64,000 nucleotides of DNA from Olsenella timonensis (lineage in GTDB: Bacteria; Actinomycetota; Coriobacteriia; Coriobacteriales; Atopobiaceae), in contig NZ_LT635455.1 of NCBI RefSeq assembly GCF_900119915.1, positions 310,001-374,000 on the forward strand. The letters are read 5' to 3'. Every line of letters begins with the position of its first letter. The stretch's first letter is position 1. Shown in pieces: positions 1 to 64,000 of the stretch. The position numbers and the translations under genes are program-made. Below the pieces are notes generated by a model, which was not told the origin of the DNA, did no database searches, and saw only the letters and a program-made list of their open reading frames with translations.

Positions 1-105
1 GTCTCCCTTGCGCTGACGCTGGCGATCTTCGTCGTCGAGTGTGCCGTGCTCGCGTGGTGGGTCCTCGGGCCCTGCGCGCGCAGCCTCTCCCGTCGCGAGC
101 GCTGA
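1..105 (+). CDS. C-terminal end of an unidentified membrane protein (partial)
   Basis: The window opens inside a reading frame that ends with TGA at 103-105. The 34 visible residues begin with a hydrophobic stretch of about 24 residues (Leu, Val, Ala, Ile, Trp) and end in a basic tail, SLSRRER. This fits a last membrane span followed by a cytoplasmic positively charged end. The start and most of the protein lie outside the window, so no function can be assigned. The stop codon overlaps the first copy of the repeat motif of the 104-256 element. Confidence 0.6.
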   Translation, partial: VSLALTLAIFVVECAVLAWWVLGPCARSLSRRER

Positions 106-256
106 GGGTGTGTGCGGCCGCGCCGAGGGTGTGTGCGACATCGCAGGATTGATGTTCTTCTCGACAATGCACCTAGCTGCGGTTTTATGATTGCATGGTA
201 CCGTATTAAAAGTCGAATAGTGCACATACCCTGACGGAGGGCGCGCATACCCTGGC
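104..256. repeat. Four-copy intergenic repeat element, GAGGGTGTGTGCG type
   Basis: Two direct copies of GAGGGTGTGTGCG lie at 104-116 and 125-137. Two inverted, slightly diverged copies (reading CAGGGTATGTGC and CAGGGTATGCGC on the minus strand) lie at about 222-235 and 243-256. The offset is 21 nt inside each pair. The roughly 84 nt between the pairs is clearly AT-richer than the surroundings. The architecture (two direct, interior, two inverted) is the same as in the elements at 15,541 and 34,036, but the motif differs. It could be protein binding sites two helical turns apart, or a structured RNA. Function is unknown. Confidence 0.65.
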
Positions 257-286
257 GAGCGAGCGAGAGCGCCGACTGGCGAGAAG

Positions 287-319
287 AGCGGCGCGGCCCC
301 ACGAGGCGGCCGCGCCGCT
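287..319 (+). terminator. GC stem-loop without a T tract
   Basis: AGCGGCGCGGCC (287-298) pairs perfectly with GGCCGCGCCGCT (308-319) around a 9-nt loop. Only TTC follows, so it is a weak intrinsic terminator at best. It lies directly upstream of the -10 candidate of the next gene. Confidence 0.4.
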
Positions 320-324
320 TCGGG

Positions 325-330
325 TAGAAT
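325..330 (+). promoter_or_regulatory. Candidate -10 box upstream of the 362 gene
   Basis: TAGAAT lies 31 nt upstream of the ATG at 362. It leaves a short leader containing the ribosome site AAAGGA (351-356, 5-nt spacing). No convincing -35 is visible; the 12-bp stem-loop occupies that position. Confidence 0.35.
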
Positions 331-361
331 CCTCTCGTCGCCCAATCGAGAAAGGACCCCG

Positions 362-2104
362 ATGACCAGCCAAGGCCCGAGCCTGAAGGACCTGTTCGAC
401 CGCCTCGGGCGGCAGGGGGCGCCCGGCAACGCCCCGCGTCCCGGCAGCTCGTTCGTGGACCGCCTCGCCACGTGGAGCAGGCGGGCGCTCGTCCTCCTGG
501 CGGTCGTGGCCGTCGTGGCACTCGTCGCCGCCTACTGGTGGTTCCATCCCGCCCTCAACGTTCAGAGCCCGATGGTCTGCACATGGATCGTCGGCATCTG
601 CCTGCTCGGCCTCCTCGCGCTCGCCGTCGCGGCGGCGCGCAGGCCGCTTCGCGCCAAGGCCTATCGCAGGGTGATGATCGTGCCGGTGGCACCGATCGCG
701 GCGATCGTGATTGGCGGCGTTCTCAGCCTGCCCCTCATTCCCGGCAACGCCGAGCGCTACGCCTCGGTCCTCGAGACCACCGACGGCGTCTTCGCCGAGG
801 ATATCGAGGAGGTCGACTACTCGGAGGTCCCCGTCATCGACCGCGACTCCGCGATCCTGCTCGGGAATCGCGCCATGGGCTCCATCCCCGAGTACGTGAG
901 CCAGTTCGAGATCGCGGACACCTACAGCATGATCAACTACCAGGGTCGTCCGGTGCGCGTGAGCCCGCTCGTCTACGCCGACCTCTTCAAGTGGCTCTCC
1001 AACCGCGACAGCGGCATCCCCGCCTACGTGCTCGTCGACATGGTGACGCAGGAGGCGGAGGTCGTGCGCCTGGAGCAGCCGATCCGTTACTCCGACTCCG
1101 AGCCCCTCGCGCGCAACGTCGACCGTCACGCGCAGCTCTCCTACCCCGACCTCATGTTCGACCAGAAGTCCTTCGAGCTGGACGAGGAGGGCCACCCCTG
1201 GTGGGTCTACCCCGTGCAGCGTCGCACGATCGGCCTCTTTGGGGGCACGGACATCTACGGGGTGGTGCTCGTGGACGCCTGCACCGGCGAGACGGACTTC
1301 TACGCCGTGGAGGACTGCCCGACGTGGGTGGACCGCGCCTACCCCTCCGACCTGCTGATCGAGCAGTACAACTGGAGCGGGATGTACGAGAACGGCTGGC
1401 TCAACTCGTGGCTCGGCCAGGAGGGCGTGGTGCGCACCACGCCGGGCACCAACGGCCAGCTCGGCTACAACTACATCGCCCAGGGGGAGGACATCTACCT
1501 CTACACCGGCGTGACGTCGGTCACCGCGGACGACTCGAGCGTGGGGTTCATCCTCGTGAACCAGCGGACCGGCGAGTCGCACTTCTACCCGGTGGCGGGC
1601 GCGACGGAGGCGTCGGCCATGGCGAGCGCCGAGGGCCAGCTGCAAAACCTGCGCTATCAGGCCACCTACCCGATCCTGCTCAACGTGGCCGGCCAGCCGA
1701 CCTACTTCGTGAGTCTCAAGGACGACGCCGGCCTGGTGAAGATGTTCGCGATGATCAACATCGAGCAGTACCAGAGCGTGGCGACGGGCTCCACGGTCGA
1801 GGAGTGCCAGGAGGCCTATCTCGCGCTGCTGGCGTCGGACGGGCTGCTCTCGGAGGAGGAGGCGGCCGAGAGCTCGGCGACGCAGGAGGTGTCCGGGCAG
1901 ATCGCCACGATCGCGCAGGCCGTGGTCGACGGCAACTCCCACTTCTACGTCACGCTCGCGGGTGACGCCACGGGCACGATCTACGACTTCGCCCTGCCCG
2001 AGCTGCTGGAGATCGTGGCCTATCAGCCGGGCGACCAGATCGCGTTCCGCTGTGTCGAGAAGAGCGAGGAGGCCGCCACCGTCACGGTGAGCGACCTCCT
2101 CTGA
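362..2104 (+). CDS. Multi-span membrane protein with a large extracytoplasmic part, function unknown
   Basis: A 580-residue protein. Three hydrophobic segments are visible at about residues 42-60, 72-92 and 104-125. They are followed by about 450 hydrophilic, acidic residues that are probably outside the membrane. The large part contains two similar stretches, DACTGETDFYAVEDC and NQRTGESHFYPVAG, which suggests a duplicated fold; similar wording appears in PepSY-like domains, but I cannot confirm that. The start is supported by AAAGGA 5 nt upstream and a TAGAAT box. It stands alone between the 104-256 repeat element and a convergent gene remnant. I do not recognise the family; a role at the cell envelope is inferred only from topology. 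Confidence 0.7.
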   Translation: MTSQGPSLKDLFDRLGRQGAPGNAPRPGSSFVDRLATWSRRALVLLAVVAVVALVAAYWWFHPALNVQSPMVCTWIVGICLLGLLALAVAAARRPLRAKAYRRVMIVPVAPIAAIVIGGVLSLPLIPGNAERYASVLETTDGVFAEDIEEVDYSEVPVIDRDSAILLGNRAMGSIPEYVSQFEIADTYSMINYQGRPVRVSPLVYADLFKWLSNRDSGIPAYVLVDMVTQEAEVVRLEQPIRYSDSEPLARNVDRHAQLSYPDLMFDQKSFELDEEGHPWWVYPVQRRTIGLFGGTDIYGVVLVDACTGETDFYAVEDCPTWVDRAYPSDLLIEQYNWSGMYENGWLNSWLGQEGVVRTTPGTNGQLGYNYIAQGEDIYLYTGVTSVTADDSSVGFILVNQRTGESHFYPVAGATEASAMASAEGQLQNLRYQATYPILLNVAGQPTYFVSLKDDAGLVKMFAMINIEQYQSVATGSTVEECQEAYLALLASDGLLSEEEAAESSATQEVSGQIATIAQAVVDGNSHFYVTLAGDATGTIYDFALPELLEIVAYQPGDQIAFRCVEKSEEAATVTVSDLL

Positions 2105-2128
2105 GGCGCGCGCCATCGAGCACAGACG

Positions 2129-2330
2129 CTAGAAGGCGATGTCGAAGTCCTCCGCAGGGATCGTGTAGCTGGAGCCGCCGTCGGCGCCGCCGATCACGCT
2201 GACCTCGGTCTCCTCGCGCCCGTAGCGCAGGGCGAGCTCGTTGTCCCCGGAGCCGGTGTCAAAGTAGTAGAACAGCCAGCCCGAGACGGTCTCGCCCTGT
2301 CCGGCGCCCTCGGGGGCGGTCAGGTTATCG
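2129..2330 (-). pseudogene. C-terminal remnant of a DUF4352/DUF5067-like secreted protein
   Basis: On the minus strand a frame ending in TAG (2129-2131) encodes about 65 residues, including GETVSGWLFYYFDTGSG and a terminal EDFDIAF. The pattern (a Gly-Glu-Thr turn followed by an aromatic beta strand) resembles the last strands of small secreted immunoglobulin-like lipoproteins of the DUF4352/DUF5067 kind. The frame runs upstream into the asparaginase gene in a different reading frame, with no start codon, lipobox or ribosome site of its own. It therefore looks like the surviving 3' end of a gene whose front was lost when the asparaginase end was joined to it. Family assignment is tentative. 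Confidence 0.5.
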
Positions 2331-3329
2331 TGGCGTGCGGTCGTGGTTGACGGGCTGGTAGAAGAGGCGTGCGACCTCGGCGGGGTCGCGGGTCTGACCG
2401 AGCGCCCACATGGTCTTTGCCACGAGCGCCTCGGTCGTCATGTCGTCCCCGCGCAGGATGCCGTCCCTGTTGGCGTAGGCGCGCCCGACCTCGTAGACGC
2501 CGAGGTCGAGCCCCTCCTCGGGAACCTGCGTGGTCACGACGAGCGTGCGGCCGGAGCCCACCCAGTCGTAGATGGCTCGCTGGTATGCCCCGTCGTACGC
2601 GGGGATGCCGCCGATGCCGAACGTCTCCAGGATGACGGCGTCGTAGTCGGGCGCGAGCAGCTCGAAGATCGACGGCCGCAGCTCGGGGGTGAGCTTGAGC
2701 ACGATGACGCGGTCGTCGAGGGCGTTATAGAAGCTCGGCTTCCGACCGTCCTTCTCGCCCGGAGAGACCCCGGCCGCGCGCACGACGCGCTCCCCGCGGA
2801 CGTAGGCGAGCGGCGGGAAGTTCATGCTGGTGAACGCGTTGAAGCTCATGGTTCGCTGCTTGCGGGCGCGCGTGCCGCAGATCGCCTCGCCGCCGAAGAC
2901 CACGCTCACGTCGCGCGACGACGCCTCGCAGGCGTAGAGGGCGCTGTGGTAGAGGTTGAGCTTGGCGTCGGTGAAGGGCGCGGACATGGGCTGCTGCGAG
3001 CCGGTGAGCACGATGGGCTTCTCGCTGTCCTGGATCAGGTAGGAGAGGGCCGCGGCGGTGTAGGCCATCGTGTCGGTGCCGTGCAGGACGACGAACCCGT
3101 CGTATCGGTCGTAGGCGTCACGAATCACCCCGGCGATCCGCAGCCAGTCGCGCGGGCGCATGTTGGTGCTGTCGATGTTCATGGGCTGGACGAAGTCCAG
3201 CTCGCAGACGGTGTCGAGCAGAGGGACGCGTTCCGCGAGCTCGCGCCCGGTGAGCGTGGGGGCGAGGCCGTCGGTCTGCTGGGTCGAGGCGATGGTGCCG
3301 CCCGTGGCGATGAGCAGGACGCGGTTCAC
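2325..3329 (-). CDS. ansA: L-asparaginase, type I (cytoplasmic)
   Basis: Hydrolyses asparagine to aspartate and ammonia. The 334-residue length and the absence of a signal peptide match the cytoplasmic type I enzyme. The first signature ATGGTIAS places the nucleophile at Thr12. The second signature LHGTDTMAY gives Thr85-Asp86, and Lys157 in TRARKQ sits where the catalytic lysine is expected. Its start overlaps the stop of the upstream Cof-type phosphatase by 4 nt (ATGA), so the two are translationally coupled. The 3' end abuts a gene remnant. The coupled HAD gene gives no obvious pathway clue; ammonia or aspartate supply is the likely role. Confidence 0.93.
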   Translation of the reverse strand: MNRVLLIATGGTIASTQQTDGLAPTLTGRELAERVPLLDTVCELDFVQPMNIDSTNMRPRDWLRIAGVIRDAYDRYDGFVVLHGTDTMAYTAAALSYLIQDSEKPIVLTGSQQPMSAPFTDAKLNLYHSALYACEASSRDVSVVFGGEAICGTRARKQRTMSFNAFTSMNFPPLAYVRGERVVRAAGVSPGEKDGRKPSFYNALDDRVIVLKLTPELRPSIFELLAPDYDAVILETFGIGGIPAYDGAYQRAIYDWVGSGRTLVVTTQVPEEGLDLGVYEVGRAYANRDGILRGDDMTTEALVAKTMWALGQTRDPAEVARLFYQPVNHDRTPR

Positions 3330-4159
3330 GAGCGCCCCCCGCCCCCCAGGAGATAGCGGTCGATCGCCTCGGCGCAGCCGTCATGGTTGTTGTCGGCAAC
3401 GACCACGCTCGCGGCGGCGCGCGCCCCCGCGTTGGCGTTGCCCATGGCCACGCCGAGCCCGGCGACCCGCAGCATGTCTATGTCGTTGTCGGCGTCGCCC
3501 ACGGCGATCGTGGCGGCGGCTTCGATGCCCAGCAGGTCGGCAAGGGCGAGGAGGCCCGTGCCCTTGGTCACGCCGGCGGGGGAGAACTCGAGGCTCGCGG
3601 TCTCGGAGCGCGCCAGCTCGGCGCGCACGCCCCCCAGGCGGGCGATGAATCGCTCGCGCGCGTCGGGGGTCACGAAGTGGAAGATGAGCTTCTGGAAGAC
3701 GGCGTCCTCGTCGAGCAGCACGGAGCGGATGTCGTCGACCTGCCAGGCGGTCGCACGGTACATGCCCTGGTAGATCTGCATCTCGTAGCGGGCCATCTCC
3801 TCGATCTGCGAGCCCTCGCAGTAGAAGCCCGGCCCCTGGAACGCGTCTATCAGGGCGTCGTCGGCCCCGAGGGCGTCGAGGGCCGCCACGATGACCTCGC
3901 GGGGCATGGGCAGCGCGGAGATGACGCGGTGCTCGTGGAGGTCGTAGAGCACGGTGCCGTTGCAGCAGATGGCATAGCGGACCGAGCTAAAGCTCTCCTG
4001 GTTGAGCTCGATCATCTTGGGGCAGCGGCCCGAGCAGATGGCGACGGTCCTGCCGGCCGCGACGACCCGCTCGATCGCGCGCGCCGAGGAGGGGCGCACG
4101 CGCTTCTCGTCGTCAAGCAGCGTCCCGTCCATGTCAAAGGCTATGAGCTGGTAGGCCAC
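3326..4159 (-). CDS. Cof-type HAD phosphatase
   Basis: A 277-residue HAD-superfamily hydrolase of the Cof (type IIB) subfamily, which dephosphorylates sugar phosphates, nucleotides or cofactors such as FMN. Motif I is FDMDGTLL, with nucleophile Asp9 and acid/base Asp11. Motif IV VGDADNDIDML near the C-terminus supplies the Mg-binding aspartates. A cap domain of about 110 residues between them is typical of the family. It overlaps ansA by 4 nt downstream. Substrates cannot be predicted for Cof proteins from sequence. Confidence 0.88.
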   Translation of the reverse strand: MAYQLIAFDMDGTLLDDEKRVRPSSARAIERVVAAGRTVAICSGRCPKMIELNQESFSSVRYAICCNGTVLYDLHEHRVISALPMPREVIVAALDALGADDALIDAFQGPGFYCEGSQIEEMARYEMQIYQGMYRATAWQVDDIRSVLLDEDAVFQKLIFHFVTPDARERFIARLGGVRAELARSETASLEFSPAGVTKGTGLLALADLLGIEAAATIAVGDADNDIDMLRVAGLGVAMGNANAGARAAASVVVADNNHDGCAEAIDRYLLGGGGRS

Positions 4160-4214
4160 GCTTCCTCCCGTGGTTCTCGGCTTTGACGGGCGTGTGGTCG
4201 GCCGGTCCGCCCGC

Positions 4215-5696
4215 TCAGCGGTGATAGTAGCCGCGGCGCTCGTACTTGGGCTCGCAGCAGACGTTGATGCCCAGGTTGCGATACGTGCTCCGGTCGGCCT
4301 CGGAGAGTATGACCGAGAAGTACGCGTCGCAGCCGGCGAGACGGGCGAGCGCGTCGACGGCGGCGTCCGCCTGCGCGTCCGTCGCCGAGGAGAGCGAGAG
4401 CGCGATCAGCATCTCGTCGGAGTGCAGGCGCGGGTTTCTGCTGCGCAGGTGCTCGGTCTTGAGGTGGCATATCGGAACGAGGGCCTCCTCGCTCACCACG
4501 TAGGTCTCCTTGGGGATGCCCGCCATGTGCTTGGCGGCGTTGAGCAGAAGCGACGCCGCGGCGCCCATGAGGTCCGACGTCTTACCGGTCACGAGGGCCC
4601 CGTCGGGAAGCACCATCGCGGCGGCGGGCCCGCCGGTGGCCTCCTCCTTGGCGAGCGCCGCCTGATGGGCGGGGGAGTAGTCGCAGGTCACGCCCACCTG
4701 GTTCATGAGCAGCTCTATCTTGTCGAGCGCCTCCTTGCCCTCCCCGGTGCGACGCAGGCCCTCGGCGGCGGCGAACCAGCGGCGGACGATCTCGTTCCTC
4801 GCGGCCTCCTGGCACGCCTCGTCGTCGGAGATGCACAGGCCGACCATGTTGACGCCCATGTCGGTGGGGGACTGGTAGGGGCTCTCGCCGGCGATCTTCT
4901 CGAGCATGCACTTGAGCACCGGGAACGACTCGACGTCGCGGTTGTAGTTGACCGTGACGTCGCCGTAGGCGTCCAGGTGCCACGGGTCGATGATGTTGCG
5001 GTCGTCGAGGTCCGCCGTGGCGGCCTCGTAGGCGACGTTCACCGGGTGCTTGAGCGGGAGGTTCCACACCGGGAAGGTCTCGTACTTGGCGTAGCCGGCC
5101 TGCACCCCGCGCTTGTTCTCGTGATAGAGCTGGGAGAGGCACGTGGCGAGCTTGCCCGAGCCGGGGCCGGGCGCGGTCACCACGACGAGCGGGCGGGTCG
5201 TCTCGATGTAGTCGTTCTTGCCGAAGCCCTCGTCGGAGACGATGTGGTCGACGTCGGAGGGGTAGCCGTCGATGAGGTAGTGCCGCCACACCGAGACGCC
5301 CATGGACTCGAGGCGCCGCCGGAAGGCCTCCGCGTGCGGCTGGCCGGTGAAGTGCGTGATGCAGATGCCGCCCACCAGGAGCCCGCGCGCGCGGAACGAG
5401 TCCATGAGGCGCAGCGCGTCCTCCTCGTAGGTGATGCCGATGTCGGAGCGGCGCTTGGCGTTCTCGATGTTGTCGGCGTTGATGACGATGATGGCCTCGA
5501 CGTCGTCGGCGAGGCTCTCGAGCATGCGAATCTTGGAGTCGGGCTCAAAGCCGGGCAGCACGCGGCTCGCGTGGTAGTCGTCGAAGAGCTTCCCGCCAAA
5601 CTCGAGGTAGAGCTTCCCGCCGAACTGTCCGATGCGCTCGCGGATCTTCTCCGCCTGGAGGGCGATGTACCTGTCGTTGTCAAAGCCGATGCGCAT
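4215..5696 (-). CDS. DUF1846 family protein
   Basis: A 493-residue protein that matches the DUF1846 family along its length, including the start MRIGFDNDRYIALQAEKI, the central TAPGPGSGKLATCLSQLYHE segment with a phosphate-loop-like GPGSGK, and the end GINVCCEPKYERRGYYHR. Members are cytosolic and widespread in anaerobic Firmicutes and Actinobacteria; structures are known but the biochemical role is not established. The start is supported by AGGAAAGG upstream of the ATG. It is transcribed divergently from the esterase-like operon and is separated by 55 nt from the downstream Cof phosphatase, with which it may be co-transcribed. Confidence 0.85.
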   Translation of the reverse strand: MRIGFDNDRYIALQAEKIRERIGQFGGKLYLEFGGKLFDDYHASRVLPGFEPDSKIRMLESLADDVEAIIVINADNIENAKRRSDIGITYEEDALRLMDSFRARGLLVGGICITHFTGQPHAEAFRRRLESMGVSVWRHYLIDGYPSDVDHIVSDEGFGKNDYIETTRPLVVVTAPGPGSGKLATCLSQLYHENKRGVQAGYAKYETFPVWNLPLKHPVNVAYEAATADLDDRNIIDPWHLDAYGDVTVNYNRDVESFPVLKCMLEKIAGESPYQSPTDMGVNMVGLCISDDEACQEAARNEIVRRWFAAAEGLRRTGEGKEALDKIELLMNQVGVTCDYSPAHQAALAKEEATGGPAAAMVLPDGALVTGKTSDLMGAAASLLLNAAKHMAGIPKETYVVSEEALVPICHLKTEHLRSRNPRLHSDEMLIALSLSSATDAQADAAVDALARLAGCDAYFSVILSEADRSTYRNLGINVCCEPKYERRGYYHR

Positions 5697-5915
5697 GGGG
5701 TGCCTTTCCTCGTCGTCTCACGATAGGAAAGAGTAGCACGAGCCCGGGCGGTCTCCCCCAACATCTCGGAACAAACTCCGCCGCACAGCGGCGCCGACGA
5801 GGGCGGAGATTTCGGGTTTGTGTCACCCTTACACGAGTAAAACACGCGTCTCGCACGTGAGCGGTATCATGACTGATGCACAATCGGGGACATGGTCCGA
5901 CCTTTTGGGGGAAAC

Positions 5916-7244
5916 ATGGACAAGAAGAACATCGTGTGCACGAGCAGCATCCTCGGCACGGACATGCACGTCATCGCCTACGGCAAGAAGGGCCTGCCCG
6001 TCGTGGTCTTCCCGACGCAGGGCCAGGCGCCCGAGAGCATCGAGGAGGTCGGCGTCGTCGACGAGCTGGCGGACTACCTCGAGTCCGGCACCATCCAGCT
6101 CTTCTGCACCGAGACCATCGACGACGAGACCTGGGGCGGCACCGGCGACCCCGCCGAGCGCGCCCAGCGCCAGGAGACCTACTACCACTACGTCGTCGAC
6201 GAGCTCGTGCCGCTCGTGAACAAGGTGAACAAGACGACCGCGCGCCCGCTCGCGCTCGGCTTTGACGCCGGCGCCACGCAGGCCTCCGTCGTCGCCCTGC
6301 GCCGCCCGGACCTCTTCCAGGGCTGCGTCTGCCTCTCCGGCTGCTATGACGCCCGTCGCTACTTCGGCGACTGGATGGACGCCACGCTCTATGACAACAC
6401 GCCCTGCGCGTTCCTGTCCCAGATGCCCGCCGACCACCCCTACGTTGCCGTCTACAACCAGCGCCAGCTGCTGTTCTGCACCGGTCAGGAGGCCTCCGAG
6501 GCCGACGCGCTGCGCTCCACGCGCGAGATGGGCGCCCAGTTTGCGCGGCTCGGCGTCGACGTGTGGTGCGACTACTGGGGTGCCGACGTGACGCACACCT
6601 GGTTCTGGTGGAAGAAGCAGCTGCGCTACTTCCTGCCGATCGTGCTCGACGACGTCGAGAAGACCACGGCGGCCGAGAAGCCCGCCCCCGCCAAGAAGCG
6701 CGCGACCACGCGCAAGAAGCCCGCGGCTGCCGCCACGGTCAAGAAGACCGCCGCCGCGGCCGAGAAGAAGCCCGCCGCCGCGACTGCGACGAAGAAGCCC
6801 GCGACCAAGAAGTCCGCCCCCGCTGCGACGAAGGAGGACGCGGCGAAGAAGGCCGAGCCCAAGAAGCCCGCGTCCAAGGTCGCGGCCGCCAAGGCCGAGC
6901 CGGCGAAGAAGGCCGAGCCGGCGAAGAAGGCCGAGCCGGCGAAGAAGGCCGCCCCCGCCAAGGCGACCAAGGCCGCCGCGCCGGCGAAGGCCGAGAAGCC
7001 CGCGGTCCCCGCAAAGGCCGTCAAGGCAGCCGCGCCCGCCAAGGCCGTGAAGCCCGCCGCGCCGGCAAAGGCGACCAAGCCCGCTGCCCCGGCCAAGGTT
7101 GAGAAGCCCGCGACGGCCGCCAAGAAGCCCGCCGCCGCAAAGCCCGCCGCCGCCAAGAAGCCAGCCGCCGCAAAGCCCGCTGCTGCCAAGAAGCCCGCCT
7201 CCAAGCCCTCCGCCACCACGGCCAAGGCCAAGAGCGCCAAGTAG
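5916..7244 (+). CDS. Esterase-fold protein (nucleophile replaced) with a histone H1-like Lys/Ala tail
   Basis: A 442-residue protein. Residues 1 to about 245 resemble the putative esterase (esterase D-like) alpha/beta-hydrolase family: the segment around LRRPDLFQGCVCLSG and the late DVTHTW with the expected catalytic histidine are present. The nucleophile elbow, normally G-x-Ser-x-G, reads LGFDAGATQ, so the serine is replaced by aspartate. The last 190 or so residues are almost only Lys, Ala and Pro (AKKAEPAKKAEP type repeats), like bacterial histone H1-like or nucleic-acid-binding tails. ATG at 5916 is preferred over 5892 because GGGGGA lies just upstream. It is followed with no gap by the ATP-grasp gene. 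Whether it is an enzyme, a scaffold or a DNA-associated protein is unknown. Confidence 0.75.
   Translation: MDKKNIVCTSSILGTDMHVIAYGKKGLPVVVFPTQGQAPESIEEVGVVDELADYLESGTIQLFCTETIDDETWGGTGDPAERAQRQETYYHYVVDELVPLVNKVNKTTARPLALGFDAGATQASVVALRRPDLFQGCVCLSGCYDARRYFGDWMDATLYDNTPCAFLSQMPADHPYVAVYNQRQLLFCTGQEASEADALRSTREMGAQFARLGVDVWCDYWGADVTHTWFWWKKQLRYFLPIVLDDVEKTTAAEKPAPAKKRATTRKKPAAAATVKKTAAAAEKKPAAATATKKPATKKSAPAATKEDAAKKAEPKKPASKVAAAKAEPAKKAEPAKKAEPAKKAAPAKATKAAAPAKAEKPAVPAKAVKAAAPAKAVKPAAPAKATKPAAPAKVEKPATAAKKPAAAKPAAAKKPAAAKPAAAKKPASKPSATTAKAKSAK
6893..6946 (+). repeat. Three perfect 18-bp tandem repeats in the Lys/Ala-rich tail
   Basis: The unit GGCCGAGCCGGCGAAGAA occurs three times without a mismatch at 6893, 6911 and 6929, encoding PAKKAE-type hexapeptides. 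Looser repeats of the same composition continue to about 7230. Such runs expand and contract easily by slippage. Confidence 0.9.
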
Positions 7245-8456
7245 ATGAACTTCGTCTTCGTCTCGCCGCAGTTCCCGCATGTGTACTGGCAGTTCTGCGC
7301 GGCGCTGCGGCGAGACGGCGCGCGGGTGCTCGGCATCGGCGACACGCCCTACGACCAGCTCCCGCCCGAGGTGCGCACCTCGCTCGACGAGTACTACTGG
7401 GTCCACGACCTCGAGGACTACGACGAGGTCTACCGAGCAGTCGCGTACTTCTCGTTCCACTACGGCAAGCCCGACTGGATAGAGTCGAACAACGAGCACT
7501 GGCTTCCGCTCGACGCCCGCCTGCGCGAGGACTTCAACGTCGCGCGCGGGCCGCGTCCGGGCGAGGTGGCCCGCTGGCAGAGCAAGGCCGCCCAGAAGCC
7601 GCTCTACGCCGCAGCGGGCGTGCCGACCGCGCGCCAGACCAGTCTCACCACCTTTGACGAGACGCGCTGGTTCATCGGGGAGATGGGCCACTACCCGGTC
7701 TTCGCCAAGCCGGAGGTGGGCGTCGGCGCCGCAGGCACGAGAATCCTGACCTGCGATGACGACCTGCGCGCCCTTCTCGCCGACCACGGCGACGTCCCCT
7801 ACGTCGTCGAGCAGCTCGTCAGCGGCGGCATCTGCTCGTGGGACGCCGTGCTGGACAGCCGAGGGGAGCCCCTCTTCGAGAACCAGGAGGAGTTTCCCCC
7901 GTCGATGGCCGACGTCGTACACGGCGGGCTCGACCTCGCCTACCTCTCCCGCCCTGACGTGGACCCGGAGCTCTCGCGCCTGGGCCGCGCCGTCGTGCGC
8001 TCCTTCGGGCTCACGAGCCGCTTCGTCCACCTGGAGTTCTTCCGGTTGGACCGCGACCGCCCGGGCCTGGGGGCGCGAGGCGACTACGTCGGGCTCGAGG
8101 TGAACGTGCGCCCGCCCGGCGGCACCACGCCGGAGATGATGAACTACGCGCATGCCGTGAACGTCTACCAGATCTGGGCCGACATGGTCTGCTTTGACGA
8201 GCGCCGCGTCGAGGCCGACGGGACGGACGCGCTGTGCGTCTACGCGAGCCGTCGTGACGCCCATCGCTACGCGCACGCGCACGAGGAGGTGCTCGCGGAG
8301 TTTGGCGGGGCCATCGTCTCCCACGGGCGCGTGCCCGACGCGCTCTCCGACGACATGGGCAACTATCAGTACACCGCGCGCCTCGCGACGCGCGCGGAGG
8401 CGGGCGAGTTCGTGGCGTTCGTCCACGAGAGGGAGCATGAGGAAGATGGAGATTAG
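7245..8456 (+). CDS. ATP-grasp superfamily carboxylate-amine ligase-like protein
   Basis: A 403-residue ATP-grasp protein. The N-terminal pre-ATP-grasp region starts MNFVFVSPQFPHVYWQF. The ATP-binding part contains YPVFAKPEVGVGAAGTRI (the conserved lysine and glycine-rich loop) and VVEQLV. The C-terminal metal-binding motif is GLEVNVRPPGGTTPEM, matching the usual E-x-N-x-R-x-x-G-G. Such enzymes join a carboxylate to an amine via an acyl phosphate. The start codon follows the upstream stop directly (TAG ATG) and lacks a clear ribosome site, indicating translational coupling to the esterase-like gene. The acetyltransferase downstream overlaps it. The trio may make or modify a small amino-acid conjugate, but no substrate is evident. 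Confidence 0.8.
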   Translation: MNFVFVSPQFPHVYWQFCAALRRDGARVLGIGDTPYDQLPPEVRTSLDEYYWVHDLEDYDEVYRAVAYFSFHYGKPDWIESNNEHWLPLDARLREDFNVARGPRPGEVARWQSKAAQKPLYAAAGVPTARQTSLTTFDETRWFIGEMGHYPVFAKPEVGVGAAGTRILTCDDDLRALLADHGDVPYVVEQLVSGGICSWDAVLDSRGEPLFENQEEFPPSMADVVHGGLDLAYLSRPDVDPELSRLGRAVVRSFGLTSRFVHLEFFRLDRDRPGLGARGDYVGLEVNVRPPGGTTPEMMNYAHAVNVYQIWADMVCFDERRVEADGTDALCVYASRRDAHRYAHAHEEVLAEFGGAIVSHGRVPDALSDDMGNYQYTARLATRAEAGEFVAFVHEREHEEDGD

Positions 8457-8916
8457 GCGAGCGGACGAGAAGGACCTCGCAGGCGTCCACAACCTGTTGG
8501 GCCAGGTACTGGAGGTGCACGCCGCGGGTAGGCCGGACATCTTTCGCTCCGGGACCCGCAAGTACACCGACGAGGAGCTTCTCGCCCTGTTCCGGGACGA
8601 CACGCACCCCGTGTTCGTGGCGGTTGACGACGACGGGACCGTGCTCGGCCACGCCTTCTGTGAGGTTCAGGACTATCGGGAGTCAAACAGCTGGCAGCCG
8701 ATCGTGAGCCTCTACATCGACGACATCTGCGTAGACGAGGCCCACCGAGGGCGGCACGTTGCCACTGCCCTCTACCAGCATGTCATTGCCTTCGCGCGCG
8801 AGCTTGGCTGCCACAACGTGACGCTCAACGTCTGGGAGTGCAACCCCGGCGCCCGCGCCTTCTATGACGCGATGGGCATGACCCCGCTCAAGACCTGTCT
8901 GGAGCGGGTGCTGTAG
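8446..8916 (+). CDS. GNAT family N-acetyltransferase
   Basis: A 156-residue GNAT acetyltransferase transferring an acetyl group from acetyl-CoA to an amine. It starts MEIRRADEKDLAGVHN, has a core strand SLYIDDICVDEAHRGRHVATALY containing the acetyl-CoA pyrophosphate-binding loop (R-x-x-H-V-A-T), and ends NPGARAFYDAMGM, typical for the fold. ATG at 8437 is an alternative start; 8446 has better spacing from GGGAG (8431-8435). It overlaps the end of the ATP-grasp gene by 11 nt, and its 3' end overlaps the convergent cysE by 29 nt. Confidence 0.83.
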   Translation: MEIRRADEKDLAGVHNLLGQVLEVHAAGRPDIFRSGTRKYTDEELLALFRDDTHPVFVAVDDDGTVLGHAFCEVQDYRESNSWQPIVSLYIDDICVDEAHRGRHVATALYQHVIAFARELGCHNVTLNVWECNPGARAFYDAMGMTPLKTCLERVL

Positions 8917-9547
8917 ACTGTCCCGTCCGGCTCGCCTCCATGATCCAGCTCTTCCCAAAGTCGTCGGTGACGCGGACCACGTCGCTGACGAGCGGGCAGG
9001 CGTGCGTGCGGACCACGCGGGCCGGGTTGCCGACGACGGTGGTGTCTGGCGGGACGTCGTCGACGACGACCGAGCCGGCCCCGACGTAGGCTCCGTCGCC
9101 GACGGTGATGGCGCCGAGCAGTATCGAGCCGGCGCCCACGAGGACGCCGTTGCCGAGGGTGGGGTGCCGCTTGCCGCCGTGCTTGCCGGTCATGCCGAGC
9201 GTGGCGCCCTGGTACATGAGGCAGTCGTCGCCGATGACCGCGGTGCCGCCGATGACGACGCCGACGCCGTGGTCGACGGTGAAGCGGCGCCCGATGCGGG
9301 CGGCCGGGTGGATGTCGGCGCCGTACCTGAGGCGCGAGCGCATGGCGAGCCACAGGGCGAGGGTGCGGTGGCCCCGCTCGTAGAGCCAGTGCTGGACGCG
9401 ATAGGCCCGCACGATCTTGAAGCCCGCCGAGAAGCGCGTGACGTCAGAGACGGTCTCGGCGGAGGGGTCGCGGGCGAAGGCAGCCCGGGCGTCCTCGCGG
9501 ACGAGCTCGCGAAGGCCGGGGCGCGCGTCCTTCTCGCCCGCCGTCAT
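8888..9547 (-). CDS. cysE: Serine O-acetyltransferase
   Basis: Forms O-acetylserine from serine and acetyl-CoA, the first step of cysteine synthesis. The 219-residue protein has an alpha-helical N-terminal part with [18 protein letters not shown], then left-handed beta-helix hexapeptides containing [25 protein letters not shown] and [18 protein letters not shown]. These include the histidines and aspartate used in catalysis. The ATG at 9547 overlaps the cysK stop (ATGA), so cysK and cysE form a coupled pair that can supply the cysteine synthase complex. Its end overlaps the convergent acetyltransferase. Confidence 0.93.
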
Positions 9548-10455
9548 GACCGCACCGAGAGGTAGCGCTCGCCGGTGTCGGGGAGCACCACGACGATCGT
9601 CCTGCCCGCGCACTCCGGGCGTGCGGCGAGCGCGAGGGCGGCGTGGACGGCGGCACCCGAGGAGATGCCCACGAGCAGGCCCAGCTCGCGCTCGAGACGC
9701 CGCCAGGTCGCGAGCGCGTCCGCCGAGCTCACGGGCAGTATCTCGTCCACGAGCGAGCGGTCGAAGTTGCCGGGCACGAAGTTGGCGCCGATTCCCTGGA
9801 TAGCGTGCGGACCGGCCGCGCCGCCGGAGAGGACCTGCGACTCGGCGGGCTCCACCGCGACGGCGCGCACCGTCGGGCGGCGCTCCTTGAGGTAGCGGGC
9901 CGACCCGCAGAGCGTGCCCCCGGTGCCGACGCCGGCGACGAGCACGTCGACGGCGCCCTCGGTGTCGGCCCAGATCTCCGGCCCGGTGGTCTCGTAGTGG
10001 GCGCGCGGGTTGGCGGGGTTGTCAAACTGCCCGGCGATGATGGATCCCGGGGTGGACGCGGCGAGCTCCTCGGCGCGCGTCACGGCCCCCGCCATGCCCT
10101 CGGCGCCCGGCGTGAGCTCGATCGTGGCGCCGTAGGCGGCCGCGAGGGCGCGACGCTCGGCGCTCATGGTGTCGGGCATGGTGAGCACGAGGCGGTAGCC
10201 GCGCGCGGCGGCGACCATGGCGAGGCCGACGCCGGTGTTGCCGCTCGTGGGCTCGATGATGGTGCCGCCCGGTGCGAGCCGTCCGGCGCGCTCCGCGTCG
10301 TCGACCATGGCGCGGGCGACGCGGTCCTTGGCCGACCCTCCGGGGTTTGCCGCCTCGAGCTTGCCGAGCACGCGGGCGGCCCCGCCCGCGAGGGCGGAGA
10401 GGTCGACGAGGGGCGTGGACCCGATCAGGTCCTCGACGTTGTGGGCTATGCGCAT
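9544..10455 (-). CDS. cysK: Cysteine synthase (O-acetylserine sulfhydrylase)
   Basis: A PLP enzyme converting O-acetylserine and sulfide to cysteine. The 303-residue length and motifs are typical: Lys43 in NPGGSAKDR forms the Schiff base, TSGNTG (70-75) binds the substrate, GVGTGGT binds the PLP phosphate, and the end carries [11 protein letters not shown] strong ribosome site AAGGAGG precedes the ATG. It lies upstream of, and overlaps, cysE. The 123 nt upstream contains AT-rich sequence that could hold the promoter (minus-strand TTTATAC), but no operator can be assigned. Confidence 0.95.
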
Positions 10456-10578
10456 GGCGCCTCCTTCTTCCGGGGCCTAAGCGTGCCACGTATAAACCCA
10501 CCCCACAAGTAGGAATTACGTATCGGTAACATCCCCGGCACCCGCCCTCTGAGGGCTTGGGTTCGCGGGCGCACGCGT

Positions 10579-11013
10579 CTAGTAGAGCGGCAGCTCGCCG
10601 GTCAGCGGGTCGATGCGCTCGGCCGGAAGGGGCTCGAAGGCAAGGCAGGTGTAGGTCGGCTCGCCATGAAACTCGGTGTGGCCCGCGTCACGCACGAGGG
10701 CGACGGCAAAGCCCAGCTCGCGACCACGGGCGGCGAGGTCGAGAAGCTCCTCCTCGGAGTCGACGTAGACGCAGACCTTGGCGACGCCCGCGTCAAACCA
10801 GTCGGTGAGCGGGGTCGCGTCGTCCTGGTCGTGCTCGACCCAGGCCCATCCGTCGGAGGCGCGCAGGTCGGCGCCGCGCCCCTCGCGCACGAGCGCCATC
10901 AGGACGGCCTCGACGCAGGCGTGGCCCGCCTGCGCGGCGATCTTGCCCTTGCGCATCTTGAGGTCACGCCTCATGACGATCATCTGCTTGGCGAGGTAGC
11001 TCGTGGAGGGCAT
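10579..11013 (-). CDS. pth2: Peptidyl-tRNA hydrolase, Pth2 type
   Basis: A 144-residue protein of the archaeal/eukaryotic-type Pth2 fold, which releases peptides from peptidyl-tRNA stalled off the ribosome. Features are KQMIVMRRDLKMRKGKIAAQ at the start (the conserved R-x-D-L-x-M-x-x-G-K-x-A-x-Q), GHACVEA, and a C-terminal domain ending with LTGELPLY. The ATG at 11013 with GGAG upstream is preferred over GTG at 11028, although that GTG overlaps the efflux gene stop. Some bacterial members have only an inferred function. It forms an apparent unit with the upstream cation efflux gene. Confidence 0.8.
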   Translation of the reverse strand: MPSTSYLAKQMIVMRRDLKMRKGKIAAQAGHACVEAVLMALVREGRGADLRASDGWAWVEHDQDDATPLTDWFDAGVAKVCVYVDSEEELLDLAARGRELGFAVALVRDAGHTEFHGEPTYTCLAFEPLPAERIDPLTGELPLY

Positions 11014-11024
11014 GGCGGCTCCGA

Positions 11025-12203
11025 TCACTGGCGGGAGGAGACGTAGCTGTCGTCGATCGTTATCTTGCAGACGGCGCGCGGGTAGCGCTCGCAGACGAGC
11101 CCGGAGATTCGCTCGCGCAGCTCGGCGGCGGAGAGCGAGAGGCCTGCGGGGCGCATGCAGTCAAAGATCACATTGGTGTGCGTGGGTCCGGGCACGCAGC
11201 GCAGATCGTGGATCGAGAGCCGCTCGTCGATGCCCTTCACCGCGAGGTCGATCCAGTGGCGCATGTCGCGGACCTCGGGGTCGTCGGTGACGATGGGGTC
11301 GTAGTGCAGCGTCATGACCAGGCCCTCGTCAGCCTTGAAGTCCTGCTCGATGTTGTCGAGAAGATCGTGCTGCTCCAAGGGGTCGCCCTCGGCGGCCATC
11401 TCCACGTGGGCGCTCGCGAACTGTCTGCCGGGGCCGTAGTCGTGGACCATGAGGTCATGGGTGCCCAGGACGCCCGGGTACCCCATGATCTTGTTGCGGA
11501 TGTGCTCCACGTAGGCGGGGTCGGGCACGCGGCCAAGAAGCGGGCTCACGGCCTCGCGCACGAGCTCGACGCCGCTCCAGCAGATGAAGGCGCCCACGGC
11601 AAGTCCCGCCCAGCCGTCGAGGTCGAATCCCGTGACCTGGGAGATCACGGCGGAGGCGAGGACGGCCGCGGTGGAGATCACGTCGTTTGTCGAGTCCACT
11701 GCGGTCGCCTCGAGGGTGTCGGAGTCGATCGCTCGGCCCAGGCGGCGGTTGAACGTTGCCATCCACAGCTTCACCAGCATCGAGGCAACGAGCACGACCA
11801 CCACGGCGGGGCCGAACTCGGTGGGCTCGGGGTGGACGATCTTCTCGACGGACGACCCGAGCAGGTTGATGCCGATGGCGCACACCAGCACGGCCACCAC
11901 GAGCCCGGCCAGGTACTCGTAGCGTCCGTGGCCGTAGGGGTGCTCCTCGTCGGCGGGGCGGCTCGCGAGCTTGAAGCCGAGCAGGCTCACGACGTTGCTG
12001 GAGGCGTCGGAGAGGTTGTTGACGGCATCGGCGACGATGGAGACCGAGCCGGAGAGCAGGCCGACGGCACCCTTGCCCAGGCACAGCGCGACGTTGCAGG
12101 CGATGCACGTGACGCTTGCGAGCAGGCCGTAGCGCGTTCGCACGACGGGGTCGGACGTGTCGTCGGCGTTGGGCACGAACGCTCTCACAAGCCAGCCGGT
12201 CAT
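11025..12203 (-). CDS. Cation diffusion facilitator family transporter (Mn-type site)
   Basis: A 392-residue CDF efflux pump exporting divalent metal by proton antiport. Six membrane segments precede a cytoplasmic dimerisation domain. The family signature is seen as VADAVNNLSDASSN in span 2 and AVDSTNDVIS in span 5, followed by PADEEHPYGHGRYEYLA. The metal site reads N-x3-D and D-x3-D, the combination known for bacterial manganese exporters, so Mn(II) is the likely substrate (inference). The start at 12203 has GGGGGAG 7 nt upstream; the longer frame upstream of it is ignored. Confidence 0.88.
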   Translation of the reverse strand: MTGWLVRAFVPNADDTSDPVVRTRYGLLASVTCIACNVALCLGKGAVGLLSGSVSIVADAVNNLSDASSNVVSLLGFKLASRPADEEHPYGHGRYEYLAGLVVAVLVCAIGINLLGSSVEKIVHPEPTEFGPAVVVVLVASMLVKLWMATFNRRLGRAIDSDTLEATAVDSTNDVISTAAVLASAVISQVTGFDLDGWAGLAVGAFICWSGVELVREAVSPLLGRVPDPAYVEHIRNKIMGYPGVLGTHDLMVHDYGPGRQFASAHVEMAAEGDPLEQHDLLDNIEQDFKADEGLVMTLHYDPIVTDDPEVRDMRHWIDLAVKGIDERLSIHDLRCVPGPTHTNVIFDCMRPAGLSLSAAELRERISGLVCERYPRAVCKITIDDSYVSSRQ

Positions 12204-12352
12204 CGGAAACTCCCCCTCACATCGCAGAGCAGGGTGAAGTATACCCGCTCTCGGGCGAGAGGGGCGCGCCTCCGCCTCGCGCAAGCCCGGCGTTTCTTGG
12301 AGACGCCCCGGTGGGGGACCGCCTACAATTCCCGGCACGGAGGGGAGGGTCG

Positions 12353-12859
12353 ATGGGTCTTCTCGGAATCGTGGCATGGGTGGCGTGCGTCGGGGTCCTC
12401 GCCGCGGCGCTCGGCGTCGCGGCGGCGACGGACCTCAGGTGCCGGATCGTGCCGAACGGCTGCGTCGTGGCGGTGGCCGCCTCGGGCCTCGTGCGCGCGC
12501 TCGCGGCCGCTGCCGGCGGGGCGGGTCTGGCGGCTCCCCTTCGAGCGCTGTTGGGGGGCGCCTCCGTTCTCGCCGTCATGCTGGTCGCCTCCGCGGTCTC
12601 GCTGCGGCTCGGTCGGGGGCAGGGAGTGGGCGGGGGAGACGTCAAGCTCCTCGCGGCCGTCGGCGTGTGGGTCGGGCCGCTCGCGGGGCTTCTCGCGGTG
12701 GGACTGTCGTGTCTGGTGGGCGTCGTCGGGTGGGGCGTGGCCGCCGCGCTGCGCCCGCGTGCCCGCCCGCTCCCCGACGCCATCCCGCTGGCCCCCGCCG
12801 TCGCGGTGGTGACGCTGCCCGTCGTGCTCGCGGGGCTTCCCGTCGCGGCGACCCTCTGA
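12353..12859 (+). CDS. Prepilin peptidase, A24 family (short form)
   Basis: A 168-residue, very hydrophobic protein with six probable membrane spans and the two catalytic aspartates of aspartic prepilin peptidases: Asp27 in AATDLRCRIVPN and Asp96 in GGGDVKLL. The N-terminal methylase domain of classical PilD is absent, as in other short A24 proteins. These cleave leader peptides of type IV pilin-like or competence pseudopilins at the inner face of the membrane. No pilin gene is in the window. ATG at 12353 follows AGGGGAGGG, and TACAAT (about 12,324-12,329) could be a -10 box. A terminator lies 69 nt downstream of the stop. Confidence 0.85.
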   Translation: MGLLGIVAWVACVGVLAAALGVAAATDLRCRIVPNGCVVAVAASGLVRALAAAAGGAGLAAPLRALLGGASVLAVMLVASAVSLRLGRGQGVGGGDVKLLAAVGVWVGPLAGLLAVGLSCLVGVVGWGVAAALRPRARPLPDAIPLAPAVAVVTLPVVLAGLPVAATL

Positions 12860-12927
12860 GACTCCGCCGGTACCGTCTGCGACTTTCTGTGATACGCTCT
12901 CGGCCGAGCGGGTTATACCTAGTAGTG

Positions 12928-12966
12928 GCCGCCTGTCGGGCCCCCAACACCGACACGTGGCTTTTT
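12928..12966 (+). terminator. Intrinsic terminator or leader attenuator
   Basis: GCCGCCTGTCGG (12928-12939) pairs with CCGACACGTGGC (12950-12961), 12 pairs with one mismatch and one G-U, followed directly by TTTTT (12962-12966). It probably ends the prepilin peptidase transcript. It could also attenuate transcription into the HAD-metF unit if a promoter lies near 12,885-12,895. Confidence 0.7.
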
Positions 12967-13006
12967 CGGGCGCGGCGGCCCCCGACCGTCGCGCCTGGGC
13001 CTTCCC

Positions 13007-13063
13007 GACGGCTGCGTGCGGGGATCGCCGGGTGCTCGAACCCGCATGCCCGCCGCAGCCGTC
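13007..13063 (+). promoter_or_regulatory. Long stem in the leader of the HAD-metF unit
   Basis: GACGGCTGCG (13007-13016) and CGCAGCCGTC (13054-13063) form a perfect 10-bp stem, extended inside by TGCGGG/CCCGCA (13017-13022 with 13041-13046). It ends 15 nt before the GTG start at 13079. I see no match to known riboswitch cores. It may be a structured leader controlling this methionine/folate unit, or a second terminator without a T tract. Confidence 0.4.
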
Positions 13064-13078
13064 ACAGAGGGAGGCCCC

Positions 13079-13918
13079 GTGATCCGCCTTGTGCTCAGCG
13101 ACCTCGACGCCACGCTCATCTGGCGTGACGACCACGTGATCTCCCGCTTCGCGCTCGATGCCGTCCACGCGCTCCAGGACGCGGGCGTCCACTTCGCCCC
13201 CTGCACCGGGCGCATCTACCGCGACCTGCCCCAGATGTTCGCCGGCGACGAGTCGGCGTGCTCGACTGCCGTCACGAGCAACGGCCAGCTCGTCTACCTG
13301 GACGGGGAGCTCGTCGAGAAGGTCGAGCTCGACCACGGGGCGCTCGTGGAGGCCGCCTCTGCGCTCGCGGGCGTCGAGGACGCCTATCTCGTCGTCGAGT
13401 ACGGGGGCGAGAAGGTTGCCGTGGGCGCGGACCTCTCCTACGTCCTCGCGCACCCCGACAACTTCTGGCGGGTGGAGACCGCGGTGCCCGCCGTGCCCGA
13501 CGACCCCTGCTACAAGGCGAACGTCCGCGTCGTGGGGAGCTTCGACCGCTGCCGGGAGGTCGCGTCGCTTCTTGCCGACCGGCTGCCCGGGCTCGACTTC
13601 GTGTGCCCCATGCCGGGCACGCCCCACATCGACATCACGCCGCACGGCTTTGGCAAGGACCATGGCGGCGACTTCCTGATGGAGCGCCTGGGCCTCACGC
13701 CCGACGAGGTCTGCTGCTTCGGGGACGCCGAGAACGACCTCGCCGTGCTGCGCCACTATTCCCACTCCGTCGCGGTGGCCAACGCGGTGCCCGCCGTCCG
13801 CGCGTGCGCGCGCCACCACATCGGTCCCGCCGACGAGGAGTCCGTGGCGCACGCGCTGCTCGACATCGCCGAGGCCACGGCCGCGGGGCGCATGCCGTCG
13901 TTCATGGGAGGCCGCTGA
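13079..13918 (+). CDS. HAD family hydrolase
   Basis: A 279-residue Cof-like HAD phosphatase. Motif I reads LSDLDATLI, so the usual D-x-D-G-T is D-x-D-A-T, a mild deviation that keeps both aspartates. Motif III/IV is represented by GFGKDHGGDFLM and CFGDAENDLAVL. The GTG start at 13079 is chosen because GAGGGAGG lies 5-12 nt upstream; the open frame extends further upstream without a better site. It precedes metF by 31 nt and is likely co-transcribed with the folate/methionine genes; its substrate is unknown. Confidence 0.82.
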   Translation: MIRLVLSDLDATLIWRDDHVISRFALDAVHALQDAGVHFAPCTGRIYRDLPQMFAGDESACSTAVTSNGQLVYLDGELVEKVELDHGALVEAASALAGVEDAYLVVEYGGEKVAVGADLSYVLAHPDNFWRVETAVPAVPDDPCYKANVRVVGSFDRCREVASLLADRLPGLDFVCPMPGTPHIDITPHGFGKDHGGDFLMERLGLTPDEVCCFGDAENDLAVLRHYSHSVAVANAVPAVRACARHHIGPADEESVAHALLDIAEATAAGRMPSFMGGR

Positions 13919-13949
13919 TGGGACGCGCTTGCCACGAAAGGGGACAGTC

Positions 13950-14819
13950 ATGAGAATCGCAGACAGGCTCGCCGAGCGACAGACCTTCTCGTTCGAGATC
14001 TTCCCCCCGAAGGGGGAGCTGCCCCTAGAGGAGGCGTACGCCATCGCGAGCGAGATGGCGGCGGACCGCCCGGACTGGATCTCGGTCACGTACTCGGCCG
14101 GCGGGTCGGGCAACTCGGCCAACACCGTGCCCATCGCGGCCTCGATAGAGCGCGAGCTGGGCGTCACCGCGCTCGCGCACCTCACCTGCCTCGGCTCGAC
14201 GCGTGCCGACGTCGACGCGTACGTGTCCTCGCTCGCGGACGCCGGCGTGGAGAACGTGCTCGCCCTTCGCGGGGACCGTGCGCCCGGACGCGAGGCGGTC
14301 GACTTCGCCCATGCCTCGGACCTCATCGCCCATCTGCGCACGTCAGGCGCCGACCTGTGCATCGGCGCCGCCTGCTACCCCGAGGGCCACGTTGAGTCCC
14401 CCACGGAGGAGGAGAGCTTCCGCGCGCTCTACCTCAAGCAGGAGGCAGGTGCCGACTACCTGGTCTCCCAGCTCTTCTTTGACAACGAGGACTTCTACCG
14501 GTTCCGTGAGAAGTGCCTGCGCCATCGCGTGCGTCTGCCCATCGTGGCCGGCATCATGCCCTTCACGAGCGTGAGGCAGATCCAGCGCATGGCGTTCACC
14601 TGCGGCGCTTCCATCCCGGCCAAGGTCGTGAAGCGCCTGGTGCTAGCGGGTGACGACCCCGCCGACCAGGCTCGCGCCGGCGTGGAGTACGCCTGCGAGC
14701 AGCTCTGCGACCTCGCCGCCAACGGCGTTGACGGCTGCCACGTCTACAGCATGAACAAGCCCGCCGTGGCCCATGCCGCCCGCGAGGCGCTTCTCGCCTG
14801 CGGCTACCTGGAGGCCTAG
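13950..14819 (+). CDS. metF: 5,10-methylenetetrahydrofolate reductase
   Basis: Reduces methylene-THF to methyl-THF, the methyl donor for methionine synthase. The 289-residue length and motifs fit MetF: FSFEIFPPKG at the start, ISVTYSAGGSG, ALAHLTCLG, ENVLALRGDRAPG, GADYLVSQLFFDNEDFYRF and IVAGIMPFTS. The flavoprotein uses FAD. ATG at 13950 follows AAAGGGGA. It is followed after 3 nt by the methionine synthase reactivation gene, and metH lies beyond, so the three encode the B12-dependent branch of methionine formation. Confidence 0.95.
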   Translation: MRIADRLAERQTFSFEIFPPKGELPLEEAYAIASEMAADRPDWISVTYSAGGSGNSANTVPIAASIERELGVTALAHLTCLGSTRADVDAYVSSLADAGVENVLALRGDRAPGREAVDFAHASDLIAHLRTSGADLCIGAACYPEGHVESPTEEESFRALYLKQEAGADYLVSQLFFDNEDFYRFREKCLRHRVRLPIVAGIMPFTSVRQIQRMAFTCGASIPAKVVKRLVLAGDDPADQARAGVEYACEQLCDLAANGVDGCHVYSMNKPAVAHAAREALLACGYLEA

Positions 14820-14822
14820 CGC

Positions 14823-15536
14823 GTGGAGGCGGTCCAGTCCCTCGACATCCGTGCGATCGACCGCGGCGAGATGCTGCGCTATCTGGGGTACGCCGGCCAG
14901 GAGCTCTCGCCCGAGCTCCTTGCGCGGCTGGACGCCGGCATGGCGCGCTGCCTCGAGGTCGCCCGGCCCCGGGGCTGCGTGCGGGTCTTCGACGTGGCGG
15001 GGCGGGGCGAGGATGGCGGCACTCCCGTGATCCGCCTGGCGGGGTGTTCGCTCGAGCTGCGCGGCCGCTCGATTGCCGACCATCTCGACGGAGCCCTCGC
15101 CGTGGGCGTGCTCGCGGTGACGGCGGGTCTTGGCGTCGACGCCGAGCTTCGCCGCCTCTCGCTCGTCGACCCGATGGGACAGGTCATCCTCGATGCGGCG
15201 GGGTCAGCCCTCGTTGAGCAGGCTGCCGACGCGGCGGAGGCGAGCGTCGTCGCCGCCGCGTCGGAGCGCGGGCTCTTCTGCGGGACGCGCTTCTCGCCGG
15301 GCTACGGGGACCTTCCGCTGGAGACGCAGACGACGCTGCTCGCGGCGCTCGACGCCCAGCGCTCGCTGGGGATCACGCTCTCGCCGGATCTGCTCATGGC
15401 TCCCACCAAGAGCGTGACCGCCGTGATCGGCCTGTTTGGGGATCAGCGCGACGGGGCGCACCAGAGCTGTGGCTCGTGCTCTTGCCGGGACGCCTGTCCC
15501 CTTCGTAGGTCGGGCCGCACCTGCGGGCACCGTTGA
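14823..15536 (+). CDS. Stand-alone methionine synthase reactivation (AdoMet-binding) domain protein
   Basis: A 237-residue protein corresponding to the C-terminal reactivation domain that is fused to MetH in E. coli. It binds S-adenosylmethionine and remethylates oxidised cob(II)alamin. Recognisable parts are CGTRFSPGYGDLPLETQ and LGITLSPDLLMAPTKSVTA. The tail is unusually cysteine-rich (CGSCSCRDACPLRRSG), with C-x2-C-x-C spacing that might bind metal or iron-sulfur. The start is GTG, 3 nt after the metF stop. The stop is followed within 4 nt by the four-copy repeat element, and metH starts after that, so the two halves of methionine synthase are separate but neighbouring. Confidence 0.85.
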   Translation: MEAVQSLDIRAIDRGEMLRYLGYAGQELSPELLARLDAGMARCLEVARPRGCVRVFDVAGRGEDGGTPVIRLAGCSLELRGRSIADHLDGALAVGVLAVTAGLGVDAELRRLSLVDPMGQVILDAAGSALVEQAADAAEASVVAAASERGLFCGTRFSPGYGDLPLETQTTLLAALDAQRSLGITLSPDLLMAPTKSVTAVIGLFGDQRDGAHQSCGSCSCRDACPLRRSGRTCGHR

Positions 15537-15540
15537 GAGC

Positions 15541-15767
15541 GCAAAAACGTTGTTCGTGTGATGCAATCGGCCAGTGAATGACAAAACCGCCGTTCGTGTG
15601 ATGCCTTTTTGGCCCAAATCGAGAAAAAGATATACATCTTGATATTCTCAACTGGGAGAACGCAAGCCGATGGTCTTGCTGAGCCAAAAATGTCGCAAAA
15701 CGACGTAGCACGAGCGACGGTTTTGTTCACGAGTGCGGCACTTGCATCACACAAGCGATGGTTTTGC
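15541..15767. repeat. Four-copy intergenic repeat element, cgtgtgatg type (copy A)
   Basis: This fills the 306-nt gap before metH. Two direct copies of a motif CAAAA-(9-10 nt)-CGTGTGATG start at 15542 and 15582. Two inverted copies occupy about 15704-15725 and 15744-15767. The offsets within pairs are 40 and 41 nt. The 99-nt interior is AT-rich with a weak hairpin near 15,620-15,650. The same motif and a 40-nt period recur at 34,036-34,261, but the interiors are unrelated. Both left pairs are followed by TTTTT. Possible roles are a binding array for a DNA-binding protein, a bidirectional terminator or a non-coding RNA. Confidence 0.8.
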
Positions 15768-15842
15768 GTGGGCCGCGTGCGCAACACGACGGCAATCGGC
15801 GCTTGCTAGGATGGGGCGGACACGTTGCGCGAAGGAGGTCCC

Positions 15843-18275
15843 ATGGCAGATGTGATGCGCCCCGACTTGCTCGACGCCGCCCTCGGCGGCGAGAGGTTCC
15901 TGCTCCTCGACGGGGCGATGGGCACGCAGCTGCAGGCCCGCGGCCTCGCTGCCGGCGAGCTGCCGGAGCTCCTGTGCCTCTCGCATCCCGAGGTGGTGAC
16001 GGACGTGCACGCAGCCTACGTCGCGGCGGGGGCGGACGTGGTGACGACCAACACCTTTGGGGCAAACGCCGCAAAGCTCGGCGACGCTGCCAGCGTGGAG
16101 GAGGTCTTCTCCGCCGCCGTCGCCTGTGCCCGTGCCGCCGCGCCGCGCTACGTCGCCGCCGACCTCGGGCCGACCGGGCAGCTCCTCGCCCCGATGGGGC
16201 CGCTTCCCTTCGACGACGCCTACGAGCTCTTTGCGCGTCAGGTGCGCGCCGCTGCCGCAGCCGGTGCGGACCTCTTCGTCATCGAGACCATGTCCGACCT
16301 CGCCGAGGCCAAGGCGGCGCTGCTCGCCGTGCGAGAGAACTCCGACCTCCCGGCGATCGTCACGATGACCTTCGAGGAGGACGGCCGCACGTTCCTCGGC
16401 ACCACGCCGGAGGTCGCGTCCCTCACGCTCTCCTCGCTCGGGGCGGCGGCGGTGGGCATCAACTGCTCGCTCGGACCGGCTGAGGTCGCCCCGCTCGTGG
16501 CGTGCATGGCTCCGTGGGCCCGCTGCCCGCTCGCGGTCCAGGCCAACGCCGGCCTTCCCCACGTTGAGGGGGACGCCACGGTCTACGACATAGGTCCCGA
16601 GCGCTATGCCGCCGACGTTGCCCCCATGCTCGACTCCGGCGTCACCATCCTGGGCGGCTGCTGCGGCACCACGCCCGACCACATCGCCGCCCTGCGCGCG
16701 CTCCTCTCCGGGCGCGCGCCCGCGCGCCGCGTCGTGCCCGACCGATTCGCCGTGTGCGGACCCCAGCGCCTGACCGCGCTCGCCCCGGGAGAGGTCGGCG
16801 TCATCGGCGAGCGCATCAACCCCACGGGCAAGCGCAGGATGAAGGAGGCCCTGCGCAGCGGAAACCACGACCACGTGGTCGCCGAGGCCATCGCGCAGGA
16901 GCGGGCGGGCGCCCAGATCCTCGACGTCAACGCCGGCCTGCCGGAGATCGACGAGCGTGCCGTCATGTGTCGCCTCGTGGAAGAGCTGCTCGGCGTCACC
17001 ACGCTCCCGCTGCAGATCGACGCGTCCGATCCGGCGGTCATCGAGGCGGCGGTGCGCGGCTACCCGGGAAAGCCCCTCGTGAACTCCGTGAGCGGCAAGG
17101 AGGAGTCGCTTGCCGCCGTGGTGCCGATCGCGGCGCGCTACGGCTGCGCGCTCGTCGGCCTCACGCTCGACGAGAGCGGCATCCCCGCTACCGCGCGGGG
17201 CCGCCTCGCCGTGGCGCGCAAGATCGTGGCGGCGACCGACGCCGCCGGCATCCCGCGCTCCGATGTCGTGATCGACTGTCTGGCCATGGCTGCGTCCACC
17301 GACCAGACCGCACCGCGAACGATCCTCGAGGCCATCCGCCTGGTCAAGGACGAGCTGCCCGGCGTGCGGACCGTGCTCGGCGTCTCCAACATCAGCTTTG
17401 GCCTTCCCTTCCGACCGCTCGTCAACGCAACGTTCCTCGCGGCGGCCTTCGGCGCGGGGCTCGACCTGGCGATCGTCAACCCGGGCTCGCGACGCATGAT
17501 GGACGTCGTGGACTCCTGGCGGGTGCTCTCCGGCGAGGACGAGGCCGCGCGCTTCTACGTGGAGCACTATGCCGACCGCTCCGACGCGGCGCCGGCCACA
17601 GCCCCAGGCGAGAAGAGCACGCAGGCCGAGAAGGACGCAGCGCTTCCGGCTGACCCCGTCGAGCGCGCCCGCCAGCTCGTCCTGGACGGTCGCAGCGGGC
17701 CTATGGCGGAGGCGATGGGGGAGGTCCTCCTCGGCCACGACGCCATGTTCGCGATCAATGAGGTGCTCGTGCCCGCCCTCGACGAGGTGGGGCGGCGCTT
17801 CGAGGCGGGGACATTCTTCCTGCCGCAGCTGATGGCGTCGGCCGAGGCGGCCAAGGCGGGCTTTGAGACCGTGCGCTCGGCGAGCCCGTCGGGAACGGCG
17901 GCTGCGGGCAAGGGCCCCGTGGTGCTCTGCACCGTGCGCGGCGATATCCATGACATCGGGAAGAACATCGTGCGTATGCTGCTGGAGAACTATGGCTTCG
18001 AGGTGATCGACCTCGGCCGTGACGTGCCGCCGCAGACGGTGGCCGATGCGGTGGTCGAGCGGCGCGCGCGCCTGGTCGGCCTGTCTGCGCTCATGACGTC
18101 CACGGTTCCGGCGATGGCGGAGACGATCGAGCTGCTGCGCGAGCGTGCGCCCTGGTGCAAGGTGGTGGTGGGCGGCGCCGTGCTCACGCCCGAGTATGCC
18201 CAGATGGTGGGTGCGGACTTCTACGCCAAGGACGCCACCGAGACTGCGCGGATCGCCGGCGAGCTGTTCGCATGA
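15843..18275 (+). CDS. metH: Methionine synthase, cobalamin-dependent, lacking the reactivation domain
   Basis: Transfers the methyl group from methyl-THF to homocysteine via B12. The 810-residue protein carries, in order: a homocysteine-binding domain (about 1-290) with the zinc cysteines in INCSLG and LGGCCGTTPDHI; a pterin-binding domain (about 315-570) starting VIGERINPTGKR; a B12 cap (about 600-690); and a B12-binding domain with GDIHDIGKNIV, where the histidine is the lower cobalt ligand. The C-terminal AdoMet domain is missing and is supplied by the gene at 14,823. ATG 15843 is preceded by AAGGAGGTC; TAGGAT (15807-15812) may be its -10 box. Confidence 0.95.
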   Translation: MADVMRPDLLDAALGGERFLLLDGAMGTQLQARGLAAGELPELLCLSHPEVVTDVHAAYVAAGADVVTTNTFGANAAKLGDAASVEEVFSAAVACARAAAPRYVAADLGPTGQLLAPMGPLPFDDAYELFARQVRAAAAAGADLFVIETMSDLAEAKAALLAVRENSDLPAIVTMTFEEDGRTFLGTTPEVASLTLSSLGAAAVGINCSLGPAEVAPLVACMAPWARCPLAVQANAGLPHVEGDATVYDIGPERYAADVAPMLDSGVTILGGCCGTTPDHIAALRALLSGRAPARRVVPDRFAVCGPQRLTALAPGEVGVIGERINPTGKRRMKEALRSGNHDHVVAEAIAQERAGAQILDVNAGLPEIDERAVMCRLVEELLGVTTLPLQIDASDPAVIEAAVRGYPGKPLVNSVSGKEESLAAVVPIAARYGCALVGLTLDESGIPATARGRLAVARKIVAATDAAGIPRSDVVIDCLAMAASTDQTAPRTILEAIRLVKDELPGVRTVLGVSNISFGLPFRPLVNATFLAAAFGAGLDLAIVNPGSRRMMDVVDSWRVLSGEDEAARFYVEHYADRSDAAPATAPGEKSTQAEKDAALPADPVERARQLVLDGRSGPMAEAMGEVLLGHDAMFAINEVLVPALDEVGRRFEAGTFFLPQLMASAEAAKAGFETVRSASPSGTAAAGKGPVVLCTVRGDIHDIGKNIVRMLLENYGFEVIDLGRDVPPQTVADAVVERRARLVGLSALMTSTVPAMAETIELLRERAPWCKVVVGGAVLTPEYAQMVGADFYAKDATETARIAGELFA

Positions 18276-18282
18276 GAGAAAA

Positions 18283-18308
18283 GGGGCGCCGACGATCGTC
18301 GGCGCCCC
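18283..18308 (-). terminator. Intrinsic terminator of the lipoprotein gene (minus strand)
   Basis: A perfect palindrome with 11-bp arms GGGGCGCCGAC and GTCGGCGCCCC around GATC. On the minus strand it is followed by TTTTCTC, so it mainly ends the lipoprotein transcript; it sits just beyond the metH stop and may also stop metH. Confidence 0.8.
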
Positions 18309-18339
18309 CTCAGAGGCAGATTCGATTCTCTCTGGGTGA

Positions 18340-18915
18340 CTAGACGAAGATCTGGGCGACCTCGCTGGCGGAGCTGTCGTCCATCGTCCAGCCGTCGTCT
18401 CCGTTGACGTAGGTGAGAGAGATGGTCTTCTCGGACGGCTCGATCTGCTCGACCAGCCCCATCATGTACTCGCCCGCCCAGGCGTTGATGGCGTCGTCGT
18501 CGTTGGGGTCGAGCTCCCCGGACGTGATGGCCTCCATGAGGTCGGCGGTCAGCGCGTCGGTGTCGAGGTTCATGAGCTCGCTCATCGACTTGGACGTGAC
18601 GGTGACCTCCGCCGTGGCGGTGTCTCCGTCGACCGCGACGGAGTCGATCGTGTAGTCAAAGCCGTCGAGCATCGCGGTGATGACCTCGGTGTTCTCGAGC
18701 CCGTACTGCTCCAGGCCGGTGTTTCCCATCCCGTCGGCGATCTCCTCGAGCGCGTCTCCCTCGAGGTTCTTGAGCTGGTCGAAGTTGGCGGTGAGGTCGG
18801 CCCTGACGGCCTCCTCGGGATCCGCTCCCGAGCAGCCCGTGAGAACGAGCCCGCCGACCAGGGCGAGCGTCGCGCAGAGCATTCCGGTGAGGGCCTTGGC
18901 CGCTGTTCTTCTCAT
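18340..18915 (-). CDS. Lipoprotein, DUF5105-like
   Basis: A 191-residue secreted lipoprotein. It has a basic start MRRTAAKAL, a hydrophobic core and lipobox LTGCSG, giving a lipidated cysteine at about residue 28. The mature part is acidic and helical, with ADLTANFDQLKNLEG near the start and a final strand SLTYVNGDDGWTMDD. This resembles the DUF5105/DUF4878 kind of small NTF2-like lipoproteins common in Coriobacteria; the family name is tentative. The start at 18915 has AAAGGAG upstream. No partner genes are adjacent. Confidence 0.75.
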   Translation of the reverse strand: MRRTAAKALTGMLCATLALVGGLVLTGCSGADPEEAVRADLTANFDQLKNLEGDALEEIADGMGNTGLEQYGLENTEVITAMLDGFDYTIDSVAVDGDTATAEVTVTSKSMSELMNLDTDALTADLMEAITSGELDPNDDDAINAWAGEYMMGLVEQIEPSEKTISLTYVNGDDGWTMDDSSASEVAQIFV

Positions 18916-19090
18916 ATGGTCTCCTTTGGTTGGACGTTCCGTCACACTAGCTTCTCAGATTTGTTTCAGAAATACGTAAGGACTCGGTTGCTGGTCTGGT
19001 TTGCGACCCCCGGCGGCATTTTCCGCCGCTCGAGGCTCCGCTGGCCGAGCAATCGCTCTTCTCGCCGAACGGTCGCGAGCCGCCGAGAGG

Positions 19091-19118
19091 TTGGGACCTA
19101 TCCTGAACAGACTATGTC
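19091..19118 (+). promoter_or_regulatory. Candidate promoter of the hydrogenase operon
   Basis: TTGGGA (19091-19096) and TATGTC (19113-19118) are separated by 16 nt and lie about 50 nt before the ATG at 19169. The rest of the 253-nt gap holds a short hairpin (CGGCGG/CCGCCG near 19,012-19,029) and a CTTCTCGCC octamer copy at about 19,052. Confidence 0.3.
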
Positions 19119-19168
19119 GTGGCCGAGGGGGCCGCGACCGAGCCTCCGTGAGTGCAAGGAGAGGGCCT

Positions 19169-20992
19169 ATGGCAAGAATGCACGTCATGGAGCAGAGCGA
19201 GACCCAGGCGATCATGTCGAGCATGCACGAGATGCTCGAGAAGCGCCTCTCGGTGAGCTCGCTCGCTCCGTGCCCCGTCGAGTTCACGGCCTCGTACGTG
19301 GCCATGTGCGCGACGCAGAGCTGCGGCAAGTGCACGCCGTGCAGAAACGGCCTGCGCATGCTGCGCCACCTGTTCAACGACGTCCTGAACAACCGCGCCA
19401 CGCTGGAGACGCTCGACCTGATCGAGTCCACCGCCCGCACGGTGTACCTGTCGAGCGACTGCGCGATCGGCTACGAGGCCGGCGAGGTGGCCCTCATGGC
19501 CATCCGCGGCTTCCGGGACGACTTCGAGCACCACGTGACCAAGCACGCCTGCGGCTTCTCGCAGCACCAGACGGTCCCGTGCGTCTCGGGCTGCCCTGCC
19601 GGCGTGGACATCCCCGGCTACATTGCGCTCGTCGAGGCGGGTCGCTACACCGAGGCCGTGCGCCTCATCCGCAAGGACAACCCGCTCCCGCTCGTGTGCG
19701 GTCTGGTGTGCGAGCACCCGTGCGAGATGCACTGCCGGCGAGGCATGGTGGACGATCCGATGAACATCCGCGGCCTCAAGCGCTATGCCGTGGACCACGC
19801 CGGGGACTACCGCCCGCTCATCAAGCCCGCCACCGGCAAGCGCGTCGCCGTGGTCGGCGGCGGCCCGGCCGGCATCTCGTGCGCGTACTACCTCACGCTC
19901 ATGGGGCACAAGGTCAAGATCTTCGAGCAGCGCGCGCACCTCGGCGGGATGCTCCGCTACGGCATCCCCAACTACCGCCTTCCGCGCGAGCAGCTCGACT
20001 CCGAGATTCAGTGGATCCTGGACTGCGGCATCGACGTCGAGCTCGACCACAGCGTGGACGGTGACGAGATGAATCGCCTGCGCTCCGAGTACGATGCCGT
20101 CTACCTGGCCATCGGCGCGCACGCGGACAAGAAGCTCGGCCTTCCGGGCGAGGACGCCGAGGGCGTCATGTCCGCCGTCCAGCTCCTGCGCGACATGGGC
20201 GACAACAACCCGCCCGACTTCAAGGGCCTCACGGTCGCCGTCGTCGGCGGCGGCAACGTGGCCATGGACGTGGCCCGCACCTCCGTGCGCCTGGGTGCCG
20301 AGAAGGTCATCATCGCCTACCGTCGCCGCGTGGCCGACATGACGGCCCAGGACGAGGAGATCGCCGGAGCCGAGGCGGAGGGCTGCGAGGTCATGGACCT
20401 GCACGCGCCCAAGGAGGTCGTCGTCGAGGACGGCCGCGTCGTCGGCCTCAAGGTGGAGCCGCAGATCATCGGCGGCCTCAAGCGCGGTCGCCCCGCGCCG
20501 AGGGCGGCCGAGGGCGGCGACGTGGTGGTGCCGTGCGACCGCGTGGTCGTGGCCATCGGCCAGGACATCGACTCCGCCACCTTCGAGGAGCAGGGGGTTC
20601 CCTGCAAGTGGGGTCGCATCATCACCGACCCGGATGGCGCCGTGCCCGGCCAGGACGGCCTCTTCTCCGGCGGCGACTGCCAGAGCGGCCCGGCGACCGT
20701 CATCCGCGCCATCAACGCGGGCAAGGTCGCGGCTGGCAACATCGACAACTACCTCGGCTTCAACCACAAGATCGAGCTCGACGTGGAGCTGCCGCCCGTG
20801 CAGTTCAAGGGCAAGATTTCCTGCGCGCGCTGCGAGATGCGCGAGCGCGAGGCGGCCGAGCGCATCAACGACTTCGACATCGTCGAGAACGGCCTCACCG
20901 ACGAGGAGGCGCATCAGGAGGCGTCCCGCTGCCTGCGCTGCGACCACTTCGGATTCGGCGCGTTCCGCGGAGGGAGGATCGAGCAGTGGTAA
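19169..20992 (+). CDS. GltD-like FAD/NAD(P) oxidoreductase with N-terminal NuoF-type [4Fe-4S] domain
   Basis: A 607-residue flavoprotein that probably feeds electrons between NAD(P)H and the adjacent [FeFe]-hydrogenase. Residues 45-100 carry a NuoF C-terminal style cluster motif SCGKCTPCRNGL (Cys52, 55, 58) with a distant Cys98. The rest matches the small subunit of glutamate synthase: cysteines in CVSGCPAGVDIPG and CGLVCEHPCEMHC for two [4Fe-4S] clusters, FAD motif VVGGGPAGIS, NAD(P) motif VVGGGNVAMD and the final FSGGDCQSGPATVI. A further cysteine cluster CARCEMRE lies near the end. ATG 19169 follows AAGGAGAGG. It overlaps hydA by 7 nt. No NuoE-type subunit or SLBB/FMN domain is present, so it differs from the standard HydABC complex. 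Confidence 0.85.
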   Translation: MARMHVMEQSETQAIMSSMHEMLEKRLSVSSLAPCPVEFTASYVAMCATQSCGKCTPCRNGLRMLRHLFNDVLNNRATLETLDLIESTARTVYLSSDCAIGYEAGEVALMAIRGFRDDFEHHVTKHACGFSQHQTVPCVSGCPAGVDIPGYIALVEAGRYTEAVRLIRKDNPLPLVCGLVCEHPCEMHCRRGMVDDPMNIRGLKRYAVDHAGDYRPLIKPATGKRVAVVGGGPAGISCAYYLTLMGHKVKIFEQRAHLGGMLRYGIPNYRLPREQLDSEIQWILDCGIDVELDHSVDGDEMNRLRSEYDAVYLAIGAHADKKLGLPGEDAEGVMSAVQLLRDMGDNNPPDFKGLTVAVVGGGNVAMDVARTSVRLGAEKVIIAYRRRVADMTAQDEEIAGAEAEGCEVMDLHAPKEVVVEDGRVVGLKVEPQIIGGLKRGRPAPRAAEGGDVVVPCDRVVVAIGQDIDSATFEEQGVPCKWGRIITDPDGAVPGQDGLFSGGDCQSGPATVIRAINAGKVAAGNIDNYLGFNHKIELDVELPPVQFKGKISCARCEMREREAAERINDFDIVENGLTDEEAHQEASRCLRCDHFGFGAFRGGRIEQW

Positions 20993-22710
20993 GCCTCACT
21001 ATCGACGGCCGCGCCGTCACCGTGGAGGAGGGCACCTCCATCCTCGACGCCGCCGCCACCGTGGGCATCAGGATCCCCACGCTGTGCTACCTCAAGGACC
21101 TCAACGAGATCGGCGCCTGTCGCGTCTGCGTCGTGGAGGTCGAGGGCATCGACCAGCTCGTCGCCGCGTGCAACAACACCGTGCTCGAGGGCATGGTCGT
21201 TCGCACCAATAGCCCCAAGGTGCGCGTGGCGCGCCGCATGAACATGGAGCTGCTGCTTGCCACGCACGACTCCGAGTGCACGAGCTGCGTGCGCTCCGGG
21301 AACTGCACGCTCCAGACGCTCGCCAACGACCTCGGCATCTCGGACCTGCCGTACGAGAAGCGCCTCATGCACGACCCGTGGAACAAGGACTACCCGCTCA
21401 TCCGCAACAACGACAAGTGCATCAACTGCCTGCGCTGCATCCAGGTGTGCGAGAAGATCCAGGGGATCGGCGTGTGGGACCTCGCCAACCGCGCCACGCA
21501 CACCAGCGTGAACGTCCGCGGCGGCATGACGATCGAGGAGTCCGACTGCACGCTCTGCGGGCAGTGCATCACCCACTGCCCCACGGGGGCCCTGCGCGAG
21601 CGCGACGACACACAGAGGGTGTTCGACGCCCTTGCCGACCCAGACAAGGTCGTCGTCGTGCAGATTGCGCCCGCCGTGCGCGCCGCCTGGGGCGAGAGCC
21701 TCGGCCTCGCCCGCGAGGACGCCACCGTCGGCCGCCTCGTGGCGGCGCTGCGCCAGATGGGCGTGGACTACGTCTTTGACACGAACTTCTCGGCCGACCT
21801 GACCATCATGGAGGAGGGCACCGAGCTCCTGCACAAGCTCGCGCACAAGGAGGAGAGCACGTTCCCGATGTTCACCTCCTGCTGTCCGGGCTGGGTGCGC
21901 TACGTCAAGGCCGTTCGCCCCGAGTTCACCGACCAGCTCTCGACGTCCAAGTCCCCGGGCCAGATGTTCGGCGCCGTGACCAAGAGCTACTTCGCCGAGC
22001 TCAAGGGCATCGACCCGCACAACATCTTCTGCGTGGAGGTCATGCCCTGCACCGCCAAGAAGGCGGAGGTCGCCATCCCGGTCATGAACGACGCCTGCGG
22101 CGACCCCGACGTCGACGTCTCCATCACCACGCGCGAGGTCGACCGCATGATCCGCGCGGAGCACATCGACGCCGCGGCGCTCCCGGAGGAGGACTTCGAC
22201 GACCCGCTGGGCACCTCCACGGGCGCCGCCGTCATCTTCGGCGCCACCGGCGGCGTGATGGAGGCCGCGCTGCGCACCGCCTATCACGTCGTCACCGGTG
22301 AGACCCCCGAGCCCGACGCCTTCTCCGACGTCCGCGGCCTGGACGCCTGGAAGGAGGCCACGTACGACCTGGCGGGCACCCCGGTGCGCGTCGCCGTGGT
22401 GAGCGGGCTCGCCAACGCGGGCTACCTGCTGGACGCCATTGCGGCGGGAGAGGTCGAGTACGACTTCGTCGAGGTCATGGCCTGCCCGGGCGGCTGCGCG
22501 GGCGGCGGCGGCCAGCCGATCCACGACGGCGAGGAGCTCGCCGGCGTGCGCGGCGACGTGCTGTGGGGCCTCGACCACGAGGCGGAGCTGCGCAACTCCT
22601 ACGAGAACCCGTCGATAGAGGCCATCTACCGGGACTACCTGGGCGAGCCGCTCTCCGAGCGCGCCGAGGAGCTGCTGCACACCGACCACAGCGCCTGGTC
22701 CATGCACTGA
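20986..22710 (+). CDS. hydA: [FeFe]-hydrogenase, modular catalytic subunit
   Basis: Produces or consumes H2 in the cytoplasm. The 574-residue protein has all modules of the M3 type: an N-terminal [2Fe-2S] domain (Cys34, 45, 48, 62), a His-ligated [4Fe-4S] (His94, Cys98, 101, 107), two ferredoxin-like clusters (Cys145-155 and 188-198), and the H-cluster domain with TSCCPGW (299-300), MPCTAKKAE (Cys355) and EVMACPGGCAGGGGQP (Cys500, 504). GTG at 20986 overlaps the upstream stop; AGGGAGG lies 10 nt before it. Pairing with a GltD-type flavoprotein suggests the little-studied glutamate-synthase-linked group of [FeFe]-hydrogenases. Maturases HydE, HydF and HydG are not in the window. Confidence 0.95.
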   Translation: MVSLTIDGRAVTVEEGTSILDAAATVGIRIPTLCYLKDLNEIGACRVCVVEVEGIDQLVAACNNTVLEGMVVRTNSPKVRVARRMNMELLLATHDSECTSCVRSGNCTLQTLANDLGISDLPYEKRLMHDPWNKDYPLIRNNDKCINCLRCIQVCEKIQGIGVWDLANRATHTSVNVRGGMTIEESDCTLCGQCITHCPTGALRERDDTQRVFDALADPDKVVVVQIAPAVRAAWGESLGLAREDATVGRLVAALRQMGVDYVFDTNFSADLTIMEEGTELLHKLAHKEESTFPMFTSCCPGWVRYVKAVRPEFTDQLSTSKSPGQMFGAVTKSYFAELKGIDPHNIFCVEVMPCTAKKAEVAIPVMNDACGDPDVDVSITTREVDRMIRAEHIDAAALPEEDFDDPLGTSTGAAVIFGATGGVMEAALRTAYHVVTGETPEPDAFSDVRGLDAWKEATYDLAGTPVRVAVVSGLANAGYLLDAIAAGEVEYDFVEVMACPGGCAGGGGQPIHDGEELAGVRGDVLWGLDHEAELRNSYENPSIEAIYRDYLGEPLSERAEELLHTDHSAWSMH

Positions 22711-22739
22711 CGGAGGGGACAGCCCCGTCCTGTCAAGCC

Positions 22740-22772
22740 GGGTCCGAGCCGTCACCCCCGCGGCTCGGACCC
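22740..22772 (+). terminator. GC stem-loop after hydA
   Basis: GGGTCCGAGCCG (22740-22751) pairs perfectly with CGGCTCGGACCC (22761-22772). There is no T tract. It is followed by TACAGT (22782-22787), a likely -10 box for the acetyltransferase at 22815. Confidence 0.5.
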
Positions 22773-22814
22773 GCCCCGTGCTACAGTCTAGGCAGCCAAC
22801 CGAAAGGGGCGAAC

Positions 22815-23327
22815 GTGGACCTGGTCGACCTTCCCCGCATCGACGCCGCGCATGAGGGCGCGGTTCGCGAGCTGCTCTTTGCCTGTGAGGGGGAGTTCGT
22901 TCCGCCGCTGTCTGCGCGCCACTCCACGAGCCAGTCCGATCTTGGAACGGGCGAGCGCCACTCCGGGCCGCAGGCCTACTTCGACGAGATGCGCGAGCAG
23001 CCCATCGTCCTCGCGATTCAGGGCGGGGACCTCCTCGGCTTCCTCTCGTACCGGCCCGGCTTCGTGCTCGACTTCCTGCCGGGGACGAGCTGCTACGTCA
23101 CCACGGTGTGCGTCGACGCCTCCCATCGTCGCGAGGGCGTCGCGACGGCGCTCTACGCGCACGTGGAGGCCCTCGTGCGCCCTCAGGGCGTCTCGCTGCG
23201 CACCTGGTCGACGAACCTCGCCCAGATCGGCGCCCTGCGCAAGCGTGGCTACGAGTGCGTCCGCACGCTCCCTGACGACCGCGGCCCTGGGGTCGACACC
23301 GTCTACTTCCTCAAGAGGAACGGGTGA
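22815..23327 (+). CDS. GNAT family N-acetyltransferase
   Basis: A 170-residue acetyltransferase-like protein. The core VTTVCVDASHRREGVATALYAHVEA holds the acetyl-CoA loop (R-R-E-G-V-A-T), and RTWSTNLAQIGALRKRGYE is the usual C-terminal segment. GTG at 22815 is chosen because AAAGGGG lies 5-11 nt upstream and a TACAGT box lies 28 nt upstream. The downstream PLD-like gene starts within its stop codon, so the two are coupled. The substrate is unknown. Confidence 0.8.
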   Translation: MDLVDLPRIDAAHEGAVRELLFACEGEFVPPLSARHSTSQSDLGTGERHSGPQAYFDEMREQPIVLAIQGGDLLGFLSYRPGFVLDFLPGTSCYVTTVCVDASHRREGVATALYAHVEALVRPQGVSLRTWSTNLAQIGALRKRGYECVRTLPDDRGPGVDTVYFLKRNG

Positions 23328-24238
23328 TCAGCATGAACGCGAACGAAGCAACGCTCTGGCAGCGCATCAAGGCGCGCCACCTGGAGAGCAACGTCTACAC
23401 CCTCATCGCGTTCGTCGTCCTGTTCCTCGTCTCCACGGCGCTCTACGTGCTCGTGCCGGATGGCGTCAGCGGGGAGATCTTCATCGCGGTCTCCACGTCC
23501 CTTCTCGCCACGATTTTCATCAGCTTCTTCGACATATACACGGGCTACAAGAACTTCGAGAACAAGGCCTTCATCGAGAACCTGTACAAGTTTGGCATCC
23601 ACAACCTGCACTTCGACAAGGCCGACCTGCTCGCCCGCCTCATCCACGAGGCGCACGACGAGATCTGGATATCGGGCTACCGCCTCATTCTCACGCGCGA
23701 GCTCTCGCTGGAGATCTACGAGGCCCTCAGGCGCGGCGTGAGGGTGCGCTTCCTCGTGTGCCCTCCCTGGGAGACCGCGCACACGCTGGTCTACGGCGAC
23801 CTCGAGTCGTCGCTCGAGAACTACCTCGCGCTCGTGCGCCTGCTCTTCGTGGGCGGGGAGGGCGAGGGCGGCACGCGCGCCAGCGCCCCCGGCGCGGTGG
23901 TGATGCGCTTCACGAAGAAGCCGCTCTTCAATGACACCTATCTCGTGGACGACAAGATCGTGACGAGCCCCTTCATGCACAACAAGGACCTCACGCACGG
24001 CGTCATCTCCGCGAAGGACTTCTTCACCTACGAGCTGGACAAGGAGTACCGCCTCTACGAGCTGGTCCGCGAGGAGTACCTCGCGCTCTGGGAGGGGTGC
24101 AGCGTCTCCCTGGAGCCCGAGGACGCCGAGAAGCTCATCGCCGAGATCGACGCCAACGAGCTCAACCTCTCCTACAACAAGAAGGTCGACATCTTCAAGA
24201 AGTACATCTACGACGACGGAACGGGCGAGAGCATCTAG
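23324..24238 (+). CDS. Membrane-anchored PLD-like domain protein with degenerate HKD motif
   Basis: A 304-residue protein with two membrane spans near the start (about residues 24-44 and 49-68), followed by a cytoplasmic domain that looks like a phospholipase-D-like fold: DEIWISGYRLILTRELS, ALRRGVRVRFLVCPP, then SPFMHNKDLTHG. The last segment has H-x-K but lacks the aspartate of H-x-K-x4-D, and only one copy is seen, so catalysis is doubtful. GTG at 23324 overlaps the upstream stop and has AGAGG upstream; ATG 23333 is the alternative. It converges with the helicase gene. Similar proteins are sometimes part of membrane-bound defence or signalling modules, but nothing here proves that. Confidence 0.65.
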   Translation: MISMNANEATLWQRIKARHLESNVYTLIAFVVLFLVSTALYVLVPDGVSGEIFIAVSTSLLATIFISFFDIYTGYKNFENKAFIENLYKFGIHNLHFDKADLLARLIHEAHDEIWISGYRLILTRELSLEIYEALRRGVRVRFLVCPPWETAHTLVYGDLESSLENYLALVRLLFVGGEGEGGTRASAPGAVVMRFTKKPLFNDTYLVDDKIVTSPFMHNKDLTHGVISAKDFFTYELDKEYRLYELVREEYLALWEGCSVSLEPEDAEKLIAEIDANELNLSYNKKVDIFKKYIYDDGTGESI

Positions 24239-24267
24239 GGCCGCCACGTGACGGATGGGGCCGCCCC

Positions 24268-26628
24268 TCATCGGTGCGGCCAGCTCGCCACGCGCTCCCT
24301 CATGCCCTCCACGTCCAGGACGCCGCAGGCAAAGCCCTTGCGCACGAGGCTCTCGGGCACGAGCTCGTCGTACTTCTCGAAGTAGGGAACCTCTGCGGGG
24401 TAGAGGAGCTCCATCGGGTCGTCGAGGCGCTCCGCGGCATCCTTCACGACCGAGAGGAACGTCTGCTCGTCGGCGGCCATCACAAAGGTCATGAAGTACG
24501 GCCGTGACGAGTTCACCCCCTTGATTCCCAGCTCTGCGGCGCACTTGATCTTGATGAGGCGCTCCAGTGCGAGAAACGCGTAGGTCCCCAGCCACGGCAG
24601 CAGGCACCACATGGTCTGCTCCTTGTCGTTCTCGCCGAGGCAGACGAGCGGGCCCGCGGCGAGCCCCGATTCCCTCGCCGCCCGTCGCGCCTCGCGCAGA
24701 CGGGCCCGGGCATGGTCGCGCAGATAGGGGTAGGGCGCGCTCTCCTCCAGCACGCGCCGCATGCGCTCGAGGACGTGCGTGTTGATGTCTCCCGCAACGT
24801 CGCCGAAGTAGGCGGGAACCCTGCCCTTGACCAGCGTGACGTAGAGGAGGCGCCGCTCGTGGTCCACCTCGTCCACGACCCAGACGCGGCCCGCGATGGC
24901 GACCTTCTCGCCCGGGGGCGGCGGGGCGCAGAGCGTGCCGATCTCCTCCGAGCCGGAGCGCACCGTGTACTCGACGTTCTCCTGGAAGACCGCGAAGAAC
25001 TTGTAGGAGCCGGTCACACGCTCGCCCGCCAGGCCCACGATGAGCCCCCCGCCCTCGGTCTGCTCGACGAAGTCGTTGCGGAGCAGGTGGCGAAGGAGCT
25101 CGCGGAAGTCGTCGGTCGTCACGCGGTGGAAGTAGGTGAGCGTGAGCACGCGGCTCGCCAGCTGGGCAGGGGAGAGCTCCCCCTCCCCGGCGAGCGTGGC
25201 CAGGGTCTGATGGCAGAGCAGGCTGTAGGGCAGGCGGTCGAGGTTGGGCGGCTCGACCCAGCGCTCCTCCCGGTAGAGCTGGACGAGGGCGATGCCCTGG
25301 AGGAGCTTCCAGGGGATGGTCTCGGGCAGCAGCGTCCTCGCCTCCGGCTGCTCCTCGCGCATGACGAACCACATCTCGGGCGCCGATCCGCGCCTGCCCG
25401 TGCGCCCCATGCGCTGCAGGAATCCCGAGACCGTGAACGGCGCGTCTATCTGGAACGCCCGCTCGAGACGGCCCACGTCGATGCCCAGCTCCAGCGTGGC
25501 CGTCGCAACGATCGAGAGGTCGGAGGCGTCGTCACGCATCTGCTCCTCGGCGCTCTCGCGAATGGCGGCGGAAAGGTTGCCGTGGTGGATGAGGAAGCGG
25601 TCCGGCTCGCCGTTTGCCTCGCAGTAGGCGCGCAGCGTGGTGCAGACCTCCTCGGCCTCCTCGCGCGAGTTGGAGAAGATCAGGCACTTGTGCCCGCGAG
25701 TATGCTCAAAGATGTATCCCAGTCCCGGGTCTGAGCTCGCGGGCGCAAGGTCGGTGGGCTGCTCGACAGGCGCCGGGACTACCTCCGCGCGCAGTTCTGC
25801 AGGCGCGCCCTGTGCGCCGAAGCTGTTTGAGCACGGAGGTAGTCCCGGCGCCCCCGGCTCCATCGCGATGACGTCGGCCTCGATCTCGCCGCTGGCAGAT
25901 TGGGGCTGGGACTCATCTGCCTGAGGGCCGCTCTGGTAGAAGTGCTCCATCGAGAGGCGCCAGACGCGAGGGGGCTCCTCGACGCGCGGTATCACGCAGT
26001 TGCGGGTGGTTCCGGCGGCGAGAAACGCGCCCACGGCCTCCGGGTCGCCGATCGTGGCGGAGAGGCCGATGCGACGCGGCTCCACGCCCGCCATTCTCGC
26101 CAGACGCTCGATGAGGCAGAGACACTGGCCGCCGCGGTCCTGCCGCAGCAGCGAGTGAATCTCGTCGACCACCACGTAGCGCAGGTCGCAGAAGAGCTTG
26201 GACACGACGGCGTGACGGCGCATGAGCAGCGCCTCGAGAGACTCCGGCGTGATCTGCAGGATGCCGGAGGGGCGCCTGACGAGCCGTGCCTTGTGCGAGG
26301 CGGAGACGTCCCCGTGCCAGTGCCAGACGCTGACGCCAGCCTCCTCGCAGAGGTCGGTCAGACGGTAGAACTGGTCGTTGATCAGCGCCTTGGTGGGACC
26401 GATGTAGAGCGCGCCCACCGAGGCGGGCGGGTCCTCCCAGAACTCGGTGAGAATGGGGAAGAAGGCCGCCTCCGTCTTGCCCGACGCCGTGGAGGCGCAC
26501 AGCAGGACGTGGTCGTCAGTGTCGAAGATCGCCTCGCCCGCGGCGACCTGGACGCCCCGCAGGCTCTCCCATTCGTGCGAGTAGATGAAGTCCTGCACGA
26601 ACGGTGCGTATCGGTCAAAGACGCCCAC
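24268..26628 (-). CDS. Lhr/BrxHI-like DEAD/DEAH superfamily 2 helicase
   Basis: A 786-residue ATP-dependent helicase. Motif I is ASTASGKT (45-52), motif II DEIH (155-158), motif III SAT (190-192), and motif VI LQRMGRTGRRG near residue 395. The C-terminal 350 residues, with winged-helix and Lhr-type core parts, resemble the large helicases called Lhr-like or BrxHI-type. Between motif III and the second RecA domain lies a 75-residue low-complexity linker rich in Pro, Ala and Glu; part of it is encoded by an 84-bp palindromic element (25769-25852). It is the last of three minus-strand genes (TerB protein, BrxD-like ATPase, helicase) that may work together, though other genes separate them here. 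Confidence 0.85.
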   Translation of the reverse strand: MGVFDRYAPFVQDFIYSHEWESLRGVQVAAGEAIFDTDDHVLLCASTASGKTEAAFFPILTEFWEDPPASVGALYIGPTKALINDQFYRLTDLCEEAGVSVWHWHGDVSASHKARLVRRPSGILQITPESLEALLMRRHAVVSKLFCDLRYVVVDEIHSLLRQDRGGQCLCLIERLARMAGVEPRRIGLSATIGDPEAVGAFLAAGTTRNCVIPRVEEPPRVWRLSMEHFYQSGPQADESQPQSASGEIEADVIAMEPGAPGLPPCSNSFGAQGAPAELRAEVVPAPVEQPTDLAPASSDPGLGYIFEHTRGHKCLIFSNSREEAEEVCTTLRAYCEANGEPDRFLIHHGNLSAAIRESAEEQMRDDASDLSIVATATLELGIDVGRLERAFQIDAPFTVSGFLQRMGRTGRRGSAPEMWFVMREEQPEARTLLPETIPWKLLQGIALVQLYREERWVEPPNLDRLPYSLLCHQTLATLAGEGELSPAQLASRVLTLTYFHRVTTDDFRELLRHLLRNDFVEQTEGGGLIVGLAGERVTGSYKFFAVFQENVEYTVRSGSEEIGTLCAPPPPGEKVAIAGRVWVVDEVDHERRLLYVTLVKGRVPAYFGDVAGDINTHVLERMRRVLEESAPYPYLRDHARARLREARRAARESGLAAGPLVCLGENDKEQTMWCLLPWLGTYAFLALERLIKIKCAAELGIKGVNSSRPYFMTFVMAADEQTFLSVVKDAAERLDDPMELLYPAEVPYFEKYDELVPESLVRKGFACGVLDVEGMRERVASWPHR
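25769..25852. repeat. In-frame palindromic element inside the helicase gene
   Basis: GGCGCCGGGACTACCTCCG (25769-25787) and its exact reverse complement (25834-25852) form a perfect 19-bp inverted repeat around 46 nt. The whole unit is 84 bp, or 28 codons, so it keeps the frame. It encodes residues 260-287 of the helicase, inside the disordered linker. It looks like an inserted palindromic element tolerated in a linker. Confidence 0.75.
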
Positions 26629-26731
26629 GATCCCTCCCTGGACAGAACACGTGTTTCATACTACCAGAGAGGGGGTGCGGTTGACCTGATAAACTAAGAT
26701 AGCGCGTTGACCGGAGCTTTGGAGGCCGCTC

Positions 26732-27649
26732 ATGTCTGGAAGAGGGTCGGGTCGCATCGGACGTCTGGGTGCGTGTCTGCTCGTCGCGCTCGCGACCGTC
26801 CTGTGCGCGGGATGCGCAGAGCGCGTTGACTCTCTCGTTCGCCTTGTCGAAAGCCAGGTGACGGGAGAGGAGTACGTGAGCCCGCGGGGACAGGCTTGCC
26901 TCGACGCGGCGGAGGGGCTCCTCGATGCCCTCGAGGCAGGAGACCGGGATGCGATCGTCGGGCTCTTCTCGCCCGAGGCAACCGCGAGCTCCGACGATCT
27001 TGACGAGCGCGCCCGAGAGCTCGCGGAGAGCTGCTCCGGTCATGTCGGCTACCTGGACGCCCACTCTGCGGCGCGCCCCATGGAGTCCGAGAGGGTCGAT
27101 GACGGAAGGCGTCGCGTCGAGCTCTCGACCACCTTCTCGTTTGCCCTCGATGACGAGAACTACTGGTGCTTCATGACGCTCGTGAGCGAGGACGAGTTTG
27201 ACGAGGCCGAGGAGGGCGTCTCCACGATCATCGTGTGGTCCGAGGAAGCTTACTCAGCGATGCTCTACGAGGAGCGGGGGACGGACTGGCCCGAGGGCCT
27301 GGGGCTGCACCTCCGGCTGAGCTATCCCCTGGAGTGGGAGACGCGTCTCGTGAACGGCGACCCCCTGCGCTACGAGGCCGGGGACGTCATCTCCGACACG
27401 GGCGAGGTCGCGGCGCTTCTCGACGAGGGCGAGATGACCATCACCGACCTCGAGGAGCGTTGTGGGCGCCCCTGCTGCGTGTCGTGGTCGAGCGACGGCC
27501 GCGTCTACTACGAGCTTCCCGCTGACGGGGAGGGGCCCCGCTACCTGGAGGTTAACGCGACGGCGTCGGACGAGCCGGTCTACTCTGCGTATGTGGTGGA
27601 CGAGCGCGGCGTGGTCGAGAAGGTCTGGGACCGGGAGGACGACGCCTAG
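26732..27649 (+). CDS. Lipoprotein, DUF5104-like
   Basis: A 305-residue secreted lipoprotein: signal peptide with arginines and a hydrophobic core, lipobox LCAGC at about residues 25-29. The next 110 residues (QACLDAAEGLLDALEAGDRDAIVGLFSPEA and similar) resemble DUF5104/NTF2-like lipoproteins in which a helix pair precedes a curved sheet. The C-terminal half is unassigned. TTGGAGG precedes the ATG. It lies between the helicase (divergent) and the BrxD-like ATPase (convergent, overlapping by 4 nt), so it interrupts the minus-strand trio and is probably unrelated to it. Confidence 0.7.
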   Translation: MSGRGSGRIGRLGACLLVALATVLCAGCAERVDSLVRLVESQVTGEEYVSPRGQACLDAAEGLLDALEAGDRDAIVGLFSPEATASSDDLDERARELAESCSGHVGYLDAHSAARPMESERVDDGRRRVELSTTFSFALDDENYWCFMTLVSEDEFDEAEEGVSTIIVWSEEAYSAMLYEERGTDWPEGLGLHLRLSYPLEWETRLVNGDPLRYEAGDVISDTGEVAALLDEGEMTITDLEERCGRPCCVSWSSDGRVYYELPADGEGPRYLEVNATASDEPVYSAYVVDERGVVEKVWDREDDA

Positions 27650-28941
27650 ATCGTGAACTCGGCGTAGGCGCCGTCGGCGTCCTCCCTGCCGGCGGCGACG
27701 ACGGGGGCGCTGACGGCCCCGGAGAACGCGTCGCTCGCGAGGAGGGCGTCCACGTCCGAGCCCGGGTTCTGGCAGACGATGTCGAGGAGCTCGATGAAGT
27801 CGCGAATGACCTCGCGCGGCGTGAGGTGGGTGTCCGCCCCCACGCGGCCGAACTCGACCTTGAGGAAGCCTGCGAGCTGCTCCTCGGTGAGCGTGCGCTC
27901 GTAGCCGAAGTAGCCGGCGTGGATGTCGGCGAGCTTCTCGATGAGGACGAGCAGCTCCTCGTAGGTGAGGGGTTCGAGATGGATGACCGGGGCAAGCATG
28001 TCCGCGAGGCCGGCCCCCGCGAAGCGCCCCTGCGTGAGACGGCTGCGCAGTGCCTCGTAGGAGAAGACGCCGCGCCGCCTGTCCTCGATTGACTGCGGGG
28101 TGCCGCCCATGATGACGCCCAGGTGGTGAGCCTTGCCCTGGAGCGTGTCGTTGTACATGGTGAGGATCTTCTCGTAGTTGTACTGGCGCGACGTGGCGTT
28201 GGGGATCTTGTAGAGGTTCACGAGCTCGTCGACGAGGACGACGAGCCCCTGGTAGCCGGCTCCGACGAGGAACTGGGCGAAGAGCTTGAGGTACTCGTAC
28301 CAGGTGTCGTCGGTGATGCAGGCGTTGACGCCCAGCTCGCCGCGCGCCTCCGTCTTGGTGCGGAACTCGCCCCGCAGCCACTTTGTCACGCCGGCGCGGC
28401 GCTCGACGTCTCCCTCGAGGGAGGCCTGGTAGTAGAGGCGCAGGACCTGGGTGAAGTCGAAGCCGCAGACCAGCTCCCGGATGGGGGCCAGCTGCGCCGC
28501 GAGCGCAGCCTCGGGGTCCGGCTGCTCGCGCAGGGCCGCCACCCAGCGGTCCAGCACCAGCGCGAGGGCGCCCCCCTCGGGGCGCGTCTTGGTGGAGAGG
28601 TTGCGGACGAGCTCGCGATAGGTCGCCAGTCCCTGGCCCTGACCTCCCTGGAGGCGGCGCTCGGGGGAGAGGTCTGCGTCCGCCACCACGAAGCCGTTGC
28701 CCATCGCGTGCGTGCGGATGGTCTGGAGCAGGAAGCTCTTGCCCGCGCCGTAGCGGCCCACGAGGAAGCGGAAGCTCGCGCCGCCGTCCGCCACGAGCTC
28801 GAGGTCGTGCAGCAGCGCCTTGATCTCCCGCTCGCGCCCGACGGTGATGTAGGGCAGTCCGATGCGCGGCACGACGCCGCCCTTGAGCGAGTTGATGATG
28901 ACCGCGGCGATGCGCCTGGGCACCTTCGGCGTGCCTGTCAC
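27646..28941 (-). CDS. BrxD-like P-loop ATPase (DUF2791 family)
   Basis: A 431-residue ATP-binding protein of the DUF2791 family, known as BrxD in some BREX phage-defence loci. Seen here: PYITVGREREIKALLHDLE (a typical start), Walker A GRYGAGKS (62-69), Walker B VVLVDE (234-239), then NLYKIPNATSRQYNYEKIL and GVIMGGTPQSIEDRRRG. The GTG at 28941 is preferred over ATG 28971 because GGGAGG lies 5 nt upstream and because ATG 28971 overlaps a TATCAT -10 box. It lies on the same strand as, and upstream of, the Lhr-like helicase, with a lipoprotein gene between. The family forms ring-like ATPases that act on DNA in known systems (established for BREX relatives, inferred here). Confidence 0.82.
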   Translation of the reverse strand: MTGTPKVPRRIAAVIINSLKGGVVPRIGLPYITVGREREIKALLHDLELVADGGASFRFLVGRYGAGKSFLLQTIRTHAMGNGFVVADADLSPERRLQGGQGQGLATYRELVRNLSTKTRPEGGALALVLDRWVAALREQPDPEAALAAQLAPIRELVCGFDFTQVLRLYYQASLEGDVERRAGVTKWLRGEFRTKTEARGELGVNACITDDTWYEYLKLFAQFLVGAGYQGLVVLVDELVNLYKIPNATSRQYNYEKILTMYNDTLQGKAHHLGVIMGGTPQSIEDRRRGVFSYEALRSRLTQGRFAGAGLADMLAPVIHLEPLTYEELLVLIEKLADIHAGYFGYERTLTEEQLAGFLKVEFGRVGADTHLTPREVIRDFIELLDIVCQNPGSDVDALLASDAFSGAVSAPVVAAGREDADGAYAEFTI

Positions 28942-28969
28942 GGAGCCTCCCTTCCCCGACGGGCCTCCC

Positions 28970-28975
28970 ATGATA
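28970..28975 (-). promoter_or_regulatory. Candidate -10 box of the BrxD-like gene
   Basis: TATCAT on the minus strand overlaps the upstream-most ATG of the frame. Transcription would then begin near 28,963 and leave a leader of about 22 nt with GGGAGG before GTG 28941. This supports the shorter start. Confidence 0.4.
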
Positions 28976-29019
28976 GCATGCGCCCGGGACGGAGCAAACA
29001 GATGTTCTGCTCACAGAAA

Positions 29020-29048
29020 GGCCGGTCCCGAGCCTGTCGGGACCGGCC
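29020..29048 (-). terminator. Intrinsic terminator of the alcohol dehydrogenase gene
   Basis: GGCCGGTCCCGA and TCGGGACCGGCC form a perfect 12-bp stem with a 5-nt loop. On the minus strand TTTCTG follows. It separates the MFS-ADH operon from the BrxD-like gene. Confidence 0.75.
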
Positions 29049-29074
29049 CCGAAGATGCCGTGCCGCCGGATGTC

Positions 29075-30133
29075 CTACCAGCTGATCTTCACGATCGGCT
29101 TGATGAGGTCGCGGGGCTTCTCGTCCATGACGCGGAAGGCGTCCTCGATCTTGTCGAATCCCTCGAAGGCGTAGTTGAGCATCTTGCCGGGGTGCAGACG
29201 ACCGGCGCGGATGATGTTGAGCAGACGGCCGATGCGGTAGGCGCCGCCGGGGCAGAACCCCGTCTTGAGGGCGACGTCGCTCATTCCGAGGCCCCAGAGC
29301 GCGGTGGGGATCTCAAAGGTCTCGGAGGCGTCGAAGTAGTTGATGTTGGAGATCACCCCGCCGGGGCGCGTGAGCTGGAGCGCCTGGTTGACGCTCGACG
29401 CCCTGCCGCCGGCGATGATGCAGGCGTCGACGGGGCCGGCGAGGTCGAGGATCTGCTCGACCACGTCTCCCTCCTTGTAGCTCACGATGTCCGTGGCGCC
29501 AAACTCCCGCGCGAGGGCGGCACAGTTGGGACGGGTGCCGATGCCGATGATGCGGCCGGCGCCGCGCAGCGCCGCGCCGGCGATCGCCATGAGGCCGACG
29601 GGGCCGATGCCAAAGACCACGACGGTGTCACCAAACTGCACGTCGGCCTGCTCCACCCCGTAGAAGCCCGTCGACATCATGTCGACGGTCATGAGCGCGT
29701 CCTCGACGCTCACGTCCTCGGGCTTGGCCACGAGGTTGGCGTCGGCGTTGTTGACGTGGTAGAACTCGGCGAAGACGCCGTCCTTGCTGCCCATGAACTT
29801 GAAGCTGCCGATGAGACGGCGGTCGTGGGCGTTGTTGTCGTTGCGGCGCTGCAGCTGCGGGACCTCCCAGTCGGGCGTGTTGCAGGGCACCACGACGATG
29901 TCGCCGGGCCTGAAGTTCTGGACGAGCTCGCCCACCTCGACGACCTCGCCGATGGACTCGTGCCCGAGGATGAGGTTGTGCTTGGGACCCGACCCGCCGT
30001 GCATGCAGTGCGTGTCGCTCGAGCACGGTGCGACCGCGACGGGGCGCAGCAGCGCGTCGAGCGGGCCGACCTGCGGGCGGTCCTTCTCCATCCAGCCGGG
30101 GTTGTTCACTTCTATGACGCCGTACCCACGCAT
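29075..30133 (-). CDS. Zinc-dependent secondary-alcohol dehydrogenase (NADP type)
   Basis: A 352-residue medium-chain dehydrogenase close to the isopropanol dehydrogenase of Clostridium beijerinckii; the whole start MRGYGVIEVNNPGWMEKDRP follows that enzyme. Catalytic zinc ligands are Cys37 (PCSSDTH), His58-Glu59 (GHES) and Asp151 (VDMMSTG). The structural-zinc cysteine loop of other MDRs is absent, as in that clade. The cofactor loop GVGxR is present as IGIGTRPNC, compatible with NADP(H). It interconverts ketones or aldehydes and alcohols. It lies 79 nt downstream of the MFS gene on the same strand and is probably co-regulated by the divergent TetR protein. Confidence 0.92.
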   Translation of the reverse strand: MRGYGVIEVNNPGWMEKDRPQVGPLDALLRPVAVAPCSSDTHCMHGGSGPKHNLILGHESIGEVVEVGELVQNFRPGDIVVVPCNTPDWEVPQLQRRNDNNAHDRRLIGSFKFMGSKDGVFAEFYHVNNADANLVAKPEDVSVEDALMTVDMMSTGFYGVEQADVQFGDTVVVFGIGPVGLMAIAGAALRGAGRIIGIGTRPNCAALAREFGATDIVSYKEGDVVEQILDLAGPVDACIIAGGRASSVNQALQLTRPGGVISNINYFDASETFEIPTALWGLGMSDVALKTGFCPGGAYRIGRLLNIIRAGRLHPGKMLNYAFEGFDKIEDAFRVMDEKPRDLIKPIVKISW

Positions 30134-30212
30134 GTTGGTGATCCTTTCCTTCGGGAGCGGCATTGGCCCGCCGCTCGGACAACCTGGTTCTTCTCGCCGG
30201 TCCCGGCGCCTG

Positions 30213-31661
30213 CTAGGAGGTGTGGCCCTCGCGGCGGTCGAGGACGAAGATGCGCACGAGCGTGATGACGATGCCCACGATCACGAGCCCCATGAGGATG
30301 AGGAAGGTGCGTGACATGCCAGTGATGAAGACGTCCGGCCGCTCGGGGATGTAGGCGGTCACGCGATAGCCGGCGACGTCGCTCATGTTGCCGTAGAGCA
30401 ATGCCATGGAGACGGTGATGCCGAGCGACTGGCCGAGGTAGCGCATGAGGTTCCCGAGCGAGCCCACGAAGCCGAGCATCTCGGGCTTGGCGTGGCTCAT
30501 GATGAGGGAGTTGTTGGGCGCCTGGAAGATGGCGCTGCCAAGCGAGGTCCCCATCATGATCGCGACGATGAGCGGGATGGGGGTGTCGAGCGAGAGCGAG
30601 GCGAACAGGCTCAAGCCCAGCGCGAACAGCGCGGCGCCGACGACGACGGGGATGTTGCAGCCGATCTTGTCGGAGATGGTGCCGGAGATCGGGCCGACGA
30701 TGGCGTTCACGAGCGAGTACGTCGCCACGATGGCGCCCGCGACGCCCGGCGCGATGCCCATGGCCTGCTGCAGGTAGAACGGGGAGATGACCGTGATGCC
30801 CGAGAGGGCGAGGAACACGCAGACGGCCGTGAGCAGGCAGGCGTCGAAGCCGAGGTTCTTGAAGACGTCCATGTTGATGAGCGGGTCGGACTCGCGGCGC
30901 TCCACGATGACGAAGAGCACGAGCAGGACCGCAGCCGCGGCGAGCATGACCGCGTGCAGGGGCGAGAACCCCTTCTGCATGAGGGTGATGGCGGCAAAGA
31001 AGAGCAGGATGGCGGGAGAGAGCAGGACGGCGCCCTTGACGTCGAAGCGCTTCCTCTCCGCGGGGCGGCGGTTGGGCAGGACCCTGAGGCCGACGAGGAA
31101 CGAGACGATGCCGATGGGCACGTTGATGAGGAAGATGACGCGCCAGGGGGCTATGGAGACGAGGGTGCCGCCAATGGTGGGGCCGGACATGGCGCCGAGG
31201 GCGGTGAAGGTGGCCAGCAGCCCGAGGGCGCGGCCTCGGCTGTCTGCGAACATCTCGGTGATGATGCCCTGGTTGTTGGCCATGCTGGCAGCGATGCCGA
31301 GCCCCTGGACGGCGCGCGCGGCGATGAGGATGGGCAGGCTCGGCGCAAGCGCGCTCAGGAGCGACCCCACGGTGAAGGTGACGACGCCGAACTGGAAGAC
31401 GCGTACCTTGCCGATCATGTCGCCGAGACGGCCGAAGGTGAGCAGGAACGCGCAGCTCACCACCAGCAGCGTGCTCGAGACCCACTGGACGAGGGCCATG
31501 TCCACCTCGAACGCGGTCTGCAGGGTGGGGAGCGCCACGTTGGCGATCGTGGTGTCGAGCATCTCCATGAGCGTCATGCACAGAATGACGACGAGGGCGA
31601 GGTTCTTCTGCCCCTTGGAGAGCTCTGCCGGGGATGAGGGCGATGTGCTCTGCTTGTTCAC
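30213..31661 (-). CDS. MFS efflux transporter, DHA2 (14-span) family
   Basis: A 482-residue drug/H+ antiporter-like protein. Motif A appears as LGDMIGKVRVFQFG, the DHA2-type start of span 1 as LMEMLDTTIANVALP, and motif C as ALGAMSGPTIGG. About 14 hydrophobic spans fit the EmrB/QacA group. The start is GTG at 31661 preceded by AAAGGAACC; the long upstream extension of the frame is ignored because it runs through the promoter region and the opposite TetR gene. With the ADH downstream and TetR divergent it forms a typical inducible efflux/detoxification module. Confidence 0.9.
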   Translation of the reverse strand: MNKQSTSPSSPAELSKGQKNLALVVILCMTLMEMLDTTIANVALPTLQTAFEVDMALVQWVSSTLLVVSCAFLLTFGRLGDMIGKVRVFQFGVVTFTVGSLLSALAPSLPILIAARAVQGLGIAASMANNQGIITEMFADSRGRALGLLATFTALGAMSGPTIGGTLVSIAPWRVIFLINVPIGIVSFLVGLRVLPNRRPAERKRFDVKGAVLLSPAILLFFAAITLMQKGFSPLHAVMLAAAAVLLVLFVIVERRESDPLINMDVFKNLGFDACLLTAVCVFLALSGITVISPFYLQQAMGIAPGVAGAIVATYSLVNAIVGPISGTISDKIGCNIPVVVGAALFALGLSLFASLSLDTPIPLIVAIMMGTSLGSAIFQAPNNSLIMSHAKPEMLGFVGSLGNLMRYLGQSLGITVSMALLYGNMSDVAGYRVTAYIPERPDVFITGMSRTFLILMGLVIVGIVITLVRIFVLDRREGHTS

Positions 31662-31698
31662 GCTGGTTCCTTTCGGTCTTGCCGTCGGGGGACTGACT

Positions 31699-31720
31699 TG
31701 GCGTACACGAATGTACGCCA
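31699..31720. promoter_or_regulatory. Perfect palindrome, probable TetR operator
   Basis: TGGCGTACA-CGAA-TGTACGCCA: two 9-bp arms around 4 nt. It lies 38 nt upstream of the MFS start, in the divergent region between MFS and tetR, where an autoregulatory TetR-family operator is expected. Confidence 0.65.
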
Positions 31721-31735
31721 CGCGCACCCATAAAA

Positions 31736-31773
31736 TGACCAGATTAAGAAAATCGGTCACGTTTATTCGGTCA
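31736..31773. promoter_or_regulatory. Second repeat group (CGGTCA) upstream of tetR
   Basis: TGACC-AGATT and AATCGGTCA (31736-31759) form an imperfect inverted repeat, and a further direct copy ATTCGGTCA ends at 31773. It lies 33 nt before the tetR start. It could be a second operator or a site for another regulator; TTTTGACC on the minus strand might be a -35 for the MFS gene. Confidence 0.4.
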
Positions 31774-31805
31774 AAATGGGGGGAGGAGACGAGCGGGAGG
31801 CGATC

Positions 31806-32435
31806 ATGCCGGCGATTTTTTCCGAGGAGGAGCGCAGGGGGCTGCGCCTTCGCATGCTGGACATCGGCTGGGAGCTGCTGCGCAACAAGGGCTTCCGCGC
31901 GCTGCGCGTGGAGGACGTGGCCCGGCGGGCGGGTCTCGCCAAGGGCACCTTCTACCACTTCTTCCCGTCCAAGGACGCCTTCCTTCAGGAGATGGTCGCG
32001 GAGAACCGACGCGAGCTCTCCGCGGGGTTCGAGGGGCTGCTCGCCGGCGAGGGCCGTCCCGAGGAGGCGCGCGTCCGAGCGTGCCTGCACGAGGTGTGGC
32101 ACAGCGAGCGGCTGGTGTTTCGCTGCGTCGGGCTGGAGGACTACCGCAGGGTGTGCCTCACGCTGCCCGAGGGGTTCCAGCTGGGGCCCGTCGCGGGGAG
32201 CGGCATCATAGGAGGCCTGCTCGAGCGCGTGGCCCCCGAGCGCGACGCGGAGGCGCACGAGGTGGCGATGGCGCTGCAGCGCGTCGCGGCGCTCGCGCTC
32301 ATGACCGAGGGGGTCTCCGACCGTGCCACGCTCGACCGTGTCGTCGACATCTTGATTGACGACGCGGTCGACGTGCTCTTCGGGAGGCGGGACGCGTCTG
32401 GCGGGCCCGTGCGTGAGGAGGCGGGGCGCGCCTAG
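31806..32435 (+). CDS. TetR/AcrR family transcriptional regulator
   Basis: A 209-residue repressor. The N-terminal helix-turn-helix is clear: MLDIGWELLRNKGFRALRVED then VARRAGLAKGTFYHFFPSKDAF, matching the TetR signature. The C-terminal ligand domain is not assignable. ATG 31806 is chosen for GGGAGG 5 nt upstream; 31776 is the longer alternative. It is divergent from the MFS-ADH operon, with a perfect palindrome between. Its stop overlaps that of the convergent TerB gene. Confidence 0.9.
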   Translation: MPAIFSEEERRGLRLRMLDIGWELLRNKGFRALRVEDVARRAGLAKGTFYHFFPSKDAFLQEMVAENRRELSAGFEGLLAGEGRPEEARVRACLHEVWHSERLVFRCVGLEDYRRVCLTLPEGFQLGPVAGSGIIGGLLERVAPERDAEAHEVAMALQRVAALALMTEGVSDRATLDRVVDILIDDAVDVLFGRRDASGGPVREEAGRA

Positions 32436-33976
32436 CCGTCGAGCGCCGCGCGCACGTCCTCGGCGTAGTCCTCCACGAGTCTGGGGACGCCCTGCGCGTC
32501 AAACTCGACCGCCGTGTCGCCGAGCAGGTCGTAGAGCTTCCCGTTGACCGTGTCGACCAGGAGGTCCGCCCCGGTGACGTCCGGCGTGCGCCCGTCGAGC
32601 AGGCCACGGAGAAACGCGAGCTCGTCCGCGGTGAGTGCAAGGGCGTCGTCCTTCTCGCCTTGCGGAGGCGCCGCGGGCTCCGGCGCCGGGATCTCTTCCT
32701 CGCGCTCCTCGTCGACGAGCAGGGCCTCGCGGGTCTCGGCGGCGCTCGCACGGATGTCCGCGAGCTTGGCGAGGTCGATCTCGATGCGCCGCGGCGCGTG
32801 GGCGACGTGCCAGGCGAGGTAGTCACCAATCGCTCGATCGATGATCTTGACCAGGTATTTTGGGTCAGCACGCTCCTTGAGGGGGCTCGGGTGGCCGAGG
32901 GCGATGCGCAGCTGGCGGTCGACGGCGCGCAGGACCTGTCCGAGCCTGGCGCTGCGAGCGCCCCCGTCATGCAGGGAGTCGCAGCTCCAGATGCCGTTCT
33001 GGCAGACGTAGCGGCAAGTCTCGTCCAGCTCGACGACACAGTCTCGGTGCCGCCCGCCGGGATAGAAGACGGCCGAGGCGAACATCAGGTGCGGCATGGC
33101 GTGCCGTGTTCCGAAGAGGCTCTCCGTGAGCCCCTGGGCGCGGTGGGAGGCATAGTGGCGCGCGAGGTCTGCGAAGACGGCGCAGCAGACGCTGCGCACG
33201 GCGTCCGGCTCGTCCCGGTAGAGGCGCCCCTCGCGGATGCGATGGGTGGAGAGTGCGTCCAGCGCGCCGAGCAGCTCCTCGTCGCCGGCGGGATCGGTGC
33301 CGAAGGCGTGCGGCGGCCGGCGGCGCCCCTTGGGTGGAGACGCGTCGAGCGCTCGTTGCTCCGCGCGCCGGAGGACGCCCACGGCACGGTCATGCGCGGT
33401 GTTGAGGTACGGCGCGGAAAGCTCGACGGGTAGGTCGTGGAAGGCGACGTAGTCCACCAACCAAGGACGCACGTAGCGATCGAGCACGGGGTCGAGGGAG
33501 CGATACTCCTGCCAGAAGGACTCGATGGAGCGGAAGGCCTCCATCCCCGGTGCCGCCCCCACGCCGTTGACGAGCTCGTAGAGATAGACAAAGGCGAAGG
33601 AGGGGGAGGTCCGCTCAACCCTGCCGCGACGCACCCGCGCGCGCCAGGTGAAGTAGCCACGCAGCTGCGGGTTGGTCATGGACTCGTAGGTGGGAAAGTA
33701 GCTGGAGAACTCTCCGTCGAAGGGGAAGTCGTCGACGTAGTCGGCCATGAGGCGCGCCTGCTCCACGAAGAGCCGCGCGTCGGACCACGTCCGGGCCTCG
33801 CCGCAGCGGGCGAGCGCGCGCATCTGGCGGATGGGCTCGGGTAGGTAGCTGGCGAGCTGTGACCCGCGCAGGAGGATGGGCTCGTCGGCATAGGTGCGCG
33901 CGCTCGCGAACGCCCTGCCGCCCTTGGAGCGGCTGGCCGCGAGAATCTGCTCTATGATCGCGTCGACGTCCGGCAT
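32432..33976 (-). CDS. TerB-N/TerB-C domain protein
   Basis: A 514-residue protein. Residues about 70-210 match the TerB-N pattern (PQLRGYFTWRARVRRGR, then FAFVYLYELVNGVG, then YVRPWLVDYVAFHDLP), and the last 75 residues match TerB-C (LTADELAFLRGLLDG, VNGKLYDLLGDTAVEFD, LVEDYAEDV). These domains belong to the tellurite/stress (Ter) network, where they occur with ATPases and helicases in predicted DNA-processing or defence operons. A BrxD-like ATPase and an Lhr-like helicase lie downstream on the same strand but are interrupted by the TetR/MFS/ADH module. ATG 33976 has GAGGGAG upstream and TATGAT (34001-34006) as probable -10. The four-copy repeat element lies just upstream. Confidence 0.78.
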   Translation of the reverse strand: MPDVDAIIEQILAASRSKGGRAFASARTYADEPILLRGSQLASYLPEPIRQMRALARCGEARTWSDARLFVEQARLMADYVDDFPFDGEFSSYFPTYESMTNPQLRGYFTWRARVRRGRVERTSPSFAFVYLYELVNGVGAAPGMEAFRSIESFWQEYRSLDPVLDRYVRPWLVDYVAFHDLPVELSAPYLNTAHDRAVGVLRRAEQRALDASPPKGRRRPPHAFGTDPAGDEELLGALDALSTHRIREGRLYRDEPDAVRSVCCAVFADLARHYASHRAQGLTESLFGTRHAMPHLMFASAVFYPGGRHRDCVVELDETCRYVCQNGIWSCDSLHDGGARSARLGQVLRAVDRQLRIALGHPSPLKERADPKYLVKIIDRAIGDYLAWHVAHAPRRIEIDLAKLADIRASAAETREALLVDEEREEEIPAPEPAAPPQGEKDDALALTADELAFLRGLLDGRTPDVTGADLLVDTVNGKLYDLLGDTAVEFDAQGVPRLVEDYAEDVRAALDG

Positions 33977-34000
33977 CGAATCTCCCTCGCTCCGGTTTTC

Positions 34001-34006
34001 ATCATA
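34001..34006 (-). promoter_or_regulatory. Candidate -10 box of the TerB gene
   Basis: TATGAT on the minus strand, 24 nt before the ATG at 33976. No good -35 is visible; the repeat element begins about 30 nt further upstream. Confidence 0.4.
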
Positions 34007-34035
34007 CCCGGCCTCGTCGCGATGCGCGGTTCAGT

Positions 34036-34261
34036 CAAAAAGCCCGCTCGTGTGATGATCGTGCGTTCCGACAGCCAAAAAGCCCGCTCGTGTGATGACT
34101 TTTTCTCCCCGTTAAGACCACCGGGTCGGGATAACCCCTGTTGAGTAACAAATGTAGAAACTAATTGTTGAACTGAATGCCGTAAGAGGGTGGTTTTCCT
34201 ATCACACGAGCGAGCGTTTTGATCTTGCCGGGGCAGATTAATCACACGAAGAGGGGTTTTG
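34036..34261. repeat. Four-copy intergenic repeat element, cgtgtgatg type (copy B)
   Basis: Two identical 23-nt direct copies (CAAAAAGCCCGCTCG followed by TGTGATGA) lie at 34036-34058 and 34076-34098. Two inverted copies lie at 34200-34221 and 34239-34261. The offset is 40 nt on both sides, as in the element at 15,541. The interior is 101 nt and AT-rich. The outermost inverted copy overlaps the end of yaaA and encodes its last residues QNPSSCD and the stop. The interior is unrelated to that of copy A, so the motif copies rather than the whole element are conserved. Confidence 0.8.
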
Positions 34262-35017
34262 CACCGATCGCACAAACACGAGGGAGTCGTCGGACGAGCG
34301 CTCGACACTCAGCCTATAGCCGCGCTCATGGAAGTCAGGCAGCTCATCGATGGTCTCTACGCCCTGCTCGGCGCACCAGCGAGCAAAGGTGCCTCGTGCT
34401 GCCTTCGCTTCGGTCGCGGGCTGGCAAAGCCGACCGTCGCGCAGAACGCCGAAGATGCAGGTTGTGACCTGTGGGCCGTCCGGGCGCACCCAGGGTGTGA
34501 CGGCGCGGGCGTACTCGACGGAGGCAACGTTGACGATGACGTCACAGCCCTCGGCCGCGAGCGTCTCGTAGAGTGCGCCTCCCCAGAACCCATAGAGGTC
34601 GCGTGCGCCGTCGACGGCGAGGCGAGCCTGCATCTCGAGCCGATAGGGCACCACGCCGTCAAGCGGGCGCAACACGCCGTAGAGACCCGAGAGGATGCGC
34701 AGGTGCTCGTCGAGCCAGGCGAGCTCGCCCTCGTCCATCACCCCTGCCGCCAGGTGCGTGTACTGGATGCCCTCGTAGGCAACTGCCGCCGCCGTCGTGT
34801 CGCGACCGAGGTCCATCGTGCGGAACCGCTCGTAGTTGAGGTCGGCGAGCCGGTCGCTGCAGTTCCAGAGTCGCTGGGCCTCGTCGCGCGAGAGGCGTTG
34901 GACCGCGCGTACGAGCCGCTCGGCACGCCCCTGGAGGGCAGGAGCGCGCACGGGCCAGGGAGGAGCGTCCTGCGCGCGCATCTTTTTCGCCGGGGAGACG
35001 ATGAGCCTCAGTGACAT
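34238..35017 (-). CDS. yaaA: Peroxide stress protein YaaA (UPF0246)
   Basis: A 259-residue protein of the YaaA/DUF328 family, which in E. coli lowers free iron and limits DNA damage during peroxide stress. Typical parts are MSLRLIVSPAKKM at the start, LYGVLRPLDGVVPYRLEM, YGFWGGALYETLA and NVASVEYARAV. The ATG at 35017 has GAAAGGGG upstream; the longer frame above it is noise on the other side of the divergent gene. Its C-terminal codons and stop lie inside a repeat motif. Confidence 0.92.
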   Translation of the reverse strand: MSLRLIVSPAKKMRAQDAPPWPVRAPALQGRAERLVRAVQRLSRDEAQRLWNCSDRLADLNYERFRTMDLGRDTTAAAVAYEGIQYTHLAAGVMDEGELAWLDEHLRILSGLYGVLRPLDGVVPYRLEMQARLAVDGARDLYGFWGGALYETLAAEGCDVIVNVASVEYARAVTPWVRPDGPQVTTCIFGVLRDGRLCQPATEAKAARGTFARWCAEQGVETIDELPDFHERGYRLSVERSSDDSLVFVRSVQNPSSCD

Positions 35018-35077
35018 GGGCACCCCTTTCGGGAACAATCCTACCAGCTCGCTATCTTGTGGCAGAGGAGGACGGAC

Positions 35078-35923
35078 ATGGCGCTCGGGAGAGGAACGCG
35101 CGCCGCCGCGGCGCTCGTCGTCGGCGTTGCCGCGGCTGCGGGGCGGTGGCTGTGGCGGGCGCGGCCGCACGTCGAGCGGACCATGGGCGGCCTCGCCCTC
35201 GTCTACACCACGCGCGACGACTCCGGCACGCCCGTCCGCGTCCTGCGCACGGGAGGCGTCTACCAGTCGGCCACCTATCTCGGCCCACGCGGGATGGAAC
35301 CCGTCTTTGCTTACTACCGCTCCCTCGGCAGACTCTTCGAGCTGCGTCCGGACGCCCGTCGCGTGCTCGCGATCGGCGGCGGGGGGTTCGCGTTCCCCAA
35401 GCTCGTCGTCGCTGAGCACCCGGGCGTGCGGACAGACGTCGTCGAGATCGACCCTGCCGTCGTCCGAATCGCCCGCCGCTGGTTCTATCTGGACGAGGCG
35501 ATCTCCCGGGCGCGCGCGGCCGGCGGCGAGCTCAACGTCATCTGCGACGACGGGCGCGCCTTCCTGGAGGGCCCGGTCGGCCCCTACGACGCGGTGGTCC
35601 TCGACGCCTTCGTCGGCGCCGAGCCCGTGCGCTCCCTCGCCACGGTCGAGGCCCTCCGCCTCGTGCGGCGCGCCCTCGCGCCCGACGGCGTCTGTCTCAT
35701 GAACGTCGTCTCGTGTGACGGAGGGGCGGACGTGGGCTTCCTGCGCGCCGAGGTCGCGACGGCCCTCGCCGTCTTTCCCAACGTCAGGGTCGCCCTCGCC
35801 GTCGACGACGTGCACGCCGCCGAGGACAACTACCTGCTCGTCGCCTCGGCTGGCCCCCTCGACCTCCCTGACGCCATCCCGTTCGACGCGAGCTTCCCCA
35901 CGAGCGTCCTACTCGACATCTAA
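35078..35923 (+). CDS. Spermidine synthase-like methyltransferase-fold protein with membrane anchor
   Basis: A 281-residue protein. One hydrophobic segment (about residues 8-24) precedes a Rossmann-type spermidine synthase-like domain: RVLAIGGGGFAFPKLV (the glycine-rich cofactor loop), DVVEIDPAVVRIARRWF and YDAVVLDAFVGAEPV. Putrescine-binding residues cannot be checked by eye, so aminopropyl transfer is uncertain; many such fused or short SpeE-like proteins have unknown roles. ATG 35078 follows GAGGAGG. It is divergent from yaaA and precedes htpG. Confidence 0.75.
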   Translation: MALGRGTRAAAALVVGVAAAAGRWLWRARPHVERTMGGLALVYTTRDDSGTPVRVLRTGGVYQSATYLGPRGMEPVFAYYRSLGRLFELRPDARRVLAIGGGGFAFPKLVVAEHPGVRTDVVEIDPAVVRIARRWFYLDEAISRARAAGGELNVICDDGRAFLEGPVGPYDAVVLDAFVGAEPVRSLATVEALRLVRRALAPDGVCLMNVVSCDGGADVGFLRAEVATALAVFPNVRVALAVDDVHAAEDNYLLVASAGPLDLPDAIPFDASFPTSVLLDI

Positions 35924-36000
35924 GCGCAAGCGACTAAGATTATCTAAAAACGGGTACCTTAGCCCACGTTAGAGAAGCTGCACGGAAAGGGGCGCGCCGC

Positions 36001-38025
36001 ATGCGCAAGTTCAAGACAGAGAGCAAGAAGCTGCTCGACCTCATGATCAACTCCATCTACACCAATCGGGAGATCTTCCTCCGCGAGCTGGTGTCCAACG
36101 CCTCGGATGCCATCGACAAGCTCTACCTCAAGAGCCTCACCGACAGCTCGGTCAGCGTCGACCAGGCAAACCTCGCCATCAACGTGGGCTTTGACAAGGA
36201 CGCCCGCACCATCACCGTCTCTGACAACGGAATCGGCATGACGGCGGACGAGCTGGAGAAGAACCTCGGCACGATCGCCCACTCCGGCTCCGAGGAGTTC
36301 AAGGCGGCCAACGCTGAGGCACAGGGCGACGCCGTCGACATCATCGGCCGCTTTGGCGTGGGCTTCTACTCCGCCTTCATGGTCGCCAAGGAGGTCTCCG
36401 TCGTCACGCGCGCCTGGGGCTCCGACGAGTGCCACCGCTGGACCTCCGACGGCGTCGAGGGCTACACGATCGAGCCCGTCCCCGCCGACGACCCGGCGTA
36501 TCGCGACGCATGCGGGACCTCGATCGTCCTCACCCTCAAGGACAACGCCGAGGACGCCGACTACGACGAGTTCCTCTCCGAGTGGAAGCTCCGCGACCTC
36601 ATCAAGAAGTACAGCAACTACGTGCGCTACCCCGTGCAGATGCTCGTGACCAAGAGCCGCGAGAAGGAGAGGCCGGCCGACGCGGGCGACGACTACAAGT
36701 CCGAGTGGGAGGACTACACCGAGCTCGAGACCATCAACTCCATGACCCCGATCTGGAAGAAGCGCTCCTCCGAGGTCAGCGACGAGGAGTACGCCGAGTT
36801 CTACAAGTCGACCTTCCACGACTGGACCGACCCGGCGCGTACCTTCAGCCTGCACGCCGAGGGGACGCTCGAGTACGACGCCCTGCTCTTCGTGCCCGGC
36901 AAGGCCCCCTTCGACCTCTACAGCCGCGACTACGAGAAGGGCCTCGAGCTCTACAGCTCCAACGTCCTGATCATGGAGAAGTGCGCTGACCTGCTGCCCG
37001 ACTACTACAACTTCGTGCGCGGCGTGGTCGACTCCGCCGACGTGAACCTCAACATCTCCCGCGAGACCCTGCAGCAGACGCGCCAGCTCCAGGCCATGGC
37101 TCGCCGCATCGAGAAGAAGATTACGAGCGAGCTCGAGGCCATGCGCGACAACGACCGCGAGGCATACGAGACGTTCTTCGAGAACTTTGGCCGCGGGCTC
37201 AAGTACGGCATCTACTCGAGCTACGGCATGAAGAAGGAGGAGCTCGCGGGCCTGCTGCTGTTCTGGAGCGCGCGCGAGCAGAGGATGGTCACGCTCCGGG
37301 AGTACGTGGCCGCCATGCCCGCGGGCCAGAAGGCGGTCTACTACGCCGCCGGCGACGACCGCGAGCGCCTGGCCAAGATGCCGGTCGTCGAGGCCGTGCT
37401 CGCCAAGGGCTATGACGTGCTGCTCTGCACGCAGGACGTGGACGAGTTCTGCTTCCAGGCCATGCGCGACTTCACGGCCACCGGCCTGCCCAAGGCCTAC
37501 GAGGACGATGTCGCGCGCGAGGCCGCCGAGAAGGCCGTGGCGGACGGCGCCGAGCCCGAGGTCGAGGACCGCACTGTCGAGCTCAAGAACGTGAACGCCG
37601 GCGACCTCGACCTCGCGAGCGACGAGGAGAAGAAGGAGGCCGAGGAGGCCACCAAGGCAAACGAGGACCTGTTCGGGGCCATGAAGGAGGCGCTGGGCGA
37701 GAAGGTCGAGAAGGTCGCGGTCTCCACGCGCCTCGCCGCCGACGGCGCCCCGGCCGTGATCACCTCCGAGGGCCCGCTCACGCTCGAGATGGAGAAGGTC
37801 CTCGCGGCCGGCCCAGAGGCGGGCGACGCTCCCAGGGCCACGCGCGTGCTGGAGGTCAACGCCAAGCACCCGGTCTTCGAGAAGCTTCGCGCGGCCCAGG
37901 AGGCTGGTGACGCCGACAAGGTCAGGCTCTACGCCGGGCTTCTCTACAACCAGGCCCTGCTCGTCGAGGGCATCCTGCCCGAGGACCCCGTGGCCTTCGC
38001 CTCCCAGGTCTGCGAGCTGATGTAG
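36001..38025 (+). CDS. htpG: Molecular chaperone HtpG (Hsp90)
   Basis: ATP-dependent chaperone in the cytosol. The 674-residue protein has the GHKL ATPase signatures ELVSNASDAIDKL, TVSDNGIGMTADEL and GRFGVGFYSAFMVA, the middle-domain catalytic arginine region NISRETLQQ, and a C-terminal dimerisation part. The length is slightly above the usual 620-640, with an acidic/lysine-rich insert at about residues 520-560 (EEKKEAEEATKA). GGAAAGGGG precedes the ATG. TAAGAT (35935-35940) may be a -10 box. No CIRCE operator is seen. Confidence 0.96.
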   Translation: MRKFKTESKKLLDLMINSIYTNREIFLRELVSNASDAIDKLYLKSLTDSSVSVDQANLAINVGFDKDARTITVSDNGIGMTADELEKNLGTIAHSGSEEFKAANAEAQGDAVDIIGRFGVGFYSAFMVAKEVSVVTRAWGSDECHRWTSDGVEGYTIEPVPADDPAYRDACGTSIVLTLKDNAEDADYDEFLSEWKLRDLIKKYSNYVRYPVQMLVTKSREKERPADAGDDYKSEWEDYTELETINSMTPIWKKRSSEVSDEEYAEFYKSTFHDWTDPARTFSLHAEGTLEYDALLFVPGKAPFDLYSRDYEKGLELYSSNVLIMEKCADLLPDYYNFVRGVVDSADVNLNISRETLQQTRQLQAMARRIEKKITSELEAMRDNDREAYETFFENFGRGLKYGIYSSYGMKKEELAGLLLFWSAREQRMVTLREYVAAMPAGQKAVYYAAGDDRERLAKMPVVEAVLAKGYDVLLCTQDVDEFCFQAMRDFTATGLPKAYEDDVAREAAEKAVADGAEPEVEDRTVELKNVNAGDLDLASDEEKKEAEEATKANEDLFGAMKEALGEKVEKVAVSTRLAADGAPAVITSEGPLTLEMEKVLAAGPEAGDAPRATRVLEVNAKHPVFEKLRAAQEAGDADKVRLYAGLLYNQALLVEGILPEDPVAFASQVCELM

Positions 38026-38039
38026 CCGCTGGCTCCCGT

Positions 38040-38240
38040 TCAGCGTCCGTAGCGCTCGAGGCAGGCGTTGCGGGCCACGGCGCGCACCTCGGCGGCGAGT
38101 CGCTCGTCACCGAGGCGTGTGCCGATGAGCTCGGCAATCTCGTCCTCGGTGAGATCTGACCCCCACCTCACGTGCGAGCGCCTCGCCGCGCGGCAGACGC
38201 GTCGCCAGAGCTCCTGCCCAGGCGTGGAGCCGCCGCGTCG
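38040..38240 (-). pseudogene. C-terminal remnant, possibly of a transglutaminase/DUF4129-type protein
   Basis: The minus strand between TGA codons at 38241-38243 and 38040-38042 is open for 66 codons and ends with DLTEDEIAELIGTRLGD and ARNACLERYGR. The T-x-x-E-I-A-x-x-I ... A-x-x-x-RYG pattern is like the last helices of DUF4129/transglutaminase-like membrane proteins. There is no ATG and no ribosome site; only an internal GTG would give 43 residues. It therefore looks like a leftover gene end in this 316-nt gap. Family assignment is weak. Confidence 0.45.
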
Positions 38241-38341
38241 TCACCGTGTAGGCGCCGCTCCCCGGCGCAGCCATTCGGCGAGCGGCGAATTGCTATGCTA
38301 GAACCTCGGTGGTTTCGCCGGATGCGAGGGACGGGGGATAC

Positions 38342-39688
38342 ATGGTGAAGACGCTGGTTCTCGTTCGGCACGGCGCGCCCGAGGCGACCTCGCCCACAGG
38401 CGCCGACCTCGACCGCAGGCTCACGGAGTCGGGCGCCCGCTCGCTCAGGGCCGCCTATCCCCGCACCTTCGCCCTGCTCGGCGACAGCCCGAGGGCCCTC
38501 GTCTGGAGCAGCCCCGCCGTGCGCGCCCTCGAGACGGCCGACGTCGTCGCCGCCTCGACGGGAGCCGAGGACATCGAGGTCCACCAGTCGCTCTACGCCC
38601 AGGACGTCGCCGCGTTTCTCGCCGAGCTCGGGGCGGCGGACGCGCCCTGCGTGATCGCCGTCGGCCACGCCCCCTTCGTGGACACGCTCGCCTCCCGCCT
38701 CGTGGGCGGCTGCCCGCCCTTCGGCAAGGGCACCGCCGTCGCGATCGACCTGCCGGAGGGCGCGGACGGTCGCGGCGTCCTGCGCTGGTACGTGGCGGGT
38801 CCCGAGTGCGCCTCCTGGGAGGAGCTCGCCGTCGTCGAGCGCGCGCTCTCCGGATCGGCTGACGACCTCGCGGCGAGCGCCAAGGCGTTTCTCGCCGCGC
38901 CCGACGACCCCGCGACGCTCCTGGAGTTCAGGGTCGCCATCCGCCGCGTGCGCTCGCTGCTGCAGTTCCTGGAGCCGTGGCAGGGCAAGAAGCAGAACCG
39001 TCGCTGCGAGCACGTGCTCAAGGAGCTGCAGACGGCGTCTGCCCGCCTGCGCGCCCTCGACATCCTCTCCGACGCCGTCGACGGCCTCATGGAGAGCGGC
39101 GAGCTGGGCGAGAACTGCCTGCTCCCGATGGCGTGCGCCAAGGAGCGCGCCCTCGAGTGCTCTTCCCTGGTCACGCTCATGCGCAAGCATCATGCCGCGA
39201 AGGACCTCAAGCGCCTCGCGCGCGACCTGGGCTCGCTGAGCTGGAAGGGCAGGGTCGCCGAGGAGGGCCTCACCGCAGAGGACTTCCGGGCGCGCTTTGA
39301 CGTGGAGTTCAACGAGGTCGACGAGGACCTCTTCGGCCTCGACCTGCGCGACGGCGACGCCGTCTACGTGGCACGCCGCGACGCCAAGGAGATGCGCTAC
39401 GTCGCCGAGCGCCTGGGCGAGGTCCTGGGCCCCGAGCGTGCGCAGATGGGCGAGTATCTCGATGACATCCAGCGAGAGCTCGGTGCCCTCTCCGACGCGC
39501 GCAGCAACAAGCAGCTCGCCGAGGACTGCGCCAAGAGCCCGCGCTTCCGCGGCGTCCGCGCCGACCTGGGCGTGGTGGCACGCGACCAGGCGGAGGTCGT
39601 CTCGGCGATCACGTCGGGCATGGAGCGGCGAGAGTCCGACGGGCGCCCCCTGCGCACCTCGGAGGTCGCAGTCGACGAGGAGGAGTAG
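38342..39688 (+). CDS. Fusion of SixA-type histidine phosphatase and CHAD domain
   Basis: A 448-residue fusion. Residues 1-160 are a phosphoglycerate-mutase-like phosphatase of the SixA type: LVLVRHGAPE with the phospho-accepting His10, and the second histidine in VGHAPF (His109). Residues about 185-440 form a CHAD domain, an alpha-helical bundle with many basic and histidine residues (EFRVAIRRVRSLLQFLEPW and MRKHHAAKDLKRLARDLGSL), known to bind inorganic polyphosphate. A phosphohistidine or polyphosphate-linked regulatory role follows by inference. ATG 38342 has GGGGGA upstream, and TATGCT near 38,294 may be the -10. fumC starts 3 nt after its stop. Confidence 0.85.
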   Translation: MVKTLVLVRHGAPEATSPTGADLDRRLTESGARSLRAAYPRTFALLGDSPRALVWSSPAVRALETADVVAASTGAEDIEVHQSLYAQDVAAFLAELGAADAPCVIAVGHAPFVDTLASRLVGGCPPFGKGTAVAIDLPEGADGRGVLRWYVAGPECASWEELAVVERALSGSADDLAASAKAFLAAPDDPATLLEFRVAIRRVRSLLQFLEPWQGKKQNRRCEHVLKELQTASARLRALDILSDAVDGLMESGELGENCLLPMACAKERALECSSLVTLMRKHHAAKDLKRLARDLGSLSWKGRVAEEGLTAEDFRARFDVEFNEVDEDLFGLDLRDGDAVYVARRDAKEMRYVAERLGEVLGPERAQMGEYLDDIQRELGALSDARSNKQLAEDCAKSPRFRGVRADLGVVARDQAEVVSAITSGMERRESDGRPLRTSEVAVDEEE

Positions 39689-39691
39689 CGC

Positions 39692-41113
39692 GTGTCCGAG
39701 AAGAGCGAGGGCGCCGCGCGCGCCGACCGGGACGGCTGGCGCGTCGAGCGCGACTCGATGGGCGAGATGCTGGTGCCGGCCGACGCCCTCTGGGGGGCGC
39801 AGACCGAGCGCAGCCACGAGAACTTCCCCATCGGCACCGAGCGCATGCCCGAGGAGGTCGTTCGGGCGTTCGCGCTGGTGAAGAAGGCGGCTGCGCGGGC
39901 AAACTGCGCGCTCGGGCGCCTCGGGGAGGCAGAGCGCGACCTGATCTGCGCCGCGGCCGACGAGGTCCTTCTCGGCCTGCACGACGACGACTTCCCGCTC
40001 GTGGTGTGGCAGACGGGCTCCGGCACGCAGTCCAACATGAACATGAACGAGGTGCTGGCCAACCGCGCCAACCAGCTCGCAGCCGAGCGCGGCGTCGCGC
40101 TCGAGCGGCCGCTGCACCCCAACGACTCCGTCAACATGAGCCAGTCCTCCAACGACACCTTCCCGACGGCCATGCACGTGGCCGCGGCGCTCGCGGTGAC
40201 GGGGCGGCTGCTGCCCGCGATCGACCGGCTGGCGGCCACCCTGCGACGCCTGGAGGAGGGGAACGCCGGCGTGGTCAAGAGCGGGCGGACCCACCTGCAG
40301 GACGCGGTGCCCATCTCCTTCCCGCAGGAGATCTCCGGCTGGCGCGGCCTGCTCGAGGGCTCGCGCGAGGAGCTCCTCGCCTCGATGGGCGGCCTCTACC
40401 GCCTGGCGCTGGGCGGCACGGCGGTGGGCACGGGCCTCAACGCGCCCGCGGGCTTCGACGAGGCGGTCGCATCGGAGCTTGCCGGGCTCACGGGCCTCCC
40501 GTTCGTGACCGACCCCAACAAGTTCCGCGCGCTCACGGGCAAGGACGCGCTCGTGTTCTCCCACGGTGCCGTGAAGGGCCTCGCCGCCAACATGATGAAG
40601 ATCGCCAACGACGTGCGCTGGCTCGCCTCGGGGCCGCGCCTGGGCCTCGGCGAGATCCAGATTCCCGCCAACGAGCCGGGCAGCTCCATCATGCCGGGCA
40701 AGGTCAACCCGACCCAGTGCGAGGCCGTGACGATGGTCGCCGTGCAGGTCATGGGCAACGACGCCACGATCGGCTTCGCCGCCTCCCAGGGCAACTTCGA
40801 GCTCAACGTCTTCATGCCGGTCATCGCCTACGACTACCTGCAGTCCGTGCGCCTGCTCGCCGACGCGATCGCCTCCTTCGACGAGCGCTGCGCGAGCGGC
40901 ATCCGCGCCGACCGCGACCGGATGAGCGAGAACCTCCACCGCTCGCTCATGCTCGTGACCTGCCTGAACCCCTACATCGGCTACGACAACGCCGCGCGCG
41001 TCGCAAAGAAGGCCTTCGCCGAGGGCACCTCGCTCAGGGAGGCCTGCGTTGGACTGGGGCTGCTCACGCCCGAGCGCTTCGACGAGGTCTTCCGTCCCGA
41101 GCGGATGGTCTAG
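39692..41113 (+). CDS. fumC: Fumarate hydratase, class II
   Basis: Interconverts fumarate and malate. The 473-residue protein has the superfamily signature [13 protein letters not shown] with the catalytic serine loop, [38 protein letters not shown] and [11 protein letters not shown]. Class II enzymes need no iron-sulfur cluster. The start is GTG at 39692, with GAGGAGGAG upstream, 3 nt after the SixA-CHAD stop, so the two genes are probably translationally linked. Use in reductive branches toward succinate is likely in an anaerobe. Confidence 0.95.
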
Positions 41114-41167
41114 CCCACGTTCCTCTCGCCCGCGCTATCATGGGGCGCAGCCTACGAAAGGAGCCCC

Positions 41168-42451
41168 ATGAGCGAGCAGAGCATCGGCACCCGCTGCGTC
41201 CAGGCCGGCTATACGCCGGGCGACGGCGAGCCGCGCCAGATTCCCATCGTCCAGTCCACCACCTTCAAGTACGCCACCTCCGAGCACATGGGCCAGCTCT
41301 TCGACCTCGAGGCGGAGGGCTACTTCTACACGCGCCTGCAGAACCCCACCAACGACGCCGTCGCGGCCAAGATCGCCGCGCTCGAAGGCGGCGCCGCGGC
41401 CATGCTCACGAGCTCCGGCCAGGCGGCCAACTTCTTCGCGCTCTTCAACATCTGCGAGGCGGGCAGCCACGTCGTGGCGAGCTCAGCCATCTACGGCGGC
41501 ACCTACAACCTGATCGCGCACACCATGGCCAAGATGGGCGTCGAGTCCACGTTCGTCTCGCCCACCTGCACGCCCGAGGAGCTCGAGGCGGCCTTCCGTC
41601 CCAACACGCGCGCCGTCTTCGGCGAGACGATCGCCAACCCCGCGCTCGACGTGCTGGACATCGAGCGCTTTGCGAGTGCGGCCCACGCGCACGGCGTGCC
41701 GCTGATCGTGGACAACACCTTCCCCACGCCGGTCTTCTGCCGCCCCATCGAGTGGGGCGCCGACATCGTGACCCACTCCACCACCAAGTACATGGACGGC
41801 CACGGCGTGGGCGTGGGCGGCGCGATTGTGGACTCCGGCAACTTTGACTGGATGGCGCACGCGGACAAGTTCCCCGGCCTCACCACCCCGGACGAGTCCT
41901 ATCACGGCATCGTCTACGCCGAGAAGTTCGGCCAGGCGGGCGCCTTCATCACCAAGGCCACCTCGCAGCTCATGCGCGACCTCGGCTCCATCCAGAGCCC
42001 GCAGAACGCGTTCTACCTCAACATGGGCCTCGAGAGCCTGCACGTGCGCATGCCGCGCCACTTTGCCAACGGCCTCGCCGTGGCGGAGTACCTCGCGGGC
42101 TCCGACAAGGTGACGAGCGTGCGCTTCCCGCACCTTGCCGGCGACCCCTATCACGAGCTCGCGCAGAAGTACCTGCCCGAGGGCGGCTCCGGCGTGGTGT
42201 CCTTTGAGCTGGCCGGCGGTCGCGCGGCTGCCGAGAAGTTCATGGCGGCCCTGCGCCTGGCCGCGATCGAGACGCACGTGGCCGACGCGCGCACCTGCTG
42301 CCTGCACCCTGCCTCGGCGACGCACCGTCAGATGAACGACGAGGAGCTGGCGGCCGCCGGCATCTCGCCGTCCATGGTGCGCTTCTCGTGCGGCCTGGAG
42401 GACAGAGCGGACCTCATCGCTGACATCGAGCAGGCGCTTGCCGCGATCTAG
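41168..42451 (+). CDS. metY: O-acetylhomoserine sulfhydrylase
   Basis: A 427-residue PLP enzyme of the Cys/Met metabolism family that makes homocysteine from O-acetylhomoserine and sulfide. The PLP lysine lies in THSTTKYMDGHG, with phosphate-binding SSGQAANFFALFNI upstream. The order MSEQSIGTRCVQAGYTPGDGEPRQIP is typical of OAH sulfhydrylases rather than cystathionine enzymes. TATCAT upstream (about 41,136) may be the -10, with AAAGGAG before the ATG. Its product feeds MetH encoded at 15.8 kb. Confidence 0.93.
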   Translation: MSEQSIGTRCVQAGYTPGDGEPRQIPIVQSTTFKYATSEHMGQLFDLEAEGYFYTRLQNPTNDAVAAKIAALEGGAAAMLTSSGQAANFFALFNICEAGSHVVASSAIYGGTYNLIAHTMAKMGVESTFVSPTCTPEELEAAFRPNTRAVFGETIANPALDVLDIERFASAAHAHGVPLIVDNTFPTPVFCRPIEWGADIVTHSTTKYMDGHGVGVGGAIVDSGNFDWMAHADKFPGLTTPDESYHGIVYAEKFGQAGAFITKATSQLMRDLGSIQSPQNAFYLNMGLESLHVRMPRHFANGLAVAEYLAGSDKVTSVRFPHLAGDPYHELAQKYLPEGGSGVVSFELAGGRAAAEKFMAALRLAAIETHVADARTCCLHPASATHRQMNDEELAAAGISPSMVRFSCGLEDRADLIADIEQALAAI

Positions 42452-42520
42452 CGGGGCGGGTTTCTCGCGCGTTTCCGCCGCATGGCGGTGCGTTGCGAGG
42501 CCGCGTCAAAGGTTTCTATC

Positions 42521-42552
42521 TCGCCGCGTGGAGGTTACCTTCCGCGCGGCGA
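42521..42552 (+). terminator. Strong stem-loop between metY and amt
   Basis: TCGCCGCGTGGAGG (42521-42534) pairs with CCTTCCGCGCGGCGA (ending 42552), about 14 pairs with G-U wobbles, around TTAC. GTCGTTTCTC follows, which is only a poor T tract. It may terminate metY or shape the amt leader. Confidence 0.45.
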
Positions 42553-42619
42553 GTCGTTTCTCGGCGCTGAAAGGGAGCAGCATCGGTCGGGTCACGTCCG
42601 CGCGACCGAGGAGGCTCTC

Positions 42620-43897
42620 ATGTATGACAGCGGATCGACGGCCTTCATGCTCGTCTGCACGATGCTCGTCCTGTTCATGACCCCGGGGCTCGCGTTCTTC
42701 TACGGCGGTCTCGCCCGCCGCAAGAACGTGGTCAACACCATGCTCATGTGCTTTGCCGCCATCGGCGTGGTGGGGCTCGTCTGGGTTCTGGCCGGCTGGT
42801 CGTTCGCCTACGGCGGCGACGGCTCGCTGTCATGGTTCGGCGGATTCGACCAGATGGGACTTGCCGGCGTGGTCGACGGGATGCTGGCCGAGAAGGACGC
42901 GGTGCCGGAGGGCGTCGCCTATCCGAGCATCGTCGACGTGACCTTCCAGATGGCATTCGCCATGATCACCGCCGCGATCGTCACGGGATCGGTGGCCGGT
43001 CGCATGCGCTTTGGTGCCATCGTCGCGTTTCTCGCCGCGTGGGCGCTCGTCGTGTACGCGCCGCTCGCTCACATGGTGTGGGGCGGCGAGGGCTCGCTCA
43101 TCGGCGACGTGATCGGCGCCCTCGACTTTGCCGGCGGTGACGTGGTCCACATCAGCTCGGGCGTCACGGGACTGCTGCTCTGTCTTGCGCTCGGCGGGCG
43201 ACGCGGCTTCGGTCTCACGAGCTACCGGCCCCACAACGTGCCGTTCGTCGCCCTGGGCGCGGGCCTCCTGTGGTTCGGATGGTTTGGGTTCAACGGCGGC
43301 TCGGAGTTCGCGGCTGACGGAACGGCGGCCCTGGCGATTCTCAACACGGTCGTGTCGAGCGCGGCGGGCCTGGTCTCCTGGCTCGTGGTCGAGCGCGTCG
43401 CTACGGGCAAGCCCTCGCTCGTGGGTGGGTGCACGGGGTTGGTCGCGGGCCTCGTGGTGGTGACCCCGGGCGCGGGCTTCGTCGAGCCGTGGGCGGCCGT
43501 GGTGATGGGTCTTCTCGTCTCTCCCGTCTGCTACCTTGCCATCTCGCATCTCAAGGCGCGCTTTGGCTATGACGACGCGCTCGACGCCTTTGGCTGCCAC
43601 GGCGTGGGCGGCATCCTGGGCGGCCTGCTCACCGGCCTCTTCTGCGTGCCCGAGCTCTCCTGGACCGGGCAGGGCGGGCTGCTCTACACCGGTGACCCGT
43701 CCCTCATGGTGAGCCAGGTGCTCGGCATCCTGGTGACGCTCGTCATCGTGGTTGTGCTCGACCTCGTTCTTATCGGGGCGCTGCGTCTCGTCTTCCGAGG
43801 CCAGCTGCGCGTGAGCGACCGCGACGAGGCCCTCGGTCTCGACGTTGCCGAGCACGGCGAGAGCGCCTATCCCGCATTCACCGGCCTTGACGCCTGA
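42620..43897 (+). CDS. amt: Ammonium transporter
   Basis: A 425-residue Amt/MEP/Rh channel with 11 spans. Recognisable parts are FMTPGLAFFYGGLARRKN in span 1, GGDVVHISSGVTGL with a pore histidine region, GLLWFGWFGFNGGSE, and DDALDAFGCHGVGGILGGLLTG with the second pore histidine. ATG 42620 follows GAGGAGG; the longer upstream frame lacks a ribosome site. It is followed after 21 nt by the PII protein gene, the classical amtB-glnK arrangement in which PII blocks the channel when nitrogen is plentiful. Confidence 0.95.
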   Translation: MYDSGSTAFMLVCTMLVLFMTPGLAFFYGGLARRKNVVNTMLMCFAAIGVVGLVWVLAGWSFAYGGDGSLSWFGGFDQMGLAGVVDGMLAEKDAVPEGVAYPSIVDVTFQMAFAMITAAIVTGSVAGRMRFGAIVAFLAAWALVVYAPLAHMVWGGEGSLIGDVIGALDFAGGDVVHISSGVTGLLLCLALGGRRGFGLTSYRPHNVPFVALGAGLLWFGWFGFNGGSEFAADGTAALAILNTVVSSAAGLVSWLVVERVATGKPSLVGGCTGLVAGLVVVTPGAGFVEPWAAVVMGLLVSPVCYLAISHLKARFGYDDALDAFGCHGVGGILGGLLTGLFCVPELSWTGQGGLLYTGDPSLMVSQVLGILVTLVIVVVLDLVLIGALRLVFRGQLRVSDRDEALGLDVAEHGESAYPAFTGLDA

Positions 43898-44257
<360 letters not shown>

Positions 44258-44290
44258 CCTCCCGGCCACTTTTCCGCCCTCCCTCCCGGA

Positions 44291-44421
44291 GGTTTGGGTT
44301 CACGCTTTGGGCGCTTCAGAAGTAACCCGCAGGCGAGTATGTCGCTCACCTGCGGGTTTTCTAAAGGGTCTTTCGGACGGTGTCCGGTAATGAACCCAAA
44401 CCGCAAAATGGTTTGGGTTCA
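44291..44421. repeat. Intergenic palindromic element, GGTTTGGGTTCA type
   Basis: Three copies of a 12-nt motif lie in the convergent gap between glnK and the FKBP gene: direct at 44291-44302, inverted at 44391-44402 and direct at 44410-44421. The first two enclose 88 nt, and the last two form an 11-bp hairpin with a 7-nt loop. Inside are a terminator (44324-44360) and a small CGGAC/GTCCG hairpin. Confidence 0.7.
44324..44360 (+). terminator. Intrinsic terminator of amt-glnK
   Basis: AACCCGCAGG (44324-44333) pairs perfectly with CCTGCGGGTT (44349-44358), and the T run TTTT continues to 44360. It lies 66 nt after the glnK stop inside the palindromic element. Confidence 0.75.
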
Positions 44422-44428
44422 AGGGGCG

Positions 44429-44854
44429 CTACTCGACCTCGAGGAGCTCGATGTTGAAGTTGAGCGCCTTGCCGGCCATCTCGTGGTTCATGTCAAAGGT
44501 GATGGTGCCGTTCTCCACGGCGGCGACCGTGGCGGGGAAGGGGCGGCCGCCGGGGCCGGAGAGCATCACGCGGTCACCCGCGGAGAGGTCCTCGGCGCCG
44601 GGCATCTGCGCGACGGGGACGCTCTGGACGAGGCGCTCGTCGCGCTCGCCGTAGGCCTCCGTGGGCTCGAGGCGCACGTTCACCACCTGGCCTACCTCCA
44701 TCTCGCGCACCGCCGCGTCAAAGCCCTTGATCATCTGGCCGGCCATGCAGGTGAACGCCAGCGGCTCGCCGCGGTCGCGCGAGGAGTCGAACTTCGTGCC
44801 GTCGTCCAGCGTGCCCACGTAGTGGACCTTGACCTGCTTGCCCTCGTTGCTCAT
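44429..44854 (-). CDS. FKBP-type peptidyl-prolyl isomerase, SlyD-like
   Basis: A 141-residue prolyl isomerase/chaperone. MSNEGKQVKVHYVGTLDDGTKFDSS is the FKBP start, followed by GQMIKGFDAAVREMEVGQ; the inserted flap domain with PAEAYGERDE-like sequence (PTEAYGERDERLV) and PGPGGRPFPATV, and the closing FDMNHEMAGKALNF, are of SlyD type. The histidine-rich metal-binding tail of E. coli SlyD is absent. No signal peptide, so it acts in the cytosol. It stands alone. Confidence 0.92.
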   Translation of the reverse strand: MSNEGKQVKVHYVGTLDDGTKFDSSRDRGEPLAFTCMAGQMIKGFDAAVREMEVGQVVNVRLEPTEAYGERDERLVQSVPVAQMPGAEDLSAGDRVMLSGPGGRPFPATVAAVENGTITFDMNHEMAGKALNFNIELLEVE

Positions 44855-44918
44855 GTCTCTCCCGTCTCTGGGGTCGGATGCACCGACCCCAGATTCTGAC
44901 AGATGCCCCGGACGGGCG

Positions 44919-45944
44919 CTAGTCGGCGTCCGCGCTCTCCCAGATGGGGTCCCAGTAGCGCTCCATCATGACCGTGTCGCGCGTCGCGTTCCAGGTGTCC
45001 TCGGTGAGAAGCTCGGCGTTCAGGGGCAGGCCCAGCACCCCCTCGACCACGGAGCGGTCAAAGATGTGCACGTCTGTGTCGCTGTGACCGTCGTCCGGCT
45101 CGGTTTCGACGATGCGCACGACGTCCAGTCCGTCCACGGTGCTCATGAGCGCCACGACGTCGTAGACGAGCGCCAGGTCAACGTGGTCGTCATCTTGAGC
45201 CATGCTGTCGCGGTCCTGGTAGGAGTAGTTGATCTCGAGGGTGTTTCTGTCCACCTCGGTCGAGACGCCGCTCACGTAGGCGCCCGCCGGAAGCGACCGG
45301 ACAAGCTCGTCCACGCGCGTGACGTCGGCGAGGCTGGTCCCGGCGTAGGCCGCCAGCTCGTCTGCGGACTGGGCCTGGACCTCGGCCAGAAGCCCGGTTC
45401 CGCTCTGGGAGGGCGCTCCGTAGCGGTTGCCCGTGCCGTCCTGCTGGCCCGTGCCCGTGGTGGAGCCGGTGGGCTGGTCGAGCGACACGACGAGAGAGTC
45501 CTCGGTGTCGACATAGGCGTCGCGCGCGGCGTCCATGCTCACGACATTGAATACCGTCACCACGATCATTCCGACAACAAGCACGCCCGCAACCGCAGCG
45601 ACAGCGATCGCCCAGGTCGGCCAGCGCTTGTGCGGTCCGGCTGACGAGGGCTCGGCTCCAGGCGCCGGAGGCTCCGGCTCGTCCGCTGCGGCGCTCGCGG
45701 GCGCGACGACCGTGGCGTCGGCGGACGGCTCGTCCTTCTCGCCCAGCACGTCCTCCACGCTGGACACGGCGTCGCAGGTGCGCCGGTAGGCCTCGTCCTC
45801 GCTCATGCCCTGCCCGACGTAGTCGTCGAAGCGCGCCACGAGGTTGCCGTAGATCTCCTCTTTGAGCTCAATGGTCTCGGCGTCGAGCGTGCGGCCCTCG
45901 AAGAGGTGCTCGACGTACATTCTGAGGTCACTTCTGCCGCTCAT
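44919..45944 (-). CDS. DUF4825-like single-span membrane protein linked to PadR
   Basis: A 341-residue protein. The N-terminal 75 residues resemble the permease-prefix helical domain (LRMYVEHLFEGRTLDAETIELKEEIYGNLVARF), then comes a Pro/Ala-rich linker, one membrane span (about residues 112-134) and an extracytoplasmic part with NTLEINYSYQDR that resembles DUF4825. ATG 45944 lies inside the end of the PadR gene (17-nt overlap), with GGAGGGA upstream. PadR plus permease-prefix genes are a frequent pair in Gram-positives, where the regulator controls the membrane protein; the signal sensed is unknown. Confidence 0.72.
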   Translation of the reverse strand: MSGRSDLRMYVEHLFEGRTLDAETIELKEEIYGNLVARFDDYVGQGMSEDEAYRRTCDAVSSVEDVLGEKDEPSADATVVAPASAAADEPEPPAPGAEPSSAGPHKRWPTWAIAVAAVAGVLVVGMIVVTVFNVVSMDAARDAYVDTEDSLVVSLDQPTGSTTGTGQQDGTGNRYGAPSQSGTGLLAEVQAQSADELAAYAGTSLADVTRVDELVRSLPAGAYVSGVSTEVDRNTLEINYSYQDRDSMAQDDDHVDLALVYDVVALMSTVDGLDVVRIVETEPDDGHSDTDVHIFDRSVVEGVLGLPLNAELLTEDTWNATRDTVMMERYWDPIWESADAD

Positions 45945-46290
45945 GTGCTGTTCCCTCCTGCCTGAGAAGTCGGTCGATGATGGTGCGGGCACGGACCCAG
46001 CGCGCGGTCGCCTCGCCGAGCTCGCCGCGCCCGTCGTCGGTGATGTGGTAGTACTTGCGGCGCGCCCCCTGGGTCTCGCTGCCCCAGTAGCTCTCCACGA
46101 GCCCCTGCCCCTCCAGGCGCTTGAGGCTCGTGTACAGCGAGGGCTCCTTCATCTCGTAGGCCCCCCCGCTCGTGTGCGCGACGTCCTTCAGGATCTCATA
46201 CCCGTAGGAGTCGCCGGTCGAGAGCGCGCTCAGCACGATGGCGTCGATGTTGCCTCGGATGAGGTCGCTCTCTGCGTCTCTCGTTGCCAT
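45928..46290 (-). CDS. PadR family transcriptional regulator
   Basis: A 120-residue winged-helix repressor. IRGNIDAIVLSALSTGDSYGYEIL is the PadR start, and YEMKEPSLYTSLKRLEGQGLVESYW the recognition helix and wing, then ARRKYYHITDDG. GGAGGTGAC precedes the ATG. It is co-transcribed with the overlapping downstream membrane gene and divergent from murI. The AT-rich gap (46,320-46,380) contains imperfect inverted GTATA/TATAC sequence that may be its operator and the promoter. Confidence 0.9.
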   Translation of the reverse strand: MATRDAESDLIRGNIDAIVLSALSTGDSYGYEILKDVAHTSGGAYEMKEPSLYTSLKRLEGQGLVESYWGSETQGARRKYYHITDDGRGELGEATARWVRARTIIDRLLRQEGTAHERQK

Positions 46291-46444
46291 GGGTCACCTC
46301 CTCGCCCTGTTGTTGAAAGCAGTGTATAGCATATTACTATGTGTGTCGATATACTTTCTCAGAAATATAGTGCCGAGCGCCAACGTCATGCGGCGGATAT
46401 GCCCGCGTCGCGTTGGGGTATCCTTAGCCCAGGAGGAGGGTGAC

Positions 46445-47224
46445 GTGGGCAAGAAGAGCGACGGTTTTGTGGGGGTCTTCGACTCGGGCGTGGGCGGCAT
46501 CAGCGTGCTGCGCGCGCTCGTCGCCGAGCTTCCGCACGAGGACTTCCGCTTCTTCGGCGACTCCGCCAACGCCCCGTACGGCGAGAAGACCGAGGAGCAG
46601 GTGCTCGAGCTCTCGCGCGGCATCGTCGAGGACCTGCTGGCCGACGGCGCCAAGGCCATCGTCATCGCCTGCAACACGGCAACTTCCGTCGCCGCCGCCG
46701 CGCTGCGCTCCGCCTATGCGGACGTCCCCATCGTCGGAATCGAGCCCGCGCTCAAGCCGGCCGCCCGCGCGCTGCCGCACGGGCGCGTGCTCGTGATGGC
46801 GACCGAGGTCACCCTGCGGCTCGAGAAGTACCACGAGCTCGTGCGCGCGTGGGGAGGCGAATGTGACGTCGTGCCAGTGCCCTGCCCCGGCCTCGCGGCG
46901 CGCATCGAGCGCGGAGACCTCGACTCGTCCGACCTCCGGGAGCTGATCGAGGGCTACGTTGGCGCGTATGCGGGCGAGGTGGACGGCGTGGTGCTCGGCT
47001 GCACGCACTACCCCTTCGTCCGTCGCCTGATCGCGGACGCACTCGGCCCTGGCGTCCGGTTCTTCGACGGCGGCGCCGGCACCGCGCGGCAGCTCAGGGT
47101 CCGTCTCACGGACGCGGGCCTGCTCGCCGTGCGCGAGCGTCCCGGGCGCGTCGAGTTTGCCTCGAGCCTGGACACCCCCGAGGAGCTGGCCCTCTATGAG
47201 AGGTTCTTCTCGTTTTCGTGCTAG
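46445..47224 (+). CDS. murI: Glutamate racemase
   Basis: Makes D-glutamate for peptidoglycan. The 259-residue protein has GVFDSGVGGISVLRAL, FFGDSANAPYGEK, VIACNTATS with the first catalytic cysteine and VLGCTHYPFV with the second. GTG at 46445 is preferred because AGGAGGAGGG lies just upstream; the longer frame reaches into the PadR promoter. A palindromic element with terminator-like hairpins follows the stop. Confidence 0.94.
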   Translation: MGKKSDGFVGVFDSGVGGISVLRALVAELPHEDFRFFGDSANAPYGEKTEEQVLELSRGIVEDLLADGAKAIVIACNTATSVAAAALRSAYADVPIVGIEPALKPAARALPHGRVLVMATEVTLRLEKYHELVRAWGGECDVVPVPCPGLAARIERGDLDSSDLRELIEGYVGAYAGEVDGVVLGCTHYPFVRRLIADALGPGVRFFDGGAGTARQLRVRLTDAGLLAVRERPGRVEFASSLDTPEELALYERFFSFSC

Positions 47225-47228
47225 CGGC

Positions 47229-47358
47229 TCATTATCTGGGTACTTTTTTGCCTGTCCCCGAAGTAGGGGACAGCCAAGCACTCACAAACATGCAGGTAGA
47301 AAAATGGCACCTTTCAAGTCGTACTTGAGAGGTGCCGAAAAAAGTACCCAGATAATGA
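47229..47358. repeat. Intergenic palindromic element with perfect 21-bp inverted repeats
   Basis: TCATTATCTGGGTACTTTTT(T) at 47229-47249 and its exact complement at 47338-47358 enclose 88 nt. Inside are two further hairpins: CTGTCCCC/GGGGACAG (47252-47273) and a 14-pair stem at 47306-47336. It exactly fills the convergent gap between murI and the DegV gene, and the arms are AT-rich unlike the surroundings. As RNA it would form a large three-stem structure from either strand. Confidence 0.8.
47300..47336 (-). terminator. Intrinsic terminator of the DegV gene
   Basis: On the minus strand a 14-pair stem (GGCACCTCTCAAGT with ACTTGAAAGGTGCC, one wobble) is followed by ATTTTTC. It lies inside the palindromic element. 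Confidence 0.65.
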
Positions 47359-47371
47359 TTTGGTTGCCCGA

Positions 47372-48256
47372 CTAGACGCGCTTCTTCCCCCAGAAGAACG
47401 TCGCCACGGTGCCGGGACCGGTGTGAACGCCGATGGTGGCGCCGATGGGGAAGATCTCGACCTTGCCGCTCATCCTGGGGAATGTGGCCTCGATGCGGTC
47501 CGCCACCTCGCGGGCGTCGTCCTCGCACTCCGACTGGGAGATGAAGACCTTGCCGGAGTAGTCGAGGCCACCCTCGGCGAGCTCTTCCATCTTCTCCACC
47601 ACGCGGTTGATCGCCTTGGCCTTGGTGCGGATCTTCTCCTTCACGCCGAGCGACCCGTCGGGCTCCACGTCCATGACGGGGCAGATCTTGAGCATGCCGC
47701 CGACGAGCCCCGCGGCCTTGGAGATGCGCCCGCCGCGGACGAAGAACGTGAGGTCGGACGAGAAGAACCAGTGCTGGACCTCACTCTTGTGCTCCTCCGC
47801 CCAGGCGCCGAGCTCGTCGAGGCTCATGCCGGCGTCGCGCAGCTCGGCGAGCCTGTCCATGAGCAGTCCGTAGCCCGAGGACGCGGCGAGCGAGTCCACG
47901 ACGACGACCTTGCGGTCGGGGTACTTCTCGGCCAGCTGGTCGCGGGCGATGCACGCGGAGTTGTAGGTGCTGGAGATGCCCGAGGAGAGCGTCACGTGCA
48001 GCACGTCCCTGCCGGCGGAGAGGAACCTCTCGAAGTGCTCCGCGTAGTCGCCGGCACTCACCTGCGAGGTCTTTGCGTCGGCTCCGGCGAGCATCTTGGC
48101 GTAGAGGTCGGCGGGGGAGTTGGTGACGCCAAAGTCGTCCTTGCAGGTCTCCCCGTTCAGGTAGTAGTTGAAGTGCAGGTACTTGATGTCACGGGACTCG
48201 AGCCACTCGCGCGTGACGTCGGCGGTCGAGCAGCAGCTGAGAACGTAGTCGGACAT
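47372..48256 (-). CDS. DegV family fatty-acid-binding protein
   Basis: A 294-residue protein of the DegV family, which binds fatty acids and in Firmicutes (as FakB) presents them to the kinase FakA. Features are VLSCCSTADVTREWLESRDI at the start, KTSQVSAGDYAEHF, HVTLSSGISSTYNSA, and the final region IGATIGVHTGPGTVATFF, which is highly conserved in the family. The start at 48256 has GGGAGGAG upstream. No fakA-like gene is adjacent, so the partner is unknown. Confidence 0.9.
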   Translation of the reverse strand: MSDYVLSCCSTADVTREWLESRDIKYLHFNYYLNGETCKDDFGVTNSPADLYAKMLAGADAKTSQVSAGDYAEHFERFLSAGRDVLHVTLSSGISSTYNSACIARDQLAEKYPDRKVVVVDSLAASSGYGLLMDRLAELRDAGMSLDELGAWAEEHKSEVQHWFFSSDLTFFVRGGRISKAAGLVGGMLKICPVMDVEPDGSLGVKEKIRTKAKAINRVVEKMEELAEGGLDYSGKVFISQSECEDDAREVADRIEATFPRMSGKVEIFPIGATIGVHTGPGTVATFFWGKKRV

Positions 48257-48429
48257 GGGTGCTCCTCCCGTTGTTGCTTCCCCCTGCATCATAGCTCAAA
48301 GGGTGACGGCGGCATGCGCGGCGAGGGGGACGCGCCCGCCGCCGCTCGCGGGCGAGGCGCGGCGCGCGGCGGTTCCCGTCCGGCCGTTCGGGCATACTCT
48401 TGGGCAAGGACATCGCGAGGGGAGAGCGC

Positions 48430-49461
48430 ATGGGCAGGTCTGGCGGTGGCGGAGGCGGCTTCGGAGGCGGGGGTCGCTCCGTCAGATGTGTAGAAGGGAC
48501 AGGTGGTCGCTCGGGCAGCGGCTTTGGCGGCTTTGGCGCCCCGCGTCCTGCGGGCGGGCCGCGTCCCCGTCGCACGTACGTGCCCGTCTTCGGCGGGTGG
48601 GGCTGGCGCCGGCCGACCGTGGTGACCGCCGGCGTCGGCGGCGGCTGTGGCGGCTGGCTGGTCGGTCTCGTGCTTGCGGTGCTGCTCGTTGCCCTGCTCA
48701 GCAGCTCGCTCTCGTTCTGCGACTCCGGATTTGGCGGTGGGGCGTCCTACTCCCAGGGGGCCACGCAGGCCTCCTCCACGGTGCGCGAGAAGCTTCCCGC
48801 GGACGCCGTCACCAAGACCGACTGGTACACGGACGCCGACGGCGACTGGGTCCACAACCCCTCCCGCCTCACGAGCGGCCTCGAGCGGTTCTACGACAAG
48901 ACGGGCGTCCAGCCCTACGTCTACATCCTGCCCAACGGCACTTCGACCTCGGTCGACGAGCTCACGCCACGCGCCGAGCAGCTCTACGGGGAGCTCTTCC
49001 AAGACGAGGGTCACTTCCTGCTGGTGTTCTGCGACGACGGCAACGGCTCCTTCGCCTGCGGGTACACGGTGGGCACCGCCGCCTCCGCCGTGATGGACTC
49101 CGAGGCCCTGGGCATCCTCGCCGACGAGCTCGACTACGCCTACAACAACGCCGCCTCCGACGAGGAGGTCTTCTCGGATGCCTTCGAGCGTACGGCGGAG
49201 CGCATCATGTCGGCCGCGGAGGACGAGGCTGCCGGACAGGCCTTGCTCGTCGTGGGCGGTGTCGTCGTGGCCGTGTTGGTGGTCGGCGGGGTGGCCCTCG
49301 TCGTCGCGAGGCGCCGCAAGGCCGCGAAGGCCGAGGAGAAAAGGAGGATGGAGGAGATTCTCAACACCCCGCTCGAGCAGTTCGGGGACAAGGAGGTTGA
49401 GGACCTCGCAGACAAGTACGAGGACGAGGAAGGTGGCCCCGTCAGCGGGGGCAGGGACTAG
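48430..49461 (+). CDS. TPM domain membrane protein with Gly-rich N-terminus
   Basis: A 343-residue protein. It begins with a Gly/Ser/Phe/Arg-rich stretch (GRSGGGGGGFGGGGRS), has a membrane span at about residues 72-92, a TPM-like domain (TSGLERFYDKTGVQPYVYIL and LFQDEGHFLLVFCDDGNG), a second span at about 272-295 and a charged cytoplasmic tail. TPM proteins are often partners of PspA-type envelope stress systems, and pspA follows after 34 nt. ATG 48430 has GAGGGGAG upstream. Codons 18-25 (SVRCVEGT) break the glycine repeat and correspond to the adapter-like DNA at 48480-48502, so this part may be an assembly error. Confidence 0.8.
   Translation: MGRSGGGGGGFGGGGRSVRCVEGTGGRSGSGFGGFGAPRPAGGPRPRRTYVPVFGGWGWRRPTVVTAGVGGGCGGWLVGLVLAVLLVALLSSSLSFCDSGFGGGASYSQGATQASSTVREKLPADAVTKTDWYTDADGDWVHNPSRLTSGLERFYDKTGVQPYVYILPNGTSTSVDELTPRAEQLYGELFQDEGHFLLVFCDDGNGSFACGYTVGTAASAVMDSEALGILADELDYAYNNAASDEEVFSDAFERTAERIMSAAEDEAAGQALLVVGGVVVAVLVVGGVALVVARRRKAAKAEEKRRMEEILNTPLEQFGDKEVEDLADKYEDEEGGPVSGGRD
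48480..48502 (+). other. Sequence resembling a Nextera/Tn5 mosaic-end adapter
   Basis: The 23 bases here match the Read 1 Nextera adapter end (its last 23 bases, ending in the Tn5 mosaic end) at 21 positions; two differences lie where the adapter has T and A and the window has G. The segment interrupts an otherwise Gly-rich coding repeat. See the finding. Confidence 0.6.
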
Positions 49462-49495
49462 CGGCGTCTCCTGACGTCTCGAGAAGGGAAACGAC

Positions 49496-50176
49496 ATGGG
49501 TATTCTGGACCGCTTTGCCACGATCGTGAAGGCCAACATCAACGAGCTGCTCGACAAGGCAGAGGACCCGGCCAAGATGGTCGACCAGTACCTCGTGGAC
49601 CTCACCGAGTCGCTCGCCGAGGTCAAGAGGGAGACCGCCGGCGTCATGGCGGAGGAGGCGCGCACCAGGCGTGCCGTGGACAGAAACGCCGAGGAGTCGG
49701 CGCGCATGGAGGGCCTCGCCCGCAAGGCGCTCGCCGTCGGCAACGAGGACGACGCCCGCGTCTTCCTGGGCAAGAAGCAGAAGCTCGACGCCACGGGCGC
49801 AGAGCTCTCAAAGGCCGCCGAGGCCGCCCATGCCAACGCCGAGAAGATGCGTCAGATGCACGACAAGCTCGTGAGCGACATCGAGGACCTCAAGGCGCGT
49901 CGCGAGGCGATCAAGGCAAAGGCCGCCGTCGCCCGCACACAGGAGATGGTGGGTGGCTATACCTCCGGCTCCGACAAGGCCGAGAGCGCCATCGAGGCGT
50001 TCAACCGCATGGAGGCCAAGGTGGACCGCGACCTGGACGCCGCCAACGCGATGGCCGAGCTGAACGAGGAGCCTGTCGACGAGGCCGCTGCCCTCGAGGC
50101 CAAGTACGCCGACGCCGCGGATGACGCCGCGGTGGACGACGCGCTCGCCAGGCTCAAGGCGGACATGGGGCTCTAG
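49496..50176 (+). CDS. pspA: PspA/IM30 family envelope stress protein
   Basis: A 226-residue, almost entirely coiled-coil protein of the PspA/Vipp1 (ESCRT-III-like) family that binds and protects the inner face of the membrane. MGILDRFATIVKANINELLDKAEDP is the conserved amphipathic start helix, and KMVDQYLVDLTESLAEVK the first core helix. GAAGGGAAA precedes the ATG. The TPM-domain membrane protein upstream is probably its membrane partner. The end is followed by a GC-rich stem-loop. Confidence 0.92.
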   Translation: MGILDRFATIVKANINELLDKAEDPAKMVDQYLVDLTESLAEVKRETAGVMAEEARTRRAVDRNAEESARMEGLARKALAVGNEDDARVFLGKKQKLDATGAELSKAAEAAHANAEKMRQMHDKLVSDIEDLKARREAIKAKAAVARTQEMVGGYTSGSDKAESAIEAFNRMEAKVDRDLDAANAMAELNEEPVDEAAALEAKYADAADDAAVDDALARLKADMGL

Positions 50177-50197
50177 GGCAGAACCGGTCGAGACTCA

Positions 50198-50233
50198 GCG
50201 GGGCGGCGCCCGGGGCTGCGGGCGCCGCCCCGC
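50198..50233 (+). terminator. GC stem-loop between pspA and the MFS gene
   Basis: GCGGGGCGGCGCCC pairs with GGGCGCCGCCCCGC, a perfect 14-bp stem with an 8-nt loop, but no T tract on either side. It sits in the convergent gap. Confidence 0.5.
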
Positions 50234-50234
50234 G

Positions 50235-51518
50235 CTATGCGCCCGGAGAGTCGTCTCCCTCGGCTGTTGTGCCCCTCTCTGCAAGGGCGCGCTCCTCGCT
50301 CACGAGGTCGGCGACCTGGCGCCTGCGCACCACGCTCACCACGAGCGGCATGGCAAACACGAGCGAGCTGGCGGCGAGCAGGGTGCCCTGGACGCCAAGC
50401 ATCCGCGCGAGGACGGGGGCGCACACCAGGGGCACCGCGCCGGCAATGTTGTTGCCGAAGCTCATGACCGCGTTGACGCTGCCCAGCACCTCGAGCGGTG
50501 AGTGAATCTGCGTGAGCGTGGTGAGCAGCGGCATGAGGGCGCCAAAGGCCACGCCCAGGAGGGCCTGCCCCAGGCACGCCACCGCCGGCTCGGCCGTGCC
50601 CACGTAGACGAGGCAGAACAGGCCCTCGGAGGCGAGCACGGCGAGCAGCGTCCGTATGGTGACGTGGCGCGTTGGAATGCGCAGAACCAGCAGCGACCCC
50701 ACGATGCCGCCCAGCCCCGCCGCCGCCGAGAGCCAGCCCATCCAGCTCACGTTCACGCGCAGGACGTCTCGGTAGTAGAGGGACTCGAGCGGGTCGAAGG
50801 CCCCGTAGCCAAAGAACGAGACGAAGCAGCTCCAGAACAGCAGCGCGAGCGCGGGTGTCGAGGAGACGGCGGCAAAGCCCGACGAGAGAGCCGAGCTGCC
50901 GGCCCCCTTGCCGCGCGGCTCGCTGCGCCGGGGCTCGCGCAGCGCGCGAAACCCCAGCGCCGGCAGAAGCGAGACCAGCGCGCAGGCCGCCAGCAGAAGA
51001 AAGACCGCTCGTGTCGACATCGCGGCGGCAAGTGCCCCGCCTGCCACGGGTCCCACGACGACGGCGACGTTGGAGACCGTGAAGATGACGGAGTTGATGT
51101 TCTTGAGCTCGGCGGGGGCGTCCGTGAGGTAGGAGGGGAACGCCTTGGCGATCATGTCGCCAAAGCCCCAGGCGACCCCAAACAGCGCCGCCCCGGCCAT
51201 GACGCCCCAGAACGTGGTGGCAAGCACCTGGAACGCAAGTGCCGAGGTCACGAGTCCCGCCACGACGAACATAAAGTAGGACCTGGGGCCGATGCGGTCG
51301 AGCAGGGGCCCGCCCACGAACGAGCCGGCGATCATGCAGAGGTTGAGGATGCCGATGCCCAGCACGTTCTCCCCCACGCCGCCGTCCATGGCATAGGTGA
51401 GCGTGCCCACCACGCCAATGAAGTAGCAGCATTGGACGCCCAGGTAGACAAAGAAGCGCATGGCGACGAGACGCCGCGCCATGGGCGAGAGCGACCTCAG
51501 GCTGCCGAGAAACCCCAC
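50235..51518 (-). CDS. MFS transporter, 12-span
   Basis: A 427-residue major facilitator protein with about 12 spans. Cues are GSFVGGPLLDRIGPRSYF (motif A) after span 2, GVAWGFGDMIAKAFPSYLTD, and a second-half GALMPLLTTLTQIH. It lacks DHA2 extras and resembles the EntS/MFS_3 efflux type. The start is uncertain: GTG 51518 sits 10 nt after the DUF1893 stop without a clear ribosome site, and ATG 51482 is the alternative. The substrate is unknown. It is probably co-transcribed with the DUF1893 gene. Confidence 0.8.
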   Translation of the reverse strand: MGFLGSLRSLSPMARRLVAMRFFVYLGVQCCYFIGVVGTLTYAMDGGVGENVLGIGILNLCMIAGSFVGGPLLDRIGPRSYFMFVVAGLVTSALAFQVLATTFWGVMAGAALFGVAWGFGDMIAKAFPSYLTDAPAELKNINSVIFTVSNVAVVVGPVAGGALAAAMSTRAVFLLLAACALVSLLPALGFRALREPRRSEPRGKGAGSSALSSGFAAVSSTPALALLFWSCFVSFFGYGAFDPLESLYYRDVLRVNVSWMGWLSAAAGLGGIVGSLLVLRIPTRHVTIRTLLAVLASEGLFCLVYVGTAEPAVACLGQALLGVAFGALMPLLTTLTQIHSPLEVLGSVNAVMSFGNNIAGAVPLVCAPVLARMLGVQGTLLAASSLVFAMPLVVSVVRRRQVADLVSEERALAERGTTAEGDDSPGA

Positions 51519-51528
51519 GGGGGCGCGA

Positions 51529-51972
51529 CTAGGCGAGCTGGGGCGAGGCGAAGAGGGTGCGAGCGCGCTCGGCGAGCACGCGCACGGCTTCGTAGGGCTC
51601 CCAGACGTCCTCGACCGTGGCGTCCATGGGGCACTGGCCGTCCTTGGCGCGGTTCTGGATGTGGGGCACGAGCGCGTCGTAGCTCGTGGCGATCCCCGCG
51701 GCGAGAAGGACGGCGCGGCCGGTCCAGGACATGACGGGGGAGAAGACGGCATCGGGGCCGAGCACGGCGTAGAGCAGGGCGGGCGCCTTGCCCACGACCT
51801 TGTCGGCCACCGAGAAGCCCGTGAGGTCGCGACCCTCGCGCACCCACGCCAGGAGCGGCTTGATGCCGCGCTCGGTCACGGTGATGACCTCGTCGTCGCG
51901 GACGGCGACGAGCGTGGCGTCCTTGTTCGCGATCAGCAGGGCACGGGCGAGGTCGAGGTCTGTGGCGGCCAT
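51529..51972 (-). CDS. DUF1893 domain protein
   Basis: A 147-residue protein matching DUF1893: LDLARALLIANKDATLVAVRD near the start, GIKPLLAWVREGRDLTGFSVADKVVGKAPALLY in the middle and ATSYDALVPHIQNR toward the end. Members are small cytosolic proteins of unknown function in anaerobes, sharing a cytidine-deaminase-like fold, and the conserved VADKVVGKA segment is kept. GGAGGAG lies upstream of ATG 51972. The MFS gene follows after 10 nt. Confidence 0.83.
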   Translation of the reverse strand: MAATDLDLARALLIANKDATLVAVRDDEVITVTERGIKPLLAWVREGRDLTGFSVADKVVGKAPALLYAVLGPDAVFSPVMSWTGRAVLLAAGIATSYDALVPHIQNRAKDGQCPMDATVEDVWEPYEAVRVLAERARTLFASPQLA

Positions 51973-52147
51973 GGGGAAGCTCCTCCAGGTGACGGTGGCG
52001 TGTCGAGGCACTGGGAAACGTTACTACACCCCAACGCGTCGGCAAGGCCGCTCGCCGAAAACCTCGCGCCCGCGCCCCTCTCGCTCGCACAGAAAGCGGG
52101 CCGCCACCCGAGGGTGACGGCCCGCTGAGGCGCGTAGCCGAGAAGCG

Positions 52148-53152
52148 CTACTCGTTGAGAGCGGCGTTGACGGCGACGGCGCAGGCGACGGTCGCACCGA
52201 CCATGGGGTTGTTGCCCATGCCGATGAGGCCCATCATGTCGACGTGCGCGGGCACCGAGGAGGAGCCGGCGAACTGGGCGCTGGAGTGCATGCGGCCCAT
52301 GGTGTCGGTCATGCCGTAGGAGGCGGGGCCGGCGGCCATGTTGTCCGGGTGCAGGGTGCGGCCGGTGCCGCCGCCGGAGGCGACGGAGAAGTACTTCTTG
52401 CCGGCGAGCACGCGCTCCTTGAAGTAGGTGCCGGCGACCGGGTGCTGGAAGCGCGTCGGGTTGGTGGAGTTGCCGGTGATGGAGATGTCCACGTTCTCGT
52501 GCCACATGATGGCGACGCCCTCGCGGACGTCGTCGGCACCGTAGCAGTTGACCTCGGCGCGCGGGCCGTCGGAGTACGGGATCTTCTCGACGATGTTGAG
52601 CTCGCCGGTGAAGTAGTCGAACTGGGTCTTCACGTAGGTGAAGCCGTTGATGCGGGCGATGATCTGGGCGGCGTCCTTGCCGAGGCCGTTCAGGATGACG
52701 CGCAGCGGCTTCTTGCGGGCCTTGTTGGCGTTGAGCGCGATGCCGATGGCGCCCTCGGCGGCCGCGAAGGACTCGTGGCCGGCCAGGAACGCAAAGCACT
52801 CGGTGTCGTCACCGAGGAGCATGGCGCCGAGGTCGCCGTGGCCCTTGCCGACCTTGCGGTCCTCGGCGACGGAGCCGGGGACGCAGAAGGCCTGGAGGCC
52901 CTCGCCGATCATGGCGGCGGCCTCAGAGGCGCTCTTGGCGCCCTTCTTGATGGCGATCGCGCAGCCGCAGACGTAGGCCCACTTGGCGTTCTCGAACGCG
53001 ATGGACTGGACGCCCTCGACGATCTCGCGCGGGTTCACGCCCTTGTCGAGGCAGATCTGCTCGGCCTCCTCGAGGGAGGAGATGCCGTTCTCAGCGAGCA
53101 CCTTGTTGATCTTGTCGATGCGGCGCTCATAGCCCTCAAACGAAACTGCCAT
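52148..53152 (-). CDS. GGGtGRT protein
   Basis: A 334-residue protein of the family named after its motif, seen here as ASGGGTGRTLHPDNM. Other conserved stretches are GYERRIDKINKVLAENGI, FAFLAGHESFAAAEGA and NGFTYVKTQFDYFTGELN. The family has no established biochemical role and is almost always next to a NifU-like scaffold, as here (18 nt upstream). It carries several cysteines (for example CVGCAIA-like VCGCAIAIKK). GGGAGGG precedes the ATG. The pair is likely to handle an iron-sulfur or other metal centre; that is an inference from context only. Confidence 0.85.
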   Translation of the reverse strand: MAVSFEGYERRIDKINKVLAENGISSLEEAEQICLDKGVNPREIVEGVQSIAFENAKWAYVCGCAIAIKKGAKSASEAAAMIGEGLQAFCVPGSVAEDRKVGKGHGDLGAMLLGDDTECFAFLAGHESFAAAEGAIGIALNANKARKKPLRVILNGLGKDAAQIIARINGFTYVKTQFDYFTGELNIVEKIPYSDGPRAEVNCYGADDVREGVAIMWHENVDISITGNSTNPTRFQHPVAGTYFKERVLAGKKYFSVASGGGTGRTLHPDNMAAGPASYGMTDTMGRMHSSAQFAGSSSVPAHVDMMGLIGMGNNPMVGATVACAVAVNAALNE

Positions 53153-53170
53153 TTGGTTTTCCCTCCCTTT

Positions 53171-53905
53171 CTACTCGTGCACGGGGAAGACGTTGGCGAC
53201 CGTGTGGGTCTCCTCGTCCGTCCTGGGGTCGATGTACTTGGCGGCGTTCTCCCACTGCCCGTAGTGCCCCATGGCGCCCGCGATGGCGTCCTCGGGGGTC
53301 TTGCCGGCCTTGAGGGCCTCGGTGAACTTGCCGAGGTTGAGGAACTCGAAGGCGACGATCTCGTTGTTCTCGTTGAGCGCCATGCGGGTGACGTAGCCCT
53401 GGGCGAGCTCGAGGTAGCGGGCGCCCTTGGCCTTGGTGCCGAACATGGTGCCGACCTGGGTGCGCAGGCCCTTGCCGAGGTCGTCGAGGGAGGCGCCGAC
53501 GGGCAGGCCGTCCTCGGAGAAGGCGGTCTGGGAGCGGCCGTAGACGATCTGGAGGAACAGCTCGCGCATGGCGACGTTGATGGCGTCGCAGACGAGGTCG
53601 GTGTTGAGGGCCTCGAGGATGGTCTTGCCCGGGAGGATCTCGGAGGCCATGGCCGCCGAGTGGGTCATGCCGGAGCAGCCGAGGGTCTCGACGAGGCACT
53701 CCTCGATGACGCCCTCCTTGACGTTGAGGGTGAGCTTGCAGGCACCCTGCTGGGGCGCGCACCAGCCCACGCCGTGCGTGAGGCCGGAGATGTCCTTGAT
53801 CTCCTTGGCCTGGACCCACTTGCCCTCCTCGGGGATGGGCGCGGGGCCGTGATATGCGCCCTTGGCAACGGGGCACATATTCTCGACTTCTGCGGAATAC
53901 TGCAT
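53171..53905 (-). CDS. NifU-like iron-sulfur scaffold homologue
   Basis: A 244-residue protein whose residues about 50-130 resemble the IscU/NifU N-terminal scaffold: GWCAPQQGACKLTLNVKEGVIEECLVETLGCSGMTHSAAMASE, with three candidate ligand cysteines (in QQGAC, EEC and LGCSGM). A C-terminal half not found in IscU follows. GGAGAGGAG precedes the ATG. It forms a two-gene operon with the GGGtGRT gene; the promoter is probably near 53,960-53,970 (minus-strand TAAACT). No cysteine desulfurase is nearby. Confidence 0.85.
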   Translation of the reverse strand: MQYSAEVENMCPVAKGAYHGPAPIPEEGKWVQAKEIKDISGLTHGVGWCAPQQGACKLTLNVKEGVIEECLVETLGCSGMTHSAAMASEILPGKTILEALNTDLVCDAINVAMRELFLQIVYGRSQTAFSEDGLPVGASLDDLGKGLRTQVGTMFGTKAKGARYLELAQGYVTRMALNENNEIVAFEFLNLGKFTEALKAGKTPEDAIAGAMGHYGQWENAAKYIDPRTDEETHTVANVFPVHE

Positions 53906-54011
53906 ACAGTGCTCCTCTCCGTGATGCTGAGGTCGGTGCCATGCGACCGGCCGTCTTGCCAGTCGGGTCTAGTTTACGGCAAAACGCCGGGCGAGAAGGA
54001 CGTGGTGGCGC

Positions 54012-54017
54012 TATAAT
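54012..54017 (+). promoter_or_regulatory. Consensus -10 box giving a nearly leaderless mRNA
   Basis: A perfect TATAAT ends 8 nt before the ATG at 54026, so transcription would begin at or within 2 nt of the start codon. There is no Shine-Dalgarno sequence and no obvious -35. Confidence 0.6.
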
Positions 54018-54025
54018 TCCGCCTC

Positions 54026-54955
54026 ATGAGTGCCGAGAAGAACATCGCGGGCCGCGGCGGCGGCCGGGGCGTCCCCACGTGGGCGTGGAAGCTCTCGCTG
54101 GCGGCGTGCGCCGCCATCTGGGGAGGCTCGTTCGTCGTCATGAAGGACACGCTCGACGCCATTCCGCCGGCATGGCTCATGGGCATCCGCTTCGCCGCCT
54201 CCGCCCTCATCGTGGGCGCCCTCTTCTGGCGGCGCATGCGCGACAGCCTCGACGGCAGCCACCTTGCCATGGGCGCGATCCTGGGCCTCGCGTCGGGCGC
54301 GGCCTTCGTGGTCCAGAACATCGGCCTCGACGACACCACGCCCGGGCGCAACGCCTTCCTCACCGCCACCTACTGCGTCATGACGCCGTTCATCAACTGG
54401 GTCGTCACGAGGCAGCGCCCGGGGGGCAACAACGTCGCCGCCGCCCTGCTCGCCATCGTGGGCGTGGGGCTGGTGGCCCTGGGCGACGACCTCTCGCTCG
54501 CCATGAGCGGGGGAGACTGGATGACGCTCGTGGCCGCGGTGCTCTTTGCCGTGCACATCGTCCTCGTGGCGCGCTTCTCGTCGGCGCACGACGTGATGAC
54601 GCTCACGGTGGTGCAGCTCGCGGTCAGCGCCCTCGTGGCGTTCGGGACGGCTCTCGTGCTGGAGGAGCCGCCCGCCCCCGCGGTCTTCGCCTCGGCAGAC
54701 ACGTGGCTCTCCCTGGGGTATCTCGTGCTGCTCTCCTCGTGCGTGTGCATGGTGTTCCAGAACCTCGGGCAGGCGCACGTGCCTCCCGCCCAGGCGTCGC
54801 TCCTGCTCTCGCTGGAGAGCGTGTTCGCGGTGGTCGCGAGCGTGCTCTTCTACCACGAGGTCGTGACGCCGAGAATCGCGACGGGGTTCGCGACGATCTT
54901 CGTCGCCGTGCTCGTGAGCGAGCTCGGCGTGCGTCTGCGGCGCGGCGACGGGTGA
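54026..54955 (+). CDS. EamA/DMT family transporter
   Basis: A 309-residue protein with ten spans built of two EamA repeats: first repeat with LAACAAIWGGSFVVMKDTLD, second with WMTLVAAVLFAVHIVLVARFS and a final AQASLLLSLESVFAVVASVLFYHEV, which is the usual end of the second repeat. Such proteins export amino acids or metabolites. The start lies directly behind a consensus TATAAT with no ribosome site, so the mRNA is probably leaderless. nudC follows 37 nt downstream. Confidence 0.88.
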   Translation: MSAEKNIAGRGGGRGVPTWAWKLSLAACAAIWGGSFVVMKDTLDAIPPAWLMGIRFAASALIVGALFWRRMRDSLDGSHLAMGAILGLASGAAFVVQNIGLDDTTPGRNAFLTATYCVMTPFINWVVTRQRPGGNNVAAALLAIVGVGLVALGDDLSLAMSGGDWMTLVAAVLFAVHIVLVARFSSAHDVMTLTVVQLAVSALVAFGTALVLEEPPAPAVFASADTWLSLGYLVLLSSCVCMVFQNLGQAHVPPAQASLLLSLESVFAVVASVLFYHEVVTPRIATGFATIFVAVLVSELGVRLRRGDG

Positions 54956-54992
54956 GCGCGGGGCCGTCGGACGAGAGCCGGAAGGAGCGCGC

Positions 54993-55868
54993 ATGATCCA
55001 GGAGTTCGGCGCGGAGCACGCCTATGACAACCACTTCGAGCCCCTCGAGCCGACCGAGCGGGACTACCTGCTGCACTTCTCGCCGTCGGGATGCCTCGCG
55101 CGCGTGGGTCGCGCGGGCTCCGGCGAGGTCTTCGAGCTGCCGCGCCTCGCGGACTACCCGCGTCGGCCGGGCCGGGCGACCTACCTGTTCTCGCTCGGGG
55201 AGGAGCGCTTCTTCCTGGCGCTCGACGACTGCGCGGGCGTTCCGGCGGGCTTTGCCTACGAGTCGGTGAGCTGGCTGCGCCACGCCGAGCCGCAGCATCT
55301 CCTCTTTGCCGCGGCGACTGCCTCGCAGCTCGACCGCTGGTATCGCGACAACCGGTTCTGCGGGCGCTGCGGCGCGCCCACCGAGCTGGCGCCGAGCAGC
55401 CGCGAGATCGTGTGCCCCGAGTGCGCCAAGATCACCTACCCCAAGATCTGCCCGGGCGTCATCTGCGCCGTGGCCCGGCTCGCCGACGATCCCGCCGACG
55501 ACGCGATTGTGCTCACGCGCTACGCGGGGCGGACGACGGCGCTCTGGGCGCTGGTCGCCGGCTTCACCGAGATAGGGGAGCCGCTCGAGGACACGGTGCG
55601 ACGCGAGGTGATGGAGGAGGTCGGCCTGCGCGTCAGGAACCTGCGCTTCTACAAGAGCCAGCCGTGGAGCTTCACCGACACGCTCATGGTCGGCTTCTGG
55701 TGCGAGGTCGACGGCGACGCGCAGATCACGGTCGACCGCTCCGAGCTCAGGGAGGCGCGATGGTTCACGCGCGCCGAGATCCCCCTCGAGCGGACGGGCG
55801 ACCGCGCCTCCATGACGGGGGAGATGATCGAGCGCTTCCGCGTGATGGGGCGCGGGGCCTGGGCGTAG
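54993..55868 (+). CDS. nudC: NAD+ diphosphatase (NudC-like Nudix hydrolase)
   Basis: Hydrolyses NAD(H) and removes NAD caps from RNA. The 291-residue protein has the NudC layout: an N-terminal domain, a zinc ribbon FCGRCGAPTEL...VCPECAK, the Nudix box starting at GFTEIGEPLEDTVRREVMEE, and the NADH pyrophosphatase signature SQPWSFTDTLM just after it (the family has S-Q-P-W-P-F-P-x-S; here Ser and Thr replace the prolines). GGAAGGAG precedes the ATG. It converges with the XRE gene. Confidence 0.9.
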   Translation: MIQEFGAEHAYDNHFEPLEPTERDYLLHFSPSGCLARVGRAGSGEVFELPRLADYPRRPGRATYLFSLGEERFFLALDDCAGVPAGFAYESVSWLRHAEPQHLLFAAATASQLDRWYRDNRFCGRCGAPTELAPSSREIVCPECAKITYPKICPGVICAVARLADDPADDAIVLTRYAGRTTALWALVAGFTEIGEPLEDTVRREVMEEVGLRVRNLRFYKSQPWSFTDTLMVGFWCEVDGDAQITVDRSELREARWFTRAEIPLERTGDRASMTGEMIERFRVMGRGAWA

Positions 55869-55875
55869 GGGACGC

Positions 55876-56124
55876 CTACTCGCCGACCTCCCCGAGGGCC
55901 CGCTCGTCGGCGAGCTCCTCGGGGGTCACGTAGTCGATGATGTCGCCCGGCTTGCATCGGAGGACCTGGCACAGAGCCTCGAGGGTGGAGAACCGCATCC
56001 CGCGGATGTGGCCGTTCTTGATGTTTGACAGATTGACCGTCGAGGTACCCACCCGCTTGGCGAGGTCGGTCGAGGAAATCTTCCTCTCGGCCATGACCCG
56101 GTCGAGACGCATGACTATGGGCAC
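55876..56124 (-). CDS. Small XRE/Cro-type regulator
   Basis: An 82-residue DNA-binding protein of the YozG-like XRE group. The helix-turn-helix is ISSTDLAKRVGTSTVNLSNIKNGHIRGMRF, followed by LEALCQVLRCKPGDIIDY, the usual end of this group, and an acidic tail. GTG at 56124 is preferred because AAGAGGTGAT lies just upstream; ATG 56112 is the alternative. It is the last gene of the radical SAM unit. Such regulators are commonly paired with DUF2975 proteins, as here, and probably control their own operon. Confidence 0.85.
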   Translation of the reverse strand: MPIVMRLDRVMAERKISSTDLAKRVGTSTVNLSNIKNGHIRGMRFSTLEALCQVLRCKPGDIIDYVTPEELADERALGEVGE

Positions 56125-56161
56125 GTTATCACCTCTTCCTGGAGCAGCTTGCACCCATATT

Positions 56162-56659
56162 CTACGCGATGCTGTCGGAATCCTCCTTGAGAGCCCCGCC
56201 ATATCGAACGACCAGCGCGAGACAGAAGAGAAAGACCACCATGGTGACGTCGCTGACCTCGATTCCGGGGGCGTCCGTCACCTGGACGGAGGCCAGGCTC
56301 GAGGGCACGCTGACGGCGCCCACCGGATCGTACATCCCGACCAGCGCCTCGTGCAGGAGCAGGAGTGCGCCGGACGTCACGAGCCGGACGGACTGTGCGG
56401 CCTCGAACGGGCTGTCGCTTCCGAAGCGCCTGAGGAACCCGGCGAGCGGAAGGATCTGGAGGGCGGGGACGAAGTTCGACACGAGCATGATCGCGACGTG
56501 GGCGGGCGGCAGCGCCGCGAGCGCGTCGGTCCCGACCGCAACGTACGCGATCGCGAGGGCGTTGAACAGCGCGAGGAGAAGCAGCGCGTACATGCACCCC
56601 GCGCCGAGGGAGGTGACCCCGCGCGCCCTCCTGTACGAGCGAGCGATCTCTTCTGACAT
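56162..56659 (-). CDS. DUF2975-like membrane protein
   Basis: A 165-residue protein with four probable membrane spans (about residues 20-40, 52-74, 90-106, 136-152). The segment FLRRFGSDSPFEAAQSVRL between spans 2 and 3 is the DUF2975 hallmark (G-x-x-S-P-F). It starts 8 nt after the stop of the 22-codon ORF; AGGAGT overlapping that stop serves as ribosome site. It is followed by an XRE gene, the usual partner. In this locus it might export, sense or confer immunity to a modified peptide, which is an inference. Confidence 0.8.
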   Translation of the reverse strand: MSEEIARSYRRARGVTSLGAGCMYALLLLALFNALAIAYVAVGTDALAALPPAHVAIMLVSNFVPALQILPLAGFLRRFGSDSPFEAAQSVRLVTSGALLLLHEALVGMYDPVGAVSVPSSLASVQVTDAPGIEVSDVTMVVFLFCLALVVRYGGALKEDSDSIA

Positions 56660-56667
56660 GTTGACTC

Positions 56668-56736
56668 CTAGACTCCGATGCGGATGCCTTCGATGACGAT
56701 GCAGGCTCGCTGCGTGACCGTGATCTCAAACAGCAT
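56668..56736 (-). CDS. Short ORF, 22 codons, candidate precursor peptide
   Basis: A tiny frame beginning inside the last codons of the radical SAM gene. GGGGAGG lies exactly 8 nt before ATG 56736, the best ribosome site in the cluster; ATG 56742 would give 24 residues but with 2-nt spacing. The product starts MLFEITVT and ends RACIVIEGIRIGV: an acidic start, a central Thr-Gln-Arg-Ala-Cys and a hydrophobic C-terminal half with one cysteine. There is no signal peptide or double-glycine leader. It sits between the maturase and a membrane protein, the place expected for a RiPP precursor or a signalling peptide. I do not recognise the sequence. Expression is not proven. Confidence 0.6.
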   Translation of the reverse strand: MLFEITVTQRACIVIEGIRIGV

Positions 56737-57940
56737 GTCCATCACCTCCCCTCGTTCCGAATCGCCTTGCAAGCTGCTCGCCGAGCTCCTCGTAGTGCGA
56801 GCGGGAGAGCTCGCAGTACGGGTCTCGACCGAAGAGGCTGCCGGTCGCCATGAGGGCCCGCGCACGACACCCGCCCCCGCAGAGGTAGCGCACGCGGCAT
56901 CCCGCGCAGCCGTCGACGTCGTCGACGCGCGGCTCGGGCGGGACGGGTGCCCGCGGCGGGTCGGAGAAGGCGCTGCCCAGGGCGAGCGAGCGGTCGTGCA
57001 GCATGTGACAGGGGTAGATCGTCCCGTCGGCGGCGACGCTGAGGGTCCTCGTGCCCGCTCCGCAGGAACGGCGCGCTGAGAGGCCCGCGAGCCCGCAGGG
57101 CGCCCCGTCGGACGGGGGACGTCTTCCCAGCTCGTGAAGCTGCTCGTCCGAGAGGCGCAGGTCGCCCAGCTCGTCGGCGGGCGCGGTGAGCAGGCTGAAG
57201 CTCAGGGAGGCCCCCAGCTCGTCGGCGAGCCTGCGGTAGCGGGGCACCTCGTCGAGGTTGCCCGCGTGGAGCGTCGGCAGGATGCGGGCCTCGATGCCGG
57301 CGTCGCGAATCGTCTCCACGGCGCGCACGAGCCGCCCGAATCTCTGGGTGCCCCTCAAGGGGGCGGGGGCGTCGGCTGAGGCGCCGTCAAAGGCGACGGC
57401 GACGCAGGACACCAGCCCCACGAGCGGATCGATTCCCTTCTCGTCGACGAGCAGGCCGTTGGTGAGGACGACGACCTCCCCGACGCCGCGGTCCCGGGCG
57501 AAGGAGGCCACGTCGGCGAGGTCGCCCCTCAGGAACGGCTCCCCGCCCGAGATGACGAGCCGTGCGCAGCCGAGCGAGGCGAGCAGGGCGACCGCCCGTC
57601 GGAGCTGCGCGAGGGAGGGGTCGGCGGCGCGGTTGCGGTCGTCCCCCTCGGAGTAGCAGTGTCGGCAGGCGAGGTTGCAGCGCTGCGTGACGTGGAGGTA
57701 GGCGGAGTCGAGGCCCCGCCGTTGCCCGGGCGTGCCCTCGAGAAGGCCGTTCCGCCCGAGGGCGTCGACGAGCTCGCGGCATCCCGGCGCGATCTCGGCA
57801 GGGGAGACGTCCCGCTCGGAGAGCTCCCGGCACAGGGCCGCCCCCTCCTCGGTGAGGCCCACGAGGGCCCCCGTCTCGGGGTTGCCCGCCATCGGGACGC
57901 CGCCCAGCTCGATCAGCACCGCATCAGACGAGAGACGCAT
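56726..57940 (-). CDS. Radical SAM/SPASM peptide maturase with N-terminal PqqD-like domain
   Basis: A 404-residue iron-sulfur enzyme. Residues 1 to about 70 look like a PqqD/RRE-type peptide-binding domain (GNPETGALVGLTEEGAALCREL ending in LVDALGRNGLLEG). The radical SAM core starts at YLHVTQRCNLACRHCYSEG, with the C-x3-C-x2-C cluster, and continues ARLVISGGEPFLRGDL. A C-terminal SPASM domain has CGAGTRTLSVAADGTIYPCHM and DGCAGCRVRYLCGGGCRARAL, giving auxiliary [4Fe-4S] clusters. RRE plus SPASM is typical of enzymes that crosslink or otherwise modify ribosomal peptides. ATG 57940 follows AAGGAAA. The 22-codon ORF overlaps its end by 11 nt. Confidence 0.9.
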   Translation of the reverse strand: MRLSSDAVLIELGGVPMAGNPETGALVGLTEEGAALCRELSERDVSPAEIAPGCRELVDALGRNGLLEGTPGQRRGLDSAYLHVTQRCNLACRHCYSEGDDRNRAADPSLAQLRRAVALLASLGCARLVISGGEPFLRGDLADVASFARDRGVGEVVVLTNGLLVDEKGIDPLVGLVSCVAVAFDGASADAPAPLRGTQRFGRLVRAVETIRDAGIEARILPTLHAGNLDEVPRYRRLADELGASLSFSLLTAPADELGDLRLSDEQLHELGRRPPSDGAPCGLAGLSARRSCGAGTRTLSVAADGTIYPCHMLHDRSLALGSAFSDPPRAPVPPEPRVDDVDGCAGCRVRYLCGGGCRARALMATGSLFGRDPYCELSRSHYEELGEQLARRFGTRGGDGHAV

Positions 57941-58110
57941 GGTTTCCTTCTCAGATAGTAATAGATTATGTCATACAAATACAAAGCGATAGAATTTAAA
58001 CACGTTTCTTGAGCTGAATATAATCTGAATAGATACTTTATATATTGCAACACGGGTGAGGTAGGCACGGGCGCGCTCGGCCGGGCCGTGGTATGTTTCT
58101 TTTGAAAAAC
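57941..58110 (-). promoter_or_regulatory. AT-rich promoter region of the radical SAM unit
   Basis: From about 57,955 to 58,060 the sequence drops to roughly 30% G+C by eye, against about two thirds around it. It contains several TATA-like runs (for example minus-strand TTGCAATATATAAAG and GACATAATC), so more than one promoter is possible. The XRE protein of the unit may bind here. The leuA promoter side (58,060-58,186) is GC-rich again. Confidence 0.5.
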
Positions 58111-58186
58111 CATTTTGGGACGGGAGCCGCGGCTGTGCGATAGTGCGTCACTAACGCTCTTGCGGCAGACGAGAAAGGCTGGAGTC

Positions 58187-59722
58187 ATGACCAGGAAGAT
58201 TCACATCTTTGACACCACCCTGCGCGATGGCGAGCAGTCGCCCGGCGCCTCCATGAACACCGAGGAGAAGCTTGTCATTGCCCAGCAGCTCATCCGCATG
58301 GGCGTCGACGTCATCGAGGCGGGCTTCCCCATCTCCTCCCCAGGCGACTTCCGCTCCGTGCAGGAGATCGGTCGACTCGCCGGCGACGACTGCGTGGTCT
58401 GCGGCCTCACGCGCGCGGTCGAGAAGGACATCGACCGGGCGGCCGAGGCGCTCGCCAGCGCCAAGCGCCCGCGCATCCACACCGGCCTCGGCGTCTCGCC
58501 GAGCCACCTGCGCGACAAGCTGCGCATCACCGAGGACGAGTGCGTGGAGCGCGCCATCCACTGCGTGGGGTACGCCAAGCGCTACGTCGAGGACGTCGAG
58601 TTCTACGCCGAGGACGCCGGCCGTGCCGACCAGGACTTCCTGATTCGCGTGATCCAGGCAGCCGTCAACGCGGGCGCCACCGTCGTCAACATTCCCGACA
58701 CCACGGGATACCAGCTGCCCGAGGACTTCGGGGCGCGCATCAAGAGCCTCGCCGACAACGTCATCGGCATCGAGAACGTCATCATCTCCGTGCACACCCA
58801 CAACGACCTCGGCATGGCCACGGCGCTCGCCCTCCAGGGCGTCAAGAACGGCGCCCGCCAGATCGAGTGCACGATCAACGGCCTCGGCGAGCGCGCCGGC
58901 AACACCGCGCTCGAGGAGGTCGTCATGGCCATCAGGATGCACGGCGACGAGCTCGACGCCCACACCGACATCGTCACGACCGAGCTCACCCGGGCGAGCC
59001 ACCTCGTCTCCCGCATCACGGGCATGAGCGTCCAGGCCAACAAGGCCATCGTCGGCGCCAACGCCTTCGCGCACTCCTCGGGGATCCACCAGGACGGCGT
59101 CCTCAAGGCGCGCGACACCTACGAGATCATCGACCCCGCCGACGTGGGCGCCGCCGGCTCGGAGATCATCCTCTCCGCCCGCAGCGGCCACGCCGCGCTC
59201 CGCCATCGCCTCGCCGAGCTCGGCTACACGTTCGCCGACGACGAGTTCGACGAGGTCTACCAGCGCTTCCTGGAGATCGCCGACCAGAAGAAGGAGGTCT
59301 ACGACGAGGACCTCGAGTCGATGGTCCAGGAGCGCCAGCGCGACGTCGCGGCGGTCTACACGCTCGAGGCGCTGCAGGTGAGCTGCGGCGACCCGCTCAT
59401 CCCCACGGCCACGGCGACGATCTCCGACGAGCTGGGCGTGCGCCACGTGGTCGCCGCCACCGGCGCCGGCCCCGTTGACGCCGCCTACCAGGCGATCGAC
59501 AAGGTCGTCGCGGTCCACGGCGACCTGGCGGAGTTCTCCGTCAAGGCCATCACCCGCGGCATCGACGCCATCGGCGAGGTGACGGTGCGCATCACGGCGG
59601 AGGACGGCAAGGTCTACACCGGCCGCGGCGCAGACAACGACATCATCGTCTCCAGCGCCAAGGCATACGTGAACGCCATCAACCGCATGATCCAGACCAC
59701 GCGCTCCAAGGAGGGCAGGTAA
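58187..59722 (+). CDS. leuA: 2-isopropylmalate synthase
   Basis: First committed step of leucine synthesis: acetyl-CoA plus 2-oxoisovalerate. The 511-residue protein has the catalytic-metal start [14 protein letters not shown], the signature [34 protein letters not shown] with the metal-binding histidines, [17 protein letters not shown], and a C-terminal regulatory domain for leucine feedback. ATG 58187 is preferred over 58115 because GAGAAAGG and GGAG lie upstream. It is followed directly by leuC. No T-box or leader peptide is obvious upstream. Confidence 0.95.
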
Positions 59723-60985
59723 ATGGCTCGCCCCATGACCATGGCAGAGAAGATCCTCGCCGCCCACGCCGGGCTCGAGGAGGTCGTCCCCGGGCAGCTC
59801 GTGGAGTGCGACCTCGACCTCGTGCTCGCCAACGACATCACGGCCCCCATCGCCATCAAGACCGTGCGAGAGATCGGCGCCGGCGTCTTCGACCGCGACA
59901 AGATCTGCCTCGTGCCCGACCACTACGCGCCCAACAAGGACATCAAGAGCGCCGAGCAGACCAAGGTCACGCGCGACTTCGCACACGAGCACAAGATCAC
60001 GCACTACTACGAGCAGGGCTGCATGGGCATCGAGCACGCCCTTCTCCCCGAGCGCGGCGTCGTGGTGCCCGGCGACCTCATGATCGGCGCCGACTCCCAC
60101 ACCTGCACCTACGGCGGCATCGGCGCCTTCTCCACCGGCGTGGGTTCCACCGACGCCGGGGTCGGCATGGCGACCGGACGCGCCTGGTTCAAGGTCCCCG
60201 AGACCATCCGCATCGTCGTCGACGGCGACCTTCCCGAGGGAGCGAGCGCCAAGGACGTCATCCTCCACGTCATCGGCAGGATCGGCGTCGACGGCGCGCT
60301 CTACTGCGCGATGGAGTTCGCGGGGTCCACGATCGAGGCGCTCTCCGTGGAGGGGCGCCTCACGATCGCCAACATGGCGATCGAGGCCGGCGGCAAGGCG
60401 GGCCTCTTCGAGGTGGACGACAAGTGCCGCGAGTACGTGAGCCGTCGCACCCAGCGCCCCTTCGTCGAGTACCACCCAGACGCGGACGCCTCCTACAAGC
60501 AGGTCATCCACATCGACGCCGCTGACATCGTCCCCACCGTGTCGTGGCCGCACCTGCCCTCGAACACCCATCCCGTCGCCGAGAGCCGCCACATCAAGAT
60601 CGACCAGGTCGTCATCGGCTCCTGCACCAACGGCCGCATCGAGGACATGCGCGCGGCGGCGGAGGTGCTCTGCGGGCGCACCGTCGCCGACGGCGTACGC
60701 TGCATCGTCATCCCCGCCACGCAGGGCGTCTGGCTCGACTGCGTGCACGAGGGGCTGATGGACATCTTCGTCAACGCCCACTGCGTGGTCTCCACGCCCA
60801 CCTGTGGCCCGTGCCTGGGCGGCTACATGGGCATCCTCGCGGCGGGGGAGCGGTGCGTGTCCACCACCAACCGCAACTTCGTCGGTCGCATGGGCGACCC
60901 CACGTCCGAGGTCTATCTGGCGAGCCCTGCCGTCGCGGCCGCGTCTGCCGTCGCGGGCCACATCGCGCTGCCGAGCGACCTCTAG
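59723..60985 (+). CDS. leuC: 3-isopropylmalate dehydratase, large subunit
   Basis: Isomerises 2- to 3-isopropylmalate with a [4Fe-4S] cluster. The 420-residue length is that of the shorter LeuC/homoaconitase-like group. Cluster cysteines are in VIGSCTNGR and TPTCGPCLGGYMG; other motifs are GADSHTCTYGGIGAFSTGVGS and the end NFVGRMGDPTSEVYLASPAVAAASA. The ATG directly follows the leuA stop (TAA ATG), with GGAGGG upstream. The small subunit leuD and dehydrogenase leuB, which normally follow, are absent here. Confidence 0.94.
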   Translation: MARPMTMAEKILAAHAGLEEVVPGQLVECDLDLVLANDITAPIAIKTVREIGAGVFDRDKICLVPDHYAPNKDIKSAEQTKVTRDFAHEHKITHYYEQGCMGIEHALLPERGVVVPGDLMIGADSHTCTYGGIGAFSTGVGSTDAGVGMATGRAWFKVPETIRIVVDGDLPEGASAKDVILHVIGRIGVDGALYCAMEFAGSTIEALSVEGRLTIANMAIEAGGKAGLFEVDDKCREYVSRRTQRPFVEYHPDADASYKQVIHIDAADIVPTVSWPHLPSNTHPVAESRHIKIDQVVIGSCTNGRIEDMRAAAEVLCGRTVADGVRCIVIPATQGVWLDCVHEGLMDIFVNAHCVVSTPTCGPCLGGYMGILAAGERCVSTTNRNFVGRMGDPTSEVYLASPAVAAASAVAGHIALPSDL

Positions 60986-60996
60986 GCCGGTGCCCG

Positions 60997-61033
60997 GCGG
61001 GCCGTGCGACGTCGTCGCGACCGCTCGGCCCGC
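60997..61033 (+). terminator. Stem-loop after leuC
   Basis: GCGGGCCG (60997-61004) pairs with CGGCCCGC (61026-61033), enclosing GCGAC/GTCGC. There is no T tract. It lies 11 nt behind the leuC stop. Confidence 0.45.
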
Positions 61034-61152
61034 CCCTCTCGCCGCTCGTCGCCCCATGCCTCGCGTCTGCGACCTTCTCCTGACGTCGGACGCGTCTTGC
61101 CCTATCGTCGGTGCCGAGGCCCGTCGCGGCAAATCCGAGCGAAGGAGGCACC

Positions 61153-62178
61153 ATGGAGAAGGTCAAGGTCGTCCAGTACGGTTGCGGCAAGATGGGCAGG
61201 GTCATCCTGCGCTACCTCCACGAGCACGGCGCCCAGATCGTCGGCGCGATTGACGTCAACCCGGCCGTGGTGGGCCAGGACGTGGGCGACTTCGCGGGGC
61301 TCGGCCTCAAGACCGGGGTCGTCATCTCCGACGACGCGGACAAGGTCCTCGACGAGTGCGACGCCGACGTCGCCGTGATCACCCTCTTCAGCTTCATCGA
61401 CGACATCTACGAGCACGCCGAGAAGTGCGTGGCGCGGGGCATCAACGTCATCACCACCTGCGAGGAGGCCATCTACCCCTGGACCACAGCCGCCGCGCAC
61501 GTGAACCGCCTCGACGCCATCGCCAAGGAGACCGGCTGCACCATCACCGGCAGCGGCATGCAGGACATCTACTGGATCAACATGGTCGCGCTCGTGGCGG
61601 GCGGCATCCACCGGATCGAGAAGATCAAGGGGGCCTTCAGCTACAACGTCGAGGACTACGGCCTGGCGCTCGCCCAGGCGCACGGCTGCGACCTCACGAC
61701 CGAGGAGTTCGAGGAGAGGATCGCCCATCCCAGCGAGTTCGAGCCGTCCTACGCCTGGAACTCCGTGGAGGCCATCTGCAGCAAGCTCGGCCTCACGATC
61801 AAGTCCATCGAGCAGAGGAACGTGCCCTACGTGGCCGAGGCCGACACCTACTCCGAGACGCTCGGCAAGACCATCGAGGCCGGCCGCTGCCTGGGCATGT
61901 CCGCGGTGGTCACGGCGCAGACGATGCAGGGGATCGTCGTCGAGGAGGAGACCATCGGAAAGGTCTACGGGCCCGATGACGGGGACCTCTGCGACTGGCA
62001 GATCCTCGGCGAGCCCGATACCGAGTTCCACGTGGTCAAGCCGGCCACGGTCGAGCACACCTGCGCCACGATCGTGAATCGCATCCCGCAGCTGCTGGCG
62101 GCGCCGTGCGGATACGTCACGGCGGACCAGCTCGAGCCGAACGCCTACCTCACGTACCCGATGGAGTTCTACTGCTAG
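61153..62178 (+). CDS. 2,4-diaminopentanoate dehydrogenase-like oxidoreductase
   Basis: A 341-residue NAD(P)-dependent enzyme of the dihydrodipicolinate-reductase-like superfamily. The Rossmann start [19 protein letters not shown] and the segments [33 protein letters not shown] and [17 protein letters not shown] match the 2,4-diaminopentanoate dehydrogenase (Ord) of ornithine fermentation. None of the other ornithine genes (orr, oraE, oraS, ortA, ortB) is in the window, so the physiological substrate is open. AAGGAGG precedes ATG 61153. It is probably a separate transcript from leuAC, given the stem-loop between. Confidence 0.8.
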
Positions 62179-62203
62179 GGCCCCTCGCGCATGCTTCGAC
62201 CCC

Positions 62204-62233
62204 GGGCCCCGGGACCTCGCGGTCCCGGGGCCC
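62204..62233 (+). terminator. Perfect 13-bp GC stem-loop
   Basis: GGGCCCCGGGACC-TCGC-GGTCCCGGGGCCC, 25 nt after the preceding stop. There is no T tract, but the stability suggests a terminator or a transcript 3' end. Confidence 0.55.
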
Positions 62234-62304
62234 GCGCGGTCCCGCGCGCCTTGCCTCTGCGCTAGAGTTACGGACACGGAGCACGTCTTGACGGGAGGGG
62301 CATC

Positions 62305-63789
62305 ATGTACTTCATCGGGATCGACCTGGGGACGTCTGCCTGCAAGCTGCTGCTCATGGATGAGCGCGGCGAGATCGCCGGCGTCGTGAGCAAGTCGTAC
62401 GGGGTCGAGTACCCGCGGCCGGGATGGAGCCAGCAGGACCCCGACCAGTGGTGGCGGGCCGTGCGAGAGGGCGTGCCGGAGCTGATAGCGGGCATCGACG
62501 CCGGGCAGGTCGCAGGCATCGGCTGCGGCGGCCAGATGCACGGGCTGGTCGTCCTGGACGAGAGGGACGAGGTCATCCGCCCCGCCATCCTCTGGAACGA
62601 CGGGCGCACGGCCGAGCAGGTGCGCTACCTCAACGAGACCGTCGGCATCCCCCGGCTGCTGCGCCTCACCGGAAACATCGCCTACGCCGGCTTCACGGCG
62701 CCCAAGGTGCTGTGGATGCGCGACGAGGAGCCCGAGCTCTTCGATCGCGTCGCGCACGTCATGTTGCCGAAGGACTACGTGAACCACCTGCTCACGGGCG
62801 TCTATGCGACCGACGTCTCCGACGCGTCGGGCACGCTGCTCTTCGACGTGGCGAGGCGCGCGTGGAGCGAGGAGATGCTCGGGCTCTGCGGGCTCGTCCC
62901 CGCCCAGATGCCCCAGGTCCACGAGAGCTACGAGCCCATCGGCACGCTGCTGCCGGACGTGGCCGCCGAGCTGGGACTGCCCGAGGGGGTGGTCGTCGCC
63001 GCCGGCGCCGGGGACAACGCCGCCGCGGCGGTGGGCACGGGCGCCGTGGGCGCGGGCACGATGAACATCAGCCTCGGCACGTCCGGCACCGTCTTCATCC
63101 CCACGGGCGCCTTCGCCGACGGGGTGGGAGACCGCATCCACTCGTTCTGCCACGCCGACGGCGCCTGGCACCTCATGGGCTGCATCCTCTCTGCCGCGAG
63201 CTGCAACGCCTGGTGGGTGGGAGACGTCCTGGGATCCGATGACATGGCGGCGGAGCAGGCGGGCATCGACGCGGGGTCTGCGGACGCCAGCCTCCCGTAC
63301 TTCCTGCCCTACCTCATGGGCGAGCGCACCCCGCACAACGACGTCTCCGCCCGGGGCGCCTTCGTGGGCATGAGCATGTCGACCACGCGCTCGGACATGA
63401 CGCGCGCCGTGCTCGAGGGCGTCGCCTTCGCCGTGCGGGACTCGGTGGAGATCGCCCGGTCGCTGGGGGTGCGCGTCTCGTCCTCGACGGTCTGCGGCGG
63501 TGGGGCGAGAAGCGCGACATGGTTGCAGATGCTCGCCGACGTCCTCGGCATCGAGCTCGTCCTGCCCGCGACGGAGCAGGGGCCTGGCTACGGCGGGGCG
63601 ATGCTGGCGGCCGTGGCCGCGGGCGCGCACGAGTCCGTCGCGGCGTGCGCGGGCGCGATCGTCTCCCGGCGCGGGCGCGTCGTCCCCAATCCCGGGCTCG
63701 CCGACGCATACGACCGTCGCTACCAGGTCTGGCGCGGGCTCTATCCCGCGCTTCGCGAGAGCTTCCGCACCGTCACCGAAGAGCGGTGA
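62305..63789 (+). CDS. xylB: Xylulokinase
   Basis: Phosphorylates D-xylulose with ATP. The 494-residue FGGY kinase has YFIGIDLGTSACKLLLMD (phosphate loop with the metal aspartate), GIGCGGQMHGLVVLD, RPAILWNDGRT, the mid-domain LPKDYVNHLLTGVYATDVSDASGT and the C-terminal VCGGGARSATWLQMLADVLG signature. These fit xylulokinase rather than glycerol or gluconate kinases. GGGAGGGG precedes the ATG. The isomerase and transport genes are not within the window; a regulatory region with operator-like palindromes follows and may serve a neighbouring sugar gene. Confidence 0.93.
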   Translation: MYFIGIDLGTSACKLLLMDERGEIAGVVSKSYGVEYPRPGWSQQDPDQWWRAVREGVPELIAGIDAGQVAGIGCGGQMHGLVVLDERDEVIRPAILWNDGRTAEQVRYLNETVGIPRLLRLTGNIAYAGFTAPKVLWMRDEEPELFDRVAHVMLPKDYVNHLLTGVYATDVSDASGTLLFDVARRAWSEEMLGLCGLVPAQMPQVHESYEPIGTLLPDVAAELGLPEGVVVAAGAGDNAAAAVGTGAVGAGTMNISLGTSGTVFIPTGAFADGVGDRIHSFCHADGAWHLMGCILSAASCNAWWVGDVLGSDDMAAEQAGIDAGSADASLPYFLPYLMGERTPHNDVSARGAFVGMSMSTTRSDMTRAVLEGVAFAVRDSVEIARSLGVRVSSSTVCGGGARSATWLQMLADVLGIELVLPATEQGPGYGGAMLAAVAAGAHESVAACAGAIVSRRGRVVPNPGLADAYDRRYQVWRGLYPALRESFRTVTEER

Positions 63790-63837
63790 CCTCGCGTTCT
63801 TCTCGCCTGTGCGACGCCTGTGTTTGGCACATGTTTA

Positions 63838-63925
63838 TAAACGTTTAGATTCGCAATCTCCCCGGTTCGTGCCGTCACCGTGAGAATAACTACCGTTCAC
63901 AGAATTGCATGCGCCTAAACATTTA
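63838..63925. promoter_or_regulatory. Pair of LacI-type operator-like sequences
   Basis: TAAACGTTTA (63838-63847) is a perfect palindrome with the central CG typical of LacI/CcpA-like operators. TAAACATTTA (63916-63925) differs by one base. They are 78 nt apart in an AT-richer stretch after xylB. CATACT (63939-63944) may be a -10 box; ATG 63950 opens a frame to the window end without a ribosome site, while GAGGAGAGGA (63991-64000) could serve a start beyond the window. Confidence 0.45.
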
Positions 63926-64000
63926 AAAAACGCCGTGCCATACTAGCGTATGTACCAGAGGAACCATGGGGCGCGGGCGTTCCGCGCCCTGAGGAGAGGA

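Follow-up and report, generated by a model that had tools for sequence, protein, structure and literature searches.

A candidate short radical SAM peptide unit with a DUF2975-like membrane protein and an XRE regulator in Olsenella timonensis

Streptosactin carries two un-nested links, Cys31-Gly34 and Cys25-Ser28, and its loci in streptococci contain quorum-sensing regulators and a protease gene (PMC8172795). SCIFF peptides have six cysteines in 45 residues (PMC7738495) and were formerly misplaced among the sactipeptides (PMC7470986). In the SdpC-SdpI-SdpR system a peptide is accompanied by a polytopic membrane protein serving as immunity protein and receptor and by an autorepressor (PMC1626106). 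As far as our literature search showed, the peptide system presented here is undescribed in the Coriobacteriia. No named precursor family or publication was found for a peptide with an MLF start and CxxxG blocks, and a full-text search by motif words gave nothing relevant in the text it covered. The mined clusters of PMC9062424, among them that of poly-cyclopropylglycine (TvgB), were considered and rejected, as the abstract and section 4 of that source contain no MLF/CxxxG precursor.

The window analyzed is a 64,000-nucleotide stretch of O. timonensis contig NZ_LT635455.1 (GCF_900119915.1), positions 310,001-374,000 of the forward strand, and the unit lies at 55876-57940 of this window. Its features, in window coordinates, are as follows.

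56726..57940, minus strand: maturase gene, 404 aa, with a predicted RRE (about residues 1-64), radical SAM core and SPASM domain
56745..56751, minus strand: GGGGAGG, at 8-nt spacing from the ATG at 56736 and probably the ribosome-binding site for the 22-codon ORF
56668..56736, minus strand: candidate precursor peptide gene, 22 codons, MLFEITVTQRACIVIEGIRIGV; ATG at 56736, stop ending at 56668
56686..56703, minus strand: Cys block conserved in relatives, codons 12-17 (C-I-V-I-E-G), predicted modification site
56162..56659, minus strand: membrane protein of DUF2975-like type with four helices, 165 aa, proposed to sense the peptide or to give immunity
55876..56124, minus strand: XRE/HTH_26 regulator, 82 aa, GTG start, alternative ATG at 56112
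57941..58186, minus strand: presumed promoter/operator in the intergenic gap that separates the maturase from divergent leuA; its maturase-proximal part is AT-rich
58187-59722, plus strand: leuA, divergent from the maturase

An earlier note on this DNA had described four minus-strand genes joined by overlaps or short gaps, including a 22-codon ORF with GGGGAGG at 8-nt spacing, and all positions were confirmed from the sequence: the small ORF overlaps the end of the maturase gene by 11 nt, and the membrane protein gene starts 8 nt past the peptide stop. Within the unit no protease or exporter gene was found. With respect to a shared XRE operator, 22 upstream regions were compared by 8- to 10-mers and, as the commonest shared word was present in only 6 of the 22, no operator is claimed. 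A plasmid origin of the unit was also considered and rejected, with no near match among 72,556 plasmid records.

The window maturase scored 68 bits with the Pfam Radical_SAM model (cut-off 29.5). Its C88-x3-C92-x2-C95 motif and the C-terminal cysteines C293, C311, C345, C348, C354, C358 and C376 were invariant in all 62 aligned maturases (L020 was left out of this alignment). With the Pfam SPASM model the window protein reached 15.2 bits, below the cut-off of 21.5; the L017 maturase was also below it, and those of L019 and L022 were above. By predicted fold only, a PqqD-like RRE is supported at the N-terminus: the model (mean pLDDT 93) begins with strands at residues 8-12, 15-20 and 25-28 followed by two helices, an arrangement that we read as an RRE from the topology of PqqD, and the model aligns to CteB from residue 6 onwards. 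Of the domains first assigned to this protein, the PqqD-like N-terminus and the C-x3-C-x2-C cluster were upheld, while the SPASM domain is supported by the invariant cysteines but falls under the Pfam cut-off in the window protein.

Its recurrence at related maturase loci shows the 22-codon ORF to be a genuine gene. The peptide pattern starts with MLF, continues with C-x-x-[I/V]-x(0-1)-G and has one more G close to the end; as DNA it matched once in the window and in none of 100 shuffles. From 89 maturase loci, six identical ones were removed to leave 83 (L025, a partial Acidobacteria match with E 1e-9, was unused), and an ORF of this pattern was present at 75 of them, in 68 cases at the stop of the maturase gene and in the other 7 under a second gene order; elsewhere, 7 matches were counted in 1.44 Mb. 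Since no shuffle matched and 75 of the 83 loci carry the ORF at one of two fixed places, the match is not due to chance. Across codons 5-22 in 16 close relatives, differences at the first, second and third codon positions numbered 971, 865 and 1265, the third being the most variable. Likeness among relatives was 0.39 in the coding frame versus 0.38, 0.42 and 0.32 in the reverse frames, and the frame comparison was rejected as coding evidence; because two reverse frames were as alike as the coding frame, only the codon-position bias counts as such. The absence of stops in the coding frame is by construction. The earlier note had tied its reading to conservation of the small ORF wherever the maturase is kept, which the 75 loci and the variable third positions bear out.

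In the 16 relatives, picked by their MLF start so that its conservation there is by choice, a Cys was not required; Cys12 was nevertheless invariant, and position 15 was I or F. A second in-frame ATG lies at 56742, and relatives nevertheless retain the MLF start. Among 83 peptides collected, 55 had two CxxxG blocks, having been sorted by that pattern itself, and 28 had one, including the window's peptide with its one Cys; the Gly of single-Cys peptides was at +4 or +5. Precursor length was 21-30 residues in 69 of the 83. NCBIfam precursor models gave 0 families for the window peptide, and NCBIfam and Pfam models together gave 0 for four relatives' peptides, such very short queries being weakly tested by them.

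The peptide ORF directly preceded a DUF2975-like membrane protein gene in 68 of the 83 loci, and in 71 of 73 the gene behind the membrane protein was XRE. Of the four-gene order that the earlier note proposed to look for in other Coriobacteriia, the sequence peptide, membrane protein and XRE was kept in most Coriobacteriia loci fetched. This peptide-membrane protein order was also kept in 7 loci with the maturase behind instead of in front, and L093 has an extra pair 4.7 kb away. Two maturase loci, L015 and L098, had neither peptide nor membrane protein within the stretch fetched; in L090 no peptide was seen, its stretch starting at a contig end just before the membrane protein. The five Firmicutes loci (L016, L019-L022) contain 1 to 4 peptide copies beside the maturase, with ABC-transporter and protease (Rce1-like CPBP) genes downstream instead. 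In these five and in L124 no membrane protein of the DUF2975-like family lies behind the peptide, which is present in several copies in 4 of the 6. Maturase carriers made up 67 of 396 sampled Coriobacteriia genomes (25 of 153 genera). Within the window organism's genus (31 genomes), 18 had the full unit, 5 had membrane protein and XRE alone at the same chromosomal site, and 8 had neither.

The DUF2975 label of the earlier note needs one correction: the window's membrane protein does not itself match PF11188 (Pfam DUF2975), which 23 of 44 aligned members of its family match at E<=0.01. The regulator called as XRE behind it matched HTH_26 at 9.4e-22 (Pfam). Variability along the membrane protein was highest in the likely outer loops and lowest in the inner loop and C-tail, in the first 13 rows of the 44-sequence alignment, three of which (L014, L017, L018) are not Atopobiaceae. 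Foldseek gave no solved-fold relative at E<=0.001; structural matches with VIA Z <=8.5 were rejected, and no fold relative is claimed since these values are within the chance range of helical bundles. The SdpI family was absent from the Pfam and NCBIfam matches of the membrane protein and from the Pfam matches of the 44 aligned members.

Divergence was compared in 16 of the 18 full-unit genomes, G019 and G020 missing a part in the stretch used; the G023 membrane protein is partial, and in G028 (a MAG) the maturase lies on a different contig than the other parts. Mean distances were 0.59 for the peptide, 0.56 for the membrane protein, 0.39 for the maturase, 0.16 for the NUDIX neighbour and 0.12 for XRE. 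XRE is nearly frozen, and peptide and membrane protein diverge rapidly and jointly. The partial Mantel correlation of these two given NUDIX was 0.57, reached in 0 of 2000 permutations; the NUDIX tree is midpoint-rooted and built from that one gene. Corresponding values were 0.63 for peptide and maturase and 0.45 for peptide and XRE (0 of 2000); as peptide distance also tracks these genes, common inheritance of the whole locus accounts for some of the correlation with the membrane protein.

The reading that we favor, and hold to be rather probable, is that the unit makes a very short radical SAM RiPP and that the membrane protein senses or neutralizes the product via XRE. The maturase, with its RRE, radical SAM and SPASM parts, would act on the 22-residue MLF peptide encoded alongside, as first suggested in the earlier note and now strongly supported by conservation; that the peptide is modified at all we infer. 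The RRE would hold the peptide by its N-terminal MLF, and the Cys block would be modified at the radical SAM/SPASM centre, most likely by a thioether from the Cys to a nearby residue of C-x-x-[I/V]-(x)-G; most relatives' peptides would then carry two small rings, un-nested, and the window's one. The product would then leave the cell and meet the membrane protein, which varies most in its likely outward loops. By analogy with SdpC/SdpI/SdpR, this protein would confer immunity and signal inward to the slowly evolving XRE, which would control the unit. Sensing or immunity roles for the pair gain support from the genomes that keep it alone at the same site and from its joint, fast divergence with the peptide on the membrane-protein side, whereas export, also suggested for these genes, received no specific support.

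Slow XRE evolution beside a fast peptide and membrane protein would also fit a pure quorum signal without killing, in which membrane protein and XRE form a receptor circuit and the 5 of 31 genomes with these genes alone eavesdrop. We regard this as possible but tentative, since the same pattern also fits immunity without production and in Firmicutes the locus lies beside ABC and CPBP genes, which occur in some bacteriocin units.

Turning to the chemistry, the rings would probably be thioethers. The best NCBIfam score of the window maturase was with StsB, the maturase of streptosactin (NF045574), 95.5 bits against a cut-off of 625, tied by NirJ (heme d1) at 95.4, and for both models the best-scoring stretch was the radical SAM part. 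MftC of mycofactocin (TIGR03962) gave 73.9 bits (cut-off 265) and PapB 69.3 (cut-off 340), all matches listed being far under their cut-offs. StsB had the lowest E-value among models listed for the 62 maturases, many others also matching 62 of 62. As scores are far below cut-off, NirJ ties with StsB, and CbpB outscores StsB for the L019 maturase, sequence does not reveal which type of bond is formed. The same RiPP system could therefore use other chemistry, be it a ranthipeptide beta or gamma thioether, a C-C link, epimerization or another Cys-dependent change. The nearest full-length fold agrees with this: the best Foldseek matches were CteB 5why/5wgg (E 3.5e-18; structural alignment Z 26.6 over 370 residues at 6.9 A, from model residue 6), and we take CteB to be a SCIFF-type enzyme. 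CteB was also the best solved relative by sequence profile, and SkfB was among the closest structures by profile and Foldseek. PapB, CbpB and WgkB come within some 30 bits of the StsB score, the TigE alignment spans the entire model, and SCIFF peptides had themselves been misclassified as sactipeptides (PMC7470986). We nevertheless consider non-alpha chemistry doubtful, as the blocks recur as Cys, I/V and Gly with no fixed Asp, Glu or Thr acceptor, like the streptosactin type.

Improbable, in our view, is that the membrane protein-XRE pair, presumably YoaS/YozG-like, is an unrelated resident before which the maturase-peptide pair merely inserted. The pair alone at the site in 5 of 31 genomes, and detection of the DUF2975 model in 9 of 14 control genomes (above cut-off in 5), accord with this; against it, the peptide-membrane protein order survives maturase relocation and recurs in L093, and L015 and L098 are without both genes in the stretch fetched. 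That the small ORF is a translated leader tuning membrane-protein translation, not a substrate, accords with its place directly before that gene in 68 of 83 loci, including the 7 with the maturase behind, and is very improbable given the Firmicutes loci and L124, which keep the peptide at the maturase, often multi-copy, without the membrane protein, and the amino-acid pattern preserved across phyla.

If the favored reading is true, the unit represents a widespread peptide system for the Coriobacteriia, many of them gut bacteria, and a very simple radical SAM substrate for the study of ring formation. A role for DUF2975-XRE pairs becomes testable, and one chromosomal site offers three natural states in which production, immunity and loss can be compared. 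With less confidence, we suggest a new minimal-RiPP family (N-terminal MLF, one or two CxxxG blocks) with DUF2975-XRE as its cognate receptor/immunity module; on that view, other DUF2975-HTH_26 pairs would sense modified peptides at the membrane and control the adjoining regulator. Because nearly all precursors found begin with Met-Leu-Phe, in formylated form the classic chemoattractant for neutrophils, host formyl-peptide receptors might detect leaders that these gut bacteria release, although we consider this unlikely.

Compared with known systems, the unit shares with the sactipeptide streptosactin (GggA/GggB, StsB) a radical SAM/SPASM maturase and, in two-block peptides, two consecutive small C-x(n)-G/S blocks; the spacing is CxxG/CxxS there and CxxxG here, and DUF2975-XRE stands in place of the quorum-sensing regulators and protease of the streptosactin loci. 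CteA/CteB, presumably a SCIFF ranthipeptide system, provides the best full-length fold match and best solved profile relative, whereas the six Cys of SCIFF peptides contrast with the peptides here, mostly 21-30 residues long with one or two main Cys blocks, and with the single Cys of the window peptide. The skf operon (sporulation killing factor) includes ABC and Rce1-like CPBP genes, absent from the window's unit, and the likeness seen to the skf system concerns maturase structure and Firmicutes gene content. SdpC-SdpI-SdpR resembles the proposed logic only; the membrane-protein family, regulator type and peptide chemistry differ. A literature search on DUF2975, by title, gave no RiPP connection, and in DUF2975 plus HTH_26 pairs the same two protein families adjoin each other as they do here.

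Reading of the window sequence placed all four minus-strand genes that the earlier note had claimed, in a unit bounded by a divergent leuA, identified by its own sequence, and a NUDIX gene assigned by Pfam and NCBIfam:

54993-55868, plus strand: NUDIX NAD diphosphatase gene (flank)
55876-56124, minus strand: XRE regulator, 82 aa
56162-56659, minus strand: membrane protein (DUF2975-like), 165 aa
56668-56736, minus strand: small ORF (peptide gene), 22 codons
56726-57940, minus strand: maturase, 404 aa
from 58187, plus strand: leuA (other flank)

The finer spacing described there was likewise borne out: the small ORF and the maturase share 11 nt, GGGGAGG stands 8 nt 5' of the small ORF's ATG, and 8 nt separate its stop from the start of the membrane protein. 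Adjoining the NUDIX gene is a 380-aa ORF (53854-54996) with no match in Pfam or NCBIfam, and a GGGtGRT-family protein (PF14057, 3.9e-189, Pfam) lies at 52148-53152.

To judge from comparison of loci, the small ORF is a gene. Its conservation wherever the maturase is kept had been set beforehand as a check, and was examined in 83 non-redundant maturase loci using the rule of an MLF-starting ORF with C-x2-x(1-2)-G. Such an ORF was present at the maturase stop in 68 loci and approximately 2.3 kb upstream of that stop in 7, so that the claim held at one of two places, with 8 of the 83 loci having it in neither. Among these eight, the contig of L001 stops 83 nt past the maturase stop, the maturase frame of L023 is interrupted (a rule-fitting ORF lies at +572), and the peptide ORF of L115 is broken by a frame change. 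The contig of L090 opens with the membrane protein, and a peptide in front of it may therefore lie beyond the contig end. L015 and L098 had neither a peptide by this rule nor a membrane protein within the stretch fetched. In the last two, L128 and L129, a precursor-like ORF at the maturase stop starts with TTG and has two C-x3-G blocks and no MLF; the MLF rule may have its limit here. Outside the expected places only 7 matches to the rule occurred in 1,437,070 bases (both strands), one being a second peptide-membrane protein pair in L093. In 16 close relatives, differences at codon positions 1, 2 and 3 (codons 5-22) numbered 971, 865 and 1265, and Cys12 and Gly21 were invariant while the codons for both varied.

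The 76 loci yielded 83 peptides, 69 of them 21-30 residues long and the longest 64. A C-x3-G-x(2-6)-C-x3-G pattern was fitted by 55, typical two-block examples being MLFYSDAEPLSVCYPIGFNGSCFAVGF (L088) and MLFSTRKTVSKPNCVSVGVFVCVSYGNKW (L022). The 28 which did not fit belong to the window's own family (f1) and to the Collinsella-containing family f3. In these a Cys is followed by [I/V/F] at +3 and by Gly at +4 or +5, and a further [I/V]-G stands close to the end of the peptide. Since two blocks are found in most peptides, and also in some members of f1 and f3 (e.g. L131, L121, L126), the peptide in the window seems to be a reduced form which has lost its second Cys. The Lachnospiraceae locus L016 (3788-5800) has four different MLF peptides after the maturase and a 69-aa Cys-containing ORF directly before it.

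Gene order was surveyed in the 83 loci with membrane-protein and XRE profiles built from them. In 68 loci the peptide was directly 5' of the membrane protein, with a median gap of 40 nt over 69 pairs; this order includes the 7 loci with the maturase behind instead of in front. An XRE gene followed the membrane protein within 400 nt in 71 of the 73 loci having the membrane protein. No membrane protein lay behind the peptide in eight loci, namely the five Firmicutes loci and L124, plus L106 and L125, which are cut by contig ends. Of these, L019 has a membrane protein and an XRE gene 5' of its maturase. In L022 the maturase and peptides are followed by an ABC ATPase, a putative permease (a membrane protein taken as such), an Rce1-like CPBP protease and a further ORF with no hit in Pfam. 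L019, L020, L021 and L124 have relatives of the ATPase, permease and protease genes, and L016 has relatives of the first two. This survey therefore indicates that the peptide goes with its own enzyme and with either of two output modules. L093 has a further MLF peptide, MLFHSEAQMMSLCFAIGILEIGY, approximately 4.7 kb past the maturase stop; it precedes a second DUF2975-like protein, and no second maturase match was found in that genome at E<=1e-40. A relative of the L078 LysR gene (label checked by Pfam on L078 only) lies before the maturase on the opposite strand in 18 loci, including L078, L085 and L092, and elsewhere in one, which suggests different upstream control.

A full-length maturase relative, and the full unit, were present in 18 of 31 genomes of the genus. 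The maturase was found in 67/396 sampled Coriobacteriia genomes (E<=1e-40) and in 13/396 of a phylum sample, every one from the same genus or order. Named carriers include Olsenella, Thermophilibacter, Collinsella tanakaei, Adlercreutzia, one Lachnospiraceae MAG, Lysinibacillus, Bacillus, Neobacillus and Paenibacillus; in order samples of the Bacillus and Paenibacillus carriers the sole match was the carrier itself (1/299 at 1e-60 and 1/296 at 1e-50).

Five further genomes of the genus (G006, G012, G017, G018, G022) have an intact membrane protein and XRE adjoining the same NUDIX gene; they have no maturase, and the 350 nt 5' of the membrane protein contain no MLF peptide. For another eight, the searches at the set thresholds gave no maturase and no membrane protein; flanks were seen in seven, with a HAD or leuA gene near the NUDIX gene in six, and one of the eight, G011, has a completeness of only 81%. 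A single-gene tree put the membrane-protein-only genomes in two positions and the empty ones in two or more, and therefore the site state seems to have changed repeatedly. Sensor or immunity genes without production fit a prediction of immunity or eavesdropping, though the membrane protein-XRE pair may instead be older and have been joined later by the peptide genes.

With respect to divergence in 16 genomes, mean protein distances were 0.59 for the peptide (without MLF), 0.56 for the membrane protein and 0.39 for the maturase, against 0.16 for the NUDIX neighbour and 0.12 for XRE. Given NUDIX, peptide and membrane-protein distances were correlated (partial 0.57, a value matched by 0/2000 permutations); given the maturase, the correlation was 0.30 (3/2000). 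Peptide-maturase (0.63) and peptide-XRE (0.45) distances were likewise correlated given NUDIX (0/2000 each), and membrane protein-XRE distances less so (0.25; 21/2000), so shared locus descent explains part of this signal. By mean top-residue share, the best-kept membrane-protein segments were the likely inner loop 80-86 (0.63) and C-tail 151-165 (0.77), and the least-kept the likely outer loops 44-51 (0.30) and 110-134 (0.36), the likely topology coming from charges and a four-helix model. This pattern fits an outer face meeting the changing peptide and an inner face in contact with an unchanging partner, for instance XRE; the conserved C-tail could also simply be a family trait.

The maturase model (mean pLDDT 93, pTM 0.91) has a small N-terminal strand-and-helix domain followed by the radical SAM and SPASM body. 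Foldseek placed CteB (5why/5wgg) on top, with SuiB, SkfB, anSME, PqqE, TigE and ChlB lower; a second comparison gave CteB Z 26.6 across residues 6-394, and CteB, PqqE and SkfB led a sequence profile search. Among the NCBIfam models listed none was over its own cut-off; StsB scored highest for the window protein, NirJ level with it, and StsB had the lowest E-value among 25 models each matching 62/62 aligned maturases, with CbpB above StsB for the L019 maturase. Streptosactin is described as having two S-C-alpha links that are not nested, Cys25-Ser28 and Cys31-Gly34 (PMC8172795). From these relatives, the StsB score and those links we infer a product with small un-nested thioether rings inside the Cys-Gly blocks. 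The peptide would be modified at these sites and in this manner; it would presumably be exported, and the membrane protein and XRE would sense or resist it.

A search of titles and abstract openings in an open-access collection found no account of the precursor or cassette, and none of Coriobacteriia, Olsenella, Eggerthella and Collinsella is named in the main text of the RRE-Finder paper (PMC7470986). SCIFF-type 'sactipeptide-like' clusters are described for a pig-gut isolate (PMC7738495), but their motif differs from the MLF/Cys-Gly peptides here. In SdpC-SdpI-SdpR, as described in PMC1626106, the toxin is detected by an immunity protein in the membrane, which also sequesters an autorepressor; the proposed membrane protein-XRE logic resembles this system, by analogy rather than by membership.
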